From: Kaistia geumhonensis | Lineage (GTDB): Bacteria > Pseudomonadota > Alphaproteobacteria > Rhizobiales > Kaistiaceae | Length of the DNA stretch: 64,000 bases | Assembly (NCBI RefSeq): GCF_030815145.1 | Contig: NZ_JAUSWJ010000001.1 | Span: 186,001-250,000, forward strand | Direction of reading: 5' to 3' | In this document: positions 1-64,000 of the stretch, one piece after another | Layout: every line of letters starts with the position of its first letter | Numbering within the stretch: position 1 is the first letter of the stretch | Notes under the pieces: model-generated | Told to the model about the DNA's origin: nothing | What the model saw: only the letters and a program-made list of their open reading frames with translations | The model's database searches: none | Position numbers and translations under genes: made by a program

Positions 1-2
1 TG

Positions 3-1457
3 AAGGGCGTCGGCGCGGTCTGCACGACCTATGGCGTCGGCGAGCTCAGCGCGATCAACGGCATCGCCGGCTGCTATGCCGAGCATCTGCCGGTCTTCCA
101 TCTCGTGGGCATGCCCAACACGGCGACGCTCAAGGGGCGCAAGCTGGTGCATCACTCGCTCGGCAATGGCGAGTTCGATCTCTTTCGCCGCATGAGCGAA
201 CCGGTCGTCGTGGCCCATGCCGTGCTGACGCCGGAGAATGTCGCGCAGGAGACGGAGCGGCTGATCCATGCCGCGCTCTATCACCGCAGGCCGGTCTATA
301 TGGGCTTCCCGGCGGACCTCGCGCTGAAGCCGGTGCTCGGCACCGCGCAGCCGATCCCGATGCCGCCGAGCGACGCCGCCGCGCTCGCCACTGTGACCGA
401 TGCGATCGTCGCCGCGCTCGACAATGCGAAGTCGGCCGTCATCGTCGCCGGCATGCTGGTCGGCCGGGCCGGACATGCCGATGCGCTTGCGCGACTGGTG
501 GAAGGATCGGGCCTGCCCTTCGCCACGGTGTTTTCCGGCAAGTCGGTGCTCGACGAGCGCCATCCGAACTATATCGGCATGTATGACGGCGCGCTGCTCG
601 AGCCGGAGGTCCGCGCGCAGGTGGAGGGTGCCGACCTCGTCATCGACATCGGCGCGCCGATGACCGATTTCGACAGCGGCGTGTTCACGGCCAAGCTCGA
701 CCCGGACCGCACCATTATCGTCGGCCATCACCATGTCCGGATCGGCAGCAAGACGCATGCGAACGTGGAACTGGCCGATCTTCTGGACGCGCTCTCCGCA
801 CGGCTCGCGCATCGCGACTGGCCGCGCCGGACGCCGGGATCGCTGGGGCCGGTGAAGGGAGCGGGTTCCGATCCGATCGACGCGGCGGCGCTTTATCCGC
901 GCTGGGCCGCCTTCCTTGCACCGGGCGACATCGTCATCGCGGAAACGGGCACGGCCTCGATGGGGCTCGCCTTCGCATGGCTGCCCGAGGGCGCCTATTT
1001 CCAGAACCAGACGCTGTGGGGGTCGATCGGCTGGGCGACGCCGGCCGCCGTCGGTGCCGCCGTGGCGGCGCCCGACCGGCGCACCGTGCTCGTCACCGGC
1101 GAGGGTTCGCACCAGCTCACTGTTCAGGAGATCGGCCAGTTCGGGCGTCTCGGCCTGAAGCCGGTGATCTTCGTGCTCAACAATGACGGCTATCTGATCG
1201 AGCGCCTGCTCTGCAAGGACCCGGAGATCGCCTACAACGACCTCGCGCCCTGGAACTACACCGAGCTGCCGCATGCCTTGGGCTGCGAGGACTGGCTCGC
1301 GCTCCGCGTCACGACCTGCGCCGAATTCGACGCGGCGATGGACAAGGCGCGGACGGCGACGAGCGGCGTCTATATCGAGGTGGTCACCGACCGCTATGCA
1401 TCCTCGGAGCTGGCGCTGAAGCTGCACGACGCGATGCAGGCCATCTACAAGGCCTGA
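3..1457 (+). CDS. Thiamine-diphosphate-dependent 2-oxo acid decarboxylase, 5'-truncated
   Basis: The reading frame is open from base 3, so the N-terminus lies outside the window. The visible part reads like the pyruvate/indolepyruvate decarboxylase branch of ThDP enzymes: an early TTYGVGELSAINGIAG stretch, then HHSLGNGEFD (the His-His pair used in catalysis in this family), and a C-terminal ThDP/Mg motif GEGSHQLTVQEI ending in NNDGYLIE. The usual GDG is GEG here. Enzymes of this family release CO2 from 2-oxo acids to give aldehydes. The gene converges on the tetronate isomerase gene 12 bases away. Its substrate is not evident; a role in the neighbouring acid-sugar pathway is possible but unproven. 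Confidence 0.8.
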   Translation, partial: KGVGAVCTTYGVGELSAINGIAGCYAEHLPVFHLVGMPNTATLKGRKLVHHSLGNGEFDLFRRMSEPVVVAHAVLTPENVAQETERLIHAALYHRRPVYMGFPADLALKPVLGTAQPIPMPPSDAAALATVTDAIVAALDNAKSAVIVAGMLVGRAGHADALARLVEGSGLPFATVFSGKSVLDERHPNYIGMYDGALLEPEVRAQVEGADLVIDIGAPMTDFDSGVFTAKLDPDRTIIVGHHHVRIGSKTHANVELADLLDALSARLAHRDWPRRTPGSLGPVKGAGSDPIDAAALYPRWAAFLAPGDIVIAETGTASMGLAFAWLPEGAYFQNQTLWGSIGWATPAAVGAAVAAPDRRTVLVTGEGSHQLTVQEIGQFGRLGLKPVIFVLNNDGYLIERLLCKDPEIAYNDLAPWNYTELPHALGCEDWLALRVTTCAEFDAAMDKARTATSGVYIEVVTDRYASSELALKLHDAMQAIYKA

Positions 1458-1469
1458 CGCGATCCGCCG

Positions 1470-2243
1470 TCAGCTTGGCAGTCGGCGGCGCCAGTCGAGG
1501 CCGGCCAGCGTTCCGGCGGCTGGCCGGTATTCGCAGCCGACATGGCCGCCATAGCCGAGCGCGTCGAGGGCCGCGAAGATGCGGAAATCGTCGAGCTCGC
1601 CCGTTCCGGGCTCGTTGCGCAGCGGCACCGATGCGGTCTGGACGTGGCCGATGATCGGCATCATGGCCTCGAGCCCCTTCAGCACGTCGCCGTGCAGGAT
1701 CTGCCGGTGATAGATGTCGAACTGGAGCTTGAGGTTCGGCCGGCCGAGTGCCTCGATCAGCCCGGCGGCGAAGTCGAAGTCGTCGAGGAGATAGCCCGGC
1801 ATGTCGCGGCGGTTGAGGGGCTCGATCAGGAGATCGAGCCCCTCGGCGCCGACGGCATCGGCGGCGAAGGCGAGGGCGTCGCGATAGCGCGCCAGCGCCG
1901 CGCCATCCGCGCGGCTCGCGATGCCGGCCATCAGATGCAGGCGCGGAACGCCGAGCGTCTTCGCATAGACAAGGGCTTTCTCGACGCCTGCGCGGAACTC
2001 GTCCTCGCGCCCCGCGAGCGCGGCGATGCCGCGCTCTCCCCTGGCCCAGTCGCCGGGCGGCATGTTGAAGAGCACGGCCCGCAGGCCATTCCCGGTCAGC
2101 TTCTCCGCGATCACCTCGGCCGGAAACTCGTATGGAAAGAGAAACTCGACGGCGTCGAAGCCGGCTTCGGCCGCCGCCCCGAACCGGTCGAGAAAGGCAT
2201 GCTCGTTGAACATCATGGTGAGGTTCGCGGCGAAGCGCGGCAT
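1470..2243 (-). CDS. otnI: 2-oxo-tetronate isomerase OtnI (hydroxypyruvate isomerase family)
   Basis: 257 residues, the usual length for Hyi/OtnI TIM-barrel isomerases. It starts MPRFAANLTMMFNEHAFLDRF and contains the family's LLIEPLNRRDMPGYLL segment (metal-binding Glu) and a later QFDIYHRQI segment. OtnI converts 2-oxo-tetronate to 3-oxo-tetronate. The assignment over plain hydroxypyruvate isomerase rests on the neighbours: LtnD lies upstream on the same strand (15-base gap), and OtnK/OtnC lie just across the divergent promoter. A GGAG ribosome site sits 8 bases before the ATG. A 3-oxo-isoapionate decarboxylase (OiaC-like) is an alternative, since an ApnL-like lactonase is in the locus. Confidence 0.8.
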   Translation of the reverse strand: MPRFAANLTMMFNEHAFLDRFGAAAEAGFDAVEFLFPYEFPAEVIAEKLTGNGLRAVLFNMPPGDWARGERGIAALAGREDEFRAGVEKALVYAKTLGVPRLHLMAGIASRADGAALARYRDALAFAADAVGAEGLDLLIEPLNRRDMPGYLLDDFDFAAGLIEALGRPNLKLQFDIYHRQILHGDVLKGLEAMMPIIGHVQTASVPLRNEPGTGELDDFRIFAALDALGYGGHVGCEYRPAAGTLAGLDWRRRLPS

Positions 2244-2258
2244 CGGGCGGTCTCCAGA

Positions 2259-3164
2259 TCAGGCCTTTGAGGGGAGGTCGAGCCCGGCGATCATGGCGTA
2301 GAGCCGCGCGACGGACGCGTCGTCGTCCTGCGCCATGCCGGCGGCCGCCGTGGCCAAGAAGAGCTGCAGCGCCGCGCTCGCGACCGGAAGCGGGAAGCTG
2401 CCGCTTCGGCCGATATCCGAGACGATGCCGAGATCCTTGGTGAAGATCGAGACGGCGCTCTTCGGGCTGTAGTCGCCCGCAAGGATATGCGGCACGCGAT
2501 TCTCGAACATCCAACTGTTGCCGGCCGACTGCGTGATGACCTCAAACACGCGGGAAAGATCGAGATCGAGGCTCTTCGCGAAGGCCATCGCCTCGCAGGC
2601 CGCGGCGATATGGATACCGGCGAGCAACTGGTTGACGATCTTGAAAGAGGAGCCGACGCCGGCTTCCGCTCCGAGCGCATGGACCCGCGCGGCGATCGCG
2701 CCGAGCACGGGCTCGGCGGCGGCGAAGGCGGCGGGCGAGCCCGAGGCCATGACGGTGAGTTCGCCGCTGGCCGCCCGCGTGGCGCCGCCGCTGATCGGCG
2801 CGTCGAGATAGTGGAGGCCCGTCGCCTCCACGCGAGCGGCGATCCGGCGCGCATCGGCGGGCGCCATGGTAGCCGAGGCGATGACGACGGCGCCGGCCGA
2901 AAGAGCAGCGGCAGCGCCGTTTTCTCCGAACAGTACCGCCTCGGTCTGCGCCGCATTGACGACGACGACGAGGAGGGCAGAAGCGCCGCGCGCCGCCTCG
3001 GCGGGCGTCGCAGCGGCATGACCGCCCAAGTCCCGAAGCCGGTCGCGGGCGGTGTCGGAGAGATCGCAGCCCCTGACGGAGAGCCCGGCGCGGATCAGCG
3101 ACCCGGCCATGCCGAGCCCCATCGATCCGAGGCCGACGACGGCGACATCCACTGGCGTGACCAT
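2259..3164 (-). CDS. ltnD: L-threonate dehydrogenase LtnD (beta-hydroxyacid dehydrogenase family)
   Basis: 301 residues from the ATG at 3164, which has an AGGGAGA ribosome site; longer in-frame starts would run through the operator region. The N-terminus VDVAVVGLGSMGLGMAG is the NAD-binding Rossmann motif of 3-hydroxyisobutyrate/6-phosphogluconate-type dehydrogenases. DAPISGGATRA is the substrate loop and FKIVNQLLAG contains the catalytic Lys. LtnD oxidises L-threonate to 2-oxo-tetronate, the substrate of OtnI downstream. Transcription starts from the operator region shared with the lacI-type gene. Another 2-hydroxy acid substrate, such as D-glycerate or D-apionate, cannot be excluded. Confidence 0.78.
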   Translation of the reverse strand: MVTPVDVAVVGLGSMGLGMAGSLIRAGLSVRGCDLSDTARDRLRDLGGHAAATPAEAARGASALLVVVVNAAQTEAVLFGENGAAAALSAGAVVIASATMAPADARRIAARVEATGLHYLDAPISGGATRAASGELTVMASGSPAAFAAAEPVLGAIAARVHALGAEAGVGSSFKIVNQLLAGIHIAAACEAMAFAKSLDLDLSRVFEVITQSAGNSWMFENRVPHILAGDYSPKSAVSIFTKDLGIVSDIGRSGSFPLPVASAALQLFLATAAAGMAQDDDASVARLYAMIAGLDLPSKA

Positions 3165-3183
3165 CGGCTTTCTCCCTGCGGCT

Positions 3184-3199
3184 ATGACAGCGCTGTCAT
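3184..3199. promoter_or_regulatory. LacI-family operator O1 (perfect 16-bp palindrome)
   Basis: ATGACAGCGCTGTCAT is a perfect palindrome with a central CG, as typical for LacI/GalR operators. It lies 20 bases before the ltnD start and between the divergent ltnD and lacI-type genes, so it should control both. Confidence 0.8.
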
Positions 3200-3238
3200 T
3201 ATCCCTTGCCATAGCCGCCGAGATGATGCAAACCATTT

Positions 3239-3254
3239 GTGTTAGCGCTGTCAT
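3239..3254. promoter_or_regulatory. LacI-family operator O2 (imperfect copy)
   Basis: GTGTTAGCGCTGTCAT matches O1 at 13 of 16 bases, with a perfect right half-site. Its centre is 55 bp from that of O1, and it lies 20 bases before the regulator's ATG, which suggests autoregulation and possibly looping. Confidence 0.7.
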
Positions 3255-3273
3255 CGCGCGAAGGAGGTCGTGC

Positions 3274-4293
3274 ATGTCGGGCGAGGGGAGGGATCAGGGC
3301 AATCGCGCGCTGCTCGCCGATGTCGCTCGGCTCTCGGGCGTCAGCGAGATCACCGTCTCCCGCGTCGTGCGCAACAAGGGGCCGATCGCTCCGGCGACGC
3401 GCGAGCGCGTGCTGCGCGCCGTCGCCGAGACGGGCTATGTGCCGAACCGCCTCGCAGGCGCGCTGGCCTCGTCCGGCTCGGCGCTGGTCGGCGTCGTGCT
3501 ACCGTCGGTCTCCAACATCGTCTTTGCCGACGTGCTGCGCGGCATCCACGCCGCGCTGGCCCCAAGCGGCCACCAGCCGGTCGTCGGCGTCACCGATTAT
3601 GACCGAGACGAGGAGGAGCGGGTCGTCCGCTCGCTGCTCGCCTGGCAACCGGCGGCGATGATCCTCGCCGGCTTCGAGCATACCGCCGCGACGCGGGCAA
3701 TGCTGATAGCGGGGAGGATCCGCGTCGCGGAGATCATGGACATCGACACGGCGCCGATCGATGTCGCGGTCGGGCTGTCGCATCGCCGGGCGGGGCGGGA
3801 TATCGCGCGCCACCTGATCGCGCGCGGCTATCGCCGCTTCGCCTATGTCGGCCATGACTGGGACCGCGATCGCCGCGCGCGCCTGCGCTATGACGGGCTC
3901 GTCGAGACGCTCGCCGAGGGCGGGCTCTCGCTGGTCGGCGAACGCCGCATCGCCGGACCGAGTTCGACGCTCGCCGGTCGCGAGATGCTGGCGGCGCTGA
4001 TGGCGAGCGGCGCGCGGCCCGACGTGGTCGTCTTCTCCAACGACGACATGGCCGTCGGCGGCTATTTCCATTGCCTCGCCGCGGGGCTCGCGCCGCGCGA
4101 CGACATCGCGCTGTTCGGCTTCAACGGCCTCGACATCGCCGCCGCGCTGCCGCTTCGGCTCTCGACGGTGCGCACCAACCGCATGCTGATCGGCGAACGC
4201 GCCGCCGCGGCGCTGGTCGGCCAAGGCGACCGGCCCGACGCGCCGGAAATCATCGATACCGGATATGTGCTCGAGGCCGGCGAAACGGCCTGA
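3274..4293 (+). CDS. LacI/GalR-family transcriptional regulator of the tetronate genes
   Basis: 339 residues from the ATG at 3274, chosen because AAGGAGG lies 6 bases upstream and because a longer start would run through the operators. The N-terminal helix-turn-helix reads LLADVARLSGVSEITVSRVV, followed by the hinge helix NRLAGALASS. The remainder is a periplasmic-binding-protein-like effector domain with the usual VVFSNDDMAVGG segment. It is first in a plus-strand run with otnK and otnC and divergent from ltnD-otnI. It probably represses both units until a tetronate-type ligand binds. Resembles GntR/LacI gluconate repressors in its HTH. Confidence 0.9.
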   Translation: MSGEGRDQGNRALLADVARLSGVSEITVSRVVRNKGPIAPATRERVLRAVAETGYVPNRLAGALASSGSALVGVVLPSVSNIVFADVLRGIHAALAPSGHQPVVGVTDYDRDEEERVVRSLLAWQPAAMILAGFEHTAATRAMLIAGRIRVAEIMDIDTAPIDVAVGLSHRRAGRDIARHLIARGYRRFAYVGHDWDRDRRARLRYDGLVETLAEGGLSLVGERRIAGPSSTLAGREMLAALMASGARPDVVVFSNDDMAVGGYFHCLAAGLAPRDDIALFGFNGLDIAAALPLRLSTVRTNRMLIGERAAAALVGQGDRPDAPEIIDTGYVLEAGETA

Positions 4294-4308
4294 GAAGAGG
4301 AGAATGCC

Positions 4309-5574
4309 ATGCTGCTCGGCGCTGTAGCCGACGATCTGACCGGCGCGACGGATCTCGCCCTCATGCTGGCGCGCGAAGGCATGAAGACGGTGCAGGTGGT
4401 GGGCACGCCGCCGGCGACCTTCGACCCAGGGGAGGCCGAGGCGGTGGTCGTCGCGCTGAAATCGCGCACCATCCCCGCGGGCGAGGCGGTCGCGCTGTCG
4501 CTGGAGGCCGCACGGTGGCTCCGCGCCCATGGCGCGCGGCAGATCATCTTCAAATATTGCTCGACCTTCGATTCGACCGCCGAGGGCAATATCGGGCCGG
4601 TGGCAGAGGCGCTGATGGGTGAACTCGGCGCGGCGGTCACCATCGCCTGCCCCGCCTTCCCGGCCAACAAGCGCACCGTCTATCGCGGCCATCTCTTCGT
4701 CGGTGACCTGCTGCTCTCCGACAGCCCGATGAAGGATCATCCGCTGACGCCGATGCGCGACGCCAATCTCGTCCGCGTGCTGCAGGCGCAGACCTCCGTT
4801 CCGGTCGGGCTCGTGGCGCGCGAGACCGTCGCCAAGGGTCCGGATGCGATCCGCGCCGCCTTCGCCGCGGCGGAGGCCGAGGGGCCGCGCATGCTGATCG
4901 TCGATGCGATCGAGGATGACGATCTCCGCGCCATCGGCGAGGCCGCGGCAGGGCTGCCGCTCATTACCGGCGGCTCGGGCATCGCGATCGGCCTGCCGGC
5001 GAATTTCCGCCGCGCGGGGCTGATCGAAGGCAGCGGCGCTCCGGCCCGCCTCGCGGCGCCGGCCGGACGGCCGGTCGTTCTCGCGGGATCCTGCTCGGCG
5101 GCGACGCGGCGGCAGGTGGCGGCGGCGATCGACGCAGGCATGCCGGCCCTCAAGGTCGATCCGCTCGCGATCGCGGAGGGGACGGACACGGCCGGGACGG
5201 TTCTCGCCTTCATCGAGGCGGCAGGCGAAGGTCCCGCTCTGGTCTATGCGAGCGACGAGCCGGCGGCGGTCGCCCGCGCGCAGGAAAAGCTCGGCCGCGA
5301 GCGGGCCGGGGAACTGGTCGAGCACCTCTTCGCCGCGGTCGCCACGAGCCTGCGCGACCGGGGCTATACCCGCTTCCTCGTCGCCGGCGGCGAGACCTCG
5401 GGCGCCGTCGTGCAGGCGCTCGGCGTCGCGGCGCTCGCCATCGGTCCGGAGATCGACCCGGGCGTGCCGTGGACGCTCAGCCTCGGCGATGCGAAGCCGG
5501 TGGCGCTGGCGCTCAAATCCGGCAATTTCGGCGCCGACGACTTCTTCCTGAAGGCATGGAGCTTCCTCGAATGA
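4309..5574 (+). CDS. otnK: 3-oxo-tetronate kinase OtnK (DUF1537, four-carbon acid sugar kinase)
   Basis: 421 residues, the normal length for DUF1537 kinases. The N-terminal domain starts LLGAVADDLTGATDLALML, the family's substrate-binding ADDLTGA motif, and continues with KYCSTFDST. The C-terminal nucleotide-binding domain has GGETSGAVVQALGV. The enzyme phosphorylates 3-oxo-tetronate at O4, after OtnI. The start has GAAGAGGAG upstream, 15 bases after the regulator stop. It overlaps otnC by ATGA, implying translational coupling. An OiaK-like kinase acting on 3-oxo-isoapionate is a possible alternative within the same family. Confidence 0.88.
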   Translation: MLLGAVADDLTGATDLALMLAREGMKTVQVVGTPPATFDPGEAEAVVVALKSRTIPAGEAVALSLEAARWLRAHGARQIIFKYCSTFDSTAEGNIGPVAEALMGELGAAVTIACPAFPANKRTVYRGHLFVGDLLLSDSPMKDHPLTPMRDANLVRVLQAQTSVPVGLVARETVAKGPDAIRAAFAAAEAEGPRMLIVDAIEDDDLRAIGEAAAGLPLITGGSGIAIGLPANFRRAGLIEGSGAPARLAAPAGRPVVLAGSCSAATRRQVAAAIDAGMPALKVDPLAIAEGTDTAGTVLAFIEAAGEGPALVYASDEPAAVARAQEKLGRERAGELVEHLFAAVATSLRDRGYTRFLVAGGETSGAVVQALGVAALAIGPEIDPGVPWTLSLGDAKPVALALKSGNFGADDFFLKAWSFLE

Positions 5575-6215
5575 CCGCGATCTTGAGCGACGCAACGCGA
5601 CTTCGGGACGAGATCTGCCGGGTGGGCGCCTCGATCTTCGAGCGGGGGCTGACCTTCGGCTCGACGGGCAATATCAGCGCGCGGCTGCCGAACGGCGAAC
5701 TGCTCATGACGCCGACCAACGCGTCGCTCGGCGATCTCGACCCGGCGCGGCTGTCGCGCTTCTCGGCCGAGGGCGTGCAGATCGACGGCGACAAGCCGAC
5801 CAAGGAAGCGTTCCTGCATCGCTGCATGTATTGCGAGCGGCCGGGCGCGGGCGCGGTGGTGCATCTCCATTCGACCTATTCGGTCGCGGTGAGCATCCTC
5901 GCCGATGTCGATCCCGAGGACGTGCTGCCGCCGCTCACCGCCTATTACGTGATGCGGGTCGGCTCGCTGCCGCTCATCCCCTATTACCCCCCGGGCGACG
6001 AGAGCCTGGCTCTGGCGGTCGGCGAGAAGGCCAAGGCGCACAGCGCCGTCCTTCTCGCCAATCACGGTCCGGTCGTTTCCGGCGCGACGCTGCGCGAGGC
6101 GCAGTACGCGACCGAGGAACTGGAAGAGACGGCCAAGCTCCACCTTATGCTGGAAGGCCGCCGCATCCGTCCGCTGACGTCCGAGCAGGTGGACGCGCTG
6201 CGCCGCCGGACATGA
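5571..6215 (+). CDS. otnC: 3-oxo-tetronate 4-phosphate decarboxylase OtnC (class II aldolase family)
   Basis: 214 residues from the ATG that overlaps the otnK stop (ATGA). It has the class II aldolase/adducin fold signatures: STGNISAR near the N-terminus, a metal-binding HLHSTYSVAV, and ANHGPVV with the third metal His. In the tetronate pathway this enzyme decarboxylates 3-oxo-tetronate 4-phosphate to dihydroxyacetone phosphate, delivering carbon to glycolysis. Coupling to otnK supports this over a fuculose-phosphate aldolase role. Its stop is 15 bases from the converging SDR gene. Confidence 0.86.
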   Translation: MTAILSDATRLRDEICRVGASIFERGLTFGSTGNISARLPNGELLMTPTNASLGDLDPARLSRFSAEGVQIDGDKPTKEAFLHRCMYCERPGAGAVVHLHSTYSVAVSILADVDPEDVLPPLTAYYVMRVGSLPLIPYYPPGDESLALAVGEKAKAHSAVLLANHGPVVSGATLREAQYATEELEETAKLHLMLEGRRIRPLTSEQVDALRRRT

Positions 6216-6230
6216 CCGGCGGCGGCGCGG

Positions 6231-6980
6231 TCAGCCGCGGCCGATCAGCGGCATCTTGGTCGCCATGATCGTCATCTGCAGGATGTTGGTATCGAGCGGC
6301 AGGCCAGCCATGTGAACGACCGCATCGGCGACATGGCGCACGTCGAAGGTCGGCTCGATCTTGGTCGAGAGGTCGGGCTGAAGCACGCCGCTCTTCATCT
6401 TGGCCGCCATCGGCGTCTCGGTGTTGCCGATGTCGATCTGGCCGCAGGCGATGTCGTATTTGCGCCCGTCGAGAGCGGTCGACTTGGTGAGGCCGAGAAC
6501 GGCATGCTTCGAGGCCGTGTAGGGCGCGGAATTCGGGCGAGGCCGGTCGGCGGAGATCGAGCCGTTATTGATGATGCGGCCGCCGCGCGGCGACTGGTCC
6601 TTCATGAGGCGGAAGGCGGCGCGCGTGCAGAGGAAGACGCCGGTGACATTGGTGTCGATGACGGCCTTCCACTGCTCGAAGGCGAGGTCCTCGATGTTAA
6701 CGGGCGGCGCGTTCACGCCGGCGTTGTTGAACAGCACGTCGAGGCGGCCGAACCGCTCCTTGACCGCGCCGAACAGCGCATCGACCGATGCCGGGTCGGT
6801 CAGGTCGGACGGCGCCACCAGCACCTCACCCGACGCCTCGCGGGCGAGCTGCTCGAGCGGCTCGACGCGGCGGCCGGTGACGGCGAGGCTGTAGCCGGCG
6901 GCGGAAAGCGCGAGCGCGACGGCCCGTCCGATGCCCGTTCCGGCGCCCGTCACGAGCGCGATCCTGCCTGTTGCGGTCAT
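6231..6980 (-). CDS. Short-chain dehydrogenase/reductase (SDR)
   Basis: 249 residues with a classical SDR layout: the Rossmann motif TGAGTGIG at residues about 11-18, NNAGV at about 88-92, a serine in INNGSIS and a YTASK active-site segment. It appears to be the last gene of the long minus-strand operon that begins with the GntR regulator or binding protein. GGAG lies 6 bases before the ATG. In this setting it probably oxidises or reduces a sugar, lactone or sugar acid. The substrate cannot be read from sequence. Confidence 0.85.
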
Positions 6981-7001
6981 GTGTAACTCCGAAGCTTTGC
7001 G

Positions 7002-7769
7002 CTATTGCGCGAGGAAGCCGCCATCGACGGGCAGCGTGTGGCCGGTGATCATGGACGCACCCGGCCCGGCCAGGAAGAGGATCGCCGAGGCGACTTCCTC
7101 GGGATCGGCGAGGCGGCGCATCGGCGTCATCGCCTCGATCTTCTCGACGAGCGCGGGATCGGCGGTCAGCGGCGCGATGAAGGGCGTGCGGACATAGGTC
7201 GGTGCGACGGCGTTGACGCGGATGCCGTGGCCCGCCCATTCGACGGCAAGGGCGCGGGTCAGGTTGACGATCGCGCCCTTCGTCGTCTGATAGGAGATGT
7301 TCGGGTAGAGGCCGCCGCCCGAGAAGCCCATTATCGACGAGACATTGACGATCGCGCCGCCGCGGCCGCTCGCGATCATGGCGCGCGCGGCGATCCGGCA
7401 GGCGAGGAAGGTGCCGGTCATGTTGACGTCGACGACCTTCTGCCAGTCGGCGAGCGCGAGTTCGACGGCGGGCCGGCGGATCGCCGTGCCGGCGCTGTTG
7501 ACCAGGATGTCGAGGCCGCCGCACGCCTCGACGATCCGCGCGATGGCGGCCTCGAGCGAGGGCTCGTCCGAAACGTCGGCGGTGACGGAGAGGGCGCCGT
7601 CGCCGATCCGCGCCAGCGTCTCGGCCGCGACTTCGGAGCGATCGATGATCGCGACGCGGGCCCCGGCCGCCGCGAGCGCCTCGGCGCTCGCAAGGCCGAT
7701 GCCGCTGCCGCCGCCGGTGACGGCGGCGACGCGGCCGGAAAGCGAGAAGGGATGGGCGTTCGCGGTCAT
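7002..7769 (-). CDS. Short-chain dehydrogenase/reductase (SDR)
   Basis: 255 residues, classical SDR: TGGGSGIG cofactor motif, NSAGT, a VSSIMGFSG catalytic-serine segment, YQTTKGA for the Tyr/Lys pair, and the C-terminal end TLPVDGGFLAQ. This is the type often called 3-oxoacyl-ACP reductase-like or sugar dehydrogenase. It lies between denD and the preceding SDR, with short gaps on both sides, in the acid-sugar operon. GGGAG precedes the ATG by 8 bases. A polyol or aldonate dehydrogenase role is inferred from context only. Confidence 0.85.
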   Translation of the reverse strand: MTANAHPFSLSGRVAAVTGGGSGIGLASAEALAAAGARVAIIDRSEVAAETLARIGDGALSVTADVSDEPSLEAAIARIVEACGGLDILVNSAGTAIRRPAVELALADWQKVVDVNMTGTFLACRIAARAMIASGRGGAIVNVSSIMGFSGGGLYPNISYQTTKGAIVNLTRALAVEWAGHGIRVNAVAPTYVRTPFIAPLTADPALVEKIEAMTPMRRLADPEEVASAILFLAGPGASMITGHTLPVDGGFLAQ

Positions 7770-7789
7770 CGCATGACTCCCGACGGGGC

Positions 7790-8779
7790 TTAGGCCCCGA
7801 TCTTGCCGCCGAGTTCGTCGTCGATATGGATGCGGATGATCTCGTCGAACGAGGCGTCGGCCTTGAAGCCGAGCGACAGCGCCCGCGCGGGATCAAAGTT
7901 GCGCGGCCAGCCGGCGACGATCCGCACGATGGTCGGATCCTCCTCGTGACGGATCAGCTTCACGGCCTTCTCGCCGGCGACCCGACGCAGCGCCTCGATC
8001 TGCTCGCCGACGGTCGCCGAGAGGCCCGGCATGGTGAGGTTGCGGCGCGGTCCGACGGTCTCCCCGTCGATGGTCGCCGCATGCTTCAGGAAGCCGACCG
8101 CGGCGCGGGGCGAGGCATGCCAGTGGCGCACATCGGTCGAGACCGGCAGCACGGCCTCCTGGCCGGCGAGCGGCTCGCGCAGGATGTTGGAGAAGAAGCC
8201 GGACGCGGCCTTGTTGGGCTTGCCCGGACGGATGCAGATCGTGGGCAGGCGGATGCCGACGCCATCGAAGAAGCCGCGCCGGGTGTAGTCGGCCAGCAGC
8301 AATTCGCCGATGGCCTTCTGCGCGCCGTAGCTCGTCAGCGGCGTCGTGAAGAAGTCGTCGGCGATGGCGTCCGGGAAGGGCGCGCCGAACACCGCGATCG
8401 ACGAGGTGAAGACGAGGCGCGGGCGATAGGGCGCCTTCTGGCCTTCGAGGCGGACGGCGTCGAAGAGATAGCGCGTCCCGTCGAGATTGATCCGGTAGCC
8501 CTTGTCGAAATCGGCTTCCGCCTCGCCGGAGACGATGGCGGCGAGATGGAAGATCACGTCCGGCCGGTCGGCGACCAGCCGCGCGGCGGTGCCGGGTTCG
8601 GAGAGATCGGCAACGAGGGTCGAGACCTTGCCGGAGAAACCGGCCGGCGCGGCAGGCTCGAACATGTCGGCGAGCGTGAGGCGCGCAATCTCCTTGCCGC
8701 CGAGGCCGCCATCGGCCACCAGCCGCTCGGTGAGCTTGCGGCCGACCATGCCGGCGGCTCCGATGATCAGGACATGCAT
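7790..8779 (-). CDS. denD: D-erythronate dehydrogenase DenD (extended SDR)
   Basis: 329 residues. It starts MHVLIIGAAGMVGRKL, an NAD-binding extended-SDR (epimerase-type) motif, and has the FHLAAIVSGEAE segment typical of DenD homologues, followed by FTSSIAVFG and YGAQK (catalytic Ser and Tyr/Lys). DenD oxidises D-erythronate to 2-oxo-D-erythronate, which OtnI then isomerises. This lets the locus accept both erythronate (DenD) and threonate (LtnD). It lies in the operon between the ApnL-like gene and the SDR. Confidence 0.82.
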   Translation of the reverse strand: MHVLIIGAAGMVGRKLTERLVADGGLGGKEIARLTLADMFEPAAPAGFSGKVSTLVADLSEPGTAARLVADRPDVIFHLAAIVSGEAEADFDKGYRINLDGTRYLFDAVRLEGQKAPYRPRLVFTSSIAVFGAPFPDAIADDFFTTPLTSYGAQKAIGELLLADYTRRGFFDGVGIRLPTICIRPGKPNKAASGFFSNILREPLAGQEAVLPVSTDVRHWHASPRAAVGFLKHAATIDGETVGPRRNLTMPGLSATVGEQIEALRRVAGEKAVKLIRHEEDPTIVRIVAGWPRNFDPARALSLGFKADASFDEIIRIHIDDELGGKIGA

Positions 8780-8806
8780 GGGAAGGATCCTTGGGGGACG
8801 GTTGCT

Positions 8807-10744
8807 TCAGGAAAGGCGGAGGCGGGCGACGGCATAGGGGCCGAGCGCGATGGAACTTGTCGCGGATGCACGGCCGAGGGTGTCGAGCGCATCGGCATCC
8901 GCCGCCGCAGCGACGAAACTGTCGGCATCGAGCACGACGGCATCGCGCGCGGGACGCGGCAAAGAGAGCGTCTGCGTTTCGCCCGTGCGGTTGGCGAGCC
9001 AGAGCTCGACGCCCTCCGGCGTATCCGCCGCGAGGCCCTCGATGGCCGGAGAGGCGGTGACCGGCCGAAGCGGGCGGCCGGCGAGACGGGCAAGTCCGCG
9101 CAGGACATGGAATATCGGGAAGAGACCGCCTCGCCCCTCATACCAGGGCTGAGGCCAATCCTGCGGAACCGACACGACACCGAAAGCGCCCGTCGTGCCG
9201 CCGAGCGTGACCGTTTCGGCGCCGCCTTCCGCGAAGCGCGCGACATAGCCGAGCGCCCAGGCGGCTCCAAGCAGGCCGCGGTGGCGCGGATCGTTGAAAT
9301 TCATCGCCTGGCGGATATTGCCCGGATTGGCGAAGGGCGCCTCGCCATAGGGGTTCATGCGCATGCCGATGGCGCTCGGGCCGACGGCATAGGGCTTTTC
9401 GCCGGCGATGGTCCGGGCCGAAAGCGCGATGGCGGGCAGGGATTCGAGGCCCTCAACGATCGAGGCGTCGTCGCCCGCATGCAGCATCGCCGTCGTCGTG
9501 AAGGACACGATGTCGATGAGGTCGACAGGCGGCCGCTTGCGGTTCATTTCGGTGAAGAGGCTGAACATGCCGCCGCCGAGCCGCACGCCGGGGAAGGCCT
9601 GCCGCGCGGCTTCGAACATGGCGCGCGGCGGCGGCGCCGGCGGCCAGACGCTGCCGGGCAGGGTGCATTTGAGATCGGGCGCCGGCGAGACGAGCACGGT
9701 CGAAAAGGGCGATCCGAGTTCGGCGACGGTGCGGCCGAGCGCGGCGAGTTCCTCCGCGAAGCCTTCGACGGAGACGATCACCGCCTCCAGCCAGGCTTCG
9801 GCGCCGAGCGCCTTTGCGACCTCGGCGATGCCGGCGAGGGTCGCGCGGTCATGGCCCTTTGCGGGATCGTAATAGCCGACCAGCACCTTCGCGCCGACGG
9901 AGCGCAGGGTGTCGGCGCGGGCGAGCGTATCGGCAATCTCGCTCGGGTCGAGGCCGAGCCCGAGCGGGGGGACGGTGCCGATCACCTCGCCGATTGTGAC
10001 CGACGTCGCGCTGGCGCCGGAGGTCGCGGCGGGCGCCGTTCCGTCGACGCTGAGGCGGACGGCCTGCTCGACGCCGTCGCCGCTGGCAATCGTATAGGGC
10101 CAGGGCAGGGCGAGCGGCCGGACATAGGTCTTGTACGAGGCGTCGGTCCAGTTGCGCTGGTCCTCCATCTCGTAGACATCGCCCTCCATCCGGCAGGTGA
10201 CCGAGACACCCGGCGCCGCCTCATGCGTCAGCGCGCGGATGTTCATGATCGGCTGCACCGGATCGATGACATCGGGGAAGCGGCCGTCCTCGATGACGCC
10301 GTCGGCATGCTCGATGGTCACCGGCCGGCCCGACACGCCGACGATCGGATGCAGGACCACGAAGCCTGTGCGGTTGGTGAGGAAATCCGTCTCGGCATGG
10401 CCCCTGGCCGAGAAATCGAGCCGGCCGGCGCTGTCGCCCTCGATGCGCGCGGAGAAGCGGAACGACTGCTGGCCGTCGCCGGCGAGTGCGTCATAGGTGA
10501 TCGTGAAGCCGTCCGGCCGCTCGTCGAAGACGAGATTGGCGAGCGAGGGATTGTAGGTGCCCCAGTTGCGGTCGCGGACGATGAACGAGATCGCGCGGAT
10601 GATCTCGACGCCGCCGAAGCGGATGTGGCGGAGATTGCCGGCGTCGAACTCGGCCGTCAGCGCGCCGGCCTTCAGGATGCGGAGCGGCGCGACCGGCTCC
10701 TCGGTGCCGAACAGGCGGATCGCGAGGGAGGGGGCGGCCGTCAT
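8807..10744 (-). CDS. ApnL-like D-apionate lactonase family protein
   Basis: 645 residues with no signal peptide. Segments such as LFGTEEPVAPLRILKAG, GGVEIIRAISFIVRD and DFLTNRTGFVVLHPIVG match my recollection of the D-apionate lactonase (ApnL) family. A conserved TIM-barrel-like centre and a C-terminal beta domain are plausible. ApnL hydrolyses D-apionolactone in D-apiose degradation. Its ATG overlaps the permease stop (ATGA), so uptake and this enzyme are made together. No apiose dehydrogenase or OiaX-type gene is seen here, so the physiological lactone could be another branched or C4 lactone. The family call is from memory and needs a profile search. Confidence 0.6.
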   Translation of the reverse strand: MTAAPSLAIRLFGTEEPVAPLRILKAGALTAEFDAGNLRHIRFGGVEIIRAISFIVRDRNWGTYNPSLANLVFDERPDGFTITYDALAGDGQQSFRFSARIEGDSAGRLDFSARGHAETDFLTNRTGFVVLHPIVGVSGRPVTIEHADGVIEDGRFPDVIDPVQPIMNIRALTHEAAPGVSVTCRMEGDVYEMEDQRNWTDASYKTYVRPLALPWPYTIASGDGVEQAVRLSVDGTAPAATSGASATSVTIGEVIGTVPPLGLGLDPSEIADTLARADTLRSVGAKVLVGYYDPAKGHDRATLAGIAEVAKALGAEAWLEAVIVSVEGFAEELAALGRTVAELGSPFSTVLVSPAPDLKCTLPGSVWPPAPPPRAMFEAARQAFPGVRLGGGMFSLFTEMNRKRPPVDLIDIVSFTTTAMLHAGDDASIVEGLESLPAIALSARTIAGEKPYAVGPSAIGMRMNPYGEAPFANPGNIRQAMNFNDPRHRGLLGAAWALGYVARFAEGGAETVTLGGTTGAFGVVSVPQDWPQPWYEGRGGLFPIFHVLRGLARLAGRPLRPVTASPAIEGLAADTPEGVELWLANRTGETQTLSLPRPARDAVVLDADSFVAAAADADALDTLGRASATSSIALGPYAVARLRLS

Positions 10745-11718
10745 CGGCTCACCCGCGCCGAGACGAAGCGCTCCACGAGCAGCGCGACGATGATGATCGT
10801 GCCGATGGCCGAGCCCTGCCAGAAGGGCGAGACGCCCATGAGGTTGAGGCCGTTGCGGATCATGACCATGATGAACACGCCGAACAGCGTGCCGATCATC
10901 GAGCCGCGGCCGCCATAGAGGCTGGCGCCGCCGATCACGACCGCGGCGATGGCGTCGAGCTCCATCTGGTTGCCCATCAGCGGATCGGCCGAGAGCAGCT
11001 GGCTGATCGAGAAGGTGATCGCAACCGCCGACAGCGCCGACGACAGGACATAGGGCAGGATCGAGTAGAAGAGCGTGTTGAGCCCCGCCGCCCGCGCCGC
11101 TTCCTTGTTGGAGCCGACCGCGTAGATCGTCCGCCCGCCCTTGGTATAGGTGAGATAGGCCCAGGCGAGCAGGTAGAGGACGATCAGGAACAGGACATTG
11201 GTGGGGATGCCGAGAACGCTCGTATAGACGATGTTCTGCATGCCCTCCGGGATGTTGGAGATGGCGGTCTGGCCCGAGAAGATGTAGGCGAGGCTGCGCG
11301 CGATGGCCATGACGCCCAGCGTGACGACGAAGGCGGCGAGTCCGAAGACGTTGATCAGGATGCCCGACACGAGGCCGATGAAGGCGCCGCAGAGGACGGC
11401 GAGGCCGATGGCCGGCACGATCGGCATCTGTTGCAGCGCGAGGCCGAGGATGATGCCCGTCAGGCCCGCGACCGAGCCGACCGAAAGGTCGATGCCGCCG
11501 GTCAGGATCACGAAGGTCATGCCGACCGAGATGATGCCGATCACGACCGACTGGTCGAGCATGTTGAAGACGTTGGAATGCGTCAGGAAATAGGGCGACA
11601 GCAGCGACAGGATCGCGGCGATCGCGAGCGTCAACAGCGCCATGCGGACTTCGAGCCGCCGCGTCAGCTTCTTGGCCAGCGAGGGCTGGACGCTTCGTTC
11701 GGAATGGGACGTTGCCAT
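10741..11718 (-). CDS. ABC sugar transporter permease (RbsC family)
   Basis: 325 residues from the ATG at 11718; the open frame continues upstream without a usable start. It is hydrophobic with about 9-10 membrane segments and has the RbsC-family signature ILTGGIDLSVGSVAGL and the later AVVIGGASLYGGRGS. It forms the inner-membrane channel for the binding protein and ATPase encoded upstream in the same operon. The start lies 41 bases after the ATPase stop. The likely cargo is an acid sugar or its lactone, judged from the catabolic genes downstream. Confidence 0.92.
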   Translation of the reverse strand: MATSHSERSVQPSLAKKLTRRLEVRMALLTLAIAAILSLLSPYFLTHSNVFNMLDQSVVIGIISVGMTFVILTGGIDLSVGSVAGLTGIILGLALQQMPIVPAIGLAVLCGAFIGLVSGILINVFGLAAFVVTLGVMAIARSLAYIFSGQTAISNIPEGMQNIVYTSVLGIPTNVLFLIVLYLLAWAYLTYTKGGRTIYAVGSNKEAARAAGLNTLFYSILPYVLSSALSAVAITFSISQLLSADPLMGNQMELDAIAAVVIGGASLYGGRGSMIGTLFGVFIMVMIRNGLNLMGVSPFWQGSAIGTIIIVALLVERFVSARVSR

Positions 11719-11759
11719 GGAAGGACGTTCCTCGGAATTCACCTGGGACTGGTGGCGCG

Positions 11760-13667
11760 TCACAGCGTCGCCGCCATGTTGTCGATCGACGATTTGATGG
11801 TTTCGGGCGCCGGCAGCGCCGTGCCCTCGCGGAGGCTGAGCCCGACCCAGCCGAGATCGTGGCCGCGCGGGCTCGTCACGGGAACGACGAGCGTCTCGCG
11901 GCCGCCCGAGGCCTCGCGGACGAAACGGGCCTCGCGGCGGAACAGGGCTAGCGGGACCCGCGTCTCGGCAAGGCGCCGCGCCTCGCCGGCCTTGAAGCCG
12001 GGATCGAGGTCCTGGTCCTTCACGACGGCGTTGAGGCAGATGAGGCTCTCGTCCTCGATCAGCGCCCAGAAGCCCGCGCCGCCATACTGGCGCGTGAGAT
12101 CGTTGAGGAGCGCCGTGTTGCGGGCCATCGAGGTGCGCGGCGCGGCGAGCAGCGTCAGCTTCTCCTCGTCGAGCACCGCGCTCGGCAGATCGGCGGTCGA
12201 GCGGCCGTCGCTGACCACGACGACACGGTCGGCGAGGCCGAGCAGTTCCTCGAAGTCCGACGAGATGATGACGAGGGCGACGCCCTCGGCCGCGATGTCG
12301 CGCAGCATCGCATAGATGCTGGCGCGGGTGCCGATGTCGACGCCCTTGGTTGGCTCGTCGAGGATGAGCACGTTGGGCCCGAGCAGCAGCCAGCGGGCCA
12401 TGATGATCTTCTGCTGCATGCCGCCCGAGAAGTTCAGCATGGAAGCGTCGAGCATCCGGTCGCCGGGCAGATCGAGCCGCGCGAGAAGCTCGTCGACGCG
12501 CTTCGTGCGTGCGCCATAGCCGCAGAAGAAGCCACGATGCGCGCCGAGATGGGCGAGCAGCAGGTTCTCCTTCACCGAGAGATCGGGGACGATGTTCTGC
12601 GTCCGCCGGTCCTCGGCGACGAAGCCGAGGCCCGAGCGGATCGCCGTCTTGGGGCTGTCGGCCCGGAGCGGCTTGCCGTTGAGGAGGACGGTGCCGCCCG
12701 TGCGCGGACGCAACCCGAAGATCGCCTCCGCCGTCTCGGAGCGGCCGGCGCCGACGAGGCCGCCGAGGCCGAGGATCTCGCCCTTGTGCACCTTGAACGA
12801 GACGTCGTGCACCAGCGGCGCGGAACTGAGATGCGAAACCTCCAGCGCGACCGGGCCGGTGGCTTTGTGGTCCTCGTGCCGCTCGGTGTAGATCGCGCCG
12901 AGTTCGGCTCCGACCATGGCGCGGATCAGCTCGGCCTGGGTGAGGCCAGAGGTCTCGCGCGCATCCATGACGGTGCGGCCTTCGCGCAGCACCGTGACGC
13001 GGTCGGTGAGGGCGAACACCTCTTCCAGGCGATGCGAGACGAAGACGAGGCCGCGGCCGGAGGCGCGCAGACGGCTCATCACGTCGAACAGCCGCTCGAC
13101 CTCGCCGGGGCTGAGCGAAGCGGTGGGTTCGTCGAAGATCAGCAGCTTGGCGCGGACGCTGAGCGCCTTGGCGATCTCGACGAGCTGCTTCTGCGCGGAG
13201 GAAAGCTTGCGCACCTCGATGTCGAAGGGGAGGGCATCCTGCTGGCCGAGCGACTCGAGGATTTCCTCGCCGCTGCGCCGCAATGCGCGGTAGTCGAGCC
13301 GGCCGGGACGGCCGAGCTCGGGTAGGAAGATGTTCTCGAGAACGGTCAGATCGGGGACGAGGCTCGTCTCCTGCATCACGATCGCGATGCCGATGTTCAG
13401 CGCGTCGCGGGTTCCGCGCAGGCGGATGTCGCGGCCGCGATAGGTCATCTCGCCGCTGTCGAGCGCATAGTGGCCGGAGATGATCTTCGACAGCGTCGAC
13501 TTGCCGGCGCCGTTTGCGCCGAGAAGGCCGTGGATCTCGCCTTCGACGAGTTCGAAATCGGCACCCTGCAGCGCGCGGGTCCGGTCGAACGTCTTCGTGA
13601 TGCCGCGCATGCGCAGAAGCATCGCGTCCGCCGTTTCGGGCGAGGGATCGGGAACGGGTAGAGCCAA
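11760..13667 (-). CDS. ABC sugar transporter ATPase (RbsA family) with a C-terminal extension
   Basis: 635 residues, starting at a TTG with AGGAG 6 bases upstream. Two ABC cassettes are present. The first has Walker A GANGAGKS, an LSSAQKQ signature and a Walker B ending in DEPT; the second has GLVGAGRSE in place of Walker A, an NFSGGMQQK signature and DEPTKGVDIG. This is typical of RbsA, but that family normally ends near residue 500. Here about 125 extra residues follow (from about 510), with a pattern of hydrophobic strands (FWALIEDES, LVVPVTSPRG, LGWVGLSL) suggestive of a small alpha/beta sensor domain. I do not recognise that domain. Confidence 0.9.
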   Translation of the reverse strand: MALPVPDPSPETADAMLLRMRGITKTFDRTRALQGADFELVEGEIHGLLGANGAGKSTLSKIISGHYALDSGEMTYRGRDIRLRGTRDALNIGIAIVMQETSLVPDLTVLENIFLPELGRPGRLDYRALRRSGEEILESLGQQDALPFDIEVRKLSSAQKQLVEIAKALSVRAKLLIFDEPTASLSPGEVERLFDVMSRLRASGRGLVFVSHRLEEVFALTDRVTVLREGRTVMDARETSGLTQAELIRAMVGAELGAIYTERHEDHKATGPVALEVSHLSSAPLVHDVSFKVHKGEILGLGGLVGAGRSETAEAIFGLRPRTGGTVLLNGKPLRADSPKTAIRSGLGFVAEDRRTQNIVPDLSVKENLLLAHLGAHRGFFCGYGARTKRVDELLARLDLPGDRMLDASMLNFSGGMQQKIIMARWLLLGPNVLILDEPTKGVDIGTRASIYAMLRDIAAEGVALVIISSDFEELLGLADRVVVVSDGRSTADLPSAVLDEEKLTLLAAPRTSMARNTALLNDLTRQYGGAGFWALIEDESLICLNAVVKDQDLDPGFKAGEARRLAETRVPLALFRREARFVREASGGRETLVVPVTSPRGHDLGWVGLSLREGTALPAPETIKSSIDNMAATL

Positions 13668-13701
13668 GGATCGCTCCTGGAGGACGGCCTGAACGGTGAG
13701 G

Positions 13702-13731
13702 GTGGCACCGCGGGCGGACCCGCGGTGCCAC
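13702..13731 (-). other. Strong hairpin between binding-protein and ATPase genes
   Basis: A perfect 13-bp stem (13702-13714 with 13719-13731) closes a 4-base loop CGGA. There is no T-run, so it is more likely an mRNA-stabilising or attenuating hairpin that favours binding-protein expression than a full terminator. Confidence 0.75.
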
Positions 13732-13750
13732 TTGGCGGTGTCGCTTGGCC

Positions 13751-14734
13751 TCAGAGCTCGTTGGCGAAGACGGTTTCCTTCACCGTCGGCAGTTCCTGCT
13801 CGATGTTCTCGCTGGTGACGGCGAGGATCGGCACGGTGATCTCCTTCTCCGGCTTCTTGCCGGAGAGCGCGTCGATCATGGCCTCGCCAGAGCGGACACC
13901 CATCAGGTAGGGCTGCTGCATGCCGGAGACGACGAGGTCGCCCGACTTCAGCAGCTCGACGAAATCCGGGATGCCGTCGAAGGCGGCGACCATCACCTCG
14001 CCATTGCGGCGGGCGGCCTTGATGGCGCGGAGCGCGCCGATGGCCGGCTGGTCGGTCTGCACGAACAGGCCGCGCATGTCCGGATTGGCGGTGAGCATGT
14101 CCTGGACGAACTTGAAGGTCTCGTCCGCGGTGTAGCTCTGCATCTGCTGCATGCCGGCGTCCTTGCCGGTGAAGCCGCCTTCCTTGAGGCCGTCGAGGAA
14201 GCCCTTGGTGCGGGCCTGGCCGTTCTTGCGCGCCTGCGAGATGGCGACGATGCCGACCGAGCCGTTCTCCCAGCCCTTCTTCTTCAGCGCGGCGGCGAGC
14301 GCCGTGCCGACGTCATGGGCGCCGCGATAGTTGTCGGAGATGATGAAGGACTCGTAGTCACCCGAATTGGTGCCGATATCGGCGATCACGACCGGAATGT
14401 TCGCGCGCTTGGCGAGCTGGAGCACGCTCGGCGCGGTCGAGGAGTCGGTCGGCGAGATCACGATGCCGGCGACGCCGCGCGCGATCGAATCCTGGGCGTT
14501 CTGGAGCTGCGTCTGGGCGCTGTTGTGCGAATCCAGCGCTTGGAAGCCGTAGCCGCCCTTCTTGGCGGCGGCCTCGACGCCCTTCGACAGATAGCGCCAG
14601 AACGGCAGGTCGAGCCCGGGCGTCAGATAGACGATGTCCTTGCCCTGTGCCAGCGCGCCGCGCATGCCGGCGACGCCGGTTCCGAGCGCGATCGCGGTGC
14701 CCGAGGCGAGCTGAAGAAATGTCCTGCGGTCCAT
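13751..14734 (-). CDS. Sugar-binding protein of an ABC importer (RbsB family)
   Basis: 327 residues. The N-terminus MDRRTFLQLASG followed by a hydrophobic stretch looks like a twin-arginine signal, with cleavage near ALAQG. The mature protein is a type I periplasmic binding protein (Peripla_BP_4) with QNAQDSIARGVAGIVISPTD and VMVAAFDGIPD. It captures the ligand in the periplasm for the RbsA/RbsC partners downstream. GGGAGGA precedes the ATG by 5 bases. It is separated from the regulator gene upstream by 76 bases that probably hold the operon's main promoter. Confidence 0.9.
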   Translation of the reverse strand: MDRRTFLQLASGTAIALGTGVAGMRGALAQGKDIVYLTPGLDLPFWRYLSKGVEAAAKKGGYGFQALDSHNSAQTQLQNAQDSIARGVAGIVISPTDSSTAPSVLQLAKRANIPVVIADIGTNSGDYESFIISDNYRGAHDVGTALAAALKKKGWENGSVGIVAISQARKNGQARTKGFLDGLKEGGFTGKDAGMQQMQSYTADETFKFVQDMLTANPDMRGLFVQTDQPAIGALRAIKAARRNGEVMVAAFDGIPDFVELLKSGDLVVSGMQQPYLMGVRSGEAMIDALSGKKPEKEITVPILAVTSENIEQELPTVKETVFANEL

Positions 14735-14810
14735 TCATATCCTCCCATTGTTCGGCCGAAGCGGCCGAGTTTGCGTGAACTGAACTGTGGTTGCGGGGCG
14801 CCGGCGATCC

Positions 14811-15578
14811 TCAATCCGCTGGCGCCGTGTCTCCCTGCATGAGGAGATGGGTCGTCGCGTAGATCCGCCCGGTATGGACGGCGAAGGCCGCGGCGGAGGC
14901 CTCCCCGTCATGCGCTTTGAGCGCATCGACGATGGCGACGTGATCGGCATAGCTGGTGGCGATGGCGCCGGGCCGGGCGACGGCCTCACGGCGGTATTCC
15001 ATCATGTAGGCGTAGAGATCGGTGCTGAAGTCGGCCAAAAGCCGGTTCGACGAGGCCTGATAGATCGCGACGTGGAATTCGCGGTCGCTGATCAGGAAGC
15101 GGACGGGATCGTCGAGCGCGGCCTTCTGCGCGGCGAGGAGCGACTCGAGCACGGCGATCCGCCGCGCATCAATACGCCCGGCCGCATCGGACACGACCTG
15201 CCGCTCGACGAGCAGCCGCGCCGCATGCACCGCGTCGAGGTCATAGGCGTCGATCGCCCGTGCTGTCGCGAAGCCGACCGTGACCGAACCGACATCGGCG
15301 CGGGCGACGCGGGTGCGGGCACCCTGCGAAATCTCGAGAATGCCTTGCGCGGCAAGAATGCGGATGCCGCCGCGCACGGCGTCGCGGCTGACATTGAGCG
15401 TGACGGACAGTTCGCGCTCGCTCGGCAGCGCGTCACCAACCTGGAGGATGCCAGAGGCGATGAGGCCCGCGATCTTGTCGGCGATGGCATTCGTGATCGG
15501 ACGCTTGACGATCGCCTCACCGAGAATCGGGAGCTGCGCCAAGTGTTCCGGATCGCGAAGATGTCTCTGTGGTGCCAT
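14811..15578 (-). CDS. GntR/FadR-family transcriptional regulator
   Basis: 255 residues. The winged helix reads PSERELSVTLNVSRDAVRGGIRIL in two adjoining parts, and the C-terminal FCD domain has the metal-ligand pattern with EFHVAIYQASSNRLL and a later DHVAIVDAL. FCD regulators commonly bind carboxylate sugars. It is upstream of, and on the same strand as, the importer genes, so it likely controls them and itself through the operator at 15589-15611. The start at 15578 leaves that operator intact. Confidence 0.9.
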   Translation of the reverse strand: MAPQRHLRDPEHLAQLPILGEAIVKRPITNAIADKIAGLIASGILQVGDALPSERELSVTLNVSRDAVRGGIRILAAQGILEISQGARTRVARADVGSVTVGFATARAIDAYDLDAVHAARLLVERQVVSDAAGRIDARRIAVLESLLAAQKAALDDPVRFLISDREFHVAIYQASSNRLLADFSTDLYAYMMEYRREAVARPGAIATSYADHVAIVDALKAHDGEASAAAFAVHTGRIYATTHLLMQGDTAPAD

Positions 15579-15588
15579 GAACGCCCCG

Positions 15589-15611
15589 ACTGGTCGGACC
15601 AGACGACCAGT
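15589..15611. promoter_or_regulatory. GntR/FadR-type operator
   Basis: ACTGGTCG and CGACCAGT form an 8-bp inverted repeat with a 7-bp spacer. Inside it TGGTCGGACCA (15591-15601) fits the FadR-subfamily pattern TNGTNNNACNA. The site begins 11 bases upstream of the GntR gene's start, consistent with autoregulation. Confidence 0.72.
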
Positions 15612-15930
15612 TGCAATAGAGCGATCCGGTGGTCCGCTGTCAAGCCGTTCCGCGAGCGCCGACGGGTGCGTCCACAGGGGGCGGCGTCCGCTCCCGGCGC
15701 GCTCCGCTCAGCCTGCGACGGGGGAGTGGGCCGTCCAGCCGCGCGGCTTCCGACGCACAGGACGGCTTCGAGCCTCAGATGCCCGAGTCTCTTTCACCAG
15801 AGCCTCTGATGCTCAAGGCCCTGATGCCGAGCCTTGGATATCGGCGCACCACAAGCTATAGGCTGGGCCGATTACCGTGAAACCAATGCGGCGCGCCGGC
15901 GCTCGGCGCCGGAACCAGCACGATCAAGCG
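15612..15930. other. Non-coding stretch between GntR operator and old dusA start
   Basis: About 320 bases. I see no convincing gene, RNA or promoter. A GGTGGTCC near 15628 may be an extra GntR half-site, and the GC-rich GGCGCCGG repeats near 15893-15912 could form a hairpin. It probably contains the original promoter of dusA. Confidence 0.4.
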
Positions 15931-15987
15931 ATGACCGACGACCCGTACAGGTCCTCCGTGGCGCCCATGATGGACTGGAAAGCGTGA
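15931..15987 (+). pseudogene. dusA: Displaced original 5' end of dusA
   Basis: An ATG at 15931 opens MTDDPYRSSVAPMMDWKA and then stops. The SVAPMMDW part is the normal N-terminal motif of tRNA-dihydrouridine synthase A and is encoded by the same 22 bases found at the start of the intact dusA (17196-17217). After that repeat the frame runs into foreign sequence and ends. This is the ancestral start codon region, cut off by the insertion. Confidence 0.8.
15958..15979 (+). repeat. Left attachment-site repeat (in dusA 5' remnant)
   Basis: A 22-bp sequence identical to 17196-17217. The flanking bases differ on both sides, so the identity stops sharply, as expected of a recombination core. Confidence 0.8.
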
Positions 15988-16233
15988 AAATATATTTTTG
16001 AAATCATTGATGTTTTTTGCCGCTAAGGGCTCTGGCACAAATTGGGCAAACAAGAAGGCCGATCACGAAAAAAGATTCAACGAAACGTGCAGTCACTCCG
16101 GGACACGAACAGCCCGCCGAAGCGGGCTGGAACACAGGGTGCTGGGGCGTGGCACAACCGCCCTTGTGACCAGCGACCAACGCCGTGATGATGTATACTC
16201 TCGTCGTGAAACACATGCTTCAGTCGGTTTGAT

Positions 16234-17154
16234 TTGAGCAAAGAACGCGACCATCACTATGTCCCTCAGTTTCACCTGAGTAAGTGGGCCAACGATGAGG
16301 GTAAGATCACCCAGTGGGGTCGCATCCCGTACAATGGCAAGCTGGTCAGCAAACCGGTTACAGCCGCGGCGACGGCATACGTGCCGGGCCTGTACGCGCT
16401 TGAGCAGGTGAATGACGAGGAAGCGCAGCAGATCGAAATCCGAATTCTCGGCAAGATAGAAACCGAGGCGCAGCCCGTTCTGGAGAGACTAATCAGCACC
16501 GGGCCGCGGGGACTAAGCGTTCGAGATCGCTATTGGTGGACGGTCTATCTGAACGCTTCTTTGATCCGGGTGCCGCATATCGTTGAAAAGGTGAAGACTG
16601 AGGTTGCAGAGGGAATTACCCGCGACCTGTCGCAAGACACACCAGCGTACGACGCGGCCAGGGGGAACGCGCCAGAAGCGACGCTGTACGAATGGGCCGT
16701 CAAAAACGCACCGGCGCGTGTCGCCAATGCAGGCCTGAAGGTCCTCGTCAGCCTCATAGGTAGCGAAAAGGCAATCGACCGTATCATCCACTTGGAATGG
16801 ATGGTGAATGATGTCTCCGCTGCGTCTAGGCGCCTGCTACTCGGAGACGATCCGTTCGAGCGGGTGGGGGACCTATATGGACCCCGCACCGCGATCTCGA
16901 TCCCACTGTCGCCGACCCGCCTTTTCATTGCCAGCAACGCTCCTGACATCATCGATCACTTCGAGAAAATGCCGGCACGTACCGTGGTGAAGGCGAACAA
17001 CCAGTCATCGCTCATCAACGCGAAACAGTTCGTCTATGGCGAGGCCGAGAGGGCGTTTGTCGATCAGTATCTGCTTCGGTCTCAGAGCGTGATAGAGAGT
17101 GTCCGAAATATTACGTTGGCATACCCATTGCAGCCTAAGCGCATCATGAAATAA
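16234..17154 (+). CDS. DUF4238 domain-containing protein (accessory cargo)
   Basis: 306 residues from a TTG; an in-frame stop at 16207 and the absence of an ATG or GTG before the conserved N-terminus leave TTG as the best start, though no clear Shine-Dalgarno is visible. The protein opens with DHHYVPQFHLSKW, the hallmark of DUF4238, a family of unknown function found scattered in accessory regions. It is soluble, without a signal peptide. Base composition and codon use are less GC-rich than in the neighbours. It is the only gene inside the dusA-integrated element and ends 2 bases before the new dusA start. A role in phage defence or element maintenance is possible but unsupported here. Confidence 0.8.
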   Translation: MSKERDHHYVPQFHLSKWANDEGKITQWGRIPYNGKLVSKPVTAAATAYVPGLYALEQVNDEEAQQIEIRILGKIETEAQPVLERLISTGPRGLSVRDRYWWTVYLNASLIRVPHIVEKVKTEVAEGITRDLSQDTPAYDAARGNAPEATLYEWAVKNAPARVANAGLKVLVSLIGSEKAIDRIIHLEWMVNDVSAASRRLLLGDDPFERVGDLYGPRTAISIPLSPTRLFIASNAPDIIDHFEKMPARTVVKANNQSSLINAKQFVYGEAERAFVDQYLLRSQSVIESVRNITLAYPLQPKRIMK

Positions 17155-17156
17155 TC

Positions 17157-18155
17157 ATGAAAAAACAAGATGTTAGATACGCCTCTCGCTTCAGTGTGGC
17201 GCCCATGATGGACTGGACGGACCGCCAGTGCCGGTTCTTCCATCGCCAGCTGTCGGCGCGGGCGCTGCTCTATACGGAGATGGTCGTCGCCGACGCGGTC
17301 ATTCACGGGGATCGGGACAAGCTGCTCGGCTTCGACGCGGCGGAGCATCCCGTCGCGTTGCAGCTCGGCGGCTCCGAACCCGCCAAGCTTGCCGCGGCGG
17401 CGCGGATCGGGGCCGATTTCGGCTATGACGAGATCAATCTCAACTGCGGCTGCCCGTCCGACCGCGTGCAGTCGGGTACCTTTGGCGCCTGCCTGATGCG
17501 CGAGCCAGCGCGGGTCGCCGATTGCGTCGCGGCCATGAAGGCCGTCGTCGGCGTGCCGGTGACGGTGAAGTGCCGCATCGGCGTCGACGACCAGGACCCC
17601 GAGGCGGCGCTGGACGAGTTCGCGGACAGGGTTCTCGCGGCCGGTGCCGATGCCCTCTGGGTGCATGCGCGCAAGGCGTGGCTGCAGGGCCTGTCGCCGA
17701 AAGAGAATCGCGACATCCCGTCGCTCGACTACGACCGCGTTCGGCGGCTGAAGGCGCGGCTGCCACATATCTTCGTCGGCCTCAATGGCGGGCTGAAGAC
17801 GCTCGACGAGGCGGTGGCCGCGCTGGACGGCGTCGACGGGGTGATGCTCGGACGCGCGGCCTATCACGAGCCCGCGCTGCTCGCCTCGGTCGACCGCCTC
17901 TTCCATGGCGCGGCCGAGGATGCCGATCCGATGGCGGTGATGGAGGCGATGATCCGCCATGCCGAGCGGGAGACGGCCCGCGGCCTGCCGCTCCACCGGA
18001 TCACGCGGCACATGCTCGGCCTGTTCCACGGCCGGCCCGGCGCGCGACGCTTCCGCCAGATCCTGACGGTCGACGGGGCGAAGCGCGGCGCCGGCACCGA
18101 GGTCATGCGCGCGGCCATGGCGGCGGTGAGCGAAGCTGCGGCGATCGCCGCCTGA
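17157..18155 (+). CDS. dusA: tRNA-dihydrouridine(20/20a) synthase DusA
   Basis: 332 residues. The FMN-binding TIM barrel starts FSVAPMMDWTDR and contains INLNCGCPSDRVQ, with the catalytic Cys at about residue 99, and later IFVGLNGGL and GVMLGRAAYHEP. DusA reduces uridines in the tRNA D-loop. The first 13 codons (MKKQDVRYASRFS) are AT-rich and come from the inserted element; the native ones are stranded at 15931. The gene therefore remains intact but now depends on element-derived expression signals, possibly read-through from the DUF4238 gene 2 bases upstream. Confidence 0.95.
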   Translation: MKKQDVRYASRFSVAPMMDWTDRQCRFFHRQLSARALLYTEMVVADAVIHGDRDKLLGFDAAEHPVALQLGGSEPAKLAAAARIGADFGYDEINLNCGCPSDRVQSGTFGACLMREPARVADCVAAMKAVVGVPVTVKCRIGVDDQDPEAALDEFADRVLAAGADALWVHARKAWLQGLSPKENRDIPSLDYDRVRRLKARLPHIFVGLNGGLKTLDEAVAALDGVDGVMLGRAAYHEPALLASVDRLFHGAAEDADPMAVMEAMIRHAERETARGLPLHRITRHMLGLFHGRPGARRFRQILTVDGAKRGAGTEVMRAAMAAVSEAAAIAA

Positions 18156-18272
18156 GAGGCTTCGCCGGCATCGCCCTTTATCCCTGCCGCGCTGCACGCT
18201 ATTGAGGACGGGCGCCGCGCGCAGCGCGGCTGCCGACCGCTCACTTCCGCTTCCCCATCCGGATCCCTGGCG

Positions 18273-19256
18273 ATGACCATTCGCGGCTTCACGATCGACG
18301 GCTTCCTTCTCGCGCTGGTGGCCGTCGTCGCCTTCGCCATCATTCTTCCAGGACCAGGCGCGACCGGCGGCATCCTGCACATGAACGACGTCGCCACCTA
18401 TGGCGTCGGCGTCATCTTCTTCCTCTATGGCCTGACGCTGGCGCCGGAGAAGATGAAGGCCGGCGTCAAGCACTGGCGCATGCATCTATGCGTGCAGCTC
18501 TGCACCTTCGTGCTGTTTCCGATCATCGTGCTGCTGCTCGGGACGCCTCTGAAGGGCATGGTGCCGGAGGCGGTCTGGATCGGCTTCTTCTACATCGCCG
18601 CGCTGCCCTCGACCGTCTCGTCTTCGGTGGCGATGACCTCGCTCGCGCATGGCAATGTGCCGGCGGCGATCTTCAACGCGACGCTGTCGAGCCTGATCGG
18701 CGTTTTTGCGACGCCGCTGCTGATGGCGTGGTTCCTGGCGACCAGCGGGCTTTCGATGCCGCTCCTGCCCGTCATCGGCAAGATCGTGCTGCTCGTGCTG
18801 CTGCCGATCGTCATCGGCCAGATCGCGCGCCATTGGCTCGCCGGCTGGGCGACGCGCAACAACAAGCAGATCAAGCTCGCCGACCGCGCCATCATCCTGG
18901 CGATCGTCTACAACTCGTTCTCGGATTCGATGGTCGAGGGCGTCTGGCAGGGCCACGACGCGACGCTCATCATCGAGATCATCGTCGGCGTCATCGCGCT
19001 GTTCTTCATCATCTATTACCTAATGATGATCCCGTGCCGGCTGCTGCGCTTCGACCGGGCCGACACGGTCGCCTGCCTCTTCTGCGCGTCGAAGAAGTCA
19101 CTGGCGACCGGCGTTCCCCTGGCGCCGATCATTTTCGGCGCCAATCCTTCGCTCGGCCTCATCATCGCGCCGCTGATGCTCTACCATTTCTGCCAGCTGG
19201 TGATCGTCAGCGTGATCGCCAACCGGCAGGCGCGCCTCGCACTGGCGGAAGCCTGA
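18273..19256 (+). CDS. Bile acid:sodium symporter family transporter (SBF-like, YfeH type)
   Basis: 327 residues with about ten hydrophobic segments spread along the length, typical of the SBF-like subgroup (PF13593). YGVGVIFFLYGLTL and AALPSTVSSSVAMTSLA are characteristic stretches, and CASKKSLATGVPLAP in the C-terminal half matches the family's repeat core. It probably carries an organic anion with sodium; the substrate is unknown. Its last 50 bases overlap the converging DUF1289 gene. Confidence 0.88.
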   Translation: MTIRGFTIDGFLLALVAVVAFAIILPGPGATGGILHMNDVATYGVGVIFFLYGLTLAPEKMKAGVKHWRMHLCVQLCTFVLFPIIVLLLGTPLKGMVPEAVWIGFFYIAALPSTVSSSVAMTSLAHGNVPAAIFNATLSSLIGVFATPLLMAWFLATSGLSMPLLPVIGKIVLLVLLPIVIGQIARHWLAGWATRNNKQIKLADRAIILAIVYNSFSDSMVEGVWQGHDATLIIEIIVGVIALFFIIYYLMMIPCRLLRFDRADTVACLFCASKKSLATGVPLAPIIFGANPSLGLIIAPLMLYHFCQLVIVSVIANRQARLALAEA

Positions 19257-19428
19257 GCTCCGCCTCGCGCTTGGCGGCGAGGCGCTCCGCCAGGACCGCC
19301 ATCAGCGCCTGCCGCTCCGCGTCGCTCATGCGCATCCAGCCGGCGATCTCTTCGAGCGTGCGGCCGCAGCCCTCGCAGAGGCCGAAATCGGGATCCATCG
19401 TGCAGATGCGGACGCAGGGTGACTTCAT
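19207..19428 (-). CDS. DUF1289 domain protein
   Basis: 73 residues with the complete DUF1289 pattern: SPCVRICTMDPDFGLCEGCG and then RTLEEIAGWMRM. The four cysteines suggest a small metal-binding fold. Its ATG overlaps the cobS stop (ATGA), so it is translated with cobS. The 3' end lies inside the 3' end of the convergent transporter gene. Members are common in proteobacteria and their role is not established. Confidence 0.9.
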   Translation of the reverse strand: MKSPCVRICTMDPDFGLCEGCGRTLEEIAGWMRMSDAERQALMAVLAERLAAKREAELRLPPVRGAPAGWRSR

Positions 19429-20222
19429 CGAAAAGCGGTGAGCGCCAGGAGCACGGCAATTGCGGTCAGTTGTTCGACGGCGCCGAGCGTATCGCCGGTG
19501 TGGCCGCCGAGCCGATGCAGCGAGAAGCTCGCGAAGCTGGTCGCGACCAGCGCCGCCGCGGCGAGCGCGACGATGGCCGCGATGGGGCCGGCGGCGAGGG
19601 TTCCGGCCACGAGGCCGATGACGATCGCCGCGACCAGGGCCATGCGCAGCGTCTCCTGATCCGGCCGTCCGACGCCGCCCGCGAGTCCGTCCGGGCGGGC
19701 AGGGGGCAGCTCGGCCCAGTTGTGCACGATGGCGGCGCGGCCGAGCGATTCGGCCGTCACCAGCGCGAAGAGGCCGGCGAGCGGCGCCTCGGGCAGAAAG
19801 GCCGCGATCAGGCTGGCGCGCAGGCCCACCGACAGGATGAGCGCGAGCGCGCCATAGCTGCCGATGCGGCTGTCGCGCATGATCGAGAGCCGCGAGGCCA
19901 TATCGGAGCCGCCGCCGAGGCCGTCGGCGGTATCGGCGAGTCCGTCCTCATGCAGCGCGCCCGTCAGCAGCGCGAGGCCGGCCAGCACCACGAGAGCGGC
20001 GGCCATTGGCGGCAGCTTCAGCGCCGAGACTACGAGAAGGAGGACGCCGCCGGCGAGCCCGATCAAGCCGCCCGCGACGGGAAAGGAGCGGACGGCGCCG
20101 CGCAGATCCGCTCCATCCGTCCGCGCAAGACCGAGCCGCTCTGCCGGGATGCGCGTCAGGAAGGCGAGCGAGACGGCGACGTCCCTTGGAAATCTCCCGA
20201 ACTTTCGCTCCGTCGCGTCCAT
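19425..20222 (-). CDS. cobS: Adenosylcobinamide-GDP ribazoletransferase CobS
   Basis: 265 residues from the ATG at 20222; the frame is open to 20339 and starts at 20273 or 20339 are possible, but alignment with the usual N-terminus (DVAVSLAFLTRIP) favours the shorter one. It is an integral membrane protein with the signature HEDGLADTADGLGGG and DSRIGSYG. It joins alpha-ribazole to adenosylcobinamide-GDP in the last steps of B12 assembly. It is divergent from cobT, which makes the activated ribazole phosphate. I see no cobalamin riboswitch in the 144-base gap. Confidence 0.9.
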   Translation of the reverse strand: MDATERKFGRFPRDVAVSLAFLTRIPAERLGLARTDGADLRGAVRSFPVAGGLIGLAGGVLLLVVSALKLPPMAAALVVLAGLALLTGALHEDGLADTADGLGGGSDMASRLSIMRDSRIGSYGALALILSVGLRASLIAAFLPEAPLAGLFALVTAESLGRAAIVHNWAELPPARPDGLAGGVGRPDQETLRMALVAAIVIGLVAGTLAAGPIAAIVALAAAALVATSFASFSLHRLGGHTGDTLGAVEQLTAIAVLLALTAFR

Positions 20223-20366
20223 CACCGCCCCCGTCCGTCCGCCGCCATCACCGCTGCCATGGCCCGCCGTCATTTCCCGCCGCCTTGCGCGCGGCCCGAC
20301 GAGGGTTATAGATCGCCCGCCTGCGACCGGCCAGTTCATGGGTCGCCCCCGAGACAGAGTTCCGCC

Positions 20367-21398
20367 ATGCCCCGCTCCGCCACCGGCCTTCCCTTCGACG
20401 ATTTCCGTGCGCTTCTCGGCTCGATGCCCGGTCCCGACGCGGCCGCGGTCGCCGCCATCCGCGCCCGCGACGCCGAGCTGACGAAGCCCGCCGGCTCGCT
20501 CGGCCGCATGGAAGAGCTCGCGGAATGGCTGGGCGCCTGGCAGGGCAGGGCGCAGCCGGCGGTGCTACGGCCGCTCGTCGCCATCTTTGCCGGCAATCAC
20601 GGCGTCGCTGCCCGCGGCGTCTCCGCCTATCCGGCCAGCGTGACGCAACAGATGGTCGAGAATTTCGCGGCCGGCGGCGCGGCGATCAACCAGATCTGCA
20701 TCGCGCACGACCTCGGGCTCAAGGTGTTCGACCTCGCGCTCGACGTGCCGACCGGTGACATCACCATCGAGCCGGCGCTCGACGAGCCGGGCTGCGCGGC
20801 GACCATGGCCTTCGGCATGGAGGCGACGGCCGACGGCATCGATCTCCTCATCCTCGGCGAGATGGGGATCGGCAACACGACGGTGGCCGCGGCGCTCGCG
20901 GCAGGCCTTTTCGGCGGCAAGGGCGCGGACTGGGTCGGCCCAGGAACCGGCCTCGATGCCGAAGGGGTCGCGCACAAGGCCGCGATTGTCGATCAGGCGC
21001 TGGCGCTCAACGAGGGCTCCCTCGCGGATCCGCTCGAGGCGCTGCGCCGGCTCGGCGGGCGGGAACTCGCCGCGATCGTCGGCGCGATCCTCGCCGCGCG
21101 GATGAGCCGCATTCCGGTGATCGTCGACGGCTATGTCGCGACGGCTGCGGCGGCGGTTCTCTACCGGCTCGACCCCTCGGCGCTCGATCACTGCCAGTTC
21201 GGCCATCTCTCGGCCGAGCCGGCCCATGCGAAGCTGCTCAAACTGATGGGCAAGCGGCCGCTGCTCGATCTCGGCATGCGGCTCGGCGAGGGAACCGGCG
21301 CGGCACTCGCGGCCGGCCTCGTGAAGGCCGCGGCGCTAATCCATACGGGCATGGCGACCTTCGCGCAGGCCCATGTCGCCGGGCCTGCGGCAACCTGA
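20367..21398 (+). CDS. cobT: Nicotinate-nucleotide--dimethylbenzimidazole phosphoribosyltransferase CobT
   Basis: 343 residues from the ATG at 20367, matching the family length; the open frame upstream is antisense to cobS. Family motifs are TKPAGSLGRMEELA near the N-terminus, IFAGNHGVAARGVSAYP, EMGIGNTTVAAAL, and LDLGMRLGEGTGAALA near the C-terminus with the catalytic Glu. The enzyme transfers phosphoribose to dimethylbenzimidazole for the lower ligand of B12. It ends 4 bases before the HIT gene's stop. Confidence 0.95.
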   Translation: MPRSATGLPFDDFRALLGSMPGPDAAAVAAIRARDAELTKPAGSLGRMEELAEWLGAWQGRAQPAVLRPLVAIFAGNHGVAARGVSAYPASVTQQMVENFAAGGAAINQICIAHDLGLKVFDLALDVPTGDITIEPALDEPGCAATMAFGMEATADGIDLLILGEMGIGNTTVAAALAAGLFGGKGADWVGPGTGLDAEGVAHKAAIVDQALALNEGSLADPLEALRRLGGRELAAIVGAILAARMSRIPVIVDGYVATAAAAVLYRLDPSALDHCQFGHLSAEPAHAKLLKLMGKRPLLDLGMRLGEGTGAALAAGLVKAAALIHTGMATFAQAHVAGPAAT

Positions 21399-21402
21399 CG
21401 TC

Positions 21403-21831
21403 TCAGCCGGCCGCGAGCGCCGCCTTGAGCTTCGCGGCCTGCTCCGCCAGGACATCCGGCTTTTCCATCGTGCCGGAATGCGGCGCGAGGGCGATCCCGT
21501 CATAGCGCGGGATCACATGCACATGCAGGTGGAACACGGTCTGTCCGGCCGGCGCCTCGTTGAACTGCGCGATGAAGACACCGTCCGCCTCGAAGGCTGT
21601 CTTGGCCGCGCGCGCCAGCTTCTGCACGACCGGCAGGAGCTTCGCGAGGACCGCCGGATCGGCGTCAAGCAGATTGCGCGACGGCGCCTTGGGGAGGACC
21701 AGAAGATGGCCGGGCGATTGCGGCATCACGTCCATGAAGGCGACGGTGTCGTCGTCCTCGTAGACGCGATGCGACGGGATTTCGCCGCGCAGGATCTTCG
21801 CGAAGATGTTGCCGTCGTCATAGGCGGTCAT
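21403..21831 (-). CDS. HIT family nucleotide hydrolase/transferase
   Basis: 142 residues. The histidine triad is HLHVHVI at residues 101-107, with the middle His as nucleophile. The N-terminus NIFAKILRGEIPSHRVYEDD is typical of HinT/HIT1-type proteins. It likely hydrolyses adenosine phosphoramidates or dinucleotides. It converges with cobT. Confidence 0.93.
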   Translation of the reverse strand: MTAYDDGNIFAKILRGEIPSHRVYEDDDTVAFMDVMPQSPGHLLVLPKAPSRNLLDADPAVLAKLLPVVQKLARAAKTAFEADGVFIAQFNEAPAGQTVFHLHVHVIPRYDGIALAPHSGTMEKPDVLAEQAAKLKAALAAG

Positions 21832-21879
21832 CGGGGCCTCCCTCGGTCGCGACCTTGGTAGCGGGCGAGACCCGCCGCA

Positions 21880-23565
21880 TCAAGCGCGGCGGGGCGATGG
21901 CGCGGGCCGATTGCGCGCCGGGGCGAGGTCGATGAGGCCCGCCTCGACCAGCGTGCGGTGGAAGCGGCGCTTGCGCTCGGACGGCGTCGCGACGTAGCGG
22001 TCGCCGAGTTCCTCGATGAGGTCGAGCCGCGTCGCGGAGACCGCGTCGAGCGGCAGGCCGGCGGCCTTCAGCGCCACCGTGCCGAGCTGTGCGATGTCGA
22101 GCCGCTCCGGCAGCCCCTCGAAATCGGCCTCGAAATTCAGCGCCTCGATGGCGAAGAAGGTCTCGAACTGGCGCGGATCGTCGGGTCGTAGGTTCTGTGC
22201 CCGCTCGATCGCCCGCGACATGGTCGGCTGGTGGTCGCCATAGCGGACGATGAGCATCGGCCTTTCCGGATGGCGGGCGAGCAGGGCGGCGCGGAAGGCG
22301 GCATAGCTGTCGGCCGTCTCGCAGAGGCGCGCATAATATTCGCCATAGGTGGCATCCGGCAGCACGCTTTCGGCGATTCGGCGCTCTTCCTCATAGGTGC
22401 CGGCGGGGACGAGCCGCGTCTCGTGCGGCCCGTGATTGTAATTGGTGAGCACCATGGCGAAACGCGGCGCCGGATCGCGATCGAGGGAAGCAGAGAGGGC
22501 ACCGAGCGTCGCGGGGAAGAAGTCCGCGTCGGAATTCGTCGCCTCGAAGGCTTCGAGATCGAAGGGGGCGGGGTAGTCGTCGGAGAACACGCGCTCCTCG
22601 ACGCCGAGCCCGCCATAGAAGGCGTCGTAGCTGAGGAAGTTCCGGCGGCAGCTGGTCGCCAGCATCGAGCGATAGCCGAGCGCCGCGAGCTCCGACGGCA
22701 GCGAATGCGCGAAGCGGCCGGCACCCTTGCTGAAGAGGAAATAGCTGTCCGGTCCAAAGCTCGCGGACGAGAGGCCCGTGAGCAGGCTGAACTCGGTCTG
22801 CCACGAGCCGCCGCCATAGATATCGACATGCAGGCGGCCCGAATGGGCGCCGGGCGGCGTCAGGAAATCGGCGACGCGCTCGTCGACGGTGAGCCCATAG
22901 CTGCGCGGATCGAAGACCGACTCGTGCTGGATCACGATGATGTCGGGCCGGACCGCGCCGCGCGCCGGCAGGGGCGGGGAGAGCGGCAGGGGAACGTCGC
23001 CCACATCGAGCATGCGTAGCCCGCCCGTCGGCCACCAGCTGGCGATATCGGCCAGCGACGCCATGAAGAAGGAGAAAAGGCCTGAGCGGGCCGTGACGTC
23101 GCGACGCCAGCGCTCGGCGCCGCCGGTCGCGTAGAAGGTCGCGAAGAGGAGCGCGATGCCGAGCGCGAACAGCGCGGCGCGCTCGGAGAAGGGCAGCACC
23201 GGCCCGGCCGCCAGCGCCATCGCGGCGATGGCGGCGATGGCTAGCAGTACGGCGGCGGCGATCGTCAGCGCGGCGGTGGCGCGATACTGCTTCAGCATGA
23301 AGGGGATCGTGCCGGCGAAAGTGAGGGCGAGATCGGCGACGGCGAGCTTCATGCCGCTGTGGTGATGCTTGACGCCCGAGGCGCCGGCGATCGTCACGCC
23401 GAGAATGATCGCGAGTAGGGCCGAACGGGCAAGATCGCCGAAGAGAACCAGGAACAGCCCGACCAGCGCCGCGTAGCCGGCAAGGCCCATGGCGACGCGG
23501 CGGGGCTTCCGCTCCGTCGCCGCGACAATGGCGAGGCCGGCGAGAAGGATGTTGATGCCGTTCAT
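21880..23565 (-). CDS. Membrane sulfatase-fold phosphotransferase (LtaS/OpgB-like)
   Basis: 561 residues from the ATG that overlaps the upstream gene's stop. The first 200 residues hold about five membrane helices, followed by an extracytoplasmic alkaline-phosphatase-superfamily domain: DIIVIQHESVFDP for metal binding, GGGSWQTEFSLLTG at the nucleophile position seen in lipoteichoic-acid-synthase-like enzymes, and VRYGDHQP for the second metal. Relatives transfer phosphoglycerol or phosphoethanolamine to envelope glycans. The exact acceptor is unknown. Coupling to the FemAB-like gene and proximity to a glycerophosphodiesterase suggest envelope modification. Confidence 0.85.
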   Translation of the reverse strand: MNGINILLAGLAIVAATERKPRRVAMGLAGYAALVGLFLVLFGDLARSALLAIILGVTIAGASGVKHHHSGMKLAVADLALTFAGTIPFMLKQYRATAALTIAAAVLLAIAAIAAMALAAGPVLPFSERAALFALGIALLFATFYATGGAERWRRDVTARSGLFSFFMASLADIASWWPTGGLRMLDVGDVPLPLSPPLPARGAVRPDIIVIQHESVFDPRSYGLTVDERVADFLTPPGAHSGRLHVDIYGGGSWQTEFSLLTGLSSASFGPDSYFLFSKGAGRFAHSLPSELAALGYRSMLATSCRRNFLSYDAFYGGLGVEERVFSDDYPAPFDLEAFEATNSDADFFPATLGALSASLDRDPAPRFAMVLTNYNHGPHETRLVPAGTYEEERRIAESVLPDATYGEYYARLCETADSYAAFRAALLARHPERPMLIVRYGDHQPTMSRAIERAQNLRPDDPRQFETFFAIEALNFEADFEGLPERLDIAQLGTVALKAAGLPLDAVSATRLDLIEELGDRYVATPSERKRRFHRTLVEAGLIDLAPARNRPAPSPRRA

Positions 23566-24818
23566 GCGTCGCTTGCCTTGAAGGGTGAATGCTCGTCCAG
23601 AAAGGCGTGCTCTGCCGCAACGGCCTCCCGCTCGCGCCTCAGATAATCGGCGACGGCGGCACGGAAGTTTCGGTCGGCGATCCAGTGCGCCGAGCGGGTG
23701 ATCACGGGCCGATAGCCGCGCGCCAGCTTGTGCTCGCCCTGCGCACCCGCCTCGACCCGCGGCAGGCGATGCGCGATCGCCCATTCGACGGCCTGATGAT
23801 AGCAGATCTCGAAATGCAGGAACGGCACCTCCTCAACGGCGCCCCAGTAGCGGCCGTAAAGCGCGTCGGAGCCGATGAGGTTGAGCGCGCCGGCGATCCG
23901 CCTGCCGCCGCGCCGCGCGAAGATGAGCAACACGCGGTCGGCCATCGCGGCGCCGAGCAGCGAGAAGAAGCGGCGGTTGAGATAGGGCCGGCCCCACTTT
24001 CGCGCGCCAGTGTCATGATAGAAATCGAAGAAGGCGTCCCAGGCCGCCTCGTCGATGTCGCGGCCGGTGACGATCTCGACCTCGATGCCACCCGCCAGCG
24101 CGTCGCGGCGCTCGCGACGGATCGTCTTGCGCTTCTGCGAGGTGAGCGCGTCGAGAAAATCCTGGAAGTCGCGATAGCCCGGATTGTCGAACTGGAACTG
24201 CTGGTCGGCACGCCCGAGGAATCCGGCGCCTTCGAGAACCGCCGCGTCCTCTTCGACGAGAAACGTCGCGTGGACGGAAGAGGCCCCGGCGCGCCGCGCG
24301 AGTTCGCAAAGGCCCGCCGCGAGGGTCTCGCGCGCGACCGGGCTCGCATCGGGACGGGTCAGCAGGCGGCGGCCGGTCGCCGGCGTGAACGGCACCGAGA
24401 CCTGGAGCTTCGGATAGTAGCTGCCGCCCGCGCGCTCATACGCATCGGCCCAGCCGTGGTCGAAGACATATTCCCCCATCGAATGGGTCTTCTCGTAGCA
24501 GGGCACGACCGCCTCGGGCACGCCGGCTGCATCTTCGAGCACGAGATGGCGCGCCTGCCATCCGGAGCGCGCCACGGCGCAGCCGGCTGCTTCCAGGCAG
24601 CGCAGGAAATCATGCGCGATGAAGGGGTTGTAGGGCTGAGGCAGCGGGTCGCCACCGCCGCTGTCTGCGCGAAGCGCCCGCAGGGTCGCGCCGACATCCT
24701 CGCCGAGCGGGCGAACGGAATCCCATCCCGGATTGGCGCAGCCGTCCCAGGCGGCACGCTCGATCTCGGTCAACGATGAGAGAACGGTGAGGCGCGCGTG
24801 GGTTGCGCTCATCGGCAC
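23562..24818 (-). CDS. FemAB-like/GNAT-fold protein (DUF482, PF04339)
   Basis: 418 residues from a GTG (24818) with AGGA 6 bases upstream; an ATG six bases later is an alternative. Diagnostic stretches are NPFIAHDFLRCLE, YEKTHSMGEYVFDHGWADAYERAG split in two, and EAGAQGEHKLARGYRP near the C-terminus. The family has two tandem GNAT-like domains and is grouped with FemAB-type aminoacyl or acyl transferases, but its substrate is unknown. It is translationally coupled (ATGA) to the membrane sulfatase downstream, so the two may act together on an envelope polymer. Confidence 0.85.
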   Translation of the reverse strand: MPMSATHARLTVLSSLTEIERAAWDGCANPGWDSVRPLGEDVGATLRALRADSGGGDPLPQPYNPFIAHDFLRCLEAAGCAVARSGWQARHLVLEDAAGVPEAVVPCYEKTHSMGEYVFDHGWADAYERAGGSYYPKLQVSVPFTPATGRRLLTRPDASPVARETLAAGLCELARRAGASSVHATFLVEEDAAVLEGAGFLGRADQQFQFDNPGYRDFQDFLDALTSQKRKTIRRERRDALAGGIEVEIVTGRDIDEAAWDAFFDFYHDTGARKWGRPYLNRRFFSLLGAAMADRVLLIFARRGGRRIAGALNLIGSDALYGRYWGAVEEVPFLHFEICYHQAVEWAIAHRLPRVEAGAQGEHKLARGYRPVITRSAHWIADRNFRAAVADYLRREREAVAAEHAFLDEHSPFKASDA

Positions 24819-24885
24819 GGGTCATCCTGCGGCGGGAGGCCGACTGCAAATCTAGGCGTCGGGGCGGCTTTTGGAAGGGCCGCGC

Positions 24886-25632
24886 TCAGGCGTCGGGATC
24901 GAAGCCCTCGAAGGTGATCTGATCGGCGACCCGGCGCGCCTTCTCGCGGTCGGCCGGCGTGCGGATGGTCCAGGTGATCAGCGGTCGTCCGATGGCCCGC
25001 AGCACCGAAGTCGCGAGGGTCGGCAGGCCGTGGATGTCGTAGGAGACGAAGGCGGCGCCGACCCGCGGCACATCGAGGACGTGCCGCAGCCGCCGCCGCT
25101 TCGTCGCCGGCAGGAAGCCCCAGTCGTTCAGATCGGTGTAGCGGTCGGCGACGATGCCGCGCGGGATCTGCGGCGTGAGCCGCTGCATGGCGGCCATGGA
25201 GTCGGGATCGAAGGACATGACCACCACGGGACCGTCATAGCCGGCGAGGATCGGCGCCGCCGCCTCTTCCAGCTTCCGGTTGCCCGAGAAATCGCTCTTC
25301 AGCTCCAGCACCAGCGGTACCGCGCCGGCGACCGTCGCGAGCAGTTCGCCGAGCGTCGGCACGCGGTCGCTGCCGCTGCGGAAATCGAGCGACTTGAGGG
25401 CCGAAAGACTGAAGCCGTCGACACGGCCGGTCCCCTCGAGGACCCGGTCGACCGTATCGTCATGGAAGACGACCACCGCGCCGTCCGCCGAAAGCTGCAG
25501 GTCGACCTCGATCGCGAAGCGATGCTCCACCGCCGCGCGGACGGCCGAGAGCGTGTTCTCCACGCGGCCTGCGGCGGCATCGTGGTAGCCGCGATGGGCG
25601 ATCGGACGCGCGGTCAGCCAGGCGGGAGCCAT
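24886..25632 (-). CDS. Glycerophosphodiester phosphodiesterase (UgpQ-like)
   Basis: 248 residues, cytoplasmic type without signal. The PI-PLC-like TIM barrel has the catalytic PIAHRGYHD, then GRVENTLSAV and EVDLQLSADGAVVVFHDD for metal and second catalytic His, and LELKSD. It cleaves glycerophosphodiesters to glycerol 3-phosphate and alcohol. The start at 25632 lies 11 bases after the ridA stop, so the two are likely co-transcribed. The longer frame to 25899 overlaps ridA and was rejected. Confidence 0.93.
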   Translation of the reverse strand: MAPAWLTARPIAHRGYHDAAAGRVENTLSAVRAAVEHRFAIEVDLQLSADGAVVVFHDDTVDRVLEGTGRVDGFSLSALKSLDFRSGSDRVPTLGELLATVAGAVPLVLELKSDFSGNRKLEEAAAPILAGYDGPVVVMSFDPDSMAAMQRLTPQIPRGIVADRYTDLNDWGFLPATKRRRLRHVLDVPRVGAAFVSYDIHGLPTLATSVLRAIGRPLITWTIRTPADREKARRVADQITFEGFDPDA

Positions 25633-25643
25633 ACGGTGCGTCC

Positions 25644-26105
25644 TCAGGCGATCTCGATGATCGCTTCCACCTCGACGGCGACGCCGAAGGGTAGGCCACC
25701 GACGCCGACCGCCGAACGGGCGTGGCGGCCCTTCTCGTCGAAGATCTCGACCATGAAATCCGACGCGCCGTTGACGACCTTCGGCTGATCGGTGAAGGCG
25801 GGCGTGCCGTTCACGAAGCCGGTGAGCTTCACAATCCGCGCGACGCGGTCGAGATCGCCGAGGGCGGCGCGCGCCTGCGCCAGGATGTTGATCGCGCAAA
25901 GCCTGGCCGCGGCCCGGCCTTCCTCGATGCCGAACTCCTCGCCGAGCTTGCCGACATAATCGACACCGTTCGGGCCGACCGGGATCTGGCCGGAGATGTA
26001 GAGCATTCCCCGGCTTTCGACGAAGGGAACATAGTTGGCGGCTGGCGCGGCCGGCTGCGGCAGCGTGATGCCGAGCGAGGCGAGGCGGGCTTCGATGGCG
26101 CTCAT
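25644..26105 (-). CDS. RidA family protein (YjgF/YER057c/UK114)
   Basis: 153 residues from the ATG at 26105. It belongs to the YjgH/YjgF-like branch, with the N-terminal IEARLASLGITLPQPAAPAANYVPFVESRG, here quoted in part as ARLASLGITLPQP, and the core ISGQIP, a LAQARAALGDLDRV helix and RSAVGVGGLPFGVAVEVEA in which the usual substrate Arg is present (ARSAVG). RidA enzymes deaminate reactive enamines/imines. It is the first gene of a pair with the glycerophosphodiesterase. Confidence 0.9.
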   Translation of the reverse strand: MSAIEARLASLGITLPQPAAPAANYVPFVESRGMLYISGQIPVGPNGVDYVGKLGEEFGIEEGRAAARLCAINILAQARAALGDLDRVARIVKLTGFVNGTPAFTDQPKVVNGASDFMVEIFDEKGRHARSAVGVGGLPFGVAVEVEAIIEIA

Positions 26106-26290
26106 GGGCACGGACTCCGGCAGGAACGGATCAGAAGGGAACCGCGCTGGTTTCGCCCGATTTCGGCCGTGCTGCAAGGCAATAAGCGGTTCATCATCCC
26201 GGGCATCGTCGCGAATCGTCGTGGACTTTGCAGCCTTTCGAGATTGAAATGGGATGATGTCGCGGTGACGACGGAGGAGTGCCCCAGACG

Positions 26291-27169
26291 ATGCCCGCTT
26301 CGGTGCTTCAGCGCATGACGGCCAGGACCCTTTGCTCCGCCGCCCTTTTCGCGGCCCTCGCGGGCGCGGCCGGCACGGCGCTCGCCGCGACGGGCAGCGT
26401 CACCGCGATGGTCGCCCACCGCGCCGTCTACGACCTGACGCTCGACCAAGACAGTTCCTCGGACACCGTGAGCGACGCCGAAGGACGCATGGTCTATGAT
26501 TTCGCCGGCTCGGCCTGCGACGGCTATACGACGCGGCTCCGCTTCGTGACGCGCATCAGCGACGAGGACGGCAATGCACGGCTGACCGACGTTGCGACGA
26601 CGACCTTCGAGGATGTTGCCGGCAAGACCTTCAACTTCTCGACCAAGAGCTTCGTCGACGGCACGATCTCGGAGGATAGCTCGGGTTCGGCCGCGCGCGG
26701 CGCCGGCGACGTGCAGGTGACCATCGCGAAGCCGAAGCCGGCGCATTTCACGATCCCGCAGAACTTCAGCTTCCCCAACCAGCATCTCGCCGCGATCATC
26801 GACGCGGCGCGCGCGGGCAAGCATTTCATGCAGATCGACCTCTATGACGGCTCGGACCAGGGCAAGAAGTCCTATGCGACCTCGGCCGTGATCGGCGCGG
26901 AGAATGCCGGCACCGACGATCTGGGCGACGAGGCGACGGCGCGGGGCGCCGGCCTCGCCAATATCCGCTCCTGGCCGGTGACGATCAGCTATTTCACCGA
27001 CGAGAAATCGGACGGCGAGCAGAAGCCCTCCTACGAGCTGTCTTTCATCATCTACGAGAACGGCATCACGCGGCGCATGAAGCTCGACTATGGCGACTTC
27101 GCGCTCAAGGGAAAGCTGGTGCAGCTCGATCTCAGCCCGACCAAGGTCGCGGCGAAGAACTGCCGGTAA
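26291..27169 (+). CDS. eipB: EipB-type cell-envelope protein (DUF1849)
   Basis: 292 residues from the ATG at 26291; a GTG at 26279 sits too close to the GGAGG site. A signal peptide ends near LAATG. The mature protein opens MVAHRAVYDLTL, the typical start of the DUF1849 beta-spiral fold. Two cysteines remain after cleavage, at residues 76 (SACDGY) and 291 (NCR at the very end), the positions of the disulphide described for Brucella EipB. EipB supports envelope integrity in the periplasm. It is monocistronic and converges with lexA. Confidence 0.88.
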   Translation: MPASVLQRMTARTLCSAALFAALAGAAGTALAATGSVTAMVAHRAVYDLTLDQDSSSDTVSDAEGRMVYDFAGSACDGYTTRLRFVTRISDEDGNARLTDVATTTFEDVAGKTFNFSTKSFVDGTISEDSSGSAARGAGDVQVTIAKPKPAHFTIPQNFSFPNQHLAAIIDAARAGKHFMQIDLYDGSDQGKKSYATSAVIGAENAGTDDLGDEATARGAGLANIRSWPVTISYFTDEKSDGEQKPSYELSFIIYENGITRRMKLDYGDFALKGKLVQLDLSPTKVAAKNCR

Positions 27170-27177
27170 GGGCAGGG

Positions 27178-27197
27178 CGTCGGGGCAAGCCCCGACG
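27178..27197. other. Hairpin between convergent eipB and lexA
   Basis: CGTCGGGGC and GCCCCGACG pair perfectly (9 bp) around AA, 8 bases after the eipB stop. There is no T-run on either side, so terminator function is uncertain. The remaining 128 bases to lexA show nothing recognisable. Confidence 0.5.
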
Positions 27198-27325
27198 AAA
27201 GCGCATGCCGAGCCCGATGGCAGCTGCGAACGGCCGGGCGCGCTCGTCCGATCGGCGCGATCAGCGATGCGACCCGGCCAACGCGCGCCGGGATCGCCGA
27301 TCGAAAGGCTGCTCTGCCCTCTGCC

Positions 27326-28030
27326 CTAGTACCGGCGCATGAGGCCGACGAGGCGGCCCTGGATGCGGACGCGGTCGGGGCCGAAGATGCGGGTCTCATA
27401 GGCGGGATTGGCCGCCTCGAGCGCGACCGACGCGCCACGGCGCCGCAGCCGCTTCAGCGTCGCCTCTTCCTCGTCGACCAGCGCGACGATGATGTCGCCG
27501 CTATCGGCGTTCTCCGTCTTGCGGATGAGCACGGTATCGCCGTCGAGGATGCCGGCCTCGATCATCGAATCGCCGCGCACTTCGAGCGCGAAATGCTCGC
27601 CCGGCCCCAGCATTTCCGGCGGCACGGTGATGGCGTGGCTCTGGGTCTGGATCGCGGAGATCGGCACGCCGGCCGCGATGCGGCCCATGACCGGCACGAC
27701 GACCGGATCGTTGGCGGCTTCCGGCGTCTCGACGCCACGCATGCGCCCGAGGCTGCCCTCGATGACGCTCGGCGCGAAGCCGGCTTTCTTCGGGCGAGCA
27801 AGGCCGGGCGACATAGCCTCCGGCAGGCGGACAACCTCCAGCGCTCGTGCCCTGTTGGGCAGGCGGCGGATGAAGCCGCGCTCCTCCAGCGCCTTGATCA
27901 GGCGATGGATGCCCGACTTGGACCTCAGATCGAGAGCGTCCTTCATCTCGTCGAAGGACGGGGGAACGCCCGCTTCCTTCAGACGCTCCTGGATGAAGAG
28001 GAGAAGCTCATATTGTTTTCTCGTGAGCAT
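27326..28030 (-). CDS. lexA: SOS repressor LexA
   Basis: 234 residues. The winged helix is at residues 1-65 ([35 protein letters not shown]). The self-cleavage bond is Ala120-Gly121 in RIAAGVP, the catalytic Ser155 lies in RGDSMIEAG and Lys193 in ATLKRL, so autocleavage is intact. The 234-residue length with a long linker is usual for alphaproteobacteria. An SOS box lies 53 bases upstream of the start, giving autoregulation. Confidence 0.96.
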
Positions 28031-28082
28031 TTCGGGGTCCGCGCGCCAGAATCATCCGGTACAAAACACGAACAACCTATCC

Positions 28083-28097
28083 GTTCCCCTGATGTTC
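28083..28097. promoter_or_regulatory. SOS box (LexA operator) of lexA
   Basis: GTTC-CCCTGAT-GTTC is an exact match to the alphaproteobacterial direct-repeat SOS box GTTC-N7-GTTC. It lies 53 bases before the lexA start. Confidence 0.88.
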
Positions 28098-28164
28098 CGC
28101 AAGGACCGTGCGTTAGTGCACAGAGCGCGCGTCCGAATTGGGCGGCGATACGCCTGGCCCGCCG

Positions 28165-29187
28165 TCAGCGGATCGGCGGCGCATACTGGATGCCGCCCTT
28201 GCTCCAGATCTGGTTGAGGCCCCGCGGGATGCCGAGCTTCGAATTGACGCCGAGATTGCGCTCGTAGATCTCGCCGTAATTTCCGACGGCCTTGACGACG
28301 GCGACGACCCAGTCGTTCGGGACGCCGAGCTTCGTGCCGAAATCGCCCTCGGTTCCGACGAGCCGCTTCACCTCGGGCTTCGTCGAGGCCTTGGCCTCGT
28401 CAATCCGGTCCGACGAAAGCCCAATCTCTTCAGCGTTGATGAGGGCGAAGTTCACCCACTGAATGAAGAGACGCCATGCGGGATCGCCCTCGCGGACCGC
28501 CGGGCCGAGCGGCTCCTTGGAGATCACGTCGGGCAGGATGATGCTGTCGGCGGGATCCTGGAGGCTCGCCTTCTCGGCGTAGAGCTGGGACACGTCGGAG
28601 GTGATCGTGTCGCATTTGCCGGCCTTGTAGGCCTCGAGAGCCTCGTCGGAACTCGCCGCCGGCACGGCGGTGAACTTCATGTTGTTGGTGTTGAAGAAGT
28701 CGATGAAATTCGGCTCCGTCGTCGTGCCGGTCTGAACGCAGACCGTCGCGCCGTCGAGTTCCAGCGCCGACGTCTTGCCGCTCGCGCGCTTCACCATGAA
28801 GCCCTGGCCGTCGTAATAGGTGACTCCGGCGAACGCGATGTCCAGATCCGCCTCGCGGCCGAGCGTCCATGTCGAGTTGCGCGACAGAAGATCGATCTTC
28901 CCCGACTTCAGCGCCTCGAAACGGTCGGTCGCCGAGAGCGGCACATAGGTGACCTTGGCGGGATCGCCAAAGATCGCGGCCGCGACCGCCTTGCAGAAAT
29001 CGACGTCGAATCCGGACCAGGCGCCGCTCGCGTCCTGCTGGCCGAAACCGAGAAGGCCGGTGTTGACGCCGCAATTGAGCGTGCCACGGGCCTTGACGTC
29101 GTCGAGCGTTGCGGCGCCGGCGGCGGAGATGCCGGCTGCGAGCGCCGCGGCCGAGGCGAAGAGGGTCAGGGCGGATCGGATGGACAT
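28165..29187 (-). CDS. aapJ: General L-amino-acid-binding periplasmic protein (AapJ-like)
   Basis: 340 residues with a signal peptide ending near GAAT. The mature N-terminus TLDDVKARGTLNCGVNTGLLGF and the later SGFDVDFCKAVAAAIFG are hallmarks of AapJ, the binding protein of the Aap broad-specificity amino-acid importer. SRNSTWTLGRE and VCVQTGTTTE fit the SBP_bac_3 fold. No aapQMP genes are adjacent, so this is an orphan copy or its partners are elsewhere. It lies 134 bases downstream of the lexA start. Confidence 0.9.
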   Translation of the reverse strand: MSIRSALTLFASAAALAAGISAAGAATLDDVKARGTLNCGVNTGLLGFGQQDASGAWSGFDVDFCKAVAAAIFGDPAKVTYVPLSATDRFEALKSGKIDLLSRNSTWTLGREADLDIAFAGVTYYDGQGFMVKRASGKTSALELDGATVCVQTGTTTEPNFIDFFNTNNMKFTAVPAASSDEALEAYKAGKCDTITSDVSQLYAEKASLQDPADSIILPDVISKEPLGPAVREGDPAWRLFIQWVNFALINAEEIGLSSDRIDEAKASTKPEVKRLVGTEGDFGTKLGVPNDWVVAVVKAVGNYGEIYERNLGVNSKLGIPRGLNQIWSKGGIQYAPPIR

Positions 29188-29300
29188 GTCGGTTCCCCGT
29201 TGTCGGCGCCGCCTTGCCGGCGGGCCGTTGACTGTTGCGGCGGGCGCGACGCGCCGGCCAGAGGCGCGCACCAGCGGCGCGCGCCCTTCCGAACCGCTGA

Positions 29301-29936
29301 TCAGAGCTTGGCGCGCTGCAGCACGACGACTTTCGTGCCGACCGGCACCCGCTCGTAGAGATCCATCACGTCGGCATTCACCATGCGGAAGCAGCCCGAC
29401 GACAGCGCATGACCGATGGTCTGCGGCTGGTTGGTGCCGTGGATGCGATAGACGGTGTCGCCGAGATAGAGTGCGCGTGCGCCCATCGGGTTGCCCTCGC
29501 CGCCGGCCATGAAGCGGGGCAGGTAGGGCTGGCGCTTGATCATCTCCGGCGGCGGGCGCCAGTCGGGCCACTCGGTCTTGCGCGAGACCTTCAGCAGGCC
29601 AGACCACTGGAACCCGTCGCGTCCGACGCCGACGCCGTAGCGCAGCGCGCGGTTGTCGCCCTGGACGAGATAGAGGAACCGCTCGTCGGTGTTGATGATG
29701 ATGGTGCCCGGCTTCTCCGTCGTACGGAAATAGACGGGCTGCATCCGGAATTCGGGCGGCAGCAGGGACTGCTCCGGCGTCGGCACCAGTCCGGGCTGGT
29801 CGCCGATCTGCAGGGGAGCCCGGGCGTCGGTCGTCGCCGATTGCGCCGCAGCGGTCGCGGCGATCGTGCCGATGACGGCGGCGATCAGCGTCCTGGCGAG
29901 CGATCCGGGCGAGGAGGGTCGTGTCGTCTTTCGCAT
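29301..29936 (-). CDS. L,D-transpeptidase (YkuD domain)
   Basis: 211 residues with an N-terminal hydrophobic export signal (about residues 16-32). The YkuD domain begins TIIINTDERFLYLV and holds the catalytic motif with His166 (RIHGTN), His176 and SSGCFRM with nucleophile Cys182. It forms 3-3 peptidoglycan cross-links or anchors envelope proteins. All catalytic residues are present. It lies 34 bases downstream of the lipoprotein gene and is probably in the same transcript. Confidence 0.93.
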   Translation of the reverse strand: MRKTTRPSSPGSLARTLIAAVIGTIAATAAAQSATTDARAPLQIGDQPGLVPTPEQSLLPPEFRMQPVYFRTTEKPGTIIINTDERFLYLVQGDNRALRYGVGVGRDGFQWSGLLKVSRKTEWPDWRPPPEMIKRQPYLPRFMAGGEGNPMGARALYLGDTVYRIHGTNQPQTIGHALSSGCFRMVNADVMDLYERVPVGTKVVVLQRAKL

Positions 29937-29970
29937 GCGTGCCTCGTGGATGCCTGAATGCGGTGTCGGC

Positions 29971-30561
29971 TCAGCGGGTCGTGGTCGCCGAGGCAGGCGG
30001 CAGGGTCAAGGCCGAGCCGGCCGCCGGCGCGGCGGATGCGGTCGGGGCGAGCGGAGCGGCCGGTGCGTCGCAGCGCACGAAGACCATCGTGCCGTAGCGC
30101 GCCGTGACCGTCGGATCGACCCAGGCAGCGACAAGCACGCCGTTCTGGAAGGACGTCACCTGCCGGTCCTTGGCCGTGCCGGGCGGGCCGGGCGGTCCGA
30201 TATAGATGCGGCCGCCGGCGTTCTTCACGAACACTTCCGACGGTTGCGTCTGGTCGGCGAGATACATCATCACGCCGCCATTCGGACCCTTGGTGATGAC
30301 ATAGGGGTTGGAGCAGTAGCGGCGCGCCTCGTTGGCCGTCCGCGCGAGGTCGGCCTCGTTGCGGAACGAGCCGAGGCCCCATTTGCCGACCAGCTCGTCG
30401 GAGGTGAACATCGGAACGGCCGGCGCTGCGGGAACCGCGGCGCTCTCGATGGCATTTTCCGACGTGCAGGCGGCGAGCGCCGCGGCCGCGGCGAGAATGG
30501 CCGAGAATCCCAGATGCCGGCGTGCCAGGCCGCTGCCCGGAGCCCTGATCGCATGCACCAT
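29971..30561 (-). CDS. Putative lipoprotein, unknown function
   Basis: 196 residues. A signal with lipobox LAAC places the lipidated Cys at residue 32. The mature part has a compact domain (LVGKWGLGSFRNEADLAR, ITKGPNGGVMMYLAD, RIYIGPPGPPGTAKDRQ) and a C-terminal Ala/Pro-rich tail. I do not know a named family; similar small lipoproteins occur beside L,D-transpeptidases in Rhizobiales, which suggests envelope maintenance. It is divergent from the MGMT gene with 155 bases between, in which I see no clear operator. Confidence 0.75.
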   Translation of the reverse strand: MVHAIRAPGSGLARRHLGFSAILAAAAALAACTSENAIESAAVPAAPAVPMFTSDELVGKWGLGSFRNEADLARTANEARRYCSNPYVITKGPNGGVMMYLADQTQPSEVFVKNAGGRIYIGPPGPPGTAKDRQVTSFQNGVLVAAWVDPTVTARYGTMVFVRCDAPAAPLAPTASAAPAAGSALTLPPASATTTR

Positions 30562-30716
30562 CCGTTCCCTCCCGCGGTTGGTCCTGCGCCGGCGTCGCGC
30601 CTGAGACGCATTTGCCGGAACGTCGCCATGATGAAGAGCCGTCCGCCCAAACGCAACCGCCTCCTCTCGCGGCGCAAATGGTCGCCAGAATTTCCGATCA
30701 TGCTAGGATCGCCGCG

Positions 30717-31289
30717 ATGACAATCCGATTTGCCCTTTTCGATACGCCGCTCGGCCGCTCCGCCATCGTCTGGGGGGCGGACGGAATTCGGAGGACGCTG
30801 CTGCCGGAGCGCGATCCTGCGACCACGCTGCAGCTTCTGCGCCGCATGTTCCCCGAGGCCGAGCCCGGCGAGCCGACAGGCGCGGTCGCCGCCGCCGCCG
30901 CGGGCATGCGCTCGCTGCTGGAGGGCGGGCGCGAGGATCTGCGAGAAGCGCCGCTCGACATGTCGGGTCTCGACCGGTTCTCCGTCGCGGTCTATCAGGC
31001 GCTGCGCACCGTCGGCCCCGGACAAACGATCACCTATGGCGCGCTGGCGGAGCGGGCCGGGGCGCCCGGCGCCGCGCGAGCCGTCGGCGTGGCCCTCGGG
31101 CGCAACCCGTTCCCGATCATCGTGCCGTGCCACCGCGTGCTCGCCGCTGGCGGCCGCACGGGCGGCTTCTCCGCGCCGGGCGGGGTGGTGACCAAGCTCG
31201 AGATCCTGACGCGGGAGCGCGCACGGGTCGGCGAGACGGCAGGCCTCTTCGACGATCTCGGCCTGCCGCTGTCGCTGCGCCGGCGCTGA
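30717..31289 (+). CDS. ogt: Methylated-DNA--protein-cysteine methyltransferase
   Basis: 190 residues from the ATG at 30717; an upstream ATG at 30612 would overlap the promoter. The suicide-acceptor motif IVPCHRVLAAGG is present, with TITYGALAERAG before it and RAVGVALGRNPFP containing the Arg finger and Asn hinge. It removes alkyl groups from O6-guanine. The N-terminal domain is short, as in Ogt-type proteins, and there is no Ada-type activator domain. Its stop is 10 bases from the converging sugar ATPase gene. Confidence 0.93.
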   Translation: MTIRFALFDTPLGRSAIVWGADGIRRTLLPERDPATTLQLLRRMFPEAEPGEPTGAVAAAAAGMRSLLEGGREDLREAPLDMSGLDRFSVAVYQALRTVGPGQTITYGALAERAGAPGAARAVGVALGRNPFPIIVPCHRVLAAGGRTGGFSAPGGVVTKLEILTRERARVGETAGLFDDLGLPLSLRRR

Positions 31290-31299
31290 GGGCCGCGGC

Positions 31300-32397
<1,098 letters not shown>

Positions 32398-32411
32398 CGG
32401 TAACTCCTCGA

Positions 32412-33299
32412 CTAGTGCTTGACGGCGCCCTCGGTGAGCGCGCGAACGAAATAACGCTGGAGGACGAGGAAGAGCAAGACCACCGGCACGCTCATCAGGA
32501 AGCTCGCCGCCATCAGGCCCGGAAAATCGGTCGTGTTCTCGGAGAAGAACCGCTGGATGCCGACCGGCAGCGTCAGCTGGTCGTTCTTGCTGAGGAATGT
32601 GTAGGCATAGATGTATTCGTTCCAGGCGGCGATGAAGCTGTAGATCGCCGTCGCAATGATGCCGGGGACGGAGAGTGGCATCACGATGAGCAGGAAGGCC
32701 TGGAAGCGCGTCGCCCCGTCGATCCGCGCCGCCTGCTCCAGCTGCACCGGGATGTTGTCGTAGAAGCCCTTGAGCAGCCAGATCGCCAGCGGCAAGCCGA
32801 AGGTGAGATAGGTCAGGATCAGCGATCCGTGCGTATTCACGAGACCCAGCACGCGCATCAGGATGAAGAGCGGCACCAGGAAGATGACGGCCGGGAACAT
32901 GTTCCGAAGCAGCACGGCGAAGAACAGGAACTTGCGGCCCGGAAAGCTGAAGCGCGAGAAGGCATAGGCCGCCGGCACCGCCACGATCACGGCGAGGATG
33001 GTCGTCATGGTCGAGACGAACAGGCTGTTCCAGAAGAAGCGCAGGAAATCCGCGCCGACGCTGTTCTGCGGGTCGAGCAGCTTGGCATAGCTGGCCAGTG
33101 TCGGCTCCTCCGGCCACCATTGCGGGGGAAACTGCATCGCCGCGAAGCCGGATTTGATCGAGGTCAGCAGCATCCACGCCATGGGCGCCGCGGTGTAGAC
33201 GAGCATCAGCACGAGGAAGATGCGGCCCGCCCAGCGCCAGCCGTCGATGCGCTTCCGTCCGCGGCGGGGCGCGGCGAGGGTCTCGCTTGTCGTGCTCAT
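32412..33299 (-). CDS. ABC sugar transporter permease (MalG type)
   Basis: 295 residues with six membrane segments. The EAA-loop motif reads LEQAARIDGATRFQAF and faces the ATPase. PPQWWPEEPTLASY is the usual periplasmic loop near the N-terminus. Its ATG overlaps the MalF-type permease stop by 4 bases (ATGA). Confidence 0.93.
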   Translation of the reverse strand: MSTTSETLAAPRRGRKRIDGWRWAGRIFLVLMLVYTAAPMAWMLLTSIKSGFAAMQFPPQWWPEEPTLASYAKLLDPQNSVGADFLRFFWNSLFVSTMTTILAVIVAVPAAYAFSRFSFPGRKFLFFAVLLRNMFPAVIFLVPLFILMRVLGLVNTHGSLILTYLTFGLPLAIWLLKGFYDNIPVQLEQAARIDGATRFQAFLLIVMPLSVPGIIATAIYSFIAAWNEYIYAYTFLSKNDQLTLPVGIQRFFSENTTDFPGLMAASFLMSVPVVLLFLVLQRYFVRALTEGAVKH

Positions 33300-34255
33300 G
33301 TGCCCCGATCCTTCGATTCGTTGCCCCCGAGCGCGCGGACATAGAAATATCCGAGCGTCATCAGGATGATGAACAGCAGCACCGAATAGGCGGACGCGAC
33401 GCCCCAGCGCTGCCGCCCGAAGGCGAGCTCGTAGATATGGGTGATCCAGATATGCGAGGCGTTGGACGGGCCACCGCCGGTCATGATCCAGGGGATGATG
33501 AAGGAGTTGAAGTTCGCGACCGCGAGCAGAAGGATCGTGACGGTCGAGACATTGCTCAAATGCGGGAAGGTCACGTGCCAGAACCGCTGCCAGGCGTTGG
33601 CGCCATCGACCTTGGCGGCGCGCAGCAGCTGGTCGGGCACGGTCTGGAGGCCGGCCATCATCATGATCATGGCGAAGGGGAACTCGCGCCAGATATTGAC
33701 GACGATCAGCGCCGGCAGGACCGTATTGACGTTGTCGATGAAGTTGGGCGGCCGGTCGGCGAGGCCGAGTTCGACCATGACTGCGCCGATGACGCCGAAA
33801 TCGGAGTGGTAGATCCACTTCCAGATATAGGAGGCGGCGACGGCGCTGATCACCCAAGGGACGATCAGGACCGCGCGCAGCACGCCTCGACCAATGAAAT
33901 CGCGATGCAGTGCCAGCGCGGCGCCGAATCCAAGAATGAACGCGATGATCGTCGAGGCCACCGTCCAGACAACGGTATTCCAGGTGACGCGCCAGAAGAC
34001 ATCGCTCTGCAGGATGGCCCCGTAGTTCTCCATGCCCACGAAGATCTTGTCGCGGAGCTGGAGGCTGGGCGGCGTCTTGAAGAAGGAAAGGTCGATCGTA
34101 TAGTAGATCGGATAGGCGATGACGATCAGCATGACGACGATCGACGGCAGCACATAGGCATAGTCGATGCGATGCTGCCAGATCTGCCGCAGCGCTCCGG
34201 GCTCGGCTGATCTCGTCTGGCGGGAAGGCTGGGCCCGGCCGGTCGCGATGGTCAC
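33296..34255 (-). CDS. ABC sugar transporter permease (MalF type)
   Basis: 319 residues with six membrane segments (YVLPSIVVMLIVIAYPIYYT is the first). The EAA loop is LLRAAKVDGANAWQRF. It pairs with the MalG-type subunit downstream to form the channel. It starts 81 bases after the binding-protein gene; that gap holds a perfect hairpin. Confidence 0.93.
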   Translation of the reverse strand: MTIATGRAQPSRQTRSAEPGALRQIWQHRIDYAYVLPSIVVMLIVIAYPIYYTIDLSFFKTPPSLQLRDKIFVGMENYGAILQSDVFWRVTWNTVVWTVASTIIAFILGFGAALALHRDFIGRGVLRAVLIVPWVISAVAASYIWKWIYHSDFGVIGAVMVELGLADRPPNFIDNVNTVLPALIVVNIWREFPFAMIMMMAGLQTVPDQLLRAAKVDGANAWQRFWHVTFPHLSNVSTVTILLLAVANFNSFIIPWIMTGGGPSNASHIWITHIYELAFGRQRWGVASAYSVLLFIILMTLGYFYVRALGGNESKDRGT

Positions 34256-34285
34256 GGTGGCGCACCTCTGCAGGATGGGGACGGC

Positions 34286-34312
34286 CCGGCCACGCTGGGT
34301 CAGCGTGGCCGG
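34286..34312 (-). other. Strong hairpin between binding-protein and permease genes
   Basis: CCGGCCACGCTG and CAGCGTGGCCGG form a perfect 12-bp stem around GGT. No T-run follows. It is placed exactly like the hairpin at 13702-13731 and probably sets the excess of binding protein over membrane subunits. Confidence 0.75.
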
Positions 34313-34336
34313 TCGATCTTGCGTCGGTCGTGGGGC

Positions 34337-35815
34337 CTAGAGCCCGCCGCCCGCCTTGAGGTCCTCGACCTTCTTGGCCGCGTCGTCGGCGGCCTGGTCG
34401 ACTGTCATCGCGCCGGTCAATGCGTTCTGCAGCATGTCCGGAACGATGATGTTCATGATCTCGGGCGATTCCGGCAGGGCCGGGAAGGGAATCCCGTAGG
34501 GCAGCATCGAGGTGGTGACGTCGAGGAACGGCGTCGTCTCGAGGCGGGTCTTCATCCAGCCCGTCAGGAAGCCGTTGAGATTGCCGGGGTTGGAGCCGAC
34601 CCAGGCGAGCTTCAGCGACCATTCCGGGCTGGTCCACATGCAGATGAGCGCCTTGGCGGCCGGCTCGTCGACCTTGCCGCCGTCGACATATTCGGGCTTC
34701 AGGATGTGGATGTTCGAGCCGCCGAAGACGACGGCGCGCTTGCCGTCAGGGCCGGCGGGAATGAGGCCATAGCGCATGTTGTCGATGACCGTCTGCGCCT
34801 TCTCCGCATCCGCTCCCGTCGCCTTCTTCTTGAGATCGAGCATGACGTTGTAGTCGGAGGGATGCGAGATCATCATGGCGAGCTGGCCGGCCAGGAAGAG
34901 CGGCTGATTGTCGGCCTGCTGGTTGGTGAGCGCCGAAACCGGCACCGACTTGTCGCGGACATACATGTCGTAGGAAGCCTGCAGCGCGGCCTTGCTCTGC
35001 GGGCTGCCGAGCTGGACCTCCTTGTAGGTCGGATCGGCCGAGGCTTCGTCGAACACGCCGCCGCCATAGGCCCAGAGCTGCGGCATGAAGCGATAGGGCG
35101 TGTTGCCGGCATTCTTGCGCGCGACGAGGCCGTATCCGGAAACGCCGAGCTTGTCGTGAATCTGCTTCGAGTATTTGACGACGTCGTCCCAGGTCGCCGG
35201 CGGCTTCTCGGGATCGAGGCCGGCGCGCTTGAAGATGTCGGCGTTCCAGATGAAGCCCATCGTCTCGTTGTTGGTCGGCACGCCATAGGTCACGCCGTCC
35301 CAGGTGACCGCCTTCATCGCGCCCGGCCAGAAGTCCTCGCTGGAATAGCCAATGTCTTCCGGCTTCAGCGGCTGGAGATAGCCCTTCGAGGCGAATTCCG
35401 TTCCGCCGAGAATCTGCAGGCGCACGACCATCGGCGCCGCATTGCCGATCAGCGCGGTGCGGAACTTGTCGAGCAGATCGTTGTAGGTGATGCCCTGTTC
35501 TTCGAGAACGATGTTCGGATACGTCTTCCGGAAGGCCTCGAAGAATTCCTTGTAGTTCTGCCTGAGGATATCCGGGTCGCCCTCGAAGACGCCCTGATAC
35601 CAGAGCGTCACGCGGCCCTTGTAGTCGAGCGGCGTGACCTTCGCGCAATCGGCCGCGGTATCGAACTCCTTGGTGCCCGCCACCGACTTCACATAGTCGG
35701 GCGACCACTTGCTCAGATCGACCGGCGGCGCGGCAAAGGCCGGCGAAATCATCGACGTCATGAATGCGGTGACAACGGCGCCACGGATGGCGGCGCCGGA
35801 TTTCGATCTCGTCAT
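34337..35815 (-). CDS. Extracellular sugar-binding protein (SBP family 1)
   Basis: 492 residues with a signal peptide cleaved near AFAAPP. It fits the family-1 solute-binding fold: VTLWYQGVFEGDPD near the start of the mature protein, WDGVTYGVPTNNETMGFIWN in the middle (quoted in part: YGVPTNNETMGF) and FAGSQAL-like FLAGQLAMMISHPSD. It delivers a sugar or oligosaccharide to the two permeases downstream. At nearly 500 residues it is longer than MalE. It is the first gene of the operon. Confidence 0.9.
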   Translation of the reverse strand: MTRSKSGAAIRGAVVTAFMTSMISPAFAAPPVDLSKWSPDYVKSVAGTKEFDTAADCAKVTPLDYKGRVTLWYQGVFEGDPDILRQNYKEFFEAFRKTYPNIVLEEQGITYNDLLDKFRTALIGNAAPMVVRLQILGGTEFASKGYLQPLKPEDIGYSSEDFWPGAMKAVTWDGVTYGVPTNNETMGFIWNADIFKRAGLDPEKPPATWDDVVKYSKQIHDKLGVSGYGLVARKNAGNTPYRFMPQLWAYGGGVFDEASADPTYKEVQLGSPQSKAALQASYDMYVRDKSVPVSALTNQQADNQPLFLAGQLAMMISHPSDYNVMLDLKKKATGADAEKAQTVIDNMRYGLIPAGPDGKRAVVFGGSNIHILKPEYVDGGKVDEPAAKALICMWTSPEWSLKLAWVGSNPGNLNGFLTGWMKTRLETTPFLDVTTSMLPYGIPFPALPESPEIMNIIVPDMLQNALTGAMTVDQAADDAAKKVEDLKAGGGL

Positions 35816-36306
35816 GGGCTTCCTCCACTCTCCCGTTCCGCGACCCTTCGTGGGGTGGCGGCATTCTCAACTGTCGACGCCGACGGGCGGCGCGTGACGG
35901 CCTTGTTCCATCTCCTTGATCTTGTTCGCGGTTATCGTTCTTGGCTTCGCGTCGAAGCATTCGAGCCACACGCTGTGCCGCGCGGGCGCAGGATCGTCCT
36001 GTCCGCTTCCTCTTGCTCGGCGGGCAGGGCAACCGTCGGCCCTGGTCGATCGTGCCCCCTCCAAGGCACGGTCGACGCCACGAACCGCGGCGCCTGTCCG
36101 ACAAGACATCGAACAGAGGCCGATAATGCACGAAACTTGTCTGACGACAAACGCTGATCGCACCAATTTGTCGCAGCGTGATCACGCTCGCGCGAATTGT
36201 GCGGCAGCCGTGTGCTCGCCCGGCGATAGCCGATGGCGGCGGCGGTGATCGACGCAGGGATCGCCGCGGAGGCGATCGGTGGCCGATTGCTCGAAAGTGG
36301 GGAAGC
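35816..36306. promoter_or_regulatory. Upstream region of the MalEFG-type operon with two palindromes
   Basis: A 490-base gap without a credible gene. It contains TTGTC-TGAC-GACAA (36137-36150), an inverted repeat like those bound by GntR-type regulators, and a perfect 14-bp palindrome AGCGTGATCACGCT (36175-36188). Both lie more than 300 bases from the binding-protein ATG, implying a long leader or a promoter near the tRNA end. No regulator gene is adjacent. Confidence 0.45.
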
Positions 36307-36381
36307 TGGCGCGCCCTAGGGGAATCGAACCCCTCTCTCCACCGTGAAAGGGTGGCGTCCTGACCGATAGACGAAGGGCGC
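36307..36381 (-). tRNA. tRNA-Glu(TTC), CCA encoded
   Basis: The minus strand folds into a cloverleaf: acceptor GCGCCCT pairs with AGGGCGC, anticodon stem CCACC/GGTGG with loop CTTTCAC (anticodon TTC at 36346-36348), T-arm GGGGTTCGATTCCCC. The discriminator G is followed by encoded CCA. Confidence 0.95.
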
Positions 36382-36460
36382 GTCGGCGCGGCTTATAGAG
36401 GCGATTGTCGAAGGTGACAAGCAGCCTCGCCGCGCCTTCAACAGGGCCTGTGGACGAGGC

Positions 36461-36880
36461 TTACCACTTGCCGGTGTTTGGCATCGACGCCCAGGGCTCC
36501 TGCGGCGGCAGCGCGTCGCCGGCCTGGATCAGTTCGATCGAGATGTTGTCGGGCGAGCGGATGAAGGCCATGTGGCCGTCGCGGGGCGGACGGTTGATGG
36601 TGACGCCGGCCTTCAGCAGGCGGTCGCAGAGCTCGTAGATGTTGTCGACGCGGTAGGCGAGGTGGCCGAAATTGCGCCCTTCGCCGTAGACCTCGGGATC
36701 CCAGTTGTAGGTCAGCTCCACCTGCGCGCTCTCGTCGCCGGGGGCGGCGAGGAAGATGAGCGTGTAGCGGCCCTTCTCGTTCTCGATGCGGCGAACCTCC
36801 TTGAGGCCGAACTTGTTGCAGTAGAAGTCGAGCGATTCGTCGACATTCGTGACGCGGACCATGGTGTGAAGGTATTTCAT
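36461..36880 (-). CDS. gloA: Glyoxalase I-like VOC protein (lactoylglutathione lyase)
   Basis: 139 residues from the ATG at 36880. Metal ligands of GloA are recognisable: His near MKYLHTMVRV, Glu in AQVELTYNW, His in FGHLAYRV and Glu in ISIELIQ. NVDESLDFYCNKFGLKEVRR is typical of bacterial GloA. It isomerises the methylglyoxal-glutathione adduct to S-lactoylglutathione. It stands alone, 80 bases upstream of the tRNA-Glu gene on the same strand. Confidence 0.9.
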   Translation of the reverse strand: MKYLHTMVRVTNVDESLDFYCNKFGLKEVRRIENEKGRYTLIFLAAPGDESAQVELTYNWDPEVYGEGRNFGHLAYRVDNIYELCDRLLKAGVTINRPPRDGHMAFIRSPDNISIELIQAGDALPPQEPWASMPNTGKW

Positions 36881-37176
36881 CGGCGGCGTGCCTCCCGGGG
36901 TTGGGTCTTTCCGGCAGGCGTGAACGATCCCGTCTGCCGGCTGCCCGCACCATATGGCGAAGGGTTGCGATCGACAAACGGGATGGTCTCTGGGAACCGG
37001 CGCGGATTTCCGGGCTTGTGGCCTCAAGGTCACTGGTCAGGAGAATCGGGCATGCTTATTCTCTTGGCAAGGAATCGGTGACTGGCGCTTCGAACAGCGA
37101 ATCGCTTTTGTGGTTGCCGGACATGCGTGCGTAAACTTGCGGCCGCCAGGAGCGGCCGGACTGGGGGCCGAAGCCT

Positions 37177-37761
37177 ATGGGGTCCAAGATTAACGCCGGT
37201 TCGTCGGCGTCGCTCGATACGGGCGAGGATGCTGCCGGGCTGGACCTCTTCGAGGTTGTCGGAGCGATCAAGTGGTTCGACGCCTCCAAGGGCTACGGCT
37301 TCATCGTTCCCGACGATGGCAGCAAGGACGTGCTGCTGCATGTCACCTGCCTCCGGCGCGACGGTTTCCAGACCGCCTATGAAGGCGCTCGAATCGTCTG
37401 CGAGGCCGTGAAGGGCGCGCGGGGCCTGCAGGCCTTCCGCATCCTCTCGATGGACGAGTCGACCGCCGTGCACCCGGCCCAGGCCGGTCCGCCGCGCACC
37501 CATCAGGTGGTGACGGCGACCAGCGGCCTCGAGCGCTGCGTCGTCAAATGGTTCAACCGCGTGAAGGGCTACGGTTTTGTTTCGCGCGGCGAGGGGACCG
37601 AGGACATCTTCGTCCACATGGAAACCCTGCGGCGCTTCGGCCTCATGGAGCTTCGCCCGGGTCAGACCGTGCTCGTGCGTTTCGGGCCGGGCGACAAGGG
37701 CCTGATGGCCGCCGAGATCAGGCCGGACGGCGCCGCGGGCGGCCCCTCTTCGTCGCATTGA
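37177..37761 (+). CDS. cspA: Double cold-shock-domain protein
   Basis: 194 residues with two cold-shock domains: one at about 28-90 ([27 protein letters not shown]) and one at about 121-185 ([27 protein letters not shown]). Both keep the RNP1-like GYGF and RNP2-like F-V-H motifs for single-stranded nucleic-acid binding. Tandem CSD proteins of this size are usual in Rhizobiales. The 296-base upstream gap (36881-37176) holds no gene; part may be a leader, as in other cold-shock genes. The DUF192 gene follows after 2 bases. Confidence 0.93.
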
Positions 37762-37763
37762 CG

Positions 37764-38240
37764 ATGATCGCCGTCGCCTTTCGCCGGCCGGGCGGGTTCG
37801 CCCTCGTCCTCGCTGCTTTTCTTGCGCTCGTCGCTACCCTCTCGCCATCCCTTGGACATGCCGCGGCGACGGGGGACAAGCTCGTCGTGACGACCCCGGC
37901 GGGAAAGCACTCCTTCTCGATCGAGTGGGCCACGACGCCGGATGAGCGCAGCCGGGGGCTCATGTATCGCAAGGACATGCCGAAGGATCACGGCATGCTG
38001 TTCGACTTCGAGACGGACCAGACCGTCGGCTTCTGGATGCGCAACACCTATCTGCCGCTCGACATGCTGTTCATCGACGCAACCGGCGTCATCAAGCGGA
38101 TCGAGCACAACGCGACGCCGCTGTCCGACAGGCTCATCCCGAGCGGCGCGCCGGTCCGCTATGTGTTCGAGATCAACGGCGGGCGGGCCGACGCGCTCGG
38201 AATCTCGGAAGGCGACCGGGTGGCGATCCCGCAGCGCTGA
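37764..38240 (+). CDS. DUF192 family exported protein
   Basis: 158 residues with a signal peptide (hydrophobic 12-33, ending near HAAAT). The DUF192 core follows: FSIEWATTPDERSRGLMYR, MLFDFETDQTVGFWMRNTYLPLDMLFID (quoted in part: GFWMRNTYLPLDM) and ALGISEGDRV at the C-terminus. The function is unknown, with a secreted or periplasmic location. It begins 2 bases after the cold-shock gene's stop, so the two form an operon, a pairing I believe is common in this order. Confidence 0.9.
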   Translation: MIAVAFRRPGGFALVLAAFLALVATLSPSLGHAAATGDKLVVTTPAGKHSFSIEWATTPDERSRGLMYRKDMPKDHGMLFDFETDQTVGFWMRNTYLPLDMLFIDATGVIKRIEHNATPLSDRLIPSGAPVRYVFEINGGRADALGISEGDRVAIPQR

Positions 38241-38360
38241 CGGGGGCTGCGAACGCGCTTCGGCGCGACCTTGTCGCGCTGGTCTTCGACGGCGTTGCAC
38301 GGCCTTGCCGCGCTTGCGGTGCGCGGCGTTGAAATGCTAATCGAAGCCCGACGTCGGTCG

Positions 38361-38437
<77 letters not shown>

Positions 38438-38475
38438 TCGACGGTGTGGGCGGTAGCTGGGAACAGAGCGAAGAC

Positions 38476-38781
38476 ATGGTTGCACGTATCTTCAAGCCGG
38501 CGCGCAACGCCATGCAGTCCGGTCAGGCCAAGACCGAGCGCTGGATGCTGACCTACGAGCCCGAGGTGCCGCTCGCGGTCGAGCCTCTGATGGGCTACAC
38601 CTCTTCGGCCGACATGAAGCGGCAGATCAAGCTCAGCTTCGAGACGCTGGAAGAGGCGATCGCCTACGCCGAGAAGAACGGCATTCCCTATCGCGTGTTC
38701 GAGCCGCACGAGGCGACGCGCAAGAAGATTTCCTATTCCGACAATTTCCGGTACGGCCGCCTGCAGCCCTGGACGCACTGA
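38476..38781 (+). CDS. ETC complex I subunit, NDUFS4-like
   Basis: 101 residues from MVARIFKPARNAMQSG; an ATG 30 bases earlier is less likely, as the family begins at this motif. The pattern W..TYEPE, PLMGYTSSADMKRQIKLSF (quoted in part) and AYAEKNGIPYRVFEPH matches the ETC_C1_NDUFA4 family, the accessory 18-kDa subunit of NADH:ubiquinone oxidoreductase shared by alphaproteobacteria and mitochondria. It sits between tRNA-Pro and tRNA-Arg, apart from the nuo operon. Confidence 0.93.
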   Translation: MVARIFKPARNAMQSGQAKTERWMLTYEPEVPLAVEPLMGYTSSADMKRQIKLSFETLEEAIAYAEKNGIPYRVFEPHEATRKKISYSDNFRYGRLQPWTH

Positions 38782-38821
38782 GGCGCAAGGCTTGCCGCGC
38801 GCCGGCCGCCGCTCCTGATCC

Positions 38822-38898
38822 GGCCCCGTAGCTCAACCGGATAGAGCACTCGCCTTCTAAGCGAGTGGTTGCGTGTTCGAGTCACGCCGGGGTCGCCA
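38822..38898 (+). tRNA. tRNA-Arg(TCT), CCA encoded
   Basis: Acceptor GGCCCCG pairs with CGGGGTC (one G-T pair); anticodon stem CTCGC/GCGAG with loop CTTCTAA gives anticodon TCT. Discriminator G and CCA end the gene at 38898. Confidence 0.93.
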
Positions 38899-38951
38899 CC
38901 ATACGCCTCGGCGTGTATGGAAGGCTGCGTCCGTTCCACGAGGCTTTCCGA

Positions 38952-39800
38952 ATGTCCCTTTCTCCCAATGCCCATGTCAGAGTCGACGGCGGCGCCGGCC
39001 CGGTTACCTTCGGCAACGACCTGCCGCTGACGCTGATCGCCGGTCCCTGCCAGCTCGAGAGCCGGCAGCATGCCTTCGACATGGCCGGCCGTCTCAAGGA
39101 GATCGCGTCCGCGCTTGGCATCGGGCTCGTCTACAAGACCTCCTTCGACAAGGCGAACCGCACCAGCCTTTCGGGCAAGCGCGGCGCCGGGCTCGACGCT
39201 GCGTTGCCGATCTTCGCCGATCTGCGCCGCGAACTTGGCCTGCCGATCCTGACCGACATCCACGAGCGGGAGCAGTGCGCGCCCGTCGCCGAGGTCGTGG
39301 ACATCCTGCAGATTCCGGCCTTCCTCAGCCGCCAGACGGACCTCCTCGTCGCCGCGGCCGAAACCGGCCGCGTCGTCAATGTGAAGAAGGGCCAGTTCCT
39401 CGCCCCCTGGGACATGAAGAACGTCGTCGACAAGATCACGGCGAGCGGCAATCCCAACGTGCTGCTGACCGAGCGCGGCGCGAGCTTCGGCTACAACACG
39501 CTCGTCACCGACATGCGCGCGCTGCCGATCATGGCCGCGCTTGGTGCGCCGGTCGTGTTCGACGCCACCCATTCGGTGCAGCAGCCGGGCGGGCACGGCG
39601 GGTCTACCGGCGGGCAGCGGGAATTCGTGCCCGTGCTCGCGCGTGCCGCGGTCGCGGTCGGCGTGGCGGCCGTCTTCATCGAGACGCATGAGGATCCGGA
39701 CCGTGCCCCCTCGGACGGGCCGAACATGGTGCCGATCGCCGAACTGCCGGCGCTTCTCGAGCGCCTTGTCGCCTTCGACCGCATCGCCAAGTCGGCCTGA
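38952..39800 (+). CDS. kdsA: 2-dehydro-3-deoxyphosphooctonate aldolase (KDO-8-phosphate synthase)
   Basis: 282 residues from the ATG at 38952. Motifs are [64 protein letters not shown] and [11 protein letters not shown], all conserved in KdsA. The Cys in AGPCQLES is where metal-dependent enzymes have their ligand, but [10 protein letters not shown] resembles the usual loop; I do not assign metal dependence. It condenses PEP with arabinose 5-phosphate for lipopolysaccharide core synthesis. It starts 53 bases after tRNA-Arg. Confidence 0.96.
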
Positions 39801-39803
39801 CGC

Positions 39804-40673
39804 TCACATCTCCTGCGGCTGCTCGCCCGCGAAGAGCGGGCGATGGGCGCGGATGAGCTTCGAGATGCGCTCGGCCGCGGCATGCACCGCCGGGTCGTGG
39901 CGGTCGTCGTGGTGGGTCACCAGCCATTGTTCCGAGGCAAGTTCGGCGATCGGCGGTCCGATGCGCCGCAGCGCCGGTTCGGCGTCGCCGATGAGGCAGG
40001 GCAGAACAGCGCGGCCGGCGCCGGCGCGCGCGAGGTCAAGCAGCGTGCGCGCATCGGTGCAGCGAAAGCCGATCCGCGCGTCCGGCCGGCGAGCCAGCCA
40101 TTCGGCGGACGGGGTGATCGCCGCCTCGCCCGCGAGTGCGATCCAGGGGAGGTCGTCACCCTCCTGGCCGGCAAGCGCATAAGCAGCGAAGCAGACGGTG
40201 GCGACACGCCGCCCGGCCAGCCCGATTCCGTCCGGCCGGCGGTTGCGGATGCCGATATCGGCGGCTCGGCGGGCGATATCGAGCCGCGCATTGGCTGTGA
40301 CGAATTCGATGGTCCAGCCATCGCCCGGCGCGTGCAGCGCCGCGATATGGCCGGCAAGGAAGGACGTCATCCAGGTCCCGGCGGAAATGCGCACGGCGCG
40401 CCGGCTGGTCTCGTTGGCCCGCCAGCGCTGGATCGCGCCGACCGCCTGCTCGACATCCTCCGCCTGGCCGAGCAGCGTTCGGCCTGCTTCGGTCAGGTCG
40501 TAACCGAGCCGTCCACGATCGAACAGCCGGAGGCCGAGCCACTTTTCCAGCGCCGTGATGCGCCGACCGAGCGTCGCGGCGCTGGTCCCGGTGCGACGCG
40601 CCGCCGGGCCGAGCCCGCCGTCGCGCGCGACGGCGAGAAAGAGCGAGAGATCGTTCCAGTCGAGGTCTTTCAT
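39804..40673 (-). CDS. LysR-family transcriptional regulator
   Basis: 289 residues. The N-terminal HTH reads WNDLSLFLAVARDGGLGPAARRTGTSAATLGRRI in two adjoining parts, followed by a substrate-binding domain (WMTSFLAGHIA, ADIGIRNRRPDG). It is divergent from the aldo/keto reductase gene 145 bases away, the classic arrangement for a LysR regulator and its target. The inducer is unknown. It converges with kdsA with 3 bases between stops. Confidence 0.9.
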   Translation of the reverse strand: MKDLDWNDLSLFLAVARDGGLGPAARRTGTSAATLGRRITALEKWLGLRLFDRGRLGYDLTEAGRTLLGQAEDVEQAVGAIQRWRANETSRRAVRISAGTWMTSFLAGHIAALHAPGDGWTIEFVTANARLDIARRAADIGIRNRRPDGIGLAGRRVATVCFAAYALAGQEGDDLPWIALAGEAAITPSAEWLARRPDARIGFRCTDARTLLDLARAGAGRAVLPCLIGDAEPALRRIGPPIAELASEQWLVTHHDDRHDPAVHAAAERISKLIRAHRPLFAGEQPQEM

Positions 40674-40818
40674 TTCTGAAATGCATCATGCGGAACTGGC
40701 GATTGCGCAAGTCCCCCTGCGGGAGCAATCCTCTCGTCATCGCCGCCGACATGGTTCCGTCGCGCCGGCATCTCCCTTTCATTCCTGCACTGATCAAGCC
40801 TCGACAAGGAGTTTCGCG

Positions 40819-41805
40819 ATGCTCATGCGTTCGCTCTGGGACGGCCTCGAAATACCCGCGCTCGGCTTCGGTGGCTGGGCGATTGGCGGCCCGTTCTTCG
40901 CCGGCGACGTGCCGCTCGGCTGGGGCGCGGTGGATGACGACGAGTCGATCGCCGCCATTCACCGCGCCCTCGATCTGGGCATCCGCTTCTTCGATACCGC
41001 CAGCAACTATGGCGGCGGCCATTCGGAGGCGGTGATCGGCCGGGCGCTGGAAGGGCGCAAAGACGTGGTGATCGCCACCAAGTTCGGCCATGTCACCAAC
41101 CCGGCGACCAAGCAGGCGGAGGCGGACAATGTCGCGCCAGAGTTCATCACGCGCATCGTCGAGATGTCGCTGAGAAATCTCCGCCGCGAGAAGATCGACC
41201 TCCTGCAGCTTCATCTCGGCGGACTGCCGATCTCGGAAGCGGAGGCGGTGTTCGAGCAGCTCTCGCGGATGCGCGAGGCGGGCAAGATCGACGCCTTCGG
41301 CTGGAGCACCGACGATCCCGAACGCGCGGCCGCCTTTGCCGGGCTCGACGGCTTCGTCAGCATCCAGCACAACATGAACGTGCTCGATCCGGCCGACGCG
41401 ATGATCGCCGTCATCGAGAAGGCGGCTCTCGTCTCGATCGATCGCGGGCCGCTGGCGATGGGGCTTCTCAGCGGCCGTTTCGCGCCGGGCGACCGGCTGG
41501 CCGCGAACGACGTGCGCTCCGCCTCGCTGGAGTGGCTGACCTATTTCAAGGACGGGCGCGTCTCGCCGGAGTTCTCGGCGCGCCTCGACGCCATCCGCGG
41601 ATGCCTGACGACCGGCGGCCGCACGCTGGCGCAGGGCGCCATCGGCTGGCTCTGGGCCCGATCCCCCGCCACGTTGCCGATACCCGGCATTCGCACCGTG
41701 CGGCAGGCGGAGGAGAATGCCGGCGCGCTCGCCTTCGGCCCCCTTCCGGCGGATGTCATGGACGAGATCGAAAGGCTGCTCGGCCGCAGCCGCGTCGCGG
41801 CCTGA
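40819..41805 (+). CDS. Aldo/keto reductase
   Basis: 328 residues from the ATG at 40819 with AAGGAG upstream. Catalytic tetrad: Asp in FFDTASNYGGG with Tyr, Lys in ATKFGH and His in LLQLHLGG. LPIPGIRTVRQAEENAGAL is the C-terminal NADPH-binding segment. It is an NADPH-dependent carbonyl reductase of broad type; the substrate is unknown. Likely controlled by the divergent LysR regulator. Confidence 0.92.
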   Translation: MLMRSLWDGLEIPALGFGGWAIGGPFFAGDVPLGWGAVDDDESIAAIHRALDLGIRFFDTASNYGGGHSEAVIGRALEGRKDVVIATKFGHVTNPATKQAEADNVAPEFITRIVEMSLRNLRREKIDLLQLHLGGLPISEAEAVFEQLSRMREAGKIDAFGWSTDDPERAAAFAGLDGFVSIQHNMNVLDPADAMIAVIEKAALVSIDRGPLAMGLLSGRFAPGDRLAANDVRSASLEWLTYFKDGRVSPEFSARLDAIRGCLTTGGRTLAQGAIGWLWARSPATLPIPGIRTVRQAEENAGALAFGPLPADVMDEIERLLGRSRVAA

Positions 41806-41835
41806 GTCGATCGCAAGTTCCCGGGGCGCCGGTCC

Positions 41836-42906
41836 TCAGTAGGCCGGCCCCTCGAGGACGAGAATATCCTCGCGGCCGAAATTGACGGTGATCGGCTGGC
41901 CCCGCTCCGGCGGGGCCGCGTTGGGGCGGTTGAAGGTGTCGAGCGAAACGGCGGTGTCGCTGAAGCGAACGCGAATGCGCACCACCGAACCCAGGAAATG
42001 CACCTCGTCGATCACGCCGTCGAGATTGTTGCTGGAGCCGTTGGCGCGGCCGATCGAGAGCGCCTCGGGCCGCAGCGCGACCGCGACCTCGTCACCGGTC
42101 GAGGCGCCGTTGAGGCCGCGATTGGTGACGACCTCCTGGCCGTCGATCTGAACCCTGCCGGCGGCGCTGTCGGTCACCTTGCCACGCAGGATGTTGAGCG
42201 TGCCGACGAACGAGGCGACGAAACGGGTCTTCGGATAGTTGTAGATCTCGAAGGGCGTGCCGAGCTGCTCGATGCGCCCCTCGCTCATAACGCAGATGCG
42301 ATCGGACATCGACAGCGCCTCTTCCTGGTCATGCGTCACGAAGATGGTCGTGATGCCGAGCTGGCGCTGCAGGGCGCGGATCTCCTCGCGCAGCGACACG
42401 CGGATCTTGGCGTCGAGCGCGGAGAGCGGCTCGTCGAGCAGGAGGATCTGCGGCTTGATGGCGAGGGCGCGGGCGAGGGCGACGCGCTGCTGCTGGCCGC
42501 CCGACAGCTGATAGGGGTATCGGTCGGCGAGCTGCGGCAGCTTGATGAGATCGAGCATCTCCCTGACGCGCGCGTCGATCTCGCTGCCGCTGCGATGCGC
42601 CACTTTTAGGCCGAAGGCGATGTTGTCGCGCACCGTCATGTTGGGGAACAGCGCATAGGCCTGGAAGACCATGCCGATCTTGCGCTGATGCGGCTTCAGA
42701 TTGGTGACGTCCTTGTCCTCGATACGGATCGTGCCGCTGCTCGGCATCTCGAAGCCGGCGACCATGCGCAGGATCGTCGTCTTGCCGCAGCCGGAGGGGC
42801 CCAGAAGCGTCAGGAACTCACCGCGAGCGACCTCGAGATCGACGCCCTTCACCGTCGTGTTGCTGCCGAAGGTCTTGGTGAGGCGATTGATCGAGAGGAA
42901 GGCCAT
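41836..42906 (-). CDS. ABC transporter ATPase (PotA/FbpC type)
   Basis: 356 residues. Walker A GPSGCGKT, signature LSGGQQQRVALARAL, Walker B ILLLDEPLSALDAKIR, H-loop VTHDQEEAL. The C-terminal TOBE domain is present (VALRPEALSI). It is the last gene of a four-gene importer operon of the polyamine/iron/phosphonate class. It starts 29 bases after the permease stop. Confidence 0.93.
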   Translation of the reverse strand: MAFLSINRLTKTFGSNTTVKGVDLEVARGEFLTLLGPSGCGKTTILRMVAGFEMPSSGTIRIEDKDVTNLKPHQRKIGMVFQAYALFPNMTVRDNIAFGLKVAHRSGSEIDARVREMLDLIKLPQLADRYPYQLSGGQQQRVALARALAIKPQILLLDEPLSALDAKIRVSLREEIRALQRQLGITTIFVTHDQEEALSMSDRICVMSEGRIEQLGTPFEIYNYPKTRFVASFVGTLNILRGKVTDSAAGRVQIDGQEVVTNRGLNGASTGDEVAVALRPEALSIGRANGSSNNLDGVIDEVHFLGSVVRIRVRFSDTAVSLDTFNRPNAAPPERGQPITVNFGREDILVLEGPAY

Positions 42907-42935
42907 GGAGTGGTCCGTGCGTCCTGCTTGAAGGC

Positions 42936-43718
42936 TCAGCGTTTCGAGCCGGGCGAGAGATTCGCGACCAGCTGGATGAGGCCCATGCAGGCCCATGTCA
43001 CAACGAAGGCGATGATGGCGAGCGCCGCCGGCTCATAGGCCCGGTTGGCGCCGATCAGCTGCATATAGGGCCCGAAGGCCGGCCGGTTCAGAAGGCTCGC
43101 CATCGTGAACTCGCCGATCACGATCGCGAAGGTGAGGAACGCGCCTGACAGGACGCCGACGCGGACATTGGGCAGGATCACCTGAAGCATGATCCTGAGC
43201 CAGGAGCTGCCGAGGCTCTGGGCCGCCTCGGTGAGCGTGCGGATGTCGATCGAGCGCATCGCCGTGTCGACCGAGCGATACATGTAGGGCAGTGCCAAGG
43301 TCACATAGGCGAAGATCAGCAGCAGGTCCGTGCCGCGCGCCGTCGACGTCAACGGCAGGAAGGACGAGGAATTGTACATCCTCAGATAGCCGAACACGAT
43401 CACGATGGCGGGCACGACCAGCGGCAGCAGCGTCATGAACTCGACGACGGGCCGAAGGCGCGGCAGCTTCAGCTGGACGAGATAGGCTGTCGGCACCACG
43501 AGGGCCACGCCGACGATGATCGTGAGCAGGGCGATCAGCGCCGAATAGCCGAAGCTCGCCTGAAACCCGGGATCGCCGAGAACGACGCGATAGGCCTCGA
43601 AGGAATAGGTGCCGCGCTGCATGCGCAGCGAGAATTCGAAGGTCGCGATGAGCGGCACGAGGAAGTAGATCGCGCCGAAGATGAAGCCCAGCCAGGGGAT
43701 CAGACGGGACTGCTTCAT
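42936..43718 (-). CDS. ABC transporter permease (PotC-like)
   Basis: 260 residues with six membrane segments and an EAA loop reading LTEAAQSLGSSWLRIM. The start at 43718 overlaps the previous permease's stop (ATGA). It forms half of the inner-membrane channel of this importer. Confidence 0.92.
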   Translation of the reverse strand: MKQSRLIPWLGFIFGAIYFLVPLIATFEFSLRMQRGTYSFEAYRVVLGDPGFQASFGYSALIALLTIIVGVALVVPTAYLVQLKLPRLRPVVEFMTLLPLVVPAIVIVFGYLRMYNSSSFLPLTSTARGTDLLLIFAYVTLALPYMYRSVDTAMRSIDIRTLTEAAQSLGSSWLRIMLQVILPNVRVGVLSGAFLTFAIVIGEFTMASLLNRPAFGPYMQLIGANRAYEPAALAIIAFVVTWACMGLIQLVANLSPGSKR

Positions 43719-44599
43719 CGTGTCCACCGTGCGCTGCGCGACGTCAGCCAGATATAGGCCCCGTTCGAGAGGCCGGTGATGAGGATCATGCCGAGCGCCA
43801 GCGCATAACCGAGATTGGGATCGTGCAGCACATCGCCGCGGATCTGCGCATAGAGCAGGATGGTGACGATGTTGAGCGAGGACCCGGTCAGCGCATAGGC
43901 GGTGGCGATCGCACCGAAGGCGTTGGCGAAGAGCAGCAGGAAGGCGCCGAGCATGCTCGGCCACAGGACGGGCAGGGCGACCATGCGCCAGTACTGTGCG
44001 CTCGTCGCGCCCAGCGTCGAGGCCGCCTCGCGCCATTCCTTTTTCAGCCCGTCGACGGCCGGCGAGATCACAAGCACCATCAGCGGGATCTGGAAATAGA
44101 GATAGACCAGCGTCAGTCCCCAGAAGGACAGGAGATTGAAGCCGGAACGGTAGATGTTGATGCCGAAGATGTTCATCAGCAGCGCGGTCACCAGCCCGGT
44201 GCGTCCTAGCGTCGCCAGGAAGGCGAAGGCGAGCGGTACGCCGGCAAACTGCGAGGCGACGCCGGAGAAGGTCATCAGGGTCGGCCGCACCCAGCGGGGC
44301 AGGTGGCCGAGAATCGCGGCCAGCGCCAGCAGGAAACCGAACAGCATGCCGCCAAAGGCCGAGGCCGCGCTGATCTGGAGGCTGATCGTGTAAGACCGGA
44401 TGATGGACGGCTGGAAGAGATTGGCGATGTTGGCGAGCGTGAAGGCGCCGGTCGGATCCTGGAAGGCGCCGATGACCAGATTGGCCGCCGGCAGCAGCAG
44501 GAACATCAGGGAGAACAGGACGAACGGGACGACGCCGAGCCAGGACAGCGAGAGCCGTCGGCGCGGGGCGTCGGTTGCGGTCGCAAGCGTTGCGGTCAT
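43715..44599 (-). CDS. ABC transporter permease (PotB-like)
   Basis: 294 residues from the ATG at 44599, with six membrane segments and the EAA loop REAASTLGATSAQYW. An in-frame ATG 48 bases upstream would lie inside the intergenic hairpin region and was not chosen. It pairs with the downstream permease. Confidence 0.92.
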   Translation of the reverse strand: MTATLATATDAPRRRLSLSWLGVVPFVLFSLMFLLLPAANLVIGAFQDPTGAFTLANIANLFQPSIIRSYTISLQISAASAFGGMLFGFLLALAAILGHLPRWVRPTLMTFSGVASQFAGVPLAFAFLATLGRTGLVTALLMNIFGINIYRSGFNLLSFWGLTLVYLYFQIPLMVLVISPAVDGLKKEWREAASTLGATSAQYWRMVALPVLWPSMLGAFLLLFANAFGAIATAYALTGSSLNIVTILLYAQIRGDVLHDPNLGYALALGMILITGLSNGAYIWLTSRSARWTR

Positions 44600-44653
44600 C
44601 GATCCTCGCCGTTCAGGGGCCGGCCTCCCGGCGCCGCCGGTCATCATCCGGAT

Positions 44654-44711
44654 CGAGGGCGCGGCCTCGCCGGCCGCGCCCTCGTGTCTCTCTTCCCGGC
44701 CGAAGCCGGGA
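44654..44711 (-). other. Two hairpins between binding-protein and permease genes
   Basis: A perfect 13-bp stem (44654-44666 with 44672-44684, loop TCGCC) and a second 7-bp stem with a CGAA loop (44694-44711) follow the binding-protein stop. Neither has a T-run. This is the third ABC operon in the window with a strong hairpin at exactly this position. Confidence 0.72.
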
Positions 44712-44721
44712 TCCTAGCAGC

Positions 44722-45825
44722 TTACTTCGCGACGTCGGCGCCGACGACGGTGTCCCACTGCTTGGAGATGACTTCCTTGGCAGCGCCCTGCTCCTCGAGC
44801 GTCGGGAACACGGCCTTCTCATAGGCTTCCGCCGGCGGCAGCTTGGCGAGCAGATCGGCCGGGATCTTGCCGTTCTTGGCGAGGTCGTTGAAGCGGATCG
44901 GGTGGCAATAGCCCTTCAGCCAGCCGAGCTGACCCTCGTCCGAATAGAGATACTCCATCCAGAGCTTGGCGGCGTTCGGATGCGGCGCATAGGCGCTGAT
45001 CGCCTGGACATAGACGCCGGCGACGACGCCCGTGGCCGGGATCACGACCTCGACCGGCGGGTTGCCCTTCAGCGTGTCGCGGTCGGCGAGGGCGTTGTAG
45101 TCCCAGCGCAGCACGACCGGGGTCGCGCCCTGGGCGAGGCTGGCGGCCTTGCCGGTGACCGGGACGAAATTGCCCTTCTTGTTGAGCTCGGCGAAGAATT
45201 TGAGGCCTTCCTCGCCGGCCTTGGACGCGTCGCCCTTGGCAGCCGAGAGGCCGGCCGCGTAGACGGCCTGGATCGCCTGGTTGGCGGAGCGCGGGTCACC
45301 GGCGAGAGCGACGGAATTGGCGAGGTCGTCGGCGAGCAGGTCCGGCCAGTCCTTCGGCACGTTCTTGACGATGTCGGTGTTCACCTCGAAGGCGAGCACG
45401 CCGTAATAGTCGCCGTACCAGTAGCCGTCGGCATCCTTGGCGGCGTCGGGAATAGTGTCCCAGGTCGAGACCTTGTAGGGCTGAAGCAGGCCTTCGGCCT
45501 TGGCCGAGGGGCCGAAGGACAGGCCGACGTCGATGACGTCCGGGGCCTGCGGGCCGGTATTGCCCTTGTTGGCCTTGATCGCCTCGATCTCGTCGCCCGA
45601 GCCGGCGTCGGGATTGAGCTCGTTCACCTCGAGGCCGTACTTGGCCTTGAAGCCGGCGATCACGTCGCCATAGCCGCACCAGTCATGCGGCAGGGCGATC
45701 GTCGTCAGCGATCCCTCCTTCTTCGCGGCCGCGACCAGATCGTCCATGCTGTCGGCAAGAGCCATGCTCCCCGAGGCCACGAGGGCCAGCACCGATACCG
45801 TCAAACGCATCCCGTTGGTCTTCAT
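44722..45825 (-). CDS. ABC transporter substrate-binding protein (family 1/6, PotD/FbpA-like)
   Basis: 367 residues with a signal peptide ending near ALADS. The mature part has LVAAAKKEGSLTTIALP, VIDVGLSFGPSAKAEGLL, WYGDYYGVLAFEVNTD and VVLRWDYNALADRD, typical of the spermidine/putrescine, iron and 2-aminoethylphosphonate binding-protein group. Ligand residues cannot be assigned by eye. It is the first gene of the four-gene operon. Confidence 0.88.
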   Translation of the reverse strand: MKTNGMRLTVSVLALVASGSMALADSMDDLVAAAKKEGSLTTIALPHDWCGYGDVIAGFKAKYGLEVNELNPDAGSGDEIEAIKANKGNTGPQAPDVIDVGLSFGPSAKAEGLLQPYKVSTWDTIPDAAKDADGYWYGDYYGVLAFEVNTDIVKNVPKDWPDLLADDLANSVALAGDPRSANQAIQAVYAAGLSAAKGDASKAGEEGLKFFAELNKKGNFVPVTGKAASLAQGATPVVLRWDYNALADRDTLKGNPPVEVVIPATGVVAGVYVQAISAYAPHPNAAKLWMEYLYSDEGQLGWLKGYCHPIRFNDLAKNGKIPADLLAKLPPAEAYEKAVFPTLEEQGAAKEVISKQWDTVVGADVAK

Positions 45826-46007
45826 TCTTGCCTCTCCGTTTGCGGCCGACGCCCCGGGCGCCCCCATCCGACCAGACCGGATGCTAAGCCGTCTACCTGC
45901 AACGACTATCATGCCTCTTTGAAGCTTCGATGTCATGTCGGCGACGCGTTGCGCCGCAGCGCGACAAGACGCTTCAGGGAGGCTCCGCAGCAGGCGGAGA
46001 GGAGAGG

Positions 46008-46787
46008 CTAGACGAGGAGCGACTGCCCGCCGTCGATCCAGACCGGCGTCCCGGTGATGTGCCGCGAGGCGTCGGAGGCGAGGAATCGGACGAGATCGGC
46101 GACGTCCTCGCTGGTGCCCGGCTTGCCGCGCGTGAGCGGCACCTGTCCTTCCGGATAGTCGGCGGGGACCCGCGCGGCGTCGGTGTTGCGCTGGTCGGTG
46201 TTGTCGTCGATCTCGGTGCCGATCGCGCCGGGGCAGATGACGTTGACGCGGATGCGGTGCTTCGCGAGCTCGAGCGCCGCCATCTGGCCGAGCGCCAGTT
46301 GGCCCGCCTTGCTCGTGGCATAGGCCGACGCGCCGGCGGAGGTGAAGGTCCGCGTGCCGTTGATCGACGAGGTGATGATGATGGAGCCGCCCTCGGCCAG
46401 CATGTGCGGCACCGCGTAATGCATGGTCAGGAACGTGCCGCGAAGGTTGATGGCGATCGTCTTGTCCCATTCCTCGGGCGCAAGTTCATGCAGCGGCGCC
46501 CAGACACCGTTGACGCCGGCATTGGCGAAGACGATGTCGAGACGGCCCAATTCGCCGACGACCCGTCCGATCGCTGCGCCGATCTCGTCGGCGACCGAGA
46601 TGTCGCCGGTCAGGGCGATCGCTCGAACGCCGCTCGCGCGGGCGGCCTCCGCGGTTTCCTCCGCCTCTTCGCGCGAGCGCGTGAGAACGGCTATGTCGGC
46701 GCCCGCTTCGGCCAGCCTGAGCGCCGCAGCCCGCCCGATGCCGGAGCCGCCCCCGGTGATGAACGCGACCTTGCCCGAAAGTTCCAT
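46008..46787 (-). CDS. Short-chain dehydrogenase/reductase (SDR)
   Basis: 259 residues from the ATG at 46787. TGGGSGIG cofactor motif, FANAGVNG, ITSSINGT with catalytic Ser, AYATSKAG with Tyr/Lys, and the C-terminal TGTPVWIDGGQSL. A classical SDR; the substrate is unknown. It lies 182 bases downstream of the ABC operon's start codon on the same strand and may be a separate transcript. Confidence 0.88.
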   Translation of the reverse strand: MELSGKVAFITGGGSGIGRAAALRLAEAGADIAVLTRSREEAEETAEAARASGVRAIALTGDISVADEIGAAIGRVVGELGRLDIVFANAGVNGVWAPLHELAPEEWDKTIAINLRGTFLTMHYAVPHMLAEGGSIIITSSINGTRTFTSAGASAYATSKAGQLALGQMAALELAKHRIRVNVICPGAIGTEIDDNTDQRNTDAARVPADYPEGQVPLTRGKPGTSEDVADLVRFLASDASRHITGTPVWIDGGQSLLV

Positions 46788-46867
46788 GATGTCCGCCGCT
46801 GCTGGTTGGTGATGCCGCGGACACAAGGGCGGTGGAGGGGGATTCGTTCCCGTCGAACGGACGCGCT

Positions 46868-47488
46868 TCAGCGGGGCCAGAGCGCCAGAAGCTGATCGGC
46901 GGTGAGGGTCTGGATCTGCTGGAAGAAGCGTGTGCGGTAAAGCGTCAGGACGGCGTCATGCGACGAATCCGTCGAGCCGCAGATCGCGTCCGTCACGATA
47001 TAGATCGGATAGCCGAGATCGACGGCATCAAGCACCGTCGCCAGCACGCATACGTCGGTCTCGGCGCCGGTGACGATGAGACCGTCGGCGCGGTGCTCGG
47101 CCAGAAATCCCGCGAGGCCCGTGCCCACAAAGGCCGAATAGACCGGTTTGTCGATCACCGTTCCGGCCCGGGCGATGAGATCGAGCGGCGATGCCAGCTC
47201 CAGAAGGGCGGGATCGATCAGCCCCAAGGTCGCCTGGCGCCAGCGCCTGTAATATGCCCGCCAGGTGCCGCCGACGTCTTCGGGTCGCTCCGGCGGGACG
47301 AAGCGCGAGAAGATGTTGCGCTCCGGCGCATGCTCGGCGACCCGCGCGATCGCCGGCAGGACCGCCTCGAGCCAAGGTGTCGGCCAAGGCCCGTCCTGAA
47401 GGAACAGGCGTTGGGCATCGACGCAGAGATGAAAGGTGGAGCGCGTCGGCTGCCAGGGAAACTCCTCCGATTTCAGCTCGAAGGCCAT
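46868..47488 (-). CDS. Isochorismatase-family cysteine hydrolase
   Basis: 206 residues from the ATG at 47488; an ATG at 47524 is possible but would overlap the receiver gene. The triad is Asp in HLCVDAQRLF, Lys in VIDKPVYSAF and Cys in GAETDVCVLATVLDAVDLGY (quoted in part TDVCVLAT). These enzymes hydrolyse amides such as ureidoacetate, nicotinamide or isochorismate. The specific substrate is unclear. It starts 8 bases after the receiver-sigma2 gene and could be co-transcribed with it. Confidence 0.86.
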   Translation of the reverse strand: MAFELKSEEFPWQPTRSTFHLCVDAQRLFLQDGPWPTPWLEAVLPAIARVAEHAPERNIFSRFVPPERPEDVGGTWRAYYRRWRQATLGLIDPALLELASPLDLIARAGTVIDKPVYSAFVGTGLAGFLAEHRADGLIVTGAETDVCVLATVLDAVDLGYPIYIVTDAICGSTDSSHDAVLTLYRTRFFQQIQTLTADQLLALWPR

Positions 47489-47495
47489 GGCACCG

Positions 47496-48086
47496 CTACG
47501 GCCTGGAGCCGCTCCGCTGGTCATGGCAGAGCTGCACGAGGCGCATCAGTTCCTCGCGCGGGCGTCCCTGCCAGGGCGTGAAGGTCGCGTCGATGGAGGC
47601 GAGCGCCATCTCCAGCGCACCCGCCACGAGTTCGTCCGCTTCTGCCTTCGTCGGTGCGAGGCTGCGGGCGAAGACGCGCAGCTCGGGAACGAGATCGGTG
47701 ATCCGCGGTGCGCCGGCGTTGCGGGCGACGGCGATCTGGTGCTGCTCGAAGACCGCGCCCACCAGCTTGTCCAGCCCCGACGACTTGCTGATGCGGGCGG
47801 CGTCGGCGAAGCGGGAGGGGATCGCCACCTCGTCATAGGCCGAGAAGAACACCAGCGGCGTCGCCAGATTCTTCAACTCGTCAGCGACTGGAAAGACGAG
47901 CTCGTCGCGCACATTGAGATCGAGCACCGCGATCTCCATCTCCTCGCGCCGGATGATCCGCGCCGCCTCGGCGATACTGGGCACCGGGCCAAGCACGACG
48001 GTGCCGGCCCTTTCCAGCGCCTGTGCGATGTCGTCGGCGATGAGATAATCGTCTTCGACGACGAGTACCCGCATGACAGTTGTCAC
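47496..48086 (-). CDS. Receiver domain fused to a C-terminal sigma-region-2-like domain
   Basis: 196 residues from a GTG at 48086 that overlaps the preceding small ORF's stop; an ATG at 48074 is an alternative. Residues 5-118 are a complete receiver domain: acidic pocket 11-13, phospho-acceptor Asp56 (VLDLNVRD), Ser82 (FFSAYDE) and Lys101. Residues about 129-190 read ITDLVPELRVFARSLAP then ADELVAGALEMALASI, which aligns without large gaps to region 2 of the EcfG encoded at 56.6-57.1 kb (LIPALRAFARSF, ADDLVQETLVKAIANI). There is no region 4. PhyR has the opposite order (sigma-like domain first). I infer a phosphorylation-controlled sigma mimic. Confidence 0.8.
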   Translation of the reverse strand: MTTVMRVLVVEDDYLIADDIAQALERAGTVVLGPVPSIAEAARIIRREEMEIAVLDLNVRDELVFPVADELKNLATPLVFFSAYDEVAIPSRFADAARISKSSGLDKLVGAVFEQHQIAVARNAGAPRITDLVPELRVFARSLAPTKAEADELVAGALEMALASIDATFTPWQGRPREELMRLVQLCHDQRSGSRP

Positions 48087-48259
48087 ATCAACGTCCTGAC
48101 ATTCGACGACATGGCCTTTCGGGTCCCGTTCTGGCGGCGCCAGCGAAGGGCGATGGCGAGGTCGAGCCTGCGGGCGAGTTCCAGCATTCGGGCGGGTGCA
48201 GGATCGTCGGCGGCTTCACAAGACGGCCCTGTGTCGTCTTCCTTGCTCCGATCAGCCAT
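48083..48259 (-). CDS. 58-residue small protein, possibly NepR-like
   Basis: Small ORF starting MADRSKEDDTGPSCEAAD. GAGG lies just before the ATG (48259), its leader is 40 bases from an EcfG-type promoter, and its TGA overlaps the GTG of the receiver-sigma2 gene, so coupling is likely. The segment PARMLELARRLDLAIAL resembles the second helix of NepR in this window (PERLLKLAEMLQNEL). A first NepR helix is not evident. I infer a reduced NepR-like partner for the downstream protein; the similarity is short and could be chance. Confidence 0.55.
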   Translation of the reverse strand: MADRSKEDDTGPSCEAADDPAPARMLELARRLDLAIALRWRRQNGTRKAMSSNVRTLM

Positions 48260-48298
48260 GTTCCTCGCCCTTTCCGCGATTTCGGTCGATCCAGCGGA

Positions 48299-48323
48299 AA
48301 CGATGGGGCCGACGGATTGTTCC
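48299..48323 (-). promoter_or_regulatory. EcfG-type promoter of the NepR-like/receiver-sigma2 genes
   Basis: On the minus strand GGAAC-N17-GTT, the alphaproteobacterial EcfG consensus. The -10 element lies 40 bases before the ATG of the small ORF. Confidence 0.78.
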
Positions 48324-48349
48324 CGCCCCTATCCGCCCTTGGGGCGAAA

Positions 48350-48721
48350 TCAGCCGGCGATGGCATCGCGAAGCGCCAGAGCGATGACCCCGTCGCCCGC
48401 CGGCTTGTCGAAGCGGCGGACGCCTTCGAAGCGGCGCGGGATGATCGACCCGTCATATCCGGTCGCGAAGAGGAAAGGCACGCCCCGTTCGCGCAACAGG
48501 TCCGCCGCCGGAAAGACCATGTCGCCCTGCAGGTTGATGTCGAGGATCGACGCGTCGATCGACGCTTCGCAGCGGATCAGATGCAACGTCTTGTCCAGAG
48601 ATGCGGTCGGTCCGAGGACGGTGGCGCCCGCGTCGGTGAGTTCGCGGGCGAGATCGGTGGCGATCATGAACTCGTCCTCCGCCACGAGAATCCGCAAGCC
48701 GGACAGCGATTTCTCACGCAT
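48350..48721 (-). CDS. Single-domain response regulator of the FAT GUY type
   Basis: 123 residues, receiver domain only. Acidic pair at 15-16, phospho-acceptor Asp61 (ILDINLQGD), Thr87 and Lys106 are in place. VPFLFATGYD carries the PFxFATGY motif that defines FAT GUY regulators, several of which act in general-stress phosphorelays. Its ATG overlaps the kinase stop by 8 bases, so kinase and regulator form a coupled pair. It has no output domain and may serve as phosphate shuttle or sink. Confidence 0.92.
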   Translation of the reverse strand: MREKSLSGLRILVAEDEFMIATDLARELTDAGATVLGPTASLDKTLHLIRCEASIDASILDINLQGDMVFPAADLLRERGVPFLFATGYDGSIIPRRFEGVRRFDKPAGDGVIALALRDAIAG

Positions 48722-51716
48722 GGTCCTCCTCCCTCTTCAGACTGCTGGCGGACACCGGCAGAGAGATCGCGCAGCGGATCCCGTCCGGACGAAGCTCGTA
48801 TCGTGTCTCCGCATCGAGCTGGTATGGCAGCGCCCGCTCGATCAGTTCGCGCCCCTGGCCGCGCCCGAGCGCCTTCAGGTCCTGCGTCATCATCGGCACG
48901 CCGCTTTCGAGCCACTCGATGTCGAGGCAAGGTCGTCCGCGCGCGTCGGTCTCGCCCATCCTCCAGCGAATCGAGAGCTTCGCGCCCGGATGCCGCAGCG
49001 CGCCGTACTTCATCGCGTTGGTGGCCAGCTCATGCAATGCCATCGCGAGGATTTGCACGGTGCTCGATCTCAGCCGGACGCCCCGCGGGCCTTCCAGCAG
49101 GACGCGGCCTGAGCCGTCGTCCATCGCCGACAGTTCGGCGGAGAGGAGGTCATCGAAGGTGACGCGGTCATGGTCGCCGAGCCGCGACAGGAGGCCTTGG
49201 ATGCGGGCGAGGGCGTCCAGCCGGTCGAGAAAGCTCTCGCGGAACGTCTCGAGATTCGCGCTGCCGGCGATGGTGCGATCGACAACGGAGCGCACGATCC
49301 GAAGCAGGTTGCGGGTGCGATGCTGCAATTCGCCGACGAGTATCTGCAATCGCTCCTGCCAGTGCCGCCGCTCGGTGACGTCCCTCATCACGCCGATCAT
49401 CCTCAGGGGCGTGCCGTCGGTGTCGTAGAAGAAGCGCCCCTGGGCATCGAGCCAGCGCACGGTGCCATCCGGATGCAGCGTGCGGAACTCACAGGAAAAC
49501 GGGTGGCGCCCATCGCGCGCGGCGATCAGCGCCGCCTCGGCCGCGTCGAGGTCCTCCGGGTGAACCCGCGCCCGCCATGCCTCGTAGCTCGGCGCGACTT
49601 CGCCAACGCGATAGCCCTGCTGGCGATAATGTTCGTCGGACCATTCGACTTCGTCGGTCACGAGGTGCCAGTCCCACGTCGCAAGCCGCCCCGTTTCGAG
49701 CGCGAGGCGCAGCCGCTCCTCCTCGCCGCGCAGGCGCTCCTCGAAGAGCTTCTTCTCGGTGAAGTCCTGGCCGATACCGCCGATGCTTTCGACCTTCCCG
49801 TCGCGGCCGAACATCGGAAAATCCGTGTTGCGCAGCCAGCGGATGCCGCCGTCGAAGGGGCGGCGGATACGGTATTCGAACGCGACCTGCTCGCCGTTCC
49901 GGGCGCGCGCGATGAAGCCGAGCGCCATCGGGCGATCCTCGGGCACGATCAGGTCCGTCCATGTGCGGAAGTTGTCGCCTTCCAGCGCCTCGCCGACGCC
50001 GAGCCCGTAGATCTGCTCAAATGCCGGCGTCAGATACTGCCATTGCAGCGTTTCCGCATCGCGGATCCACAGCACGTCCTGCGTCGCCTCGCCGAAGCGG
50101 CGCAGAAGCTCCTCGCTCTCGCGCAGCGTCTCTTCGGCCCGCTTGGCGTCGTCGATATCGGCCACGACCATCACCGCGCCGCTCACGGCTCCGGCCGCGT
50201 CGCGCAGCGGCACGGCCGATATGCGCGTCCAGACCTCGCCACCGCTGTCGTCGCGATAGAGCATTTCGAGGCCGGGAACGACGTCTTCGCCGCGAAGCGC
50301 CCGCGCCGCCGGGAAGTTCTCCGGACGGACAGGCAATCCGTCCTCGATCGGCGGTCGCCAGCGCCATTGGCGCTCAGGACTGCGGGAGGGAATGATCGCA
50401 TCGGGCAGGAAGCGCCGCATCATCGGATTGAGGCGGGACATATGGCCAGTCCGGTCCATCACCCCGACGCCGACCGGCAGCGCATCGAAGGTGCGCCGCA
50501 GCCGTTCCTCGCTGTCGCGCAATTCGCTCTCGATGCGCTTGCGCTCGGTGATGTCGATATGCGCGCCGACCACGCGCAACGCGTTGCCGTCGGCGTCGCG
50601 CTCGATATCGGCGCGGGCAAAGATCCAGCGCACCGCCCCATCGCTCTGGCGGATGATACGGTATTCGTTCTCGTAGGACCCTGCGTCGCCCGCGATTGCA
50701 TCGAGAAAGCGCTGCTCGGCCGCCACCCGGTCTTCGGGATGGAGGCGGCTCAGCCATTCGGCATGCGACTCGCGGACTTTCTCGCCAGGCATGCCGTGCA
50801 GGCGGCGATATTCGGGCGAACGCTCGCCGACCAGCCCGTGCCGCACGTCGACCTTGATGCCGCCGATGCCGCCGATCCGCTGCACGCGCGCAAGCTCGGC
50901 CTCGCGCTCGCGCAGCGCCACCTCGGCGGCCTTGCGACGTGTCACGTCGAGATTGACGCCGAACCATTTGCGGATCGTGCCGTCCGCGCTTCTGATCGGC
51001 ACGGCCCGGACATTGGTCCAGGACCACCCGCCGTCCGAACGGGAGAGCCTGAACTCGATATCGACATTCTCGCCGGTCACGAGGGCCTGCCGCCATCGCT
51101 CGCCTGCGTCTTCGCGGTCTTCGGGATGGACGGCGGACAGCCAGGCATCGACCGTCGGCGCGGCATTGCTGAGCCCGGTGAAGGCGTGCCAGGTCGGACT
51201 CCAGATTGGAATCCCGTCGGCGTCGGTCTCCCAGAAGGCCTGCGCGAATCCGGCCATCAACTCGCGGAAGCCGGCTTCCGCATCGGGGGTGGATGGTGCC
51301 GCCTGCCGGGCAAGGGTCGCGACGAGGCCGACGATGGCGCCATCGAGAGCCCGGGCCGGGCTGAGCGCTACGGTGTAGCGCGGCTGCGTGACACGTCCCG
51401 CCTGGAGATCGCCGAGCGCAACATCCTCGACGATGCTTGGCCGCCCTGCGAGGACGCTGTCAGCGGCGGACTCGATCACCGGCCAAGCCTTCTGCCAAAC
51501 CTCGGCCAACGTCCGGCCGAGCCCGGAGGCGCCGGCGCCGAACAGCGCTTCGAAGCCGTCATTCACGATGGTCGTGCGGCCCGGTCCCCAGGCGAGCATG
51601 GCGGGGAGGGCGTTGTCGAGCACACTGCCGGCGGCGAGCTTCAGCTCGGCGGCCCAGTGCGAGGAGGCACCAAGCGGCGTGCTGGCCCAGTCGAACGCCC
51701 TGACGGCTTGTGCCAT
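48714..51716 (-). CDS. Multi-PAS HWE-family sensor histidine kinase
   Basis: 1000 residues from the ATG at 51716; a GTG at 51755 with AGGA 6 bases upstream is an alternative. No membrane segment is visible, so it is probably cytoplasmic. About six PAS domains follow one another, several ending in clear PAC motifs (VNLDVTRRKAAE, VGAHIDITERKR, GQDFTEKKLFEE, IGVMRDVTERRH). The kinase core has the phospho-acceptor His799 in ELQHRTRNLL, the N-box His895 in LHELATNAMKYG, and W935-L-E in DIEWLESG, which together define the HWE class. Its likely partners are the coupled FAT GUY regulator and the receiver-sigma2 protein. Confidence 0.92.
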   Translation of the reverse strand: MAQAVRAFDWASTPLGASSHWAAELKLAAGSVLDNALPAMLAWGPGRTTIVNDGFEALFGAGASGLGRTLAEVWQKAWPVIESAADSVLAGRPSIVEDVALGDLQAGRVTQPRYTVALSPARALDGAIVGLVATLARQAAPSTPDAEAGFRELMAGFAQAFWETDADGIPIWSPTWHAFTGLSNAAPTVDAWLSAVHPEDREDAGERWRQALVTGENVDIEFRLSRSDGGWSWTNVRAVPIRSADGTIRKWFGVNLDVTRRKAAEVALREREAELARVQRIGGIGGIKVDVRHGLVGERSPEYRRLHGMPGEKVRESHAEWLSRLHPEDRVAAEQRFLDAIAGDAGSYENEYRIIRQSDGAVRWIFARADIERDADGNALRVVGAHIDITERKRIESELRDSEERLRRTFDALPVGVGVMDRTGHMSRLNPMMRRFLPDAIIPSRSPERQWRWRPPIEDGLPVRPENFPAARALRGEDVVPGLEMLYRDDSGGEVWTRISAVPLRDAAGAVSGAVMVVADIDDAKRAEETLRESEELLRRFGEATQDVLWIRDAETLQWQYLTPAFEQIYGLGVGEALEGDNFRTWTDLIVPEDRPMALGFIARARNGEQVAFEYRIRRPFDGGIRWLRNTDFPMFGRDGKVESIGGIGQDFTEKKLFEERLRGEEERLRLALETGRLATWDWHLVTDEVEWSDEHYRQQGYRVGEVAPSYEAWRARVHPEDLDAAEAALIAARDGRHPFSCEFRTLHPDGTVRWLDAQGRFFYDTDGTPLRMIGVMRDVTERRHWQERLQILVGELQHRTRNLLRIVRSVVDRTIAGSANLETFRESFLDRLDALARIQGLLSRLGDHDRVTFDDLLSAELSAMDDGSGRVLLEGPRGVRLRSSTVQILAMALHELATNAMKYGALRHPGAKLSIRWRMGETDARGRPCLDIEWLESGVPMMTQDLKALGRGQGRELIERALPYQLDAETRYELRPDGIRCAISLPVSASSLKREEDHA

Positions 51717-51756
51717 GGCTCCGTGGCCCTGAGGCCATGTCGAAGCAGTGTCCACG

Positions 51757-52062
51757 CAATATCCTGACGCATCGTGATGTTCCCGCGAGGCTCGGTCCGT
51801 GCGCACCGCGCCAAGAACCCCGCGAAACAGCCACTCATGACAATGCGTTGGTGAGGCCCCGTCCAGACCAACCGGCAGACCGAACCTGCCTGCCTCTCGG
51901 GAAGACGGCCGATGAGAACTCCCGATCGGCCTCGGATTTGGCATCGCGAGATCCCACGGCGATGCACGCCGGACGTTAACATGTTTCGTCCCGACGACAA
52001 GCTTCCGCTTCCTGCTGGCAGACGCGTCTTCCGGCGGAATCGCCGGCTCGGCGAAATCGGGC
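51757..52062. other. Gap between kinase and small membrane-protein gene
   Basis: About 300 bases with no credible gene. It separates the divergent kinase and gcd units. Apart from the EcfG-type site that follows it, I see no operator or terminator. Confidence 0.4.
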
Positions 52063-52087
52063 GGAACGATCGCTGGTGTCGATTGTT
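52063..52087 (+). promoter_or_regulatory. EcfG-type promoter of the 45-residue protein and gcd
   Basis: GGAAC-N17-GTT, with the -10 element 29 bases before the ATG at 52117. The sequence continues CC, making GGAAC-N17-GTTCC, which reads as the same promoter on the minus strand too (towards the kinase, about 350 bases away). Confidence 0.8.
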
Positions 52088-52116
52088 CCTCGATTTCAAC
52101 CGCCGGGAGTTTCCGC

Positions 52117-52254
52117 ATGAGTGCCGGCCGCATCGCCTCGCTCGCGCTGGTGGGGGTGATCATCGTCGTGATCGCCGGGTTTGTCCTGGCGCGTGCCACC
52201 GACAGTGACCGGCCCGGAGCTCCCGCGCCGCATGCGATCGACCGGTCGCAATAA
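52117..52254 (+). CDS. 45-residue single-span membrane protein
   Basis: The ORF starts MSAGRIASLALVGVII and ends ATDSDRPGAPAPHAIDRSQ. One hydrophobic helix (about residues 7-25) is followed by a Pro-rich tail. GGGAG lies 8 bases before the ATG, an EcfG-type promoter is directly upstream, and gcd starts 29 bases after the stop. It is too short for family assignment. It may be a small stress protein or an accessory of the membrane-bound glucose dehydrogenase. Confidence 0.7.
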   Translation: MSAGRIASLALVGVIIVVIAGFVLARATDSDRPGAPAPHAIDRSQ

Positions 52255-52283
52255 CGCTCGCGAGAGATCGGAACGCCCGACCC

Positions 52284-54611
52284 ATGCTGCTTCTCGTCAC
52301 GACCGCCATCCTCGCCCTGATCGGACTCGCGCTGCTCGCCGGCGGCGTCTTTCTTGTTACCCTCGGCGGCAGTCCCGCCTACGCGCTGCTCGGCGTGGGG
52401 TTTCTCGGCACGGCTTTCCTCGTTCACCGTCGCAGGCCTCTGGCGCTCGGGCTCTACGGTCTGATGACGCTCGCCGCTCTCGGCTGGGCGATCTGGGAGG
52501 TGGGGCTCGACTGGTGGCAACTGGCGCCACGGGGCGGCGTGATCATCGTCGTCGGCCTTTGGCTGGTGACACCCTGGGTCCGCCGCCGTCTCAATGCCGG
52601 TCCGGTTCCGGGCCGCCGCGCGCCGGCCTGGCCGATCGCGATCCCGCTTGTGGTCGCAATCCTCACCGCCGTCTATTCCATGACGATCGATCCGCATGAC
52701 GTCGCCGGCACACTGCCCGAAGCGAAGGTCGCCGACGCCAATCTCGGAAACGCCATCCCGGATGGCGAATGGCACCAGTACGGGCGCACGCAATATGGCC
52801 AGCGCTTCTCGCCTCTGGACCAGATCACGCCCGCCAACGTGAACAGCCTCAAGGTCGCCTGGCAGTACCAGACGGGCGACGTCAAGCTGCCGGACGACGT
52901 CACCGAGACGACCTATCAGGTCACCCCGCTCAAGATCGGCGATACGCTCTATCTCTGCACGCCGCACAACTGGGCGATCGCAATCGATGCCGCGACCGGG
53001 CGGGAGAAGTGGAAATTCGACCCCAATGCCGGACTCAATCCGGATCGCCAGCACCAGACCTGCCGCGGCGTGACCTATTGGTCCGATCCTGATCTATCTG
53101 CCGACGCTCCCTGCGCAACGCGCGTCTACCTGCCGACCTCCGACGCGCGGCTGATCGCGCTCGATGCAAGGAACGGCGCCGTCTGCGAGAGCTTCGCCGA
53201 CCGGGGCGCCCTCAATCTCGGCCAGGGCATGCGATACGACCCGGCCGGGTTCTATTACTCGACCTCGCCGCCCGTCGCCGTCGGCGACCGGATCATCGTC
53301 GGCGGTGCGGTCAACGATAATTATTCGCTGAAGGCGCAGTCGGGCGTCATCCGTGCCTTCGACATCCGGACAGGCGCGCTGTTGTGGAACTGGGATTCGG
53401 GCAATCCAGACCAGACGGCGCCGCTGCCGCCGGGCCAGACCTATACGACGAACTCGCCCAACTCCTGGTCGGTCTTCAGCGCAGATCCCGATCTCGGGCT
53501 CGTCTACATCCCTCTCGGCAACCAGGTGCCCGACCAGATCGGGATCGGCCGCAGCGAGGCGGTGGAGAGATTCTCGTCCTCGATCGTCGCGCTCGATATC
53601 GCGACGGGGCAGGTGCGCTGGGTGCGCCAGACCGTTCACCACGATCTCTGGGACATGGACGTCCCCGCCCAGCCGGTGCTGTTCGACATGCGCAAGGCGG
53701 ACGGGACGGTGATCCCCGCGCTCGTCGGTCCGACGAAGCAGGGCGACATCTATGTGCTCGACCGCCGCAACGGCGAGCCGATCCTGCCGATCCACGAGGA
53801 GCCGGCGCCCGGCGGCGCCATCCCCGGCGACTTCACGGCACCGACGCAACCGGTCTCGAGCCTGACTTTCTCGCCGCCGCCGCTGACCGAGAAGAACATG
53901 TGGGGCATGACGCTGTTCGACCAGCTCGCCTGCCGGATCGCCTTCCACCAGTATCGCTACGAGGGCCGCTACACGCCGCCTTCGCTGGAGGGGACGATCG
54001 TCTATCCTGGCAATTTTGGCACCTTCAACTGGGGCAGCGTCGCGGTCGATCCCGAGCGGCAGATCATGTTCGGCATGCCGACCTATCTCGCCTTCACCTC
54101 GCAGCTGGTCCCCGCCGCCGAGATGCCGCCGAAGGGCGACGAGAAAGCGAGCGAGCAGGGGCTCAACCGCAACGAGGGCGCGGACTACGGTGTCTATATG
54201 GGGCCGTTTCTCAGCCCGCTCGGCATTCCCTGCCAGGCGCCGCCCTGGGGCTATGTCGCCGGCGTCGATCTCGTCACCGGCAAGACGGCCTGGCAGCACA
54301 AGAACGGCACCGTCACCGACATGACACCGCTGCCGCTTCCCTTCAAGCTCGGCGTTCCCGGTATCGGCGGTCCGCTGCTGACACGGGGCGGCGTCGCTTT
54401 CCTAGGCGCGGCGGTCGACGACTTCCTGCGCGCCTACGACGTCACGACAGGGCGTGTGCTGTGGGAAGCGCGGCTGCCGGCCGGCGGCCAGGCGACGCCA
54501 ATGACCTACACAGAGGGTGGCAAGCAGTATGTCCTCATCGTCGCGGGCGGGCACGGGTCGGTCGGCACCAAGCCCGGCGACTATGTCATCGCCTATAAGC
54601 TTCCCGATTGA
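52284..54611 (+). CDS. gcd: Membrane-bound PQQ-dependent glucose dehydrogenase
   Basis: 775 residues. The first 135 residues hold about five membrane helices, followed by the periplasmic eight-bladed propeller that begins EWHQYGRTQYGQRFSPLDQI. Quinoprotein features include the TCRGVTYW segment, YTTNSPNSWSVFSADPDLG (quoted in part), TVHHDLWDMDVPAQP and, near the end, AGGHGSVGTKPGDYVIAY. It oxidises aldoses in the periplasm and passes electrons to ubiquinone. Quinate or shikimate dehydrogenase are sister types. Its placement behind an EcfG-type promoter suggests induction in stress or stationary phase. Confidence 0.93.
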   Translation: MLLLVTTAILALIGLALLAGGVFLVTLGGSPAYALLGVGFLGTAFLVHRRRPLALGLYGLMTLAALGWAIWEVGLDWWQLAPRGGVIIVVGLWLVTPWVRRRLNAGPVPGRRAPAWPIAIPLVVAILTAVYSMTIDPHDVAGTLPEAKVADANLGNAIPDGEWHQYGRTQYGQRFSPLDQITPANVNSLKVAWQYQTGDVKLPDDVTETTYQVTPLKIGDTLYLCTPHNWAIAIDAATGREKWKFDPNAGLNPDRQHQTCRGVTYWSDPDLSADAPCATRVYLPTSDARLIALDARNGAVCESFADRGALNLGQGMRYDPAGFYYSTSPPVAVGDRIIVGGAVNDNYSLKAQSGVIRAFDIRTGALLWNWDSGNPDQTAPLPPGQTYTTNSPNSWSVFSADPDLGLVYIPLGNQVPDQIGIGRSEAVERFSSSIVALDIATGQVRWVRQTVHHDLWDMDVPAQPVLFDMRKADGTVIPALVGPTKQGDIYVLDRRNGEPILPIHEEPAPGGAIPGDFTAPTQPVSSLTFSPPPLTEKNMWGMTLFDQLACRIAFHQYRYEGRYTPPSLEGTIVYPGNFGTFNWGSVAVDPERQIMFGMPTYLAFTSQLVPAAEMPPKGDEKASEQGLNRNEGADYGVYMGPFLSPLGIPCQAPPWGYVAGVDLVTGKTAWQHKNGTVTDMTPLPLPFKLGVPGIGGPLLTRGGVAFLGAAVDDFLRAYDVTTGRVLWEARLPAGGQATPMTYTEGGKQYVLIVAGGHGSVGTKPGDYVIAYKLPD

Positions 54612-54655
54612 CCGTCGAGCCGTGCAGGGGGCCGCGGAGCCGCCTCGGGCGAAGG

Positions 54656-54688
54656 AAAAGGCCGCAGCAAATGTCCCGGCGGCCTTTT
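54656..54688. terminator. Bidirectional intrinsic terminator
   Basis: AAAAGGCCGC and GCGGCCTTTT form a 10-bp stem around a 13-base loop between the converging gcd and DUF892 genes. The A/T arms supply a T-run in both directions. Confidence 0.75.
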
Positions 54689-54715
54689 CATTGTCTGCGA
54701 AGACGTGCGGCTCCG

Positions 54716-55225
54716 TCAGCGCTTGGCTTCGATTCCGGTCGCTTCGTCCCGCTTCAGGTAGCGCACCGTGATGTCGGGCAACATCTCGCCGACCCAGTGC
54801 GCCGCCTCGATCTCCTCGTCCAGGATCGCCTGCAGCACGGCGGCGGTCGCCGTGTCGCCGACCTCTTCGGCGGCAGCGACGAGAACGCGGTAGGACGCGA
54901 TCTCCATGTGTTCGAAGGTGTAGAGCGCCATCGCACCCTTGACGATCTCGTCGGCAGCGAACATGCCGCCGATCCCCTGACTCATGGCCGTCACCTTGCC
55001 GGCGAGATCCTTGATCGTCGACGTGTCACCACCACGCGCGGTGATGCAGGATTCGAGACGGCGCGACTGCTCCCGCGTCACGGCCAGATGTTCTTCGACC
55101 TTTGCGCGGACATCGGCATAATTTTCGATCCGCTTCGCCAGCGCGTCGAGCATGGTCACGGCCTGCTCCTCCATCGCATGGGCGTCGCGCAGCCATTGCA
55201 TCAGCCGGTCTTCGGCGGTGACCAT
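54716..55225 (-). CDS. Ferritin-like DUF892 protein (YciF type)
   Basis: 169 residues from the ATG at 55225 with GGAG upstream. The four-helix layout with repeated Glu/His positions (LRDAHAMEEQAV, EEHLAVTREQSRRLE, YTFEHMEIASYR, LDEEIEAAHWV) fits DUF892, a stress-related ferritin-like family that may bind a di-metal centre. An EcfG-type promoter lies 35 bases upstream. A second DUF892 protein is encoded at 59654. Confidence 0.88.
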   Translation of the reverse strand: MVTAEDRLMQWLRDAHAMEEQAVTMLDALAKRIENYADVRAKVEEHLAVTREQSRRLESCITARGGDTSTIKDLAGKVTAMSQGIGGMFAADEIVKGAMALYTFEHMEIASYRVLVAAAEEVGDTATAAVLQAILDEEIEAAHWVGEMLPDITVRYLKRDEATGIEAKR

Positions 55226-55259
55226 TTTTCGTTCTCCAGATTTTCGGGGGTCCTGACGA

Positions 55260-55284
55260 AACCTTCGCCGTCGCCGCTTGTTCC
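55260..55284 (-). promoter_or_regulatory. EcfG-type promoter of the DUF892 gene
   Basis: On the minus strand GGAAC-N17-GTT, with the -10 element 35 bases before the ATG at 55225. Confidence 0.8.
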
Positions 55285-55315
55285 GGAATGATGAACAATG
55301 GCTGGAGACCATCCG

Positions 55316-55573
55316 ATGGACGGGTTCGAGGCGCAGGAGCGCTATGCGTCGCTCTTGAGGTCTATCGAGGCGCTGGTGACCGAGCGCAAGCGGCAAGCGG
55401 GGATCGCGACCGATCTGGAGCGCCGCGGCCACGGCAACGCCGCCATCCGCGCGCGCCAGATGCTCGCCTCGCTCGATGGATCACTCGCGGCGTTCCAGGA
55501 GCGCAAGGCCGAATACGAGGCCGGACCTGAGCGAGACCATCTCGAAGCCCCGCTCGCGCAGGACGAAGCGTGA
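55316..55573 (+). CDS. Small conserved-looking protein, unknown function
   Basis: 85 residues from the ATG at 55316, preferred because GGAG lies 8 bases upstream; an ATG at 55298 is in frame. It is hydrophilic and probably helical (EAQERYASLLRSIEALVTERKR, quoted in part, then RARQMLASLDGSLAAFQERKAEYE), perhaps a short coiled coil. I do not recognise a family. It is divergent from the DUF892 gene within the stress island. Confidence 0.6.
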   Translation: MDGFEAQERYASLLRSIEALVTERKRQAGIATDLERRGHGNAAIRARQMLASLDGSLAAFQERKAEYEAGPERDHLEAPLAQDEA

Positions 55574-55607
55574 TGTGACGCAGCGTCCGTTCCGCCGTTC
55601 GTCGCGG

Positions 55608-55817
55608 CTATTTCGGCCGCTTCGGCAAGGACGGATCGGGCTCGGTATGGGCGTCCCAGTCCTTGGCGATGCTCTCGCCATCTCCCGTGACACGGGGCGC
55701 AGCGCTGTCGAGACCGCTATTCCTGGCATCACCCTGGTTCGGCGCGAATTGCGGCGCCGCGTCTCGCTTCGCTGCCGGTTCGTCAATCTTGTCAGTCGGC
55801 TGGCTTGGTTTCTTCAT
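55608..55817 (-). CDS. Small disordered protein under an EcfG-type promoter
   Basis: 69 residues starting MKKPSQPTDKIDEPAAKRD and ending DPSLPKRPK. Rich in Pro, Asp, Ala and Lys with hardly any hydrophobic residues, so likely unfolded. A GGAAC-N17-GTT promoter lies 29 bases upstream, which is the main reason to call it real. Function unknown; small hydrophilic proteins of this kind are often produced in general stress. Confidence 0.68.
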   Translation of the reverse strand: MKKPSQPTDKIDEPAAKRDAAPQFAPNQGDARNSGLDSAAPRVTGDGESIAKDWDAHTEPDPSLPKRPK

Positions 55818-55845
55818 GGCCTGCTCCGCTCCCGCCCCTCACCAG

Positions 55846-55870
55846 AACCGTCGAGCGGGGCGGGTGTTCC
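55846..55870 (-). promoter_or_regulatory. EcfG-type promoter of the 69-residue protein
   Basis: On the minus strand GGAAC-N17-GTT, 29 bases before the ATG at 55817. It is back to back with the plus-strand site at 55884. Confidence 0.78.
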
Positions 55871-55883
55871 TCATGGATGACGA

Positions 55884-55908
55884 GGAACAGGCGGCGAGCA
55901 TTGGGGTT
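55884..55908 (+). promoter_or_regulatory. EcfG-type promoter of the DUF4142 gene
   Basis: GGAAC-N17-GTT, with the -10 element 33 bases before the ATG at 55942. Confidence 0.8.
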
Positions 55909-55941
55909 CGGTCGGTATCCAGGCGAAACGGAGATGCCGCG

Positions 55942-56499
55942 ATGACCAGAACACCCTTAGCCGCCATGACCGGCCCCATGAGGGCCGCAGCCCTCGCGCT
56001 GACGCTGATCGTGGCGCCGGCGCCGTTGTTCGCGCAGACCGCCAATGACAGCGGCGGCGCAAGCAGATCCGATGTCCAGCCGGAATCCGAGGCTTTCGCC
56101 ATGAAGGCGACGATCGCTGGGCTCTACGAAATCGAGGCGGGGCGGATCGCCAGCGAGAAGGCCAAGAATGCCGATGTTCGAGCCTTCGGCCAGCAGATGG
56201 TGACCGATCACTCCAAGGCCGATGAGGAACTGCGACAGGTCGCCGGCGTCATGAAGCTGCCGATGACGACGGATGCCGCCCATGAAGCGCTGCTGCAGCA
56301 GCTTCGGAATGCCGGCGACGATTTCGACAGGATCTATGTCCAGCAGCAGATCGAGGCGCATAAGGAAGCGGTGGAGCTCTTCACACAGTTCTCGACAACC
56401 GGGCCGAACGGTACCTTCCGCGGCTTTGCCGCCAAGACGCTGCCCGTGCTGCAGATGCATCAGGAAATGGCGGGCCGGCTGGCCGAGCAGGTCAAGTAG
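55942..56499 (+). CDS. DUF4142 exported ferritin-like protein
   Basis: 185 residues from the ATG at 55942 with GGAG 8 bases upstream. A signal peptide ends near LFAQT. The mature domain fits DUF4142: EAFAMKATIAGLYEIEAGRIA (quoted in part), VRAFGQQMVTDHSKADEEL, YVQQQIEAHKEAVELF and TLPVLQMHQEMAGRL, a four-helix bundle with His/Glu positions. It acts in the periplasm or outer envelope; the role is unknown but the family is often stress induced. It converges with ecfG; a GGGCGACC/GGTCGCCC palindrome at 56509 lies between. Confidence 0.9.
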   Translation: MTRTPLAAMTGPMRAAALALTLIVAPAPLFAQTANDSGGASRSDVQPESEAFAMKATIAGLYEIEAGRIASEKAKNADVRAFGQQMVTDHSKADEELRQVAGVMKLPMTTDAAHEALLQQLRNAGDDFDRIYVQQQIEAHKEAVELFTQFSTTGPNGTFRGFAAKTLPVLQMHQEMAGRLAEQVK

Positions 56500-56562
56500 A
56501 CATGGAAAGGGCGACCGGTCGCCCGGTTGCCCGTTTCAGCCGAGCCTATCTATGCCGGCGGA

Positions 56563-57141
56563 CTAGCGGGGGGATATCCGCCCGGAAGACGACGCCTCGC
56601 TCGCGAGCCAGTCCGACGATTCGACGAGTGCGCCGGCCGACCGTTCGCCAAGCATCTCCAGAACGGCGCCGCGGGCGCGGTTGAGGCGGCTTTTCACCGT
56701 GCCGATGGCGCAGCCACAGACCTCCGCGGCCTCTTCATAGGAGACACCGTGCATGCCGATCAGGACCAGAACTTCGCGATGCGACGGTGAAAGCCGTTCG
56801 ATGGCGGCTTCGACCTCCCGCCCTCGCAGCGTCCACTCCTGCGTCGCCAGCACGATCGGCTGCCCGGAGACGCAATCCGCGTCGCCCGGCGCCTCGCGCT
56901 TCGACATGCGGATTCGCGTGTAGAAGGTGTTGCGCATGATCGTGAAAAGCCACGACTTGAGGCGCGTGCCTTCCTCATATTTGTGGATGTTGGCGATCGC
57001 CTTGACCAGGGTTTCCTGCACCAGGTCGTCGGCGTCGTTCGGATTGCGGCAGAACGAGCGCGCGAAGGCGCGCAACGCCGGAATCAGCGCGACGACCGAG
57101 TCGACCTCGCCATTCTGACCGTCCATCAGGTTGAGGTTCAC
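56563..57141 (-). CDS. ecfG: General-stress ECF sigma factor EcfG
   Basis: 192 residues from a GTG at 57141 with GGGAG 8 bases upstream; starts at 57150 (GTG) and 57126 (ATG) are in frame. Region 2 is LIPALRAFARSFCRNPNDADDLVQ (quoted in part) with WLFTIMRNTFYTRIR; region 4 is LSPSHREVLVLIGMHGVSYEEAAEVCGC followed by GTVKSRLNRAR, the typical EcfG/Sig15-type pair. It directs RNA polymerase to GGAAC-N17-GTT promoters. It lies downstream of nepR on the same strand. PhyR is not in the window. Confidence 0.92.
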   Translation of the reverse strand: MNLNLMDGQNGEVDSVVALIPALRAFARSFCRNPNDADDLVQETLVKAIANIHKYEEGTRLKSWLFTIMRNTFYTRIRMSKREAPGDADCVSGQPIVLATQEWTLRGREVEAAIERLSPSHREVLVLIGMHGVSYEEAAEVCGCAIGTVKSRLNRARGAVLEMLGERSAGALVESSDWLASEASSSGRISPR

Positions 57142-57212
57142 GTGGATCACTCCCGCCGACTGCCCCGCAGTGGGAATGCGCCGCCGACGTGAGAGTTCCG
57201 TAGCAGAGGGGC

Positions 57213-57401
57213 TTAGTTCGGCCGACGCCGCTGGCGGCGGATCGAAAGCTCGTTCTGAAGCATCTCCGCGAGCTTCAGGAGACGCTCGGGCACTCGCTCG
57301 CCCTCGATCGCTTCGAGCAGGGTGCCGAGCCGATCATCGACGGCGGCCTCTTCATGCCGATCCGTCCTCGCCTCGTCCTCGTCGGGAGACATCGTCGCCA
57401 T
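57213..57401 (-). CDS. nepR: Anti-sigma factor NepR
   Basis: 62 residues from the ATG at 57401; an ATG at 57392 is also possible. The core VDDRLGTLLEAIEGERVPERLLKLAEMLQNEL (quoted in part) has the two amphipathic helices separated by a VPER turn that typify NepR. It binds EcfG until phosphorylated PhyR takes it away. It lies immediately upstream of ecfG, the usual order. A weak autoregulatory site GGAAC-N17-ATT is found at 57175-57199 between the two genes. Confidence 0.82.
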   Translation of the reverse strand: MATMSPDEDEARTDRHEEAAVDDRLGTLLEAIEGERVPERLLKLAEMLQNELSIRRQRRRPN

Positions 57402-57488
57402 CCGCCGTTCCGCTCCCGCTGCCGATGTCATCTCTCTGGACGAGGCCCGGCGAGAAGGCAAGCGAGACAGGTTTGCGGAAACGGGACG

Positions 57489-57513
57489 GGAACAAGCCCC
57501 GGCGAAGTCGGTT
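57489..57513 (+). promoter_or_regulatory. EcfG-type promoter of the alcohol dehydrogenase operon
   Basis: GGAAC-N17-GTT, with the -10 element 39 bases before the GTG start at 57553. Confidence 0.8.
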
Positions 57514-57552
57514 CGGCAGCGGACAGATCCAATGCGGATTCGGAGAACGCCC

Positions 57553-58728
57553 GTGAGAGCCCTCGTCTGGCATGGCAAGGAAGACATACGCTGCGACACC
57601 GTCAGCGATCCCGAGATCGAGGCGCCGCGCGACGCGATCATCAAGGTGTCGAGTTGCGCCATCTGCGGTTCCGACCTGCATCTCTTTCACAATCTCATTC
57701 CCGCGATGCTGCCCGGCGACATCATGGGGCACGAGTCGATGGGCGAGGTGGTCGAGGTCGGCTCGGGCGTCGGTGACAGCCTCAAGGTCGGCGATCGCAT
57801 CGTCGTCCCCTTCACGATCACCTGCGGCGCGTGCGAACAGTGCCGCCGCGGCAACTTTTCTGTCTGCGAGCGCACCAATCGCCGCAAGGATCTCGCCGAA
57901 AAGGCTTTCGGCCACACCACAGCCGGTCTCTTCGGCTACACGCATCTCACCGGCGGCTATCCGGGCGGGCAGGCGGAGTATCTCCGCGTTCCCTTCGCCG
58001 ATACCACGCATGTGAAGGTGCCCGACGGGCTTGCCGACGAGCAGGTGCTGTTCCTCAGCGACATCCTGCCGACCGGCTGGCAGGCGGCCGCGCAATGCGA
58101 CATCGAGCCCGAGGACACGGTGGCCGTCTGGGGCTGCGGGCCCGTCGGCCAGATGGCGATCCGCGCCGCGATCCTGCTCGGCGCGCGACAGGTGATCGCG
58201 ATCGACTATCTCCCTGAGCGGCTCGGGATGGCCGAGGCCGCTGGCGCGATCGCCATCAACCGAGGCGAGGAGAGCGTCGTCGAGCGGCTCAACGAGCTGA
58301 CCGGCGGGAAAGGTCCCGAAAAGTGCATTGATGCCGTCGGCACCGAGAGCCATGTCGACCTTTCGTTGCCCGATACGATCATGGACCGGGGCATGCAGCT
58401 GCTGATGCCGGGAAGCGATCGGGCGCATGTGCTGCGCGAGATCATCTATTGCTGCCGCCCGGCCGGCATCGTCTCGGTTCCAGGCGTTTATGCCGGCCTC
58501 GCCGACAAGATTCCGCTCGGCGCGGCGATGAACAAGGGTCTCACCTTCCGCATGGGCCAGACGCATGTGCGGCGCTGGACCGACGACCTCATGCGCCGCA
58601 TCGCCGAAGGCGAGATCGATCCTTCCTTCGTCATCACCCACACCGTCGGTCTCGAGGACGGACCCGAGATGTACCGCGTGTTCCGCGACAAGCAGGACAG
58701 CTGCATCAAGGTCGTTCTGAAGCCCTGA
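57553..58728 (+). CDS. Zinc-dependent alcohol dehydrogenase (FdhA/GutB-like)
   Basis: 391 residues from a GTG with GGAG 7 bases upstream; an ATG at 57532 is in frame but very near the transcription start. Catalytic zinc: Cys in CAICGSDLHLFH and GHESMGEVVEVG; structural zinc cysteines in CGACEQCRRGNFSVC. The NAD-binding motif is VWGCGPVGQMA. The 391-residue length and the extra FGYTHLTGGYPGGQAEYL loop put it with glutathione-independent formaldehyde dehydrogenase-like enzymes. The true substrate is unknown. First gene of an EcfG-controlled pair. Confidence 0.92.
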   Translation: MRALVWHGKEDIRCDTVSDPEIEAPRDAIIKVSSCAICGSDLHLFHNLIPAMLPGDIMGHESMGEVVEVGSGVGDSLKVGDRIVVPFTITCGACEQCRRGNFSVCERTNRRKDLAEKAFGHTTAGLFGYTHLTGGYPGGQAEYLRVPFADTTHVKVPDGLADEQVLFLSDILPTGWQAAAQCDIEPEDTVAVWGCGPVGQMAIRAAILLGARQVIAIDYLPERLGMAEAAGAIAINRGEESVVERLNELTGGKGPEKCIDAVGTESHVDLSLPDTIMDRGMQLLMPGSDRAHVLREIIYCCRPAGIVSVPGVYAGLADKIPLGAAMNKGLTFRMGQTHVRRWTDDLMRRIAEGEIDPSFVITHTVGLEDGPEMYRVFRDKQDSCIKVVLKP

Positions 58729-58739
58729 GAGAGGTCATC

Positions 58740-59585
58740 ATGCGCAGTCTAGCCAATCTCACGCGCCCGGAAGGCGATCCCAAGATTCTCGCGAGCGGGC
58801 CTTCGGCGGTGCCGGCTGCCGATCGCCTCGCCAAGGGGCTCGGCTGGTTCAGCATAGGCCTCGGGCTGACACAGCTTTTCGTCCCGCACGTCCTCACCCG
58901 CACGCTCGGGCTGAAGGGCAGGGAAGGGCTCATGCGCGTGTTCGGCGCGCGCGAGATCGCGTCGGGTGTGCTCACGCTCTCGACCGAAAGGCAGACCGGC
59001 ATGACCAGTCGCGTCGTCGGCGACATGCTCGATCTGGCGGTGCTCGGCGTTGCGCTCGGTTCGGACAACCGCAAGCGCAGCAATGTCGGCGCCGCGCTCG
59101 CCATGACCGCCGGGCTCACGCTGATCGATCTCGCGGTGCGCAAGGCGCTCGCCGACACGCATGGCCGCCGCGGCCGTCCGCGCGACTATGCCGACCGCAG
59201 CGGCTTCCCCTCGAAGCCCCATGGCTCCGACGACCACAAGGCCCGGGATGGCAAATCCGAAGGGACCAAGTCGGAGAACGACAATCTGAAGAGCCCTGGG
59301 TCGGATGGGACCAAGTCGGAGGGTCTGAAGTCTGAGGGAGCGAAGTCGGAGCACATCAAGTCGGAGCAACCCAAGTCGGCCGGATCGATATCCGGCGTCG
59401 GCTCGGGCGGCGTGAAGCCGTCCTCGGGTCAACCCGGGACATCGCAGGGTCACACCTCGCCGACGTCGGCTCCGGCTTCGCCGTCGGATCAGGGGGCCTC
59501 GAAGCCGAGTGGAGCCACGACGGATTCGGGTCCGAGCGGTGGCCCCGTGTCGTTTCAGGAGCCTCCCGCCTCGAACTCGCAATGA
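58740..59585 (+). CDS. Membrane protein with a KSE-repeat low-complexity tail
   Basis: 281 residues. The N-terminal 140 residues contain three to four hydrophobic segments (LGWFSIGLGLTQLFVPHVL, ILTLST-flanking VVGDMLDLAVLGVALG, ALAMTAGLTLIDLAV). From about residue 171 to 214 the protein is a run of short units built on KSE (GKSEG, TKSEN, LKSEG, AKSEH, IKSEQ), then a Ser/Gly/Pro-rich tail to the end. It begins 11 bases after the dehydrogenase stop. The membrane half resembles the N-terminal part of proteins that accompany such dehydrogenases, which as I recall often carry a SRPBCC domain; here that domain is absent. Confidence 0.72.
   Translation: MRSLANLTRPEGDPKILASGPSAVPAADRLAKGLGWFSIGLGLTQLFVPHVLTRTLGLKGREGLMRVFGAREIASGVLTLSTERQTGMTSRVVGDMLDLAVLGVALGSDNRKRSNVGAALAMTAGLTLIDLAVRKALADTHGRRGRPRDYADRSGFPSKPHGSDDHKARDGKSEGTKSENDNLKSPGSDGTKSEGLKSEGAKSEHIKSEQPKSAGSISGVGSGGVKPSSGQPGTSQGHTSPTSAPASPSDQGASKPSGATTDSGPSGGPVSFQEPPASNSQ
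59251..59380 (+). repeat. Degenerate 15-bp in-frame repeats (KSE units)
   Basis: AAGTCGGAG recurs in frame at roughly 15-base spacing, with slips, inside the preceding gene. It codes for the KSE-x-x units of the tail. Confidence 0.75.
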
Positions 59586-59653
59586 GGCGTCCGAGCGGGA
59601 ACGAATACCTTCCCAATTACTTGAATGCGTACCCCACAAGACGGAGATGTGAC

Positions 59654-60142
59654 ATGGTTCAGCAGAATCTCGAGACGCTGTTTGTCGAGACGCTCAAGGA
59701 TATCTTCTACGCGGAGAAGCAGATCCTGAAGGCGCTTCCGAAGATGGCGCGCAGCGCCGAGTCGCCGGAACTGAAACAGGCGTTCCTAAACCACCGCGAA
59801 GAGACCGAAGGTCAGGTCGAGCGGCTGCAGCAGATCTTTGAGATGCTGGAGAAGCCGGCGCGCGGCAAGACCTGCGACGCCATTCTCGGCATCATCGAGG
59901 AGGGCAAGGAGGTGATGGAGGAGTTCGCGGGCTCCGAGGCGCTCGACGCCGGCCTCACCGCGGCCGCGCAGGCTGTCGAGCACTACGAGATCGCGCGCTA
60001 TGGCACGCTGAAGACCTGGGCGACGCAGCTCGGCATGAAGGACGCGGCGACGCTCCTCGACCAGACGCTCCAGGAGGAGAAGAAGGCCGACGAACTGCTG
60101 AGCCGCCTCGCCGGGCAGACCGTCAACAAGAAGGCCGCGTGA
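59654..60142 (+). CDS. Ferritin-like DUF892 protein (YciE/YciF type)
   Basis: 162 residues with GGAG 7 bases before the ATG. ETLKDIFYAEKQILKALPKMA, EETEGQVERLQQIFE and AVEHYEIARYGTLKTWA are standard DUF892 helices with the metal-type Glu/His positions. Such proteins are linked to osmotic and general stress. A near-match GGAAC-N17-CTT lies at 59598-59622, so EcfG control is possible but not shown. A strong terminator follows. Confidence 0.92.
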   Translation: MVQQNLETLFVETLKDIFYAEKQILKALPKMARSAESPELKQAFLNHREETEGQVERLQQIFEMLEKPARGKTCDAILGIIEEGKEVMEEFAGSEALDAGLTAAAQAVEHYEIARYGTLKTWATQLGMKDAATLLDQTLQEEKKADELLSRLAGQTVNKKAA

Positions 60143-60167
60143 CGCTCCAGCGTCCTCGCAACTCCGA

Positions 60168-60200
60168 AACCCGGTGCCTCCCTGGCGCCGGGTTTTTCTT
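60168..60200 (+). terminator. Intrinsic terminator after the DUF892 gene
   Basis: AACCCGGTGCC pairs with GGCGCCGGGTT (11 bp, one G-T) around TCCCT and is followed by TTTTT, a classic rho-independent terminator. Confidence 0.9.
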
Positions 60201-60286
60201 GTTGGTCCCGTCCGCATCCGCCGGCGCCTGCGCAATTGCCGCGCCGCCGGGGCTGGCCTAACCTTCCGCACAAACGGGAGGAGCCG

Positions 60287-60769
60287 ATGCAACGCACGAC
60301 CATCGCCATCGACGACGACCTCGCTGCCGCGCTCGACGCCTATGTCGGGAGCACCGGGGCCGCGAGCCGGTCGGAAGCGATCCGCGATCTCGTGCGGCGC
60401 GGTCTCGCGGCGAGGCCCGAGGCGCCGGCGCATGCCGCCTGCTTCGCGGTCGTCAGCTGCACCGTCGACCAATCCGTGCGCGGCCTCGCGCTGCGCGTGC
60501 CGCAGGGGCGGCTCGACCGTCACGACCAGACGATCGCCGCGCTATCGGTTCCGCTCGGCCACACGACCTCGGTCGAAGTCACGATCATGCGCGGAGAGGT
60601 CGGCGCCGTCTCGGCCTATGCCGAGGCCCTGTTCTCCGAACGTGGAATCATGCACGGCTCGACCAGCCTGATCCCGATCGTCGAGGAGGTGTCGTCGCAC
60701 AGCCATGGCGACGATCACGCCCATCATCATCACCATCTCAAGGTTCTGAGCGGCTTCCAGCCGGCGTAG
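60287..60769 (+). CDS. NikR-like ribbon-helix-helix regulator without canonical nickel ligands
   Basis: 160 residues from the ATG at 60287 with GGGAGGAG upstream. Residues 1-45 are a ribbon-helix-helix (QRTTIAIDDDLAAALDAYV, SRSEAIRDLVRRGL). Residues 50-135 match the NikR ACT-like metal domain, ending SAYAEALFSERGIMHGS. From Asp80 onward it aligns without gaps to E. coli NikR as I recall it, but the nickel ligands His87, His89 and Cys95 are Ser87, Pro89 and Ser95; only His79 (position of His76) remains. The C-terminus adds a His-rich tail (SHSHGDDHAHHHHH). No nickel transporter gene is adjacent. Confidence 0.83.
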   Translation: MQRTTIAIDDDLAAALDAYVGSTGAASRSEAIRDLVRRGLAARPEAPAHAACFAVVSCTVDQSVRGLALRVPQGRLDRHDQTIAALSVPLGHTTSVEVTIMRGEVGAVSAYAEALFSERGIMHGSTSLIPIVEEVSSHSHGDDHAHHHHHLKVLSGFQPA

Positions 60770-60776
60770 CCCGCGC

Positions 60777-61649
60777 TCAGACTTCGAACCGGCCATCGCG
60801 GAACTGGTCGGCCAGGAACGACACGAAGCGCGTCACTTTCGGACTCGAGAGGCGCTGCGAGGCGTGCAGGATCCAGACCTCGACCGGACGATTGAGGACG
60901 CTGCCCCATGAGACGAGGCGGCCTGCCGCGATGTCACGCGCCGTCAGCGAGATGGGCAGCACCGCCGCGCCGCCGCCAGCCTTTGCGGCCTCGTAGACCA
61001 TGAGCATCGACGACAGACGGAGGACCGGCCGGGGCATGAAGCTCGCCTCGCCCCCATCCGTCATCACGAGCCATGGGCGGATTTCACCGGCGCGGCTCAT
61101 GAGGACGGCGGGAACCGCGCTGCCGGAGGCCGGCCTTGCGATCTCCGGGACGGCCGCGAGAACCAGTTCGTCCGTGACGAGCCGTCGCCCGACCATGCTC
61201 TCGTTCGGCTTCGGATTGGTGCGGATGACGAGATCGTAGCCTTCCTCGACAGGATCGACGAAACGATCCTCCGCGGTAATCTCGATCTCGAGGCGCGGGT
61301 GCAGCCGCGAAAACGCCGCCGCTGCGCGGCTGAGCGCGACTTGAGAGAAGAGGACGGGAGCGCTGATCCGCAGCAGGCCGGCGAGTTCGCCGCCGCCGTT
61401 GCGGATGTCATCGCCGGCCTGCGCGAGATCGGCGAGCGGCCCTCGTGCTCGCGCGAACAGGGCCGCGCCGGCCTCGGTCAGGCGCAGCGACTGCGGTCCG
61501 CGCTCGATCAGCCGAACCTGAAGCGCATTCTCCAGCTCTGCCAGCTTCCGTGACAGGGTGGCCTTGGATCGGCCGCTGCCGCGCGCCGCTCGCCCGAGGC
61601 CGCCATGCGTGGCGACGAGAACGAAATCGGCGAGAGCGTCGAAGTCCAT
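60777..61649 (-). CDS. LysR-family transcriptional regulator
   Basis: 290 residues from the ATG at 61649. HTH: LADFVLVATHGGLGRAARGSGRSKATLSRKLAELE (quoted in part), then the effector domain with LLRISAPVLFSQVALSR and EGYDLVIRTNPKPNESMVGRRL (quoted in part). It belongs to the CrgA/AaeR-like group whose members often sit opposite oxidoreductase genes, as here: the quinone-oxidoreductase gene starts 95 bases away on the other strand. It converges with the NikR-like gene, 7 bases between stops. Confidence 0.9.
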   Translation of the reverse strand: MDFDALADFVLVATHGGLGRAARGSGRSKATLSRKLAELENALQVRLIERGPQSLRLTEAGAALFARARGPLADLAQAGDDIRNGGGELAGLLRISAPVLFSQVALSRAAAAFSRLHPRLEIEITAEDRFVDPVEEGYDLVIRTNPKPNESMVGRRLVTDELVLAAVPEIARPASGSAVPAVLMSRAGEIRPWLVMTDGGEASFMPRPVLRLSSMLMVYEAAKAGGGAAVLPISLTARDIAAGRLVSWGSVLNRPVEVWILHASQRLSSPKVTRFVSFLADQFRDGRFEV

Positions 61650-61743
61650 CTGTTCCAAAAGTGGTCCACCCGGTCCCGAATTCGGCATCTGAATGCCAGG
61701 ATTGAAACACACTAGGTTGGGCGTGTCGAAAGGAGAAAACGAC

Positions 61744-62676
61744 ATGAGCAATCGCAGCATCGTCCTCACCCGGTTCGGCGGCACCGAAGCTCTCGAATTC
61801 GCTCCCGCCCCGATTCCGACGCCCGCGCCCGGCGTCGCCGTCGTCCGCGTTCGCGCCGCCGGCATCAACGGCATCGACTGGAAGATCCGCGAGGGCTTCC
61901 TCAAGGACACCAAGCCGGTGGCCTTTCCCCAGCTTGTCGGGATGGAGCTTGCCGGCGAAATCGTCGCTGTCGCAGGGGAAAGCCGCTTCTCCATAGGAGA
62001 TCGCGTGTTCGGCCTCGCCGCTCCCGGGTCGGGGGCCTATGCCGATTTCGTCGCCGTTCCGGAAGATCGGCTCGCGTCGACCCCCGCCGGGCTTTCTGAC
62101 ATCGTCGCCGCGGCGCTTCCGGTCGCCGGGCTGACGGCGTGGCAGATGCTGCATGCGGCCGGCGTGCCCAGGTCCGGACAGACGGTGCTGGTGCACGGCG
62201 CCTCTGGCGGGGTCGGCACGCTGCTGGTGCAGATGGCGAAGTCGCTCGGGCTCACGGTGGTGGCGACAGGATCGACCGCCAGCCTTCCGCATCTGCGCGC
62301 CCTGGGCGTCGACAGGCTGATCGACCGGACGGCCGAGCGGTTCGAGAGCGTCGTCGGGTCGGTCGATCTCGTGATCGACCTCGCCGGCGGCGATGCGCCG
62401 GATCGCTCCTGGGAGCTGCTTCGTGACGGTGGCGCCGTCGTCAGTGCCGTCCGTCCCGACATCGCCGCGCCGCGCGGCGACGGCCGCCGCGGGCTCTGGT
62501 TCATGATGCAGCCCGACAGCGATCGGCTCGCCGCCATCGGCGCCGCGGCCGCCTCCGGTGCTCTGAAGGTGACGATCTCCGAGACTGTCCCGCTCGAAGA
62601 CATCCCGAGCGCGGTGGAGCGCAACCGCACCGGCCATGGCCCCGGCAAGGCCGTCGCCGATCTCACCCTCGCCTGA
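61744..62676 (+). CDS. Zinc-free NADP-dependent quinone oxidoreductase (MDR family)
   Basis: 310 residues from the ATG at 61744 with AAAGGAG upstream. GroES-like N-terminal domain (VRAAGINGIDWKIREG) and nucleotide-binding domain with VLVHGASGGVGTLLVQMAKSLG (quoted in part). No zinc-ligand cysteines, so it is a quinone reductase/crotonyl-CoA-reductase-like MDR. It probably reduces quinones or enones and is likely under the divergent LysR regulator. Confidence 0.9.
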   Translation: MSNRSIVLTRFGGTEALEFAPAPIPTPAPGVAVVRVRAAGINGIDWKIREGFLKDTKPVAFPQLVGMELAGEIVAVAGESRFSIGDRVFGLAAPGSGAYADFVAVPEDRLASTPAGLSDIVAAALPVAGLTAWQMLHAAGVPRSGQTVLVHGASGGVGTLLVQMAKSLGLTVVATGSTASLPHLRALGVDRLIDRTAERFESVVGSVDLVIDLAGGDAPDRSWELLRDGGAVVSAVRPDIAAPRGDGRRGLWFMMQPDSDRLAAIGAAAASGALKVTISETVPLEDIPSAVERNRTGHGPGKAVADLTLA

Positions 62677-62696
62677 AACCGAAAGGACGTCCGATC

Positions 62697-63224
62697 ATGA
62701 CCGATACGTTTCCGCCGCTTCCCGCCGACGATCTCTCGCGCAGCGCGACCATCGTCGCCGCCGACGATCCCGGCCTCGCCCATCTCGGCATAGGCGCGGG
62801 CACCTACACGATCCTCATTTCGGGCGAGCAGACGGACGGCCGCTACACGCTGATCGACATGCTGGTGCCTGCCGGCGGTCCGCCGCCGCACCGGCATGAC
62901 TTTGAGGAGATGTTTCACATCCTTGAAGGCGAACTCGAGGTGACCTTCCGCGGCGAGGTCCACCGTGTGGCAGCCGGACAGACCATCAGCATTCCGGCCA
63001 ACGCCCCACACGGCTTCCGCGTCGTCTCGCCGACGCCGGCCCGCTTCCTCTGCCTGTGCCTGCCGGCCGGGCAGGAGGAGTTCTTCAAGCTGGTCGGCGA
63101 GCCGCTCCCGACGCGGACCACGCCGCCGACACCGCCGACGCCGGATGTCCTCGCCGAGCGCCGCACCATTCTGATGGCCAATGCGCTGCGGTTCAGGAGC
63201 GAGTTCCTGCCACCGTTGAACTAG
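62697..63224 (+). CDS. Cupin-domain protein
   Basis: 175 residues. Cupin motif 1 is PPPHRHDFEEMFHILEGELE with His, His, Glu and later His as metal ligands; motif 2 is IPANAPHGFRV. The single cupin barrel is followed by a Pro/Thr-rich linker and short C-terminal helix. It starts 20 bases after the oxidoreductase stop and is probably in its operon. The reaction is unknown. Confidence 0.88.
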   Translation: MTDTFPPLPADDLSRSATIVAADDPGLAHLGIGAGTYTILISGEQTDGRYTLIDMLVPAGGPPPHRHDFEEMFHILEGELEVTFRGEVHRVAAGQTISIPANAPHGFRVVSPTPARFLCLCLPAGQEEFFKLVGEPLPTRTTPPTPPTPDVLAERRTILMANALRFRSEFLPPLN

Positions 63225-63283
63225 GCAGATCGGCAGCGAACGCCGCGTCGGGATCGCTCCCGCCGCAGCCGCGTTTTCGTGCG

Positions 63284-64000
63284 ATGAAGATCGCAACCTT
63301 CAACGTCAACGGGATCAACGGAAGGCTGCCGGTTCTGCTGCGCTGGCTGGCAGAGGCCGCGCCCGACATCGTCTGCCTGCAGGAGCTGAAGGCGCCGGAC
63401 GAGCGCTTTCCCGGCCGCGCGCTCGAAGTCGCCGGCTATGGCGCGGTTTGGCAGGGACAGCGGGCGTGGAACGGCGTCGCTATTCTGGCGAAGGGCAGGG
63501 TACCCATCGAGACACGGCGTGGTCTGCCCGGCGACGACGAGGACAAACAGAGTCGATACATCGAGGCGGCCGTGAACGGCGTCCTGGTCGGCTGCCTCTA
63601 TCTGCCGAACGGCAATCCGGCACCCGGACCGAAATTCGACTACAAGACGCGGTGGTTCGACAGGTTGAGATCGCATGCGGCCGGGCTGCTCGCGAGCGGT
63701 GCTCCGGTCGTGCTGGCCGGCGATTTCAATGTCATGCCGACCGACCTCGACGTCTACAAGCCGGAGCGATGGACCGATGACGCGCTGTTTCGGCCCGAGA
63801 TGCGCGCCGCGTTTCACGATCTCGTCGCCGATGGCTGGACCGATGCGCTGCGGCACCTCCATCCCGGCGAGACGATCTACACCTTCTGGGATTATCTCCG
63901 GAACGCATACGGGCGCGACGCGGGACTACGGATTGACCATCTCCTTCTCAGTCCCGATCTCGTGCCCCGACTCGCGACGGCCGGCGTCGACCGGGCTGTG
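63284..64000 (+). CDS. xth: Exodeoxyribonuclease III, 3'-truncated by the window
   Basis: 239 codons are present from the ATG at 63284 and the frame is still open at the window end. MKIATFNVNGINGRL, IVCLQELKAPDERFP with the metal Glu, NGVAILAK, LYLPNGN, LAGDFNVMPTDLDVY and RIDHLLLSPDL are the conserved segments of the ExoIII/APE1 family. The enzyme cleaves abasic sites and trims 3' ends. Only the last catalytic His segment is missing. Confidence 0.93.
   Translation, partial: MKIATFNVNGINGRLPVLLRWLAEAAPDIVCLQELKAPDERFPGRALEVAGYGAVWQGQRAWNGVAILAKGRVPIETRRGLPGDDEDKQSRYIEAAVNGVLVGCLYLPNGNPAPGPKFDYKTRWFDRLRSHAAGLLASGAPVVLAGDFNVMPTDLDVYKPERWTDDALFRPEMRAAFHDLVADGWTDALRHLHPGETIYTFWDYLRNAYGRDAGLRIDHLLLSPDLVPRLATAGVDRAV

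Follow-up and report, generated by a model that had tools for sequence, protein, structure and literature searches.

The window, a stretch of 64 kb of the genome of Kaistia geumhonensis, harbours a pair of genes encoding a small NepR-like protein and a protein in which a receiver domain is followed by a sigma2-like domain. These proteins are called mini-NepR and RS2 (receiver-sigma2), both names being coined in this analysis. The computations cover the make-up of the domains, their homology, the match of the promoter, and the recurrence and co-occurrence of the genes. We give somewhat better than even chances to the proposal that RS2, once phosphorylated, presents a sigma2 decoy to the helix of a NepR-type protein, as an accessory partner switch driven by EcfG. 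Pairs of this kind are found repeatedly in relatives, and the RS2 pair may therefore be an unrecognised second way of stress-gene control. The observation of the pair in an earlier note on this DNA was right and understated; its interpretation is partly supported, and the functional reading of the module is plausible from the sequences.

The mini-nepR-RS2 locus and its two proteins

The gene order in the window is HWE kinase, single-domain regulator, promoter, mini-nepR and RS2 (Table 1). The earlier note had described an EcfG-type promoter 5' of a 58-codon ORF, the TGA of which overlaps the GTG of an ORF of 196 residues. Both features were found, and the overlap of mini-nepR and RS2 amounts to four bases. 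The start codon of the HWE kinase ORF is ambiguous, and its longest reading extends to 53054. Downstream, an isochorismatase-family ORF (46868-47524) shares 29 bases with the end of RS2; it may in fact start further inside. The EcfG and NepR with which the pair had been compared are indeed present in the window, but as second copies. The canonical set, consisting of PhyR, EcfG and the sole PF18557 match at E ≤ 10 in the genome, is located at C1:2161349-2162192, ~1.9 Mb away from the locus in the window. Another ECF-like factor, the third of the genome (G000:C1:366469-366630, L183), scores above the PhyR_sigma2 cut-off.

Table 1 Features of the mini-nepR-RS2 locus and linked genes (positions in the window)
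Feature	Position	Strand	Basis
EcfG-type promoter GGAAC-N16-CGTT of the mini-nepR/RS2 pair	48299..48323	(-)	pattern match; same spacing in Bosea MAG orthologue
mini-NepR, 58 aa; NepR second-helix-like core APARMLELARRLDLAIA, first helix absent	48083..48259	(-)	profile alignment to NepR; dN/dS 0.28 vs Bosea MAG
RS2, 196 aa, GTG start; receiver then sigma2-like domain	47496..48086	(-)	
RS2 receiver domain, E11, D12, D56, K101	47727..48086	(-)	
RS2 sigma2-like domain, three helices	47511..47702	(-)	PF22029; model helices; profile comparison with EcfG region 2
Single-domain response regulator P0005	48350..48721	(-)	
Multi-PAS HWE histidine kinase, HRTRN motif	48714..51752	(-)	PF07536 2e-14; PAS families
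EcfG-type promoter site ~310 nt 5' of the assumed kinase start, within the longest kinase reading	52065..52089	(-)	
Second EcfG (EcfG2-type)	56563..57150	(-)	PF04542 7.9e-18; EcfG2 clade in tree
NepR2, first-helix-like stretch, upstream of ecfG2	about 57213..57401	(-)	start inferred from G013 orthologue

RS2 has a receiver fold with the acidic pair, Asp and Lys present, and its match with PF00072 (30.0 bits) lies just below the cut-off. Counting from the GTG start codon, Asp56 is the phospho-acceptor and Lys101 the conserved lysine. The receiver, described earlier as intact, was confirmed to be so: its Asp, Lys and acidic pair, together with nine sigma2 residues, are invariant in an alignment of 25 RS2 sequences. 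The C-terminus (residues 129-180) matches PF22029 PhyR_sigma2 with an E of 4.7e-6 and 27.0 bits (cut-off 27), and with 28.3 bits in the whole-genome scan. This family is matched at E ≤ 0.01 by 24 of the 25 RS2 family members; EcfG also matches it, not RS2 and PhyR alone. The search against PF04542 suggested in the earlier note gave no match of RS2 at E ≤ 1; PF22029 and a profile comparison matched instead. In the latter, the C-terminal domain of the family aligned with EcfG region 2 over 60 columns with a score of 70.8, while 100 column shuffles reached at most 17.7, bearing out the likeness to EcfG seen earlier. The RS2 sigma2 profile aligns with region 2 of both EcfG and PhyR, the score being higher with EcfG. 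RS2 lacks region 4 (sigma4), one of the two regions (2 and 4) required of ECF15/EcfG. The reversed order and reduction to sigma2 that had been claimed are thus supported by the PF22029 match and by the domain order, receiver first and sigma2 second. The predicted structure has confident C-terminal helices at residues 128-142, 146-166 and 175-191; structural matches to the whole model span residues 1-124 only.

The 25 RS2 sequences were scored at those positions that ≥ 75% of 29 EcfG sequences share. P9, L11, R12, A15, D26, L28, V29, A36, W52 and L53 are kept in 23-25 of these. D27, Q30, F43, T47 and F54 are gone (0/25 each), and N48 (1/25), A51 (2/25), T55 (2/25) and N59 (4/25) mostly so. A13, S17, K35 and W37 are likewise lost. 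Several of the positions lost in RS2 we take to be contacts with core RNAP or the promoter (regions 2.2-2.4); A13, S17, K35 and W37 are not known to have a contact role. In PhyR, D27, Q30, T47, T55 and N59 are all lost, and F43 is retained in 21 of 26 sequences. The pattern of loss in RS2 fits a mimic, which would have kept the sigma fold but not the sigma function. Pairwise dN/dS of the whole RS2 gene is 0.10-0.26 (nine pairs, with sequences shared between pairs).

The NepR-likeness of the small ORF held in profile alignment, but not in the search with the Pfam NepR family PF18557, which gave no match with mini-NepR in the genome scan even at E ≤ 10. A profile of 15 mini-NepR sequences (from 15 of 36 RS2 loci) aligns with canonical NepR (27 sequences) at the EPVPDRFLxLL motif, with a score of 32.4, a probability of 85.4 and a P of 5.8e-6; 150 shuffles scored at most 17.5 and the reversed profile 10.6. 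By this comparison the motif of the second NepR helix is present in mini-NepR. The first helix (NepR consensus IGxxLRAxY) was not seen in the mini-NepR alignment and lies outside the aligned part of the profile comparison. The score of mini-NepR with NepR2, which keeps a first-helix-like stretch, is 52.9 and thus above that with canonical NepR, a closeness that is partly due to selection because the NepR2 set was largely found with the mini-NepR profile. Pairwise dN/dS values of 0.28-0.41 (nine pairs, sequences again shared) indicate that mini-nepR is under purifying selection.

Distribution, promoters and neighbouring genes

Full-length RS2 was found in 3 of 28 genomes of the family of the window, all in its own genus. 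Of the 397 genomes sampled across the order, 12 have it, with a gap in E from 2.5e-63 to 1.9e-35 (best 8 candidates per genome scored). A class sample of 385 genomes contained three more RS2 beyond the window's own among the matches listed (E ≤ 1e-32). Scanning of a genome collection yielded at least 593 candidate stretches. Among the best 80 of 280 confirmed stretches, at least 23 are RS2 by reading of the C-terminus, and one more locus holds RS2 elsewhere in it. The genera represented are Ensifer, Mesorhizobium, Aquibium, Shinella, Aquamicrobium, Methylobrevis and Bosea. Plasmid records matching the whole of RS2 numbered 228, most of them presumably via the receiver. Five of six plasmid regions examined are RS2 (Ensifer canadensis, Martelella, two Paracoccus and Roseivivax), for which the annotation in these records does not go beyond response regulator or hypothetical protein; the sixth, of Rhizobium BG4, is not RS2. 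In Paracoccus yeei, two short annotated ORFs 5' of RS2 (L226, 3317-3466 and 3604-3768) resemble pieces of one broken single-domain receiver.

The two-gene order and the small ORF are conserved in relatives: a short ORF with a core like IPPRMLVLAKRLQAAL is located directly 5' of RS2 on the same strand in 18 of 36 RS2 loci. Several Mesorhizobium loci without this upstream ORF harbour a separate gene with nearly the core of the window, e.g. APSRMLELARRLDTAIALRARK, and these separate genes mostly have an EcfG-type site of their own. In a profile search of the locus ORFs (≥ 17 bits), a NepR-like gene was found in 31 of 36 RS2 loci compared to 0 of 56 receiver-only controls. Initially 1 of 57 receiver-only loci matched at this threshold, and that locus itself holds RS2. 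Sixteen of the 21 loci outside the training of the mini-NepR profile also match; no match of ≥ 17 bits was obtained in five of the 36 (L081, L088, L174, L219 and L220). The loci are unequal in length, the window being 64 kb and three loci 3.6 kb, and related genomes are not independent. Some of the matches counted as NepR-like may in fact be NepR2, since they contain a stretch resembling the first helix. On the Ensifer canadensis plasmid a NepR-like gene precedes RS2 (33.4 bits). Weak NepR-like genes are found 3' of RS2 on two Paracoccus plasmids, scoring 17.5 and 11.4 bits, and, at 10.8 bits, in two genomes that belong to another order. The Roseivivax and Martelella plasmid loci (L223, L225) gave no NepR-like match. 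Genome-wide, 10 of 12 RS2 genomes have a NepR-like match compared to 11 of 385 others (best 15 candidates per genome scored), and the Fisher p of 9e-13 is too optimistic because of kinship and training-set overlap. In L169 (G323), ~130 nt 5' of RS2, the mini-nepR frame is interrupted by an in-frame stop within the variable N-terminal part; behind a GTG, its NepR-like core remains open. NepR-like short genes also occur in six genomes without a full-length RS2 match in the order survey (L233-L238, from G371, G310, G328, G195, G169 and G216); neither EcfG nor RS2 scored > 60 bits in these 3-kb stretches.

In 28 of the 36 loci an EcfG-type site lies at most 330 nt 5' of RS2, whereas 4.1% of windows drawn at random from these loci contain one. 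In all five plasmid RS2 loci (5/5) the promoter pattern is absent within 350 nt. The strict pattern occurs 46 times in the whole genome and the reversed control pattern 33 times, so that the strict pattern alone is weak evidence; position, strand and recurrence in relatives count. A looser EcfG-type pattern has 7 sites in the window versus 1.0 expected, and 0 of 100 shuffles reached 7. The window may therefore be a stress-regulon cluster; the six further sites are at 28074, 52065, 55260, 55846, 55884 and 57489.

HWE kinases were found in 25 of the 36 RS2 stretches examined, a count made without a control set. In M. ciceri WSM1271 (L112) and in Bosea G007, a kinase of CheB-CheR-PAS-HWE make-up by Pfam and a single-domain regulator are divergent from mini-nepR-RS2, and Aquibium L063 shows a similar divergent arrangement, judged by its ORFs. 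Fusion kinases of the CheB-CheR-PAS-HWE type adjoin RS2 in L112 (6541-9741) and L173 (10780-13872) by Pfam, and those beside RS2 in L222 (406-3513) and L225 (514-3621) are annotated just as CheR family methyltransferase. Proximity of EcfG was rejected as a specific mark of RS2, EcfG being present in 8 of 42 RS2 loci and in 10 of 56 control receiver loci. The eight EcfG copies near RS2 belong to a different clade from canonical EcfG, which is linked to NepR (SH-aLRT 100). In 9 of 12 RS2 genomes, NepR2 shares a contig with RS2 at a distance of 8-27 kb; EcfG2 adjoins NepR2 in six of these, lies ~10 kb away in a seventh and was not seen in the short stretches of the other two. In Paracoccus yeei a weak NepR-like gene is located directly 5' of an EcfG-type factor, beside RS2.

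Origin and possible function of the pair

RS2 receivers formed one group (SH-aLRT 88) in a quick tree comprising 25 RS2, 14 of 26 PhyR, 28 of 57 control receivers and P0005. The receivers nearest to RS2 by tree path are single-domain regulators, and PhyR is far away. The best NCBIfam model for RS2 is PhyR, with 50.8 bits far under the cut-off of 240. Among PDB sequence matches of RS2, PhyR chains come after the top match, and SdrG chain 5ieb is included. In sigma2 trees the window RS2 and its closest orthologue are placed beside PhyR on long branches, and a single origin of all RS2 sigma2 domains was not rejected (p-AU 0.17). These sigma2 trees are too short to fix the source of the domain. 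An origin of RS2 independent of PhyR appears likely from these comparisons. The view of RS2 as a permuted PhyR has the best NCBIfam model and the sigma2 trees in its favour, but a simple permutation is not favoured by the receiver tree and by the higher sigma2 score with EcfG. In Rhizobium sp. BG4 (L221, 3929-4963), a single-domain receiver gene is directly followed on one strand by a gene for a full EcfG-like factor, possibly a pre-fusion arrangement. That tandem receiver and EcfG2 genes were the precursor of RS2 is an idea resting on this one case; in control loci with EcfG, EcfG is on the opposite strand in 7 of 10.

We infer phosphorylation, gating, binding, target and feedback sign of the RS2 switch as follows. 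At rest, the receiver of RS2 would hold the sigma2 decoy. An HWE kinase, probably an adjoining one, would phosphorylate Asp56, perhaps via the neighbouring single-domain regulator, upon which the decoy would become available to the second helix of a protein of the NepR type. The likeliest partner would be the co-encoded mini-NepR, reduced to this second helix, and the likeliest further target NepR2 of the linked EcfG2. The EcfG-type promoter in front of the pair would make it, in this genome, a feedback arm for the general stress response. The two NepR helices are said, from work of Campagne in 2012, to extend over sigma2 and sigma4. If it is the second helix that sits on sigma2, both partners are predicted to have been reduced to the same half interface. 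Negative feedback by mini-NepR would be another simple role. A wider hypothesis, held more tentatively, is that phosphorylation-gated sigma mimicry arose twice in Alphaproteobacteria, and that RS2 (a fusion of a single-domain receiver and an EcfG-like region 2), the one-helix NepR, HWE kinase, NepR2 and EcfG2 make up a second, half-interface partner switch controlling the non-canonical EcfG branch, for which regulators have so far been lacking.

The main competing explanation is that mini-NepR is a damper, competing with NepR for PhyR or blocking RS2 and so limiting the response. Without the first helix, mini-NepR may bind mimics without inhibiting a sigma factor, and a damping role was proposed, in the accessible text of PMC4814048, for a NepR paralogue that stress induces in Methylobacterium extorquens. 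However, the pairing of mini-NepR with RS2 suggests RS2, and not PhyR, as its partner, and we regard a damper as possible, though rather doubtful. It is improbable that RS2 is a second PhyR acting directly on canonical NepR, with mini-NepR merely stabilising RS2: sigma4 is absent and the linked genes are NepR2 and EcfG2 rather than the canonical set, even though the sigma2 domain aligns with region 2 of PhyR as well as of EcfG and PhyR is the best NCBIfam model.

The nearness of the receiver to single-domain regulators and the Pfam score at the cut-off would suit a sigma2 part that is fading away in a protein working as an ordinary single-domain regulator. We consider such a remnant very unlikely in view of the nine invariant sigma2 residues, the low whole-gene dN/dS range and the confident three-helix model. 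Region 4 is absent and conserved EcfG positions are lost, some of them presumably core or promoter contacts, which leaves next to no probability for RS2 as a true sigma fragment working with a separate sigma4, like RsoA with SigO. Split sigma factors as such do exist (PMC8103513, available part), and a sigma2-only EcfG paralogue, Mext_0132, is named in the accessible text of PMC4814048. The phosphorylation-gated decoy is the preferred explanation.

Comparison with known systems

Many species have extra EcfG copies of unclear control. In R. etli, a second EcfG is located on a plasmid and the only putative NepR so far on the chromosome, according to the available part of a review (PMC8103513). 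The recurring module, a reversed, sigma2-only mimic together with a one-helix NepR, has links to NepR2/EcfG2 genes in several genomes and is a concrete candidate for regulating such extra EcfG. No description of a receiver-sigma2 protein was found in the available parts of the open-licence literature. SdrG (5ieb) and MrrA (PMC5964349, available part) resemble RS2 in receiver type but have no output domain. Mext_0132 has an EcfG-type sigma2 without sigma4, like RS2, but a receiver is not mentioned for it in the accessible text (PMC4814048).

The mini-NepR protein resembles NepR (PF18557) in its second-helix-like core but differs from it in lacking the first helix and a Pfam match. In M. extorquens, two NepR homologues appear to bind PhyR and none of the EcfG proteins, and one of the two has an EcfG-dependent promoter, for which feedback was proposed (PMC4814048, accessible text). 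These paralogues resemble mini-NepR as response-linked NepR homologues, one of them EcfG-driven; a linked receiver-sigma2 protein is not mentioned in that text. The nepR2-ecfG1 genes of Sphingopyxis share with the pair the gene order, the 4-base overlap and a GGAAC-N16-CGTT site (PMC7083833, available part).

RS2 resembles PhyR in combining a receiver with a degenerate sigma domain, and EcfG positions D27, Q30, T47 and N59 are lost in both (N59 in 21 of 25 RS2). PhyR, however, has its sigma-like domain (sigma2 and sigma4) N-terminal to the receiver, whereas in RS2 the order is reversed and sigma4 is lacking. The receiver of RS2 is also closer by path to single-domain regulators than to PhyR, and its sigma2 domain scores higher with EcfG. 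An RS2 switch of the kind proposed would show how little interface such a partner switch needs.
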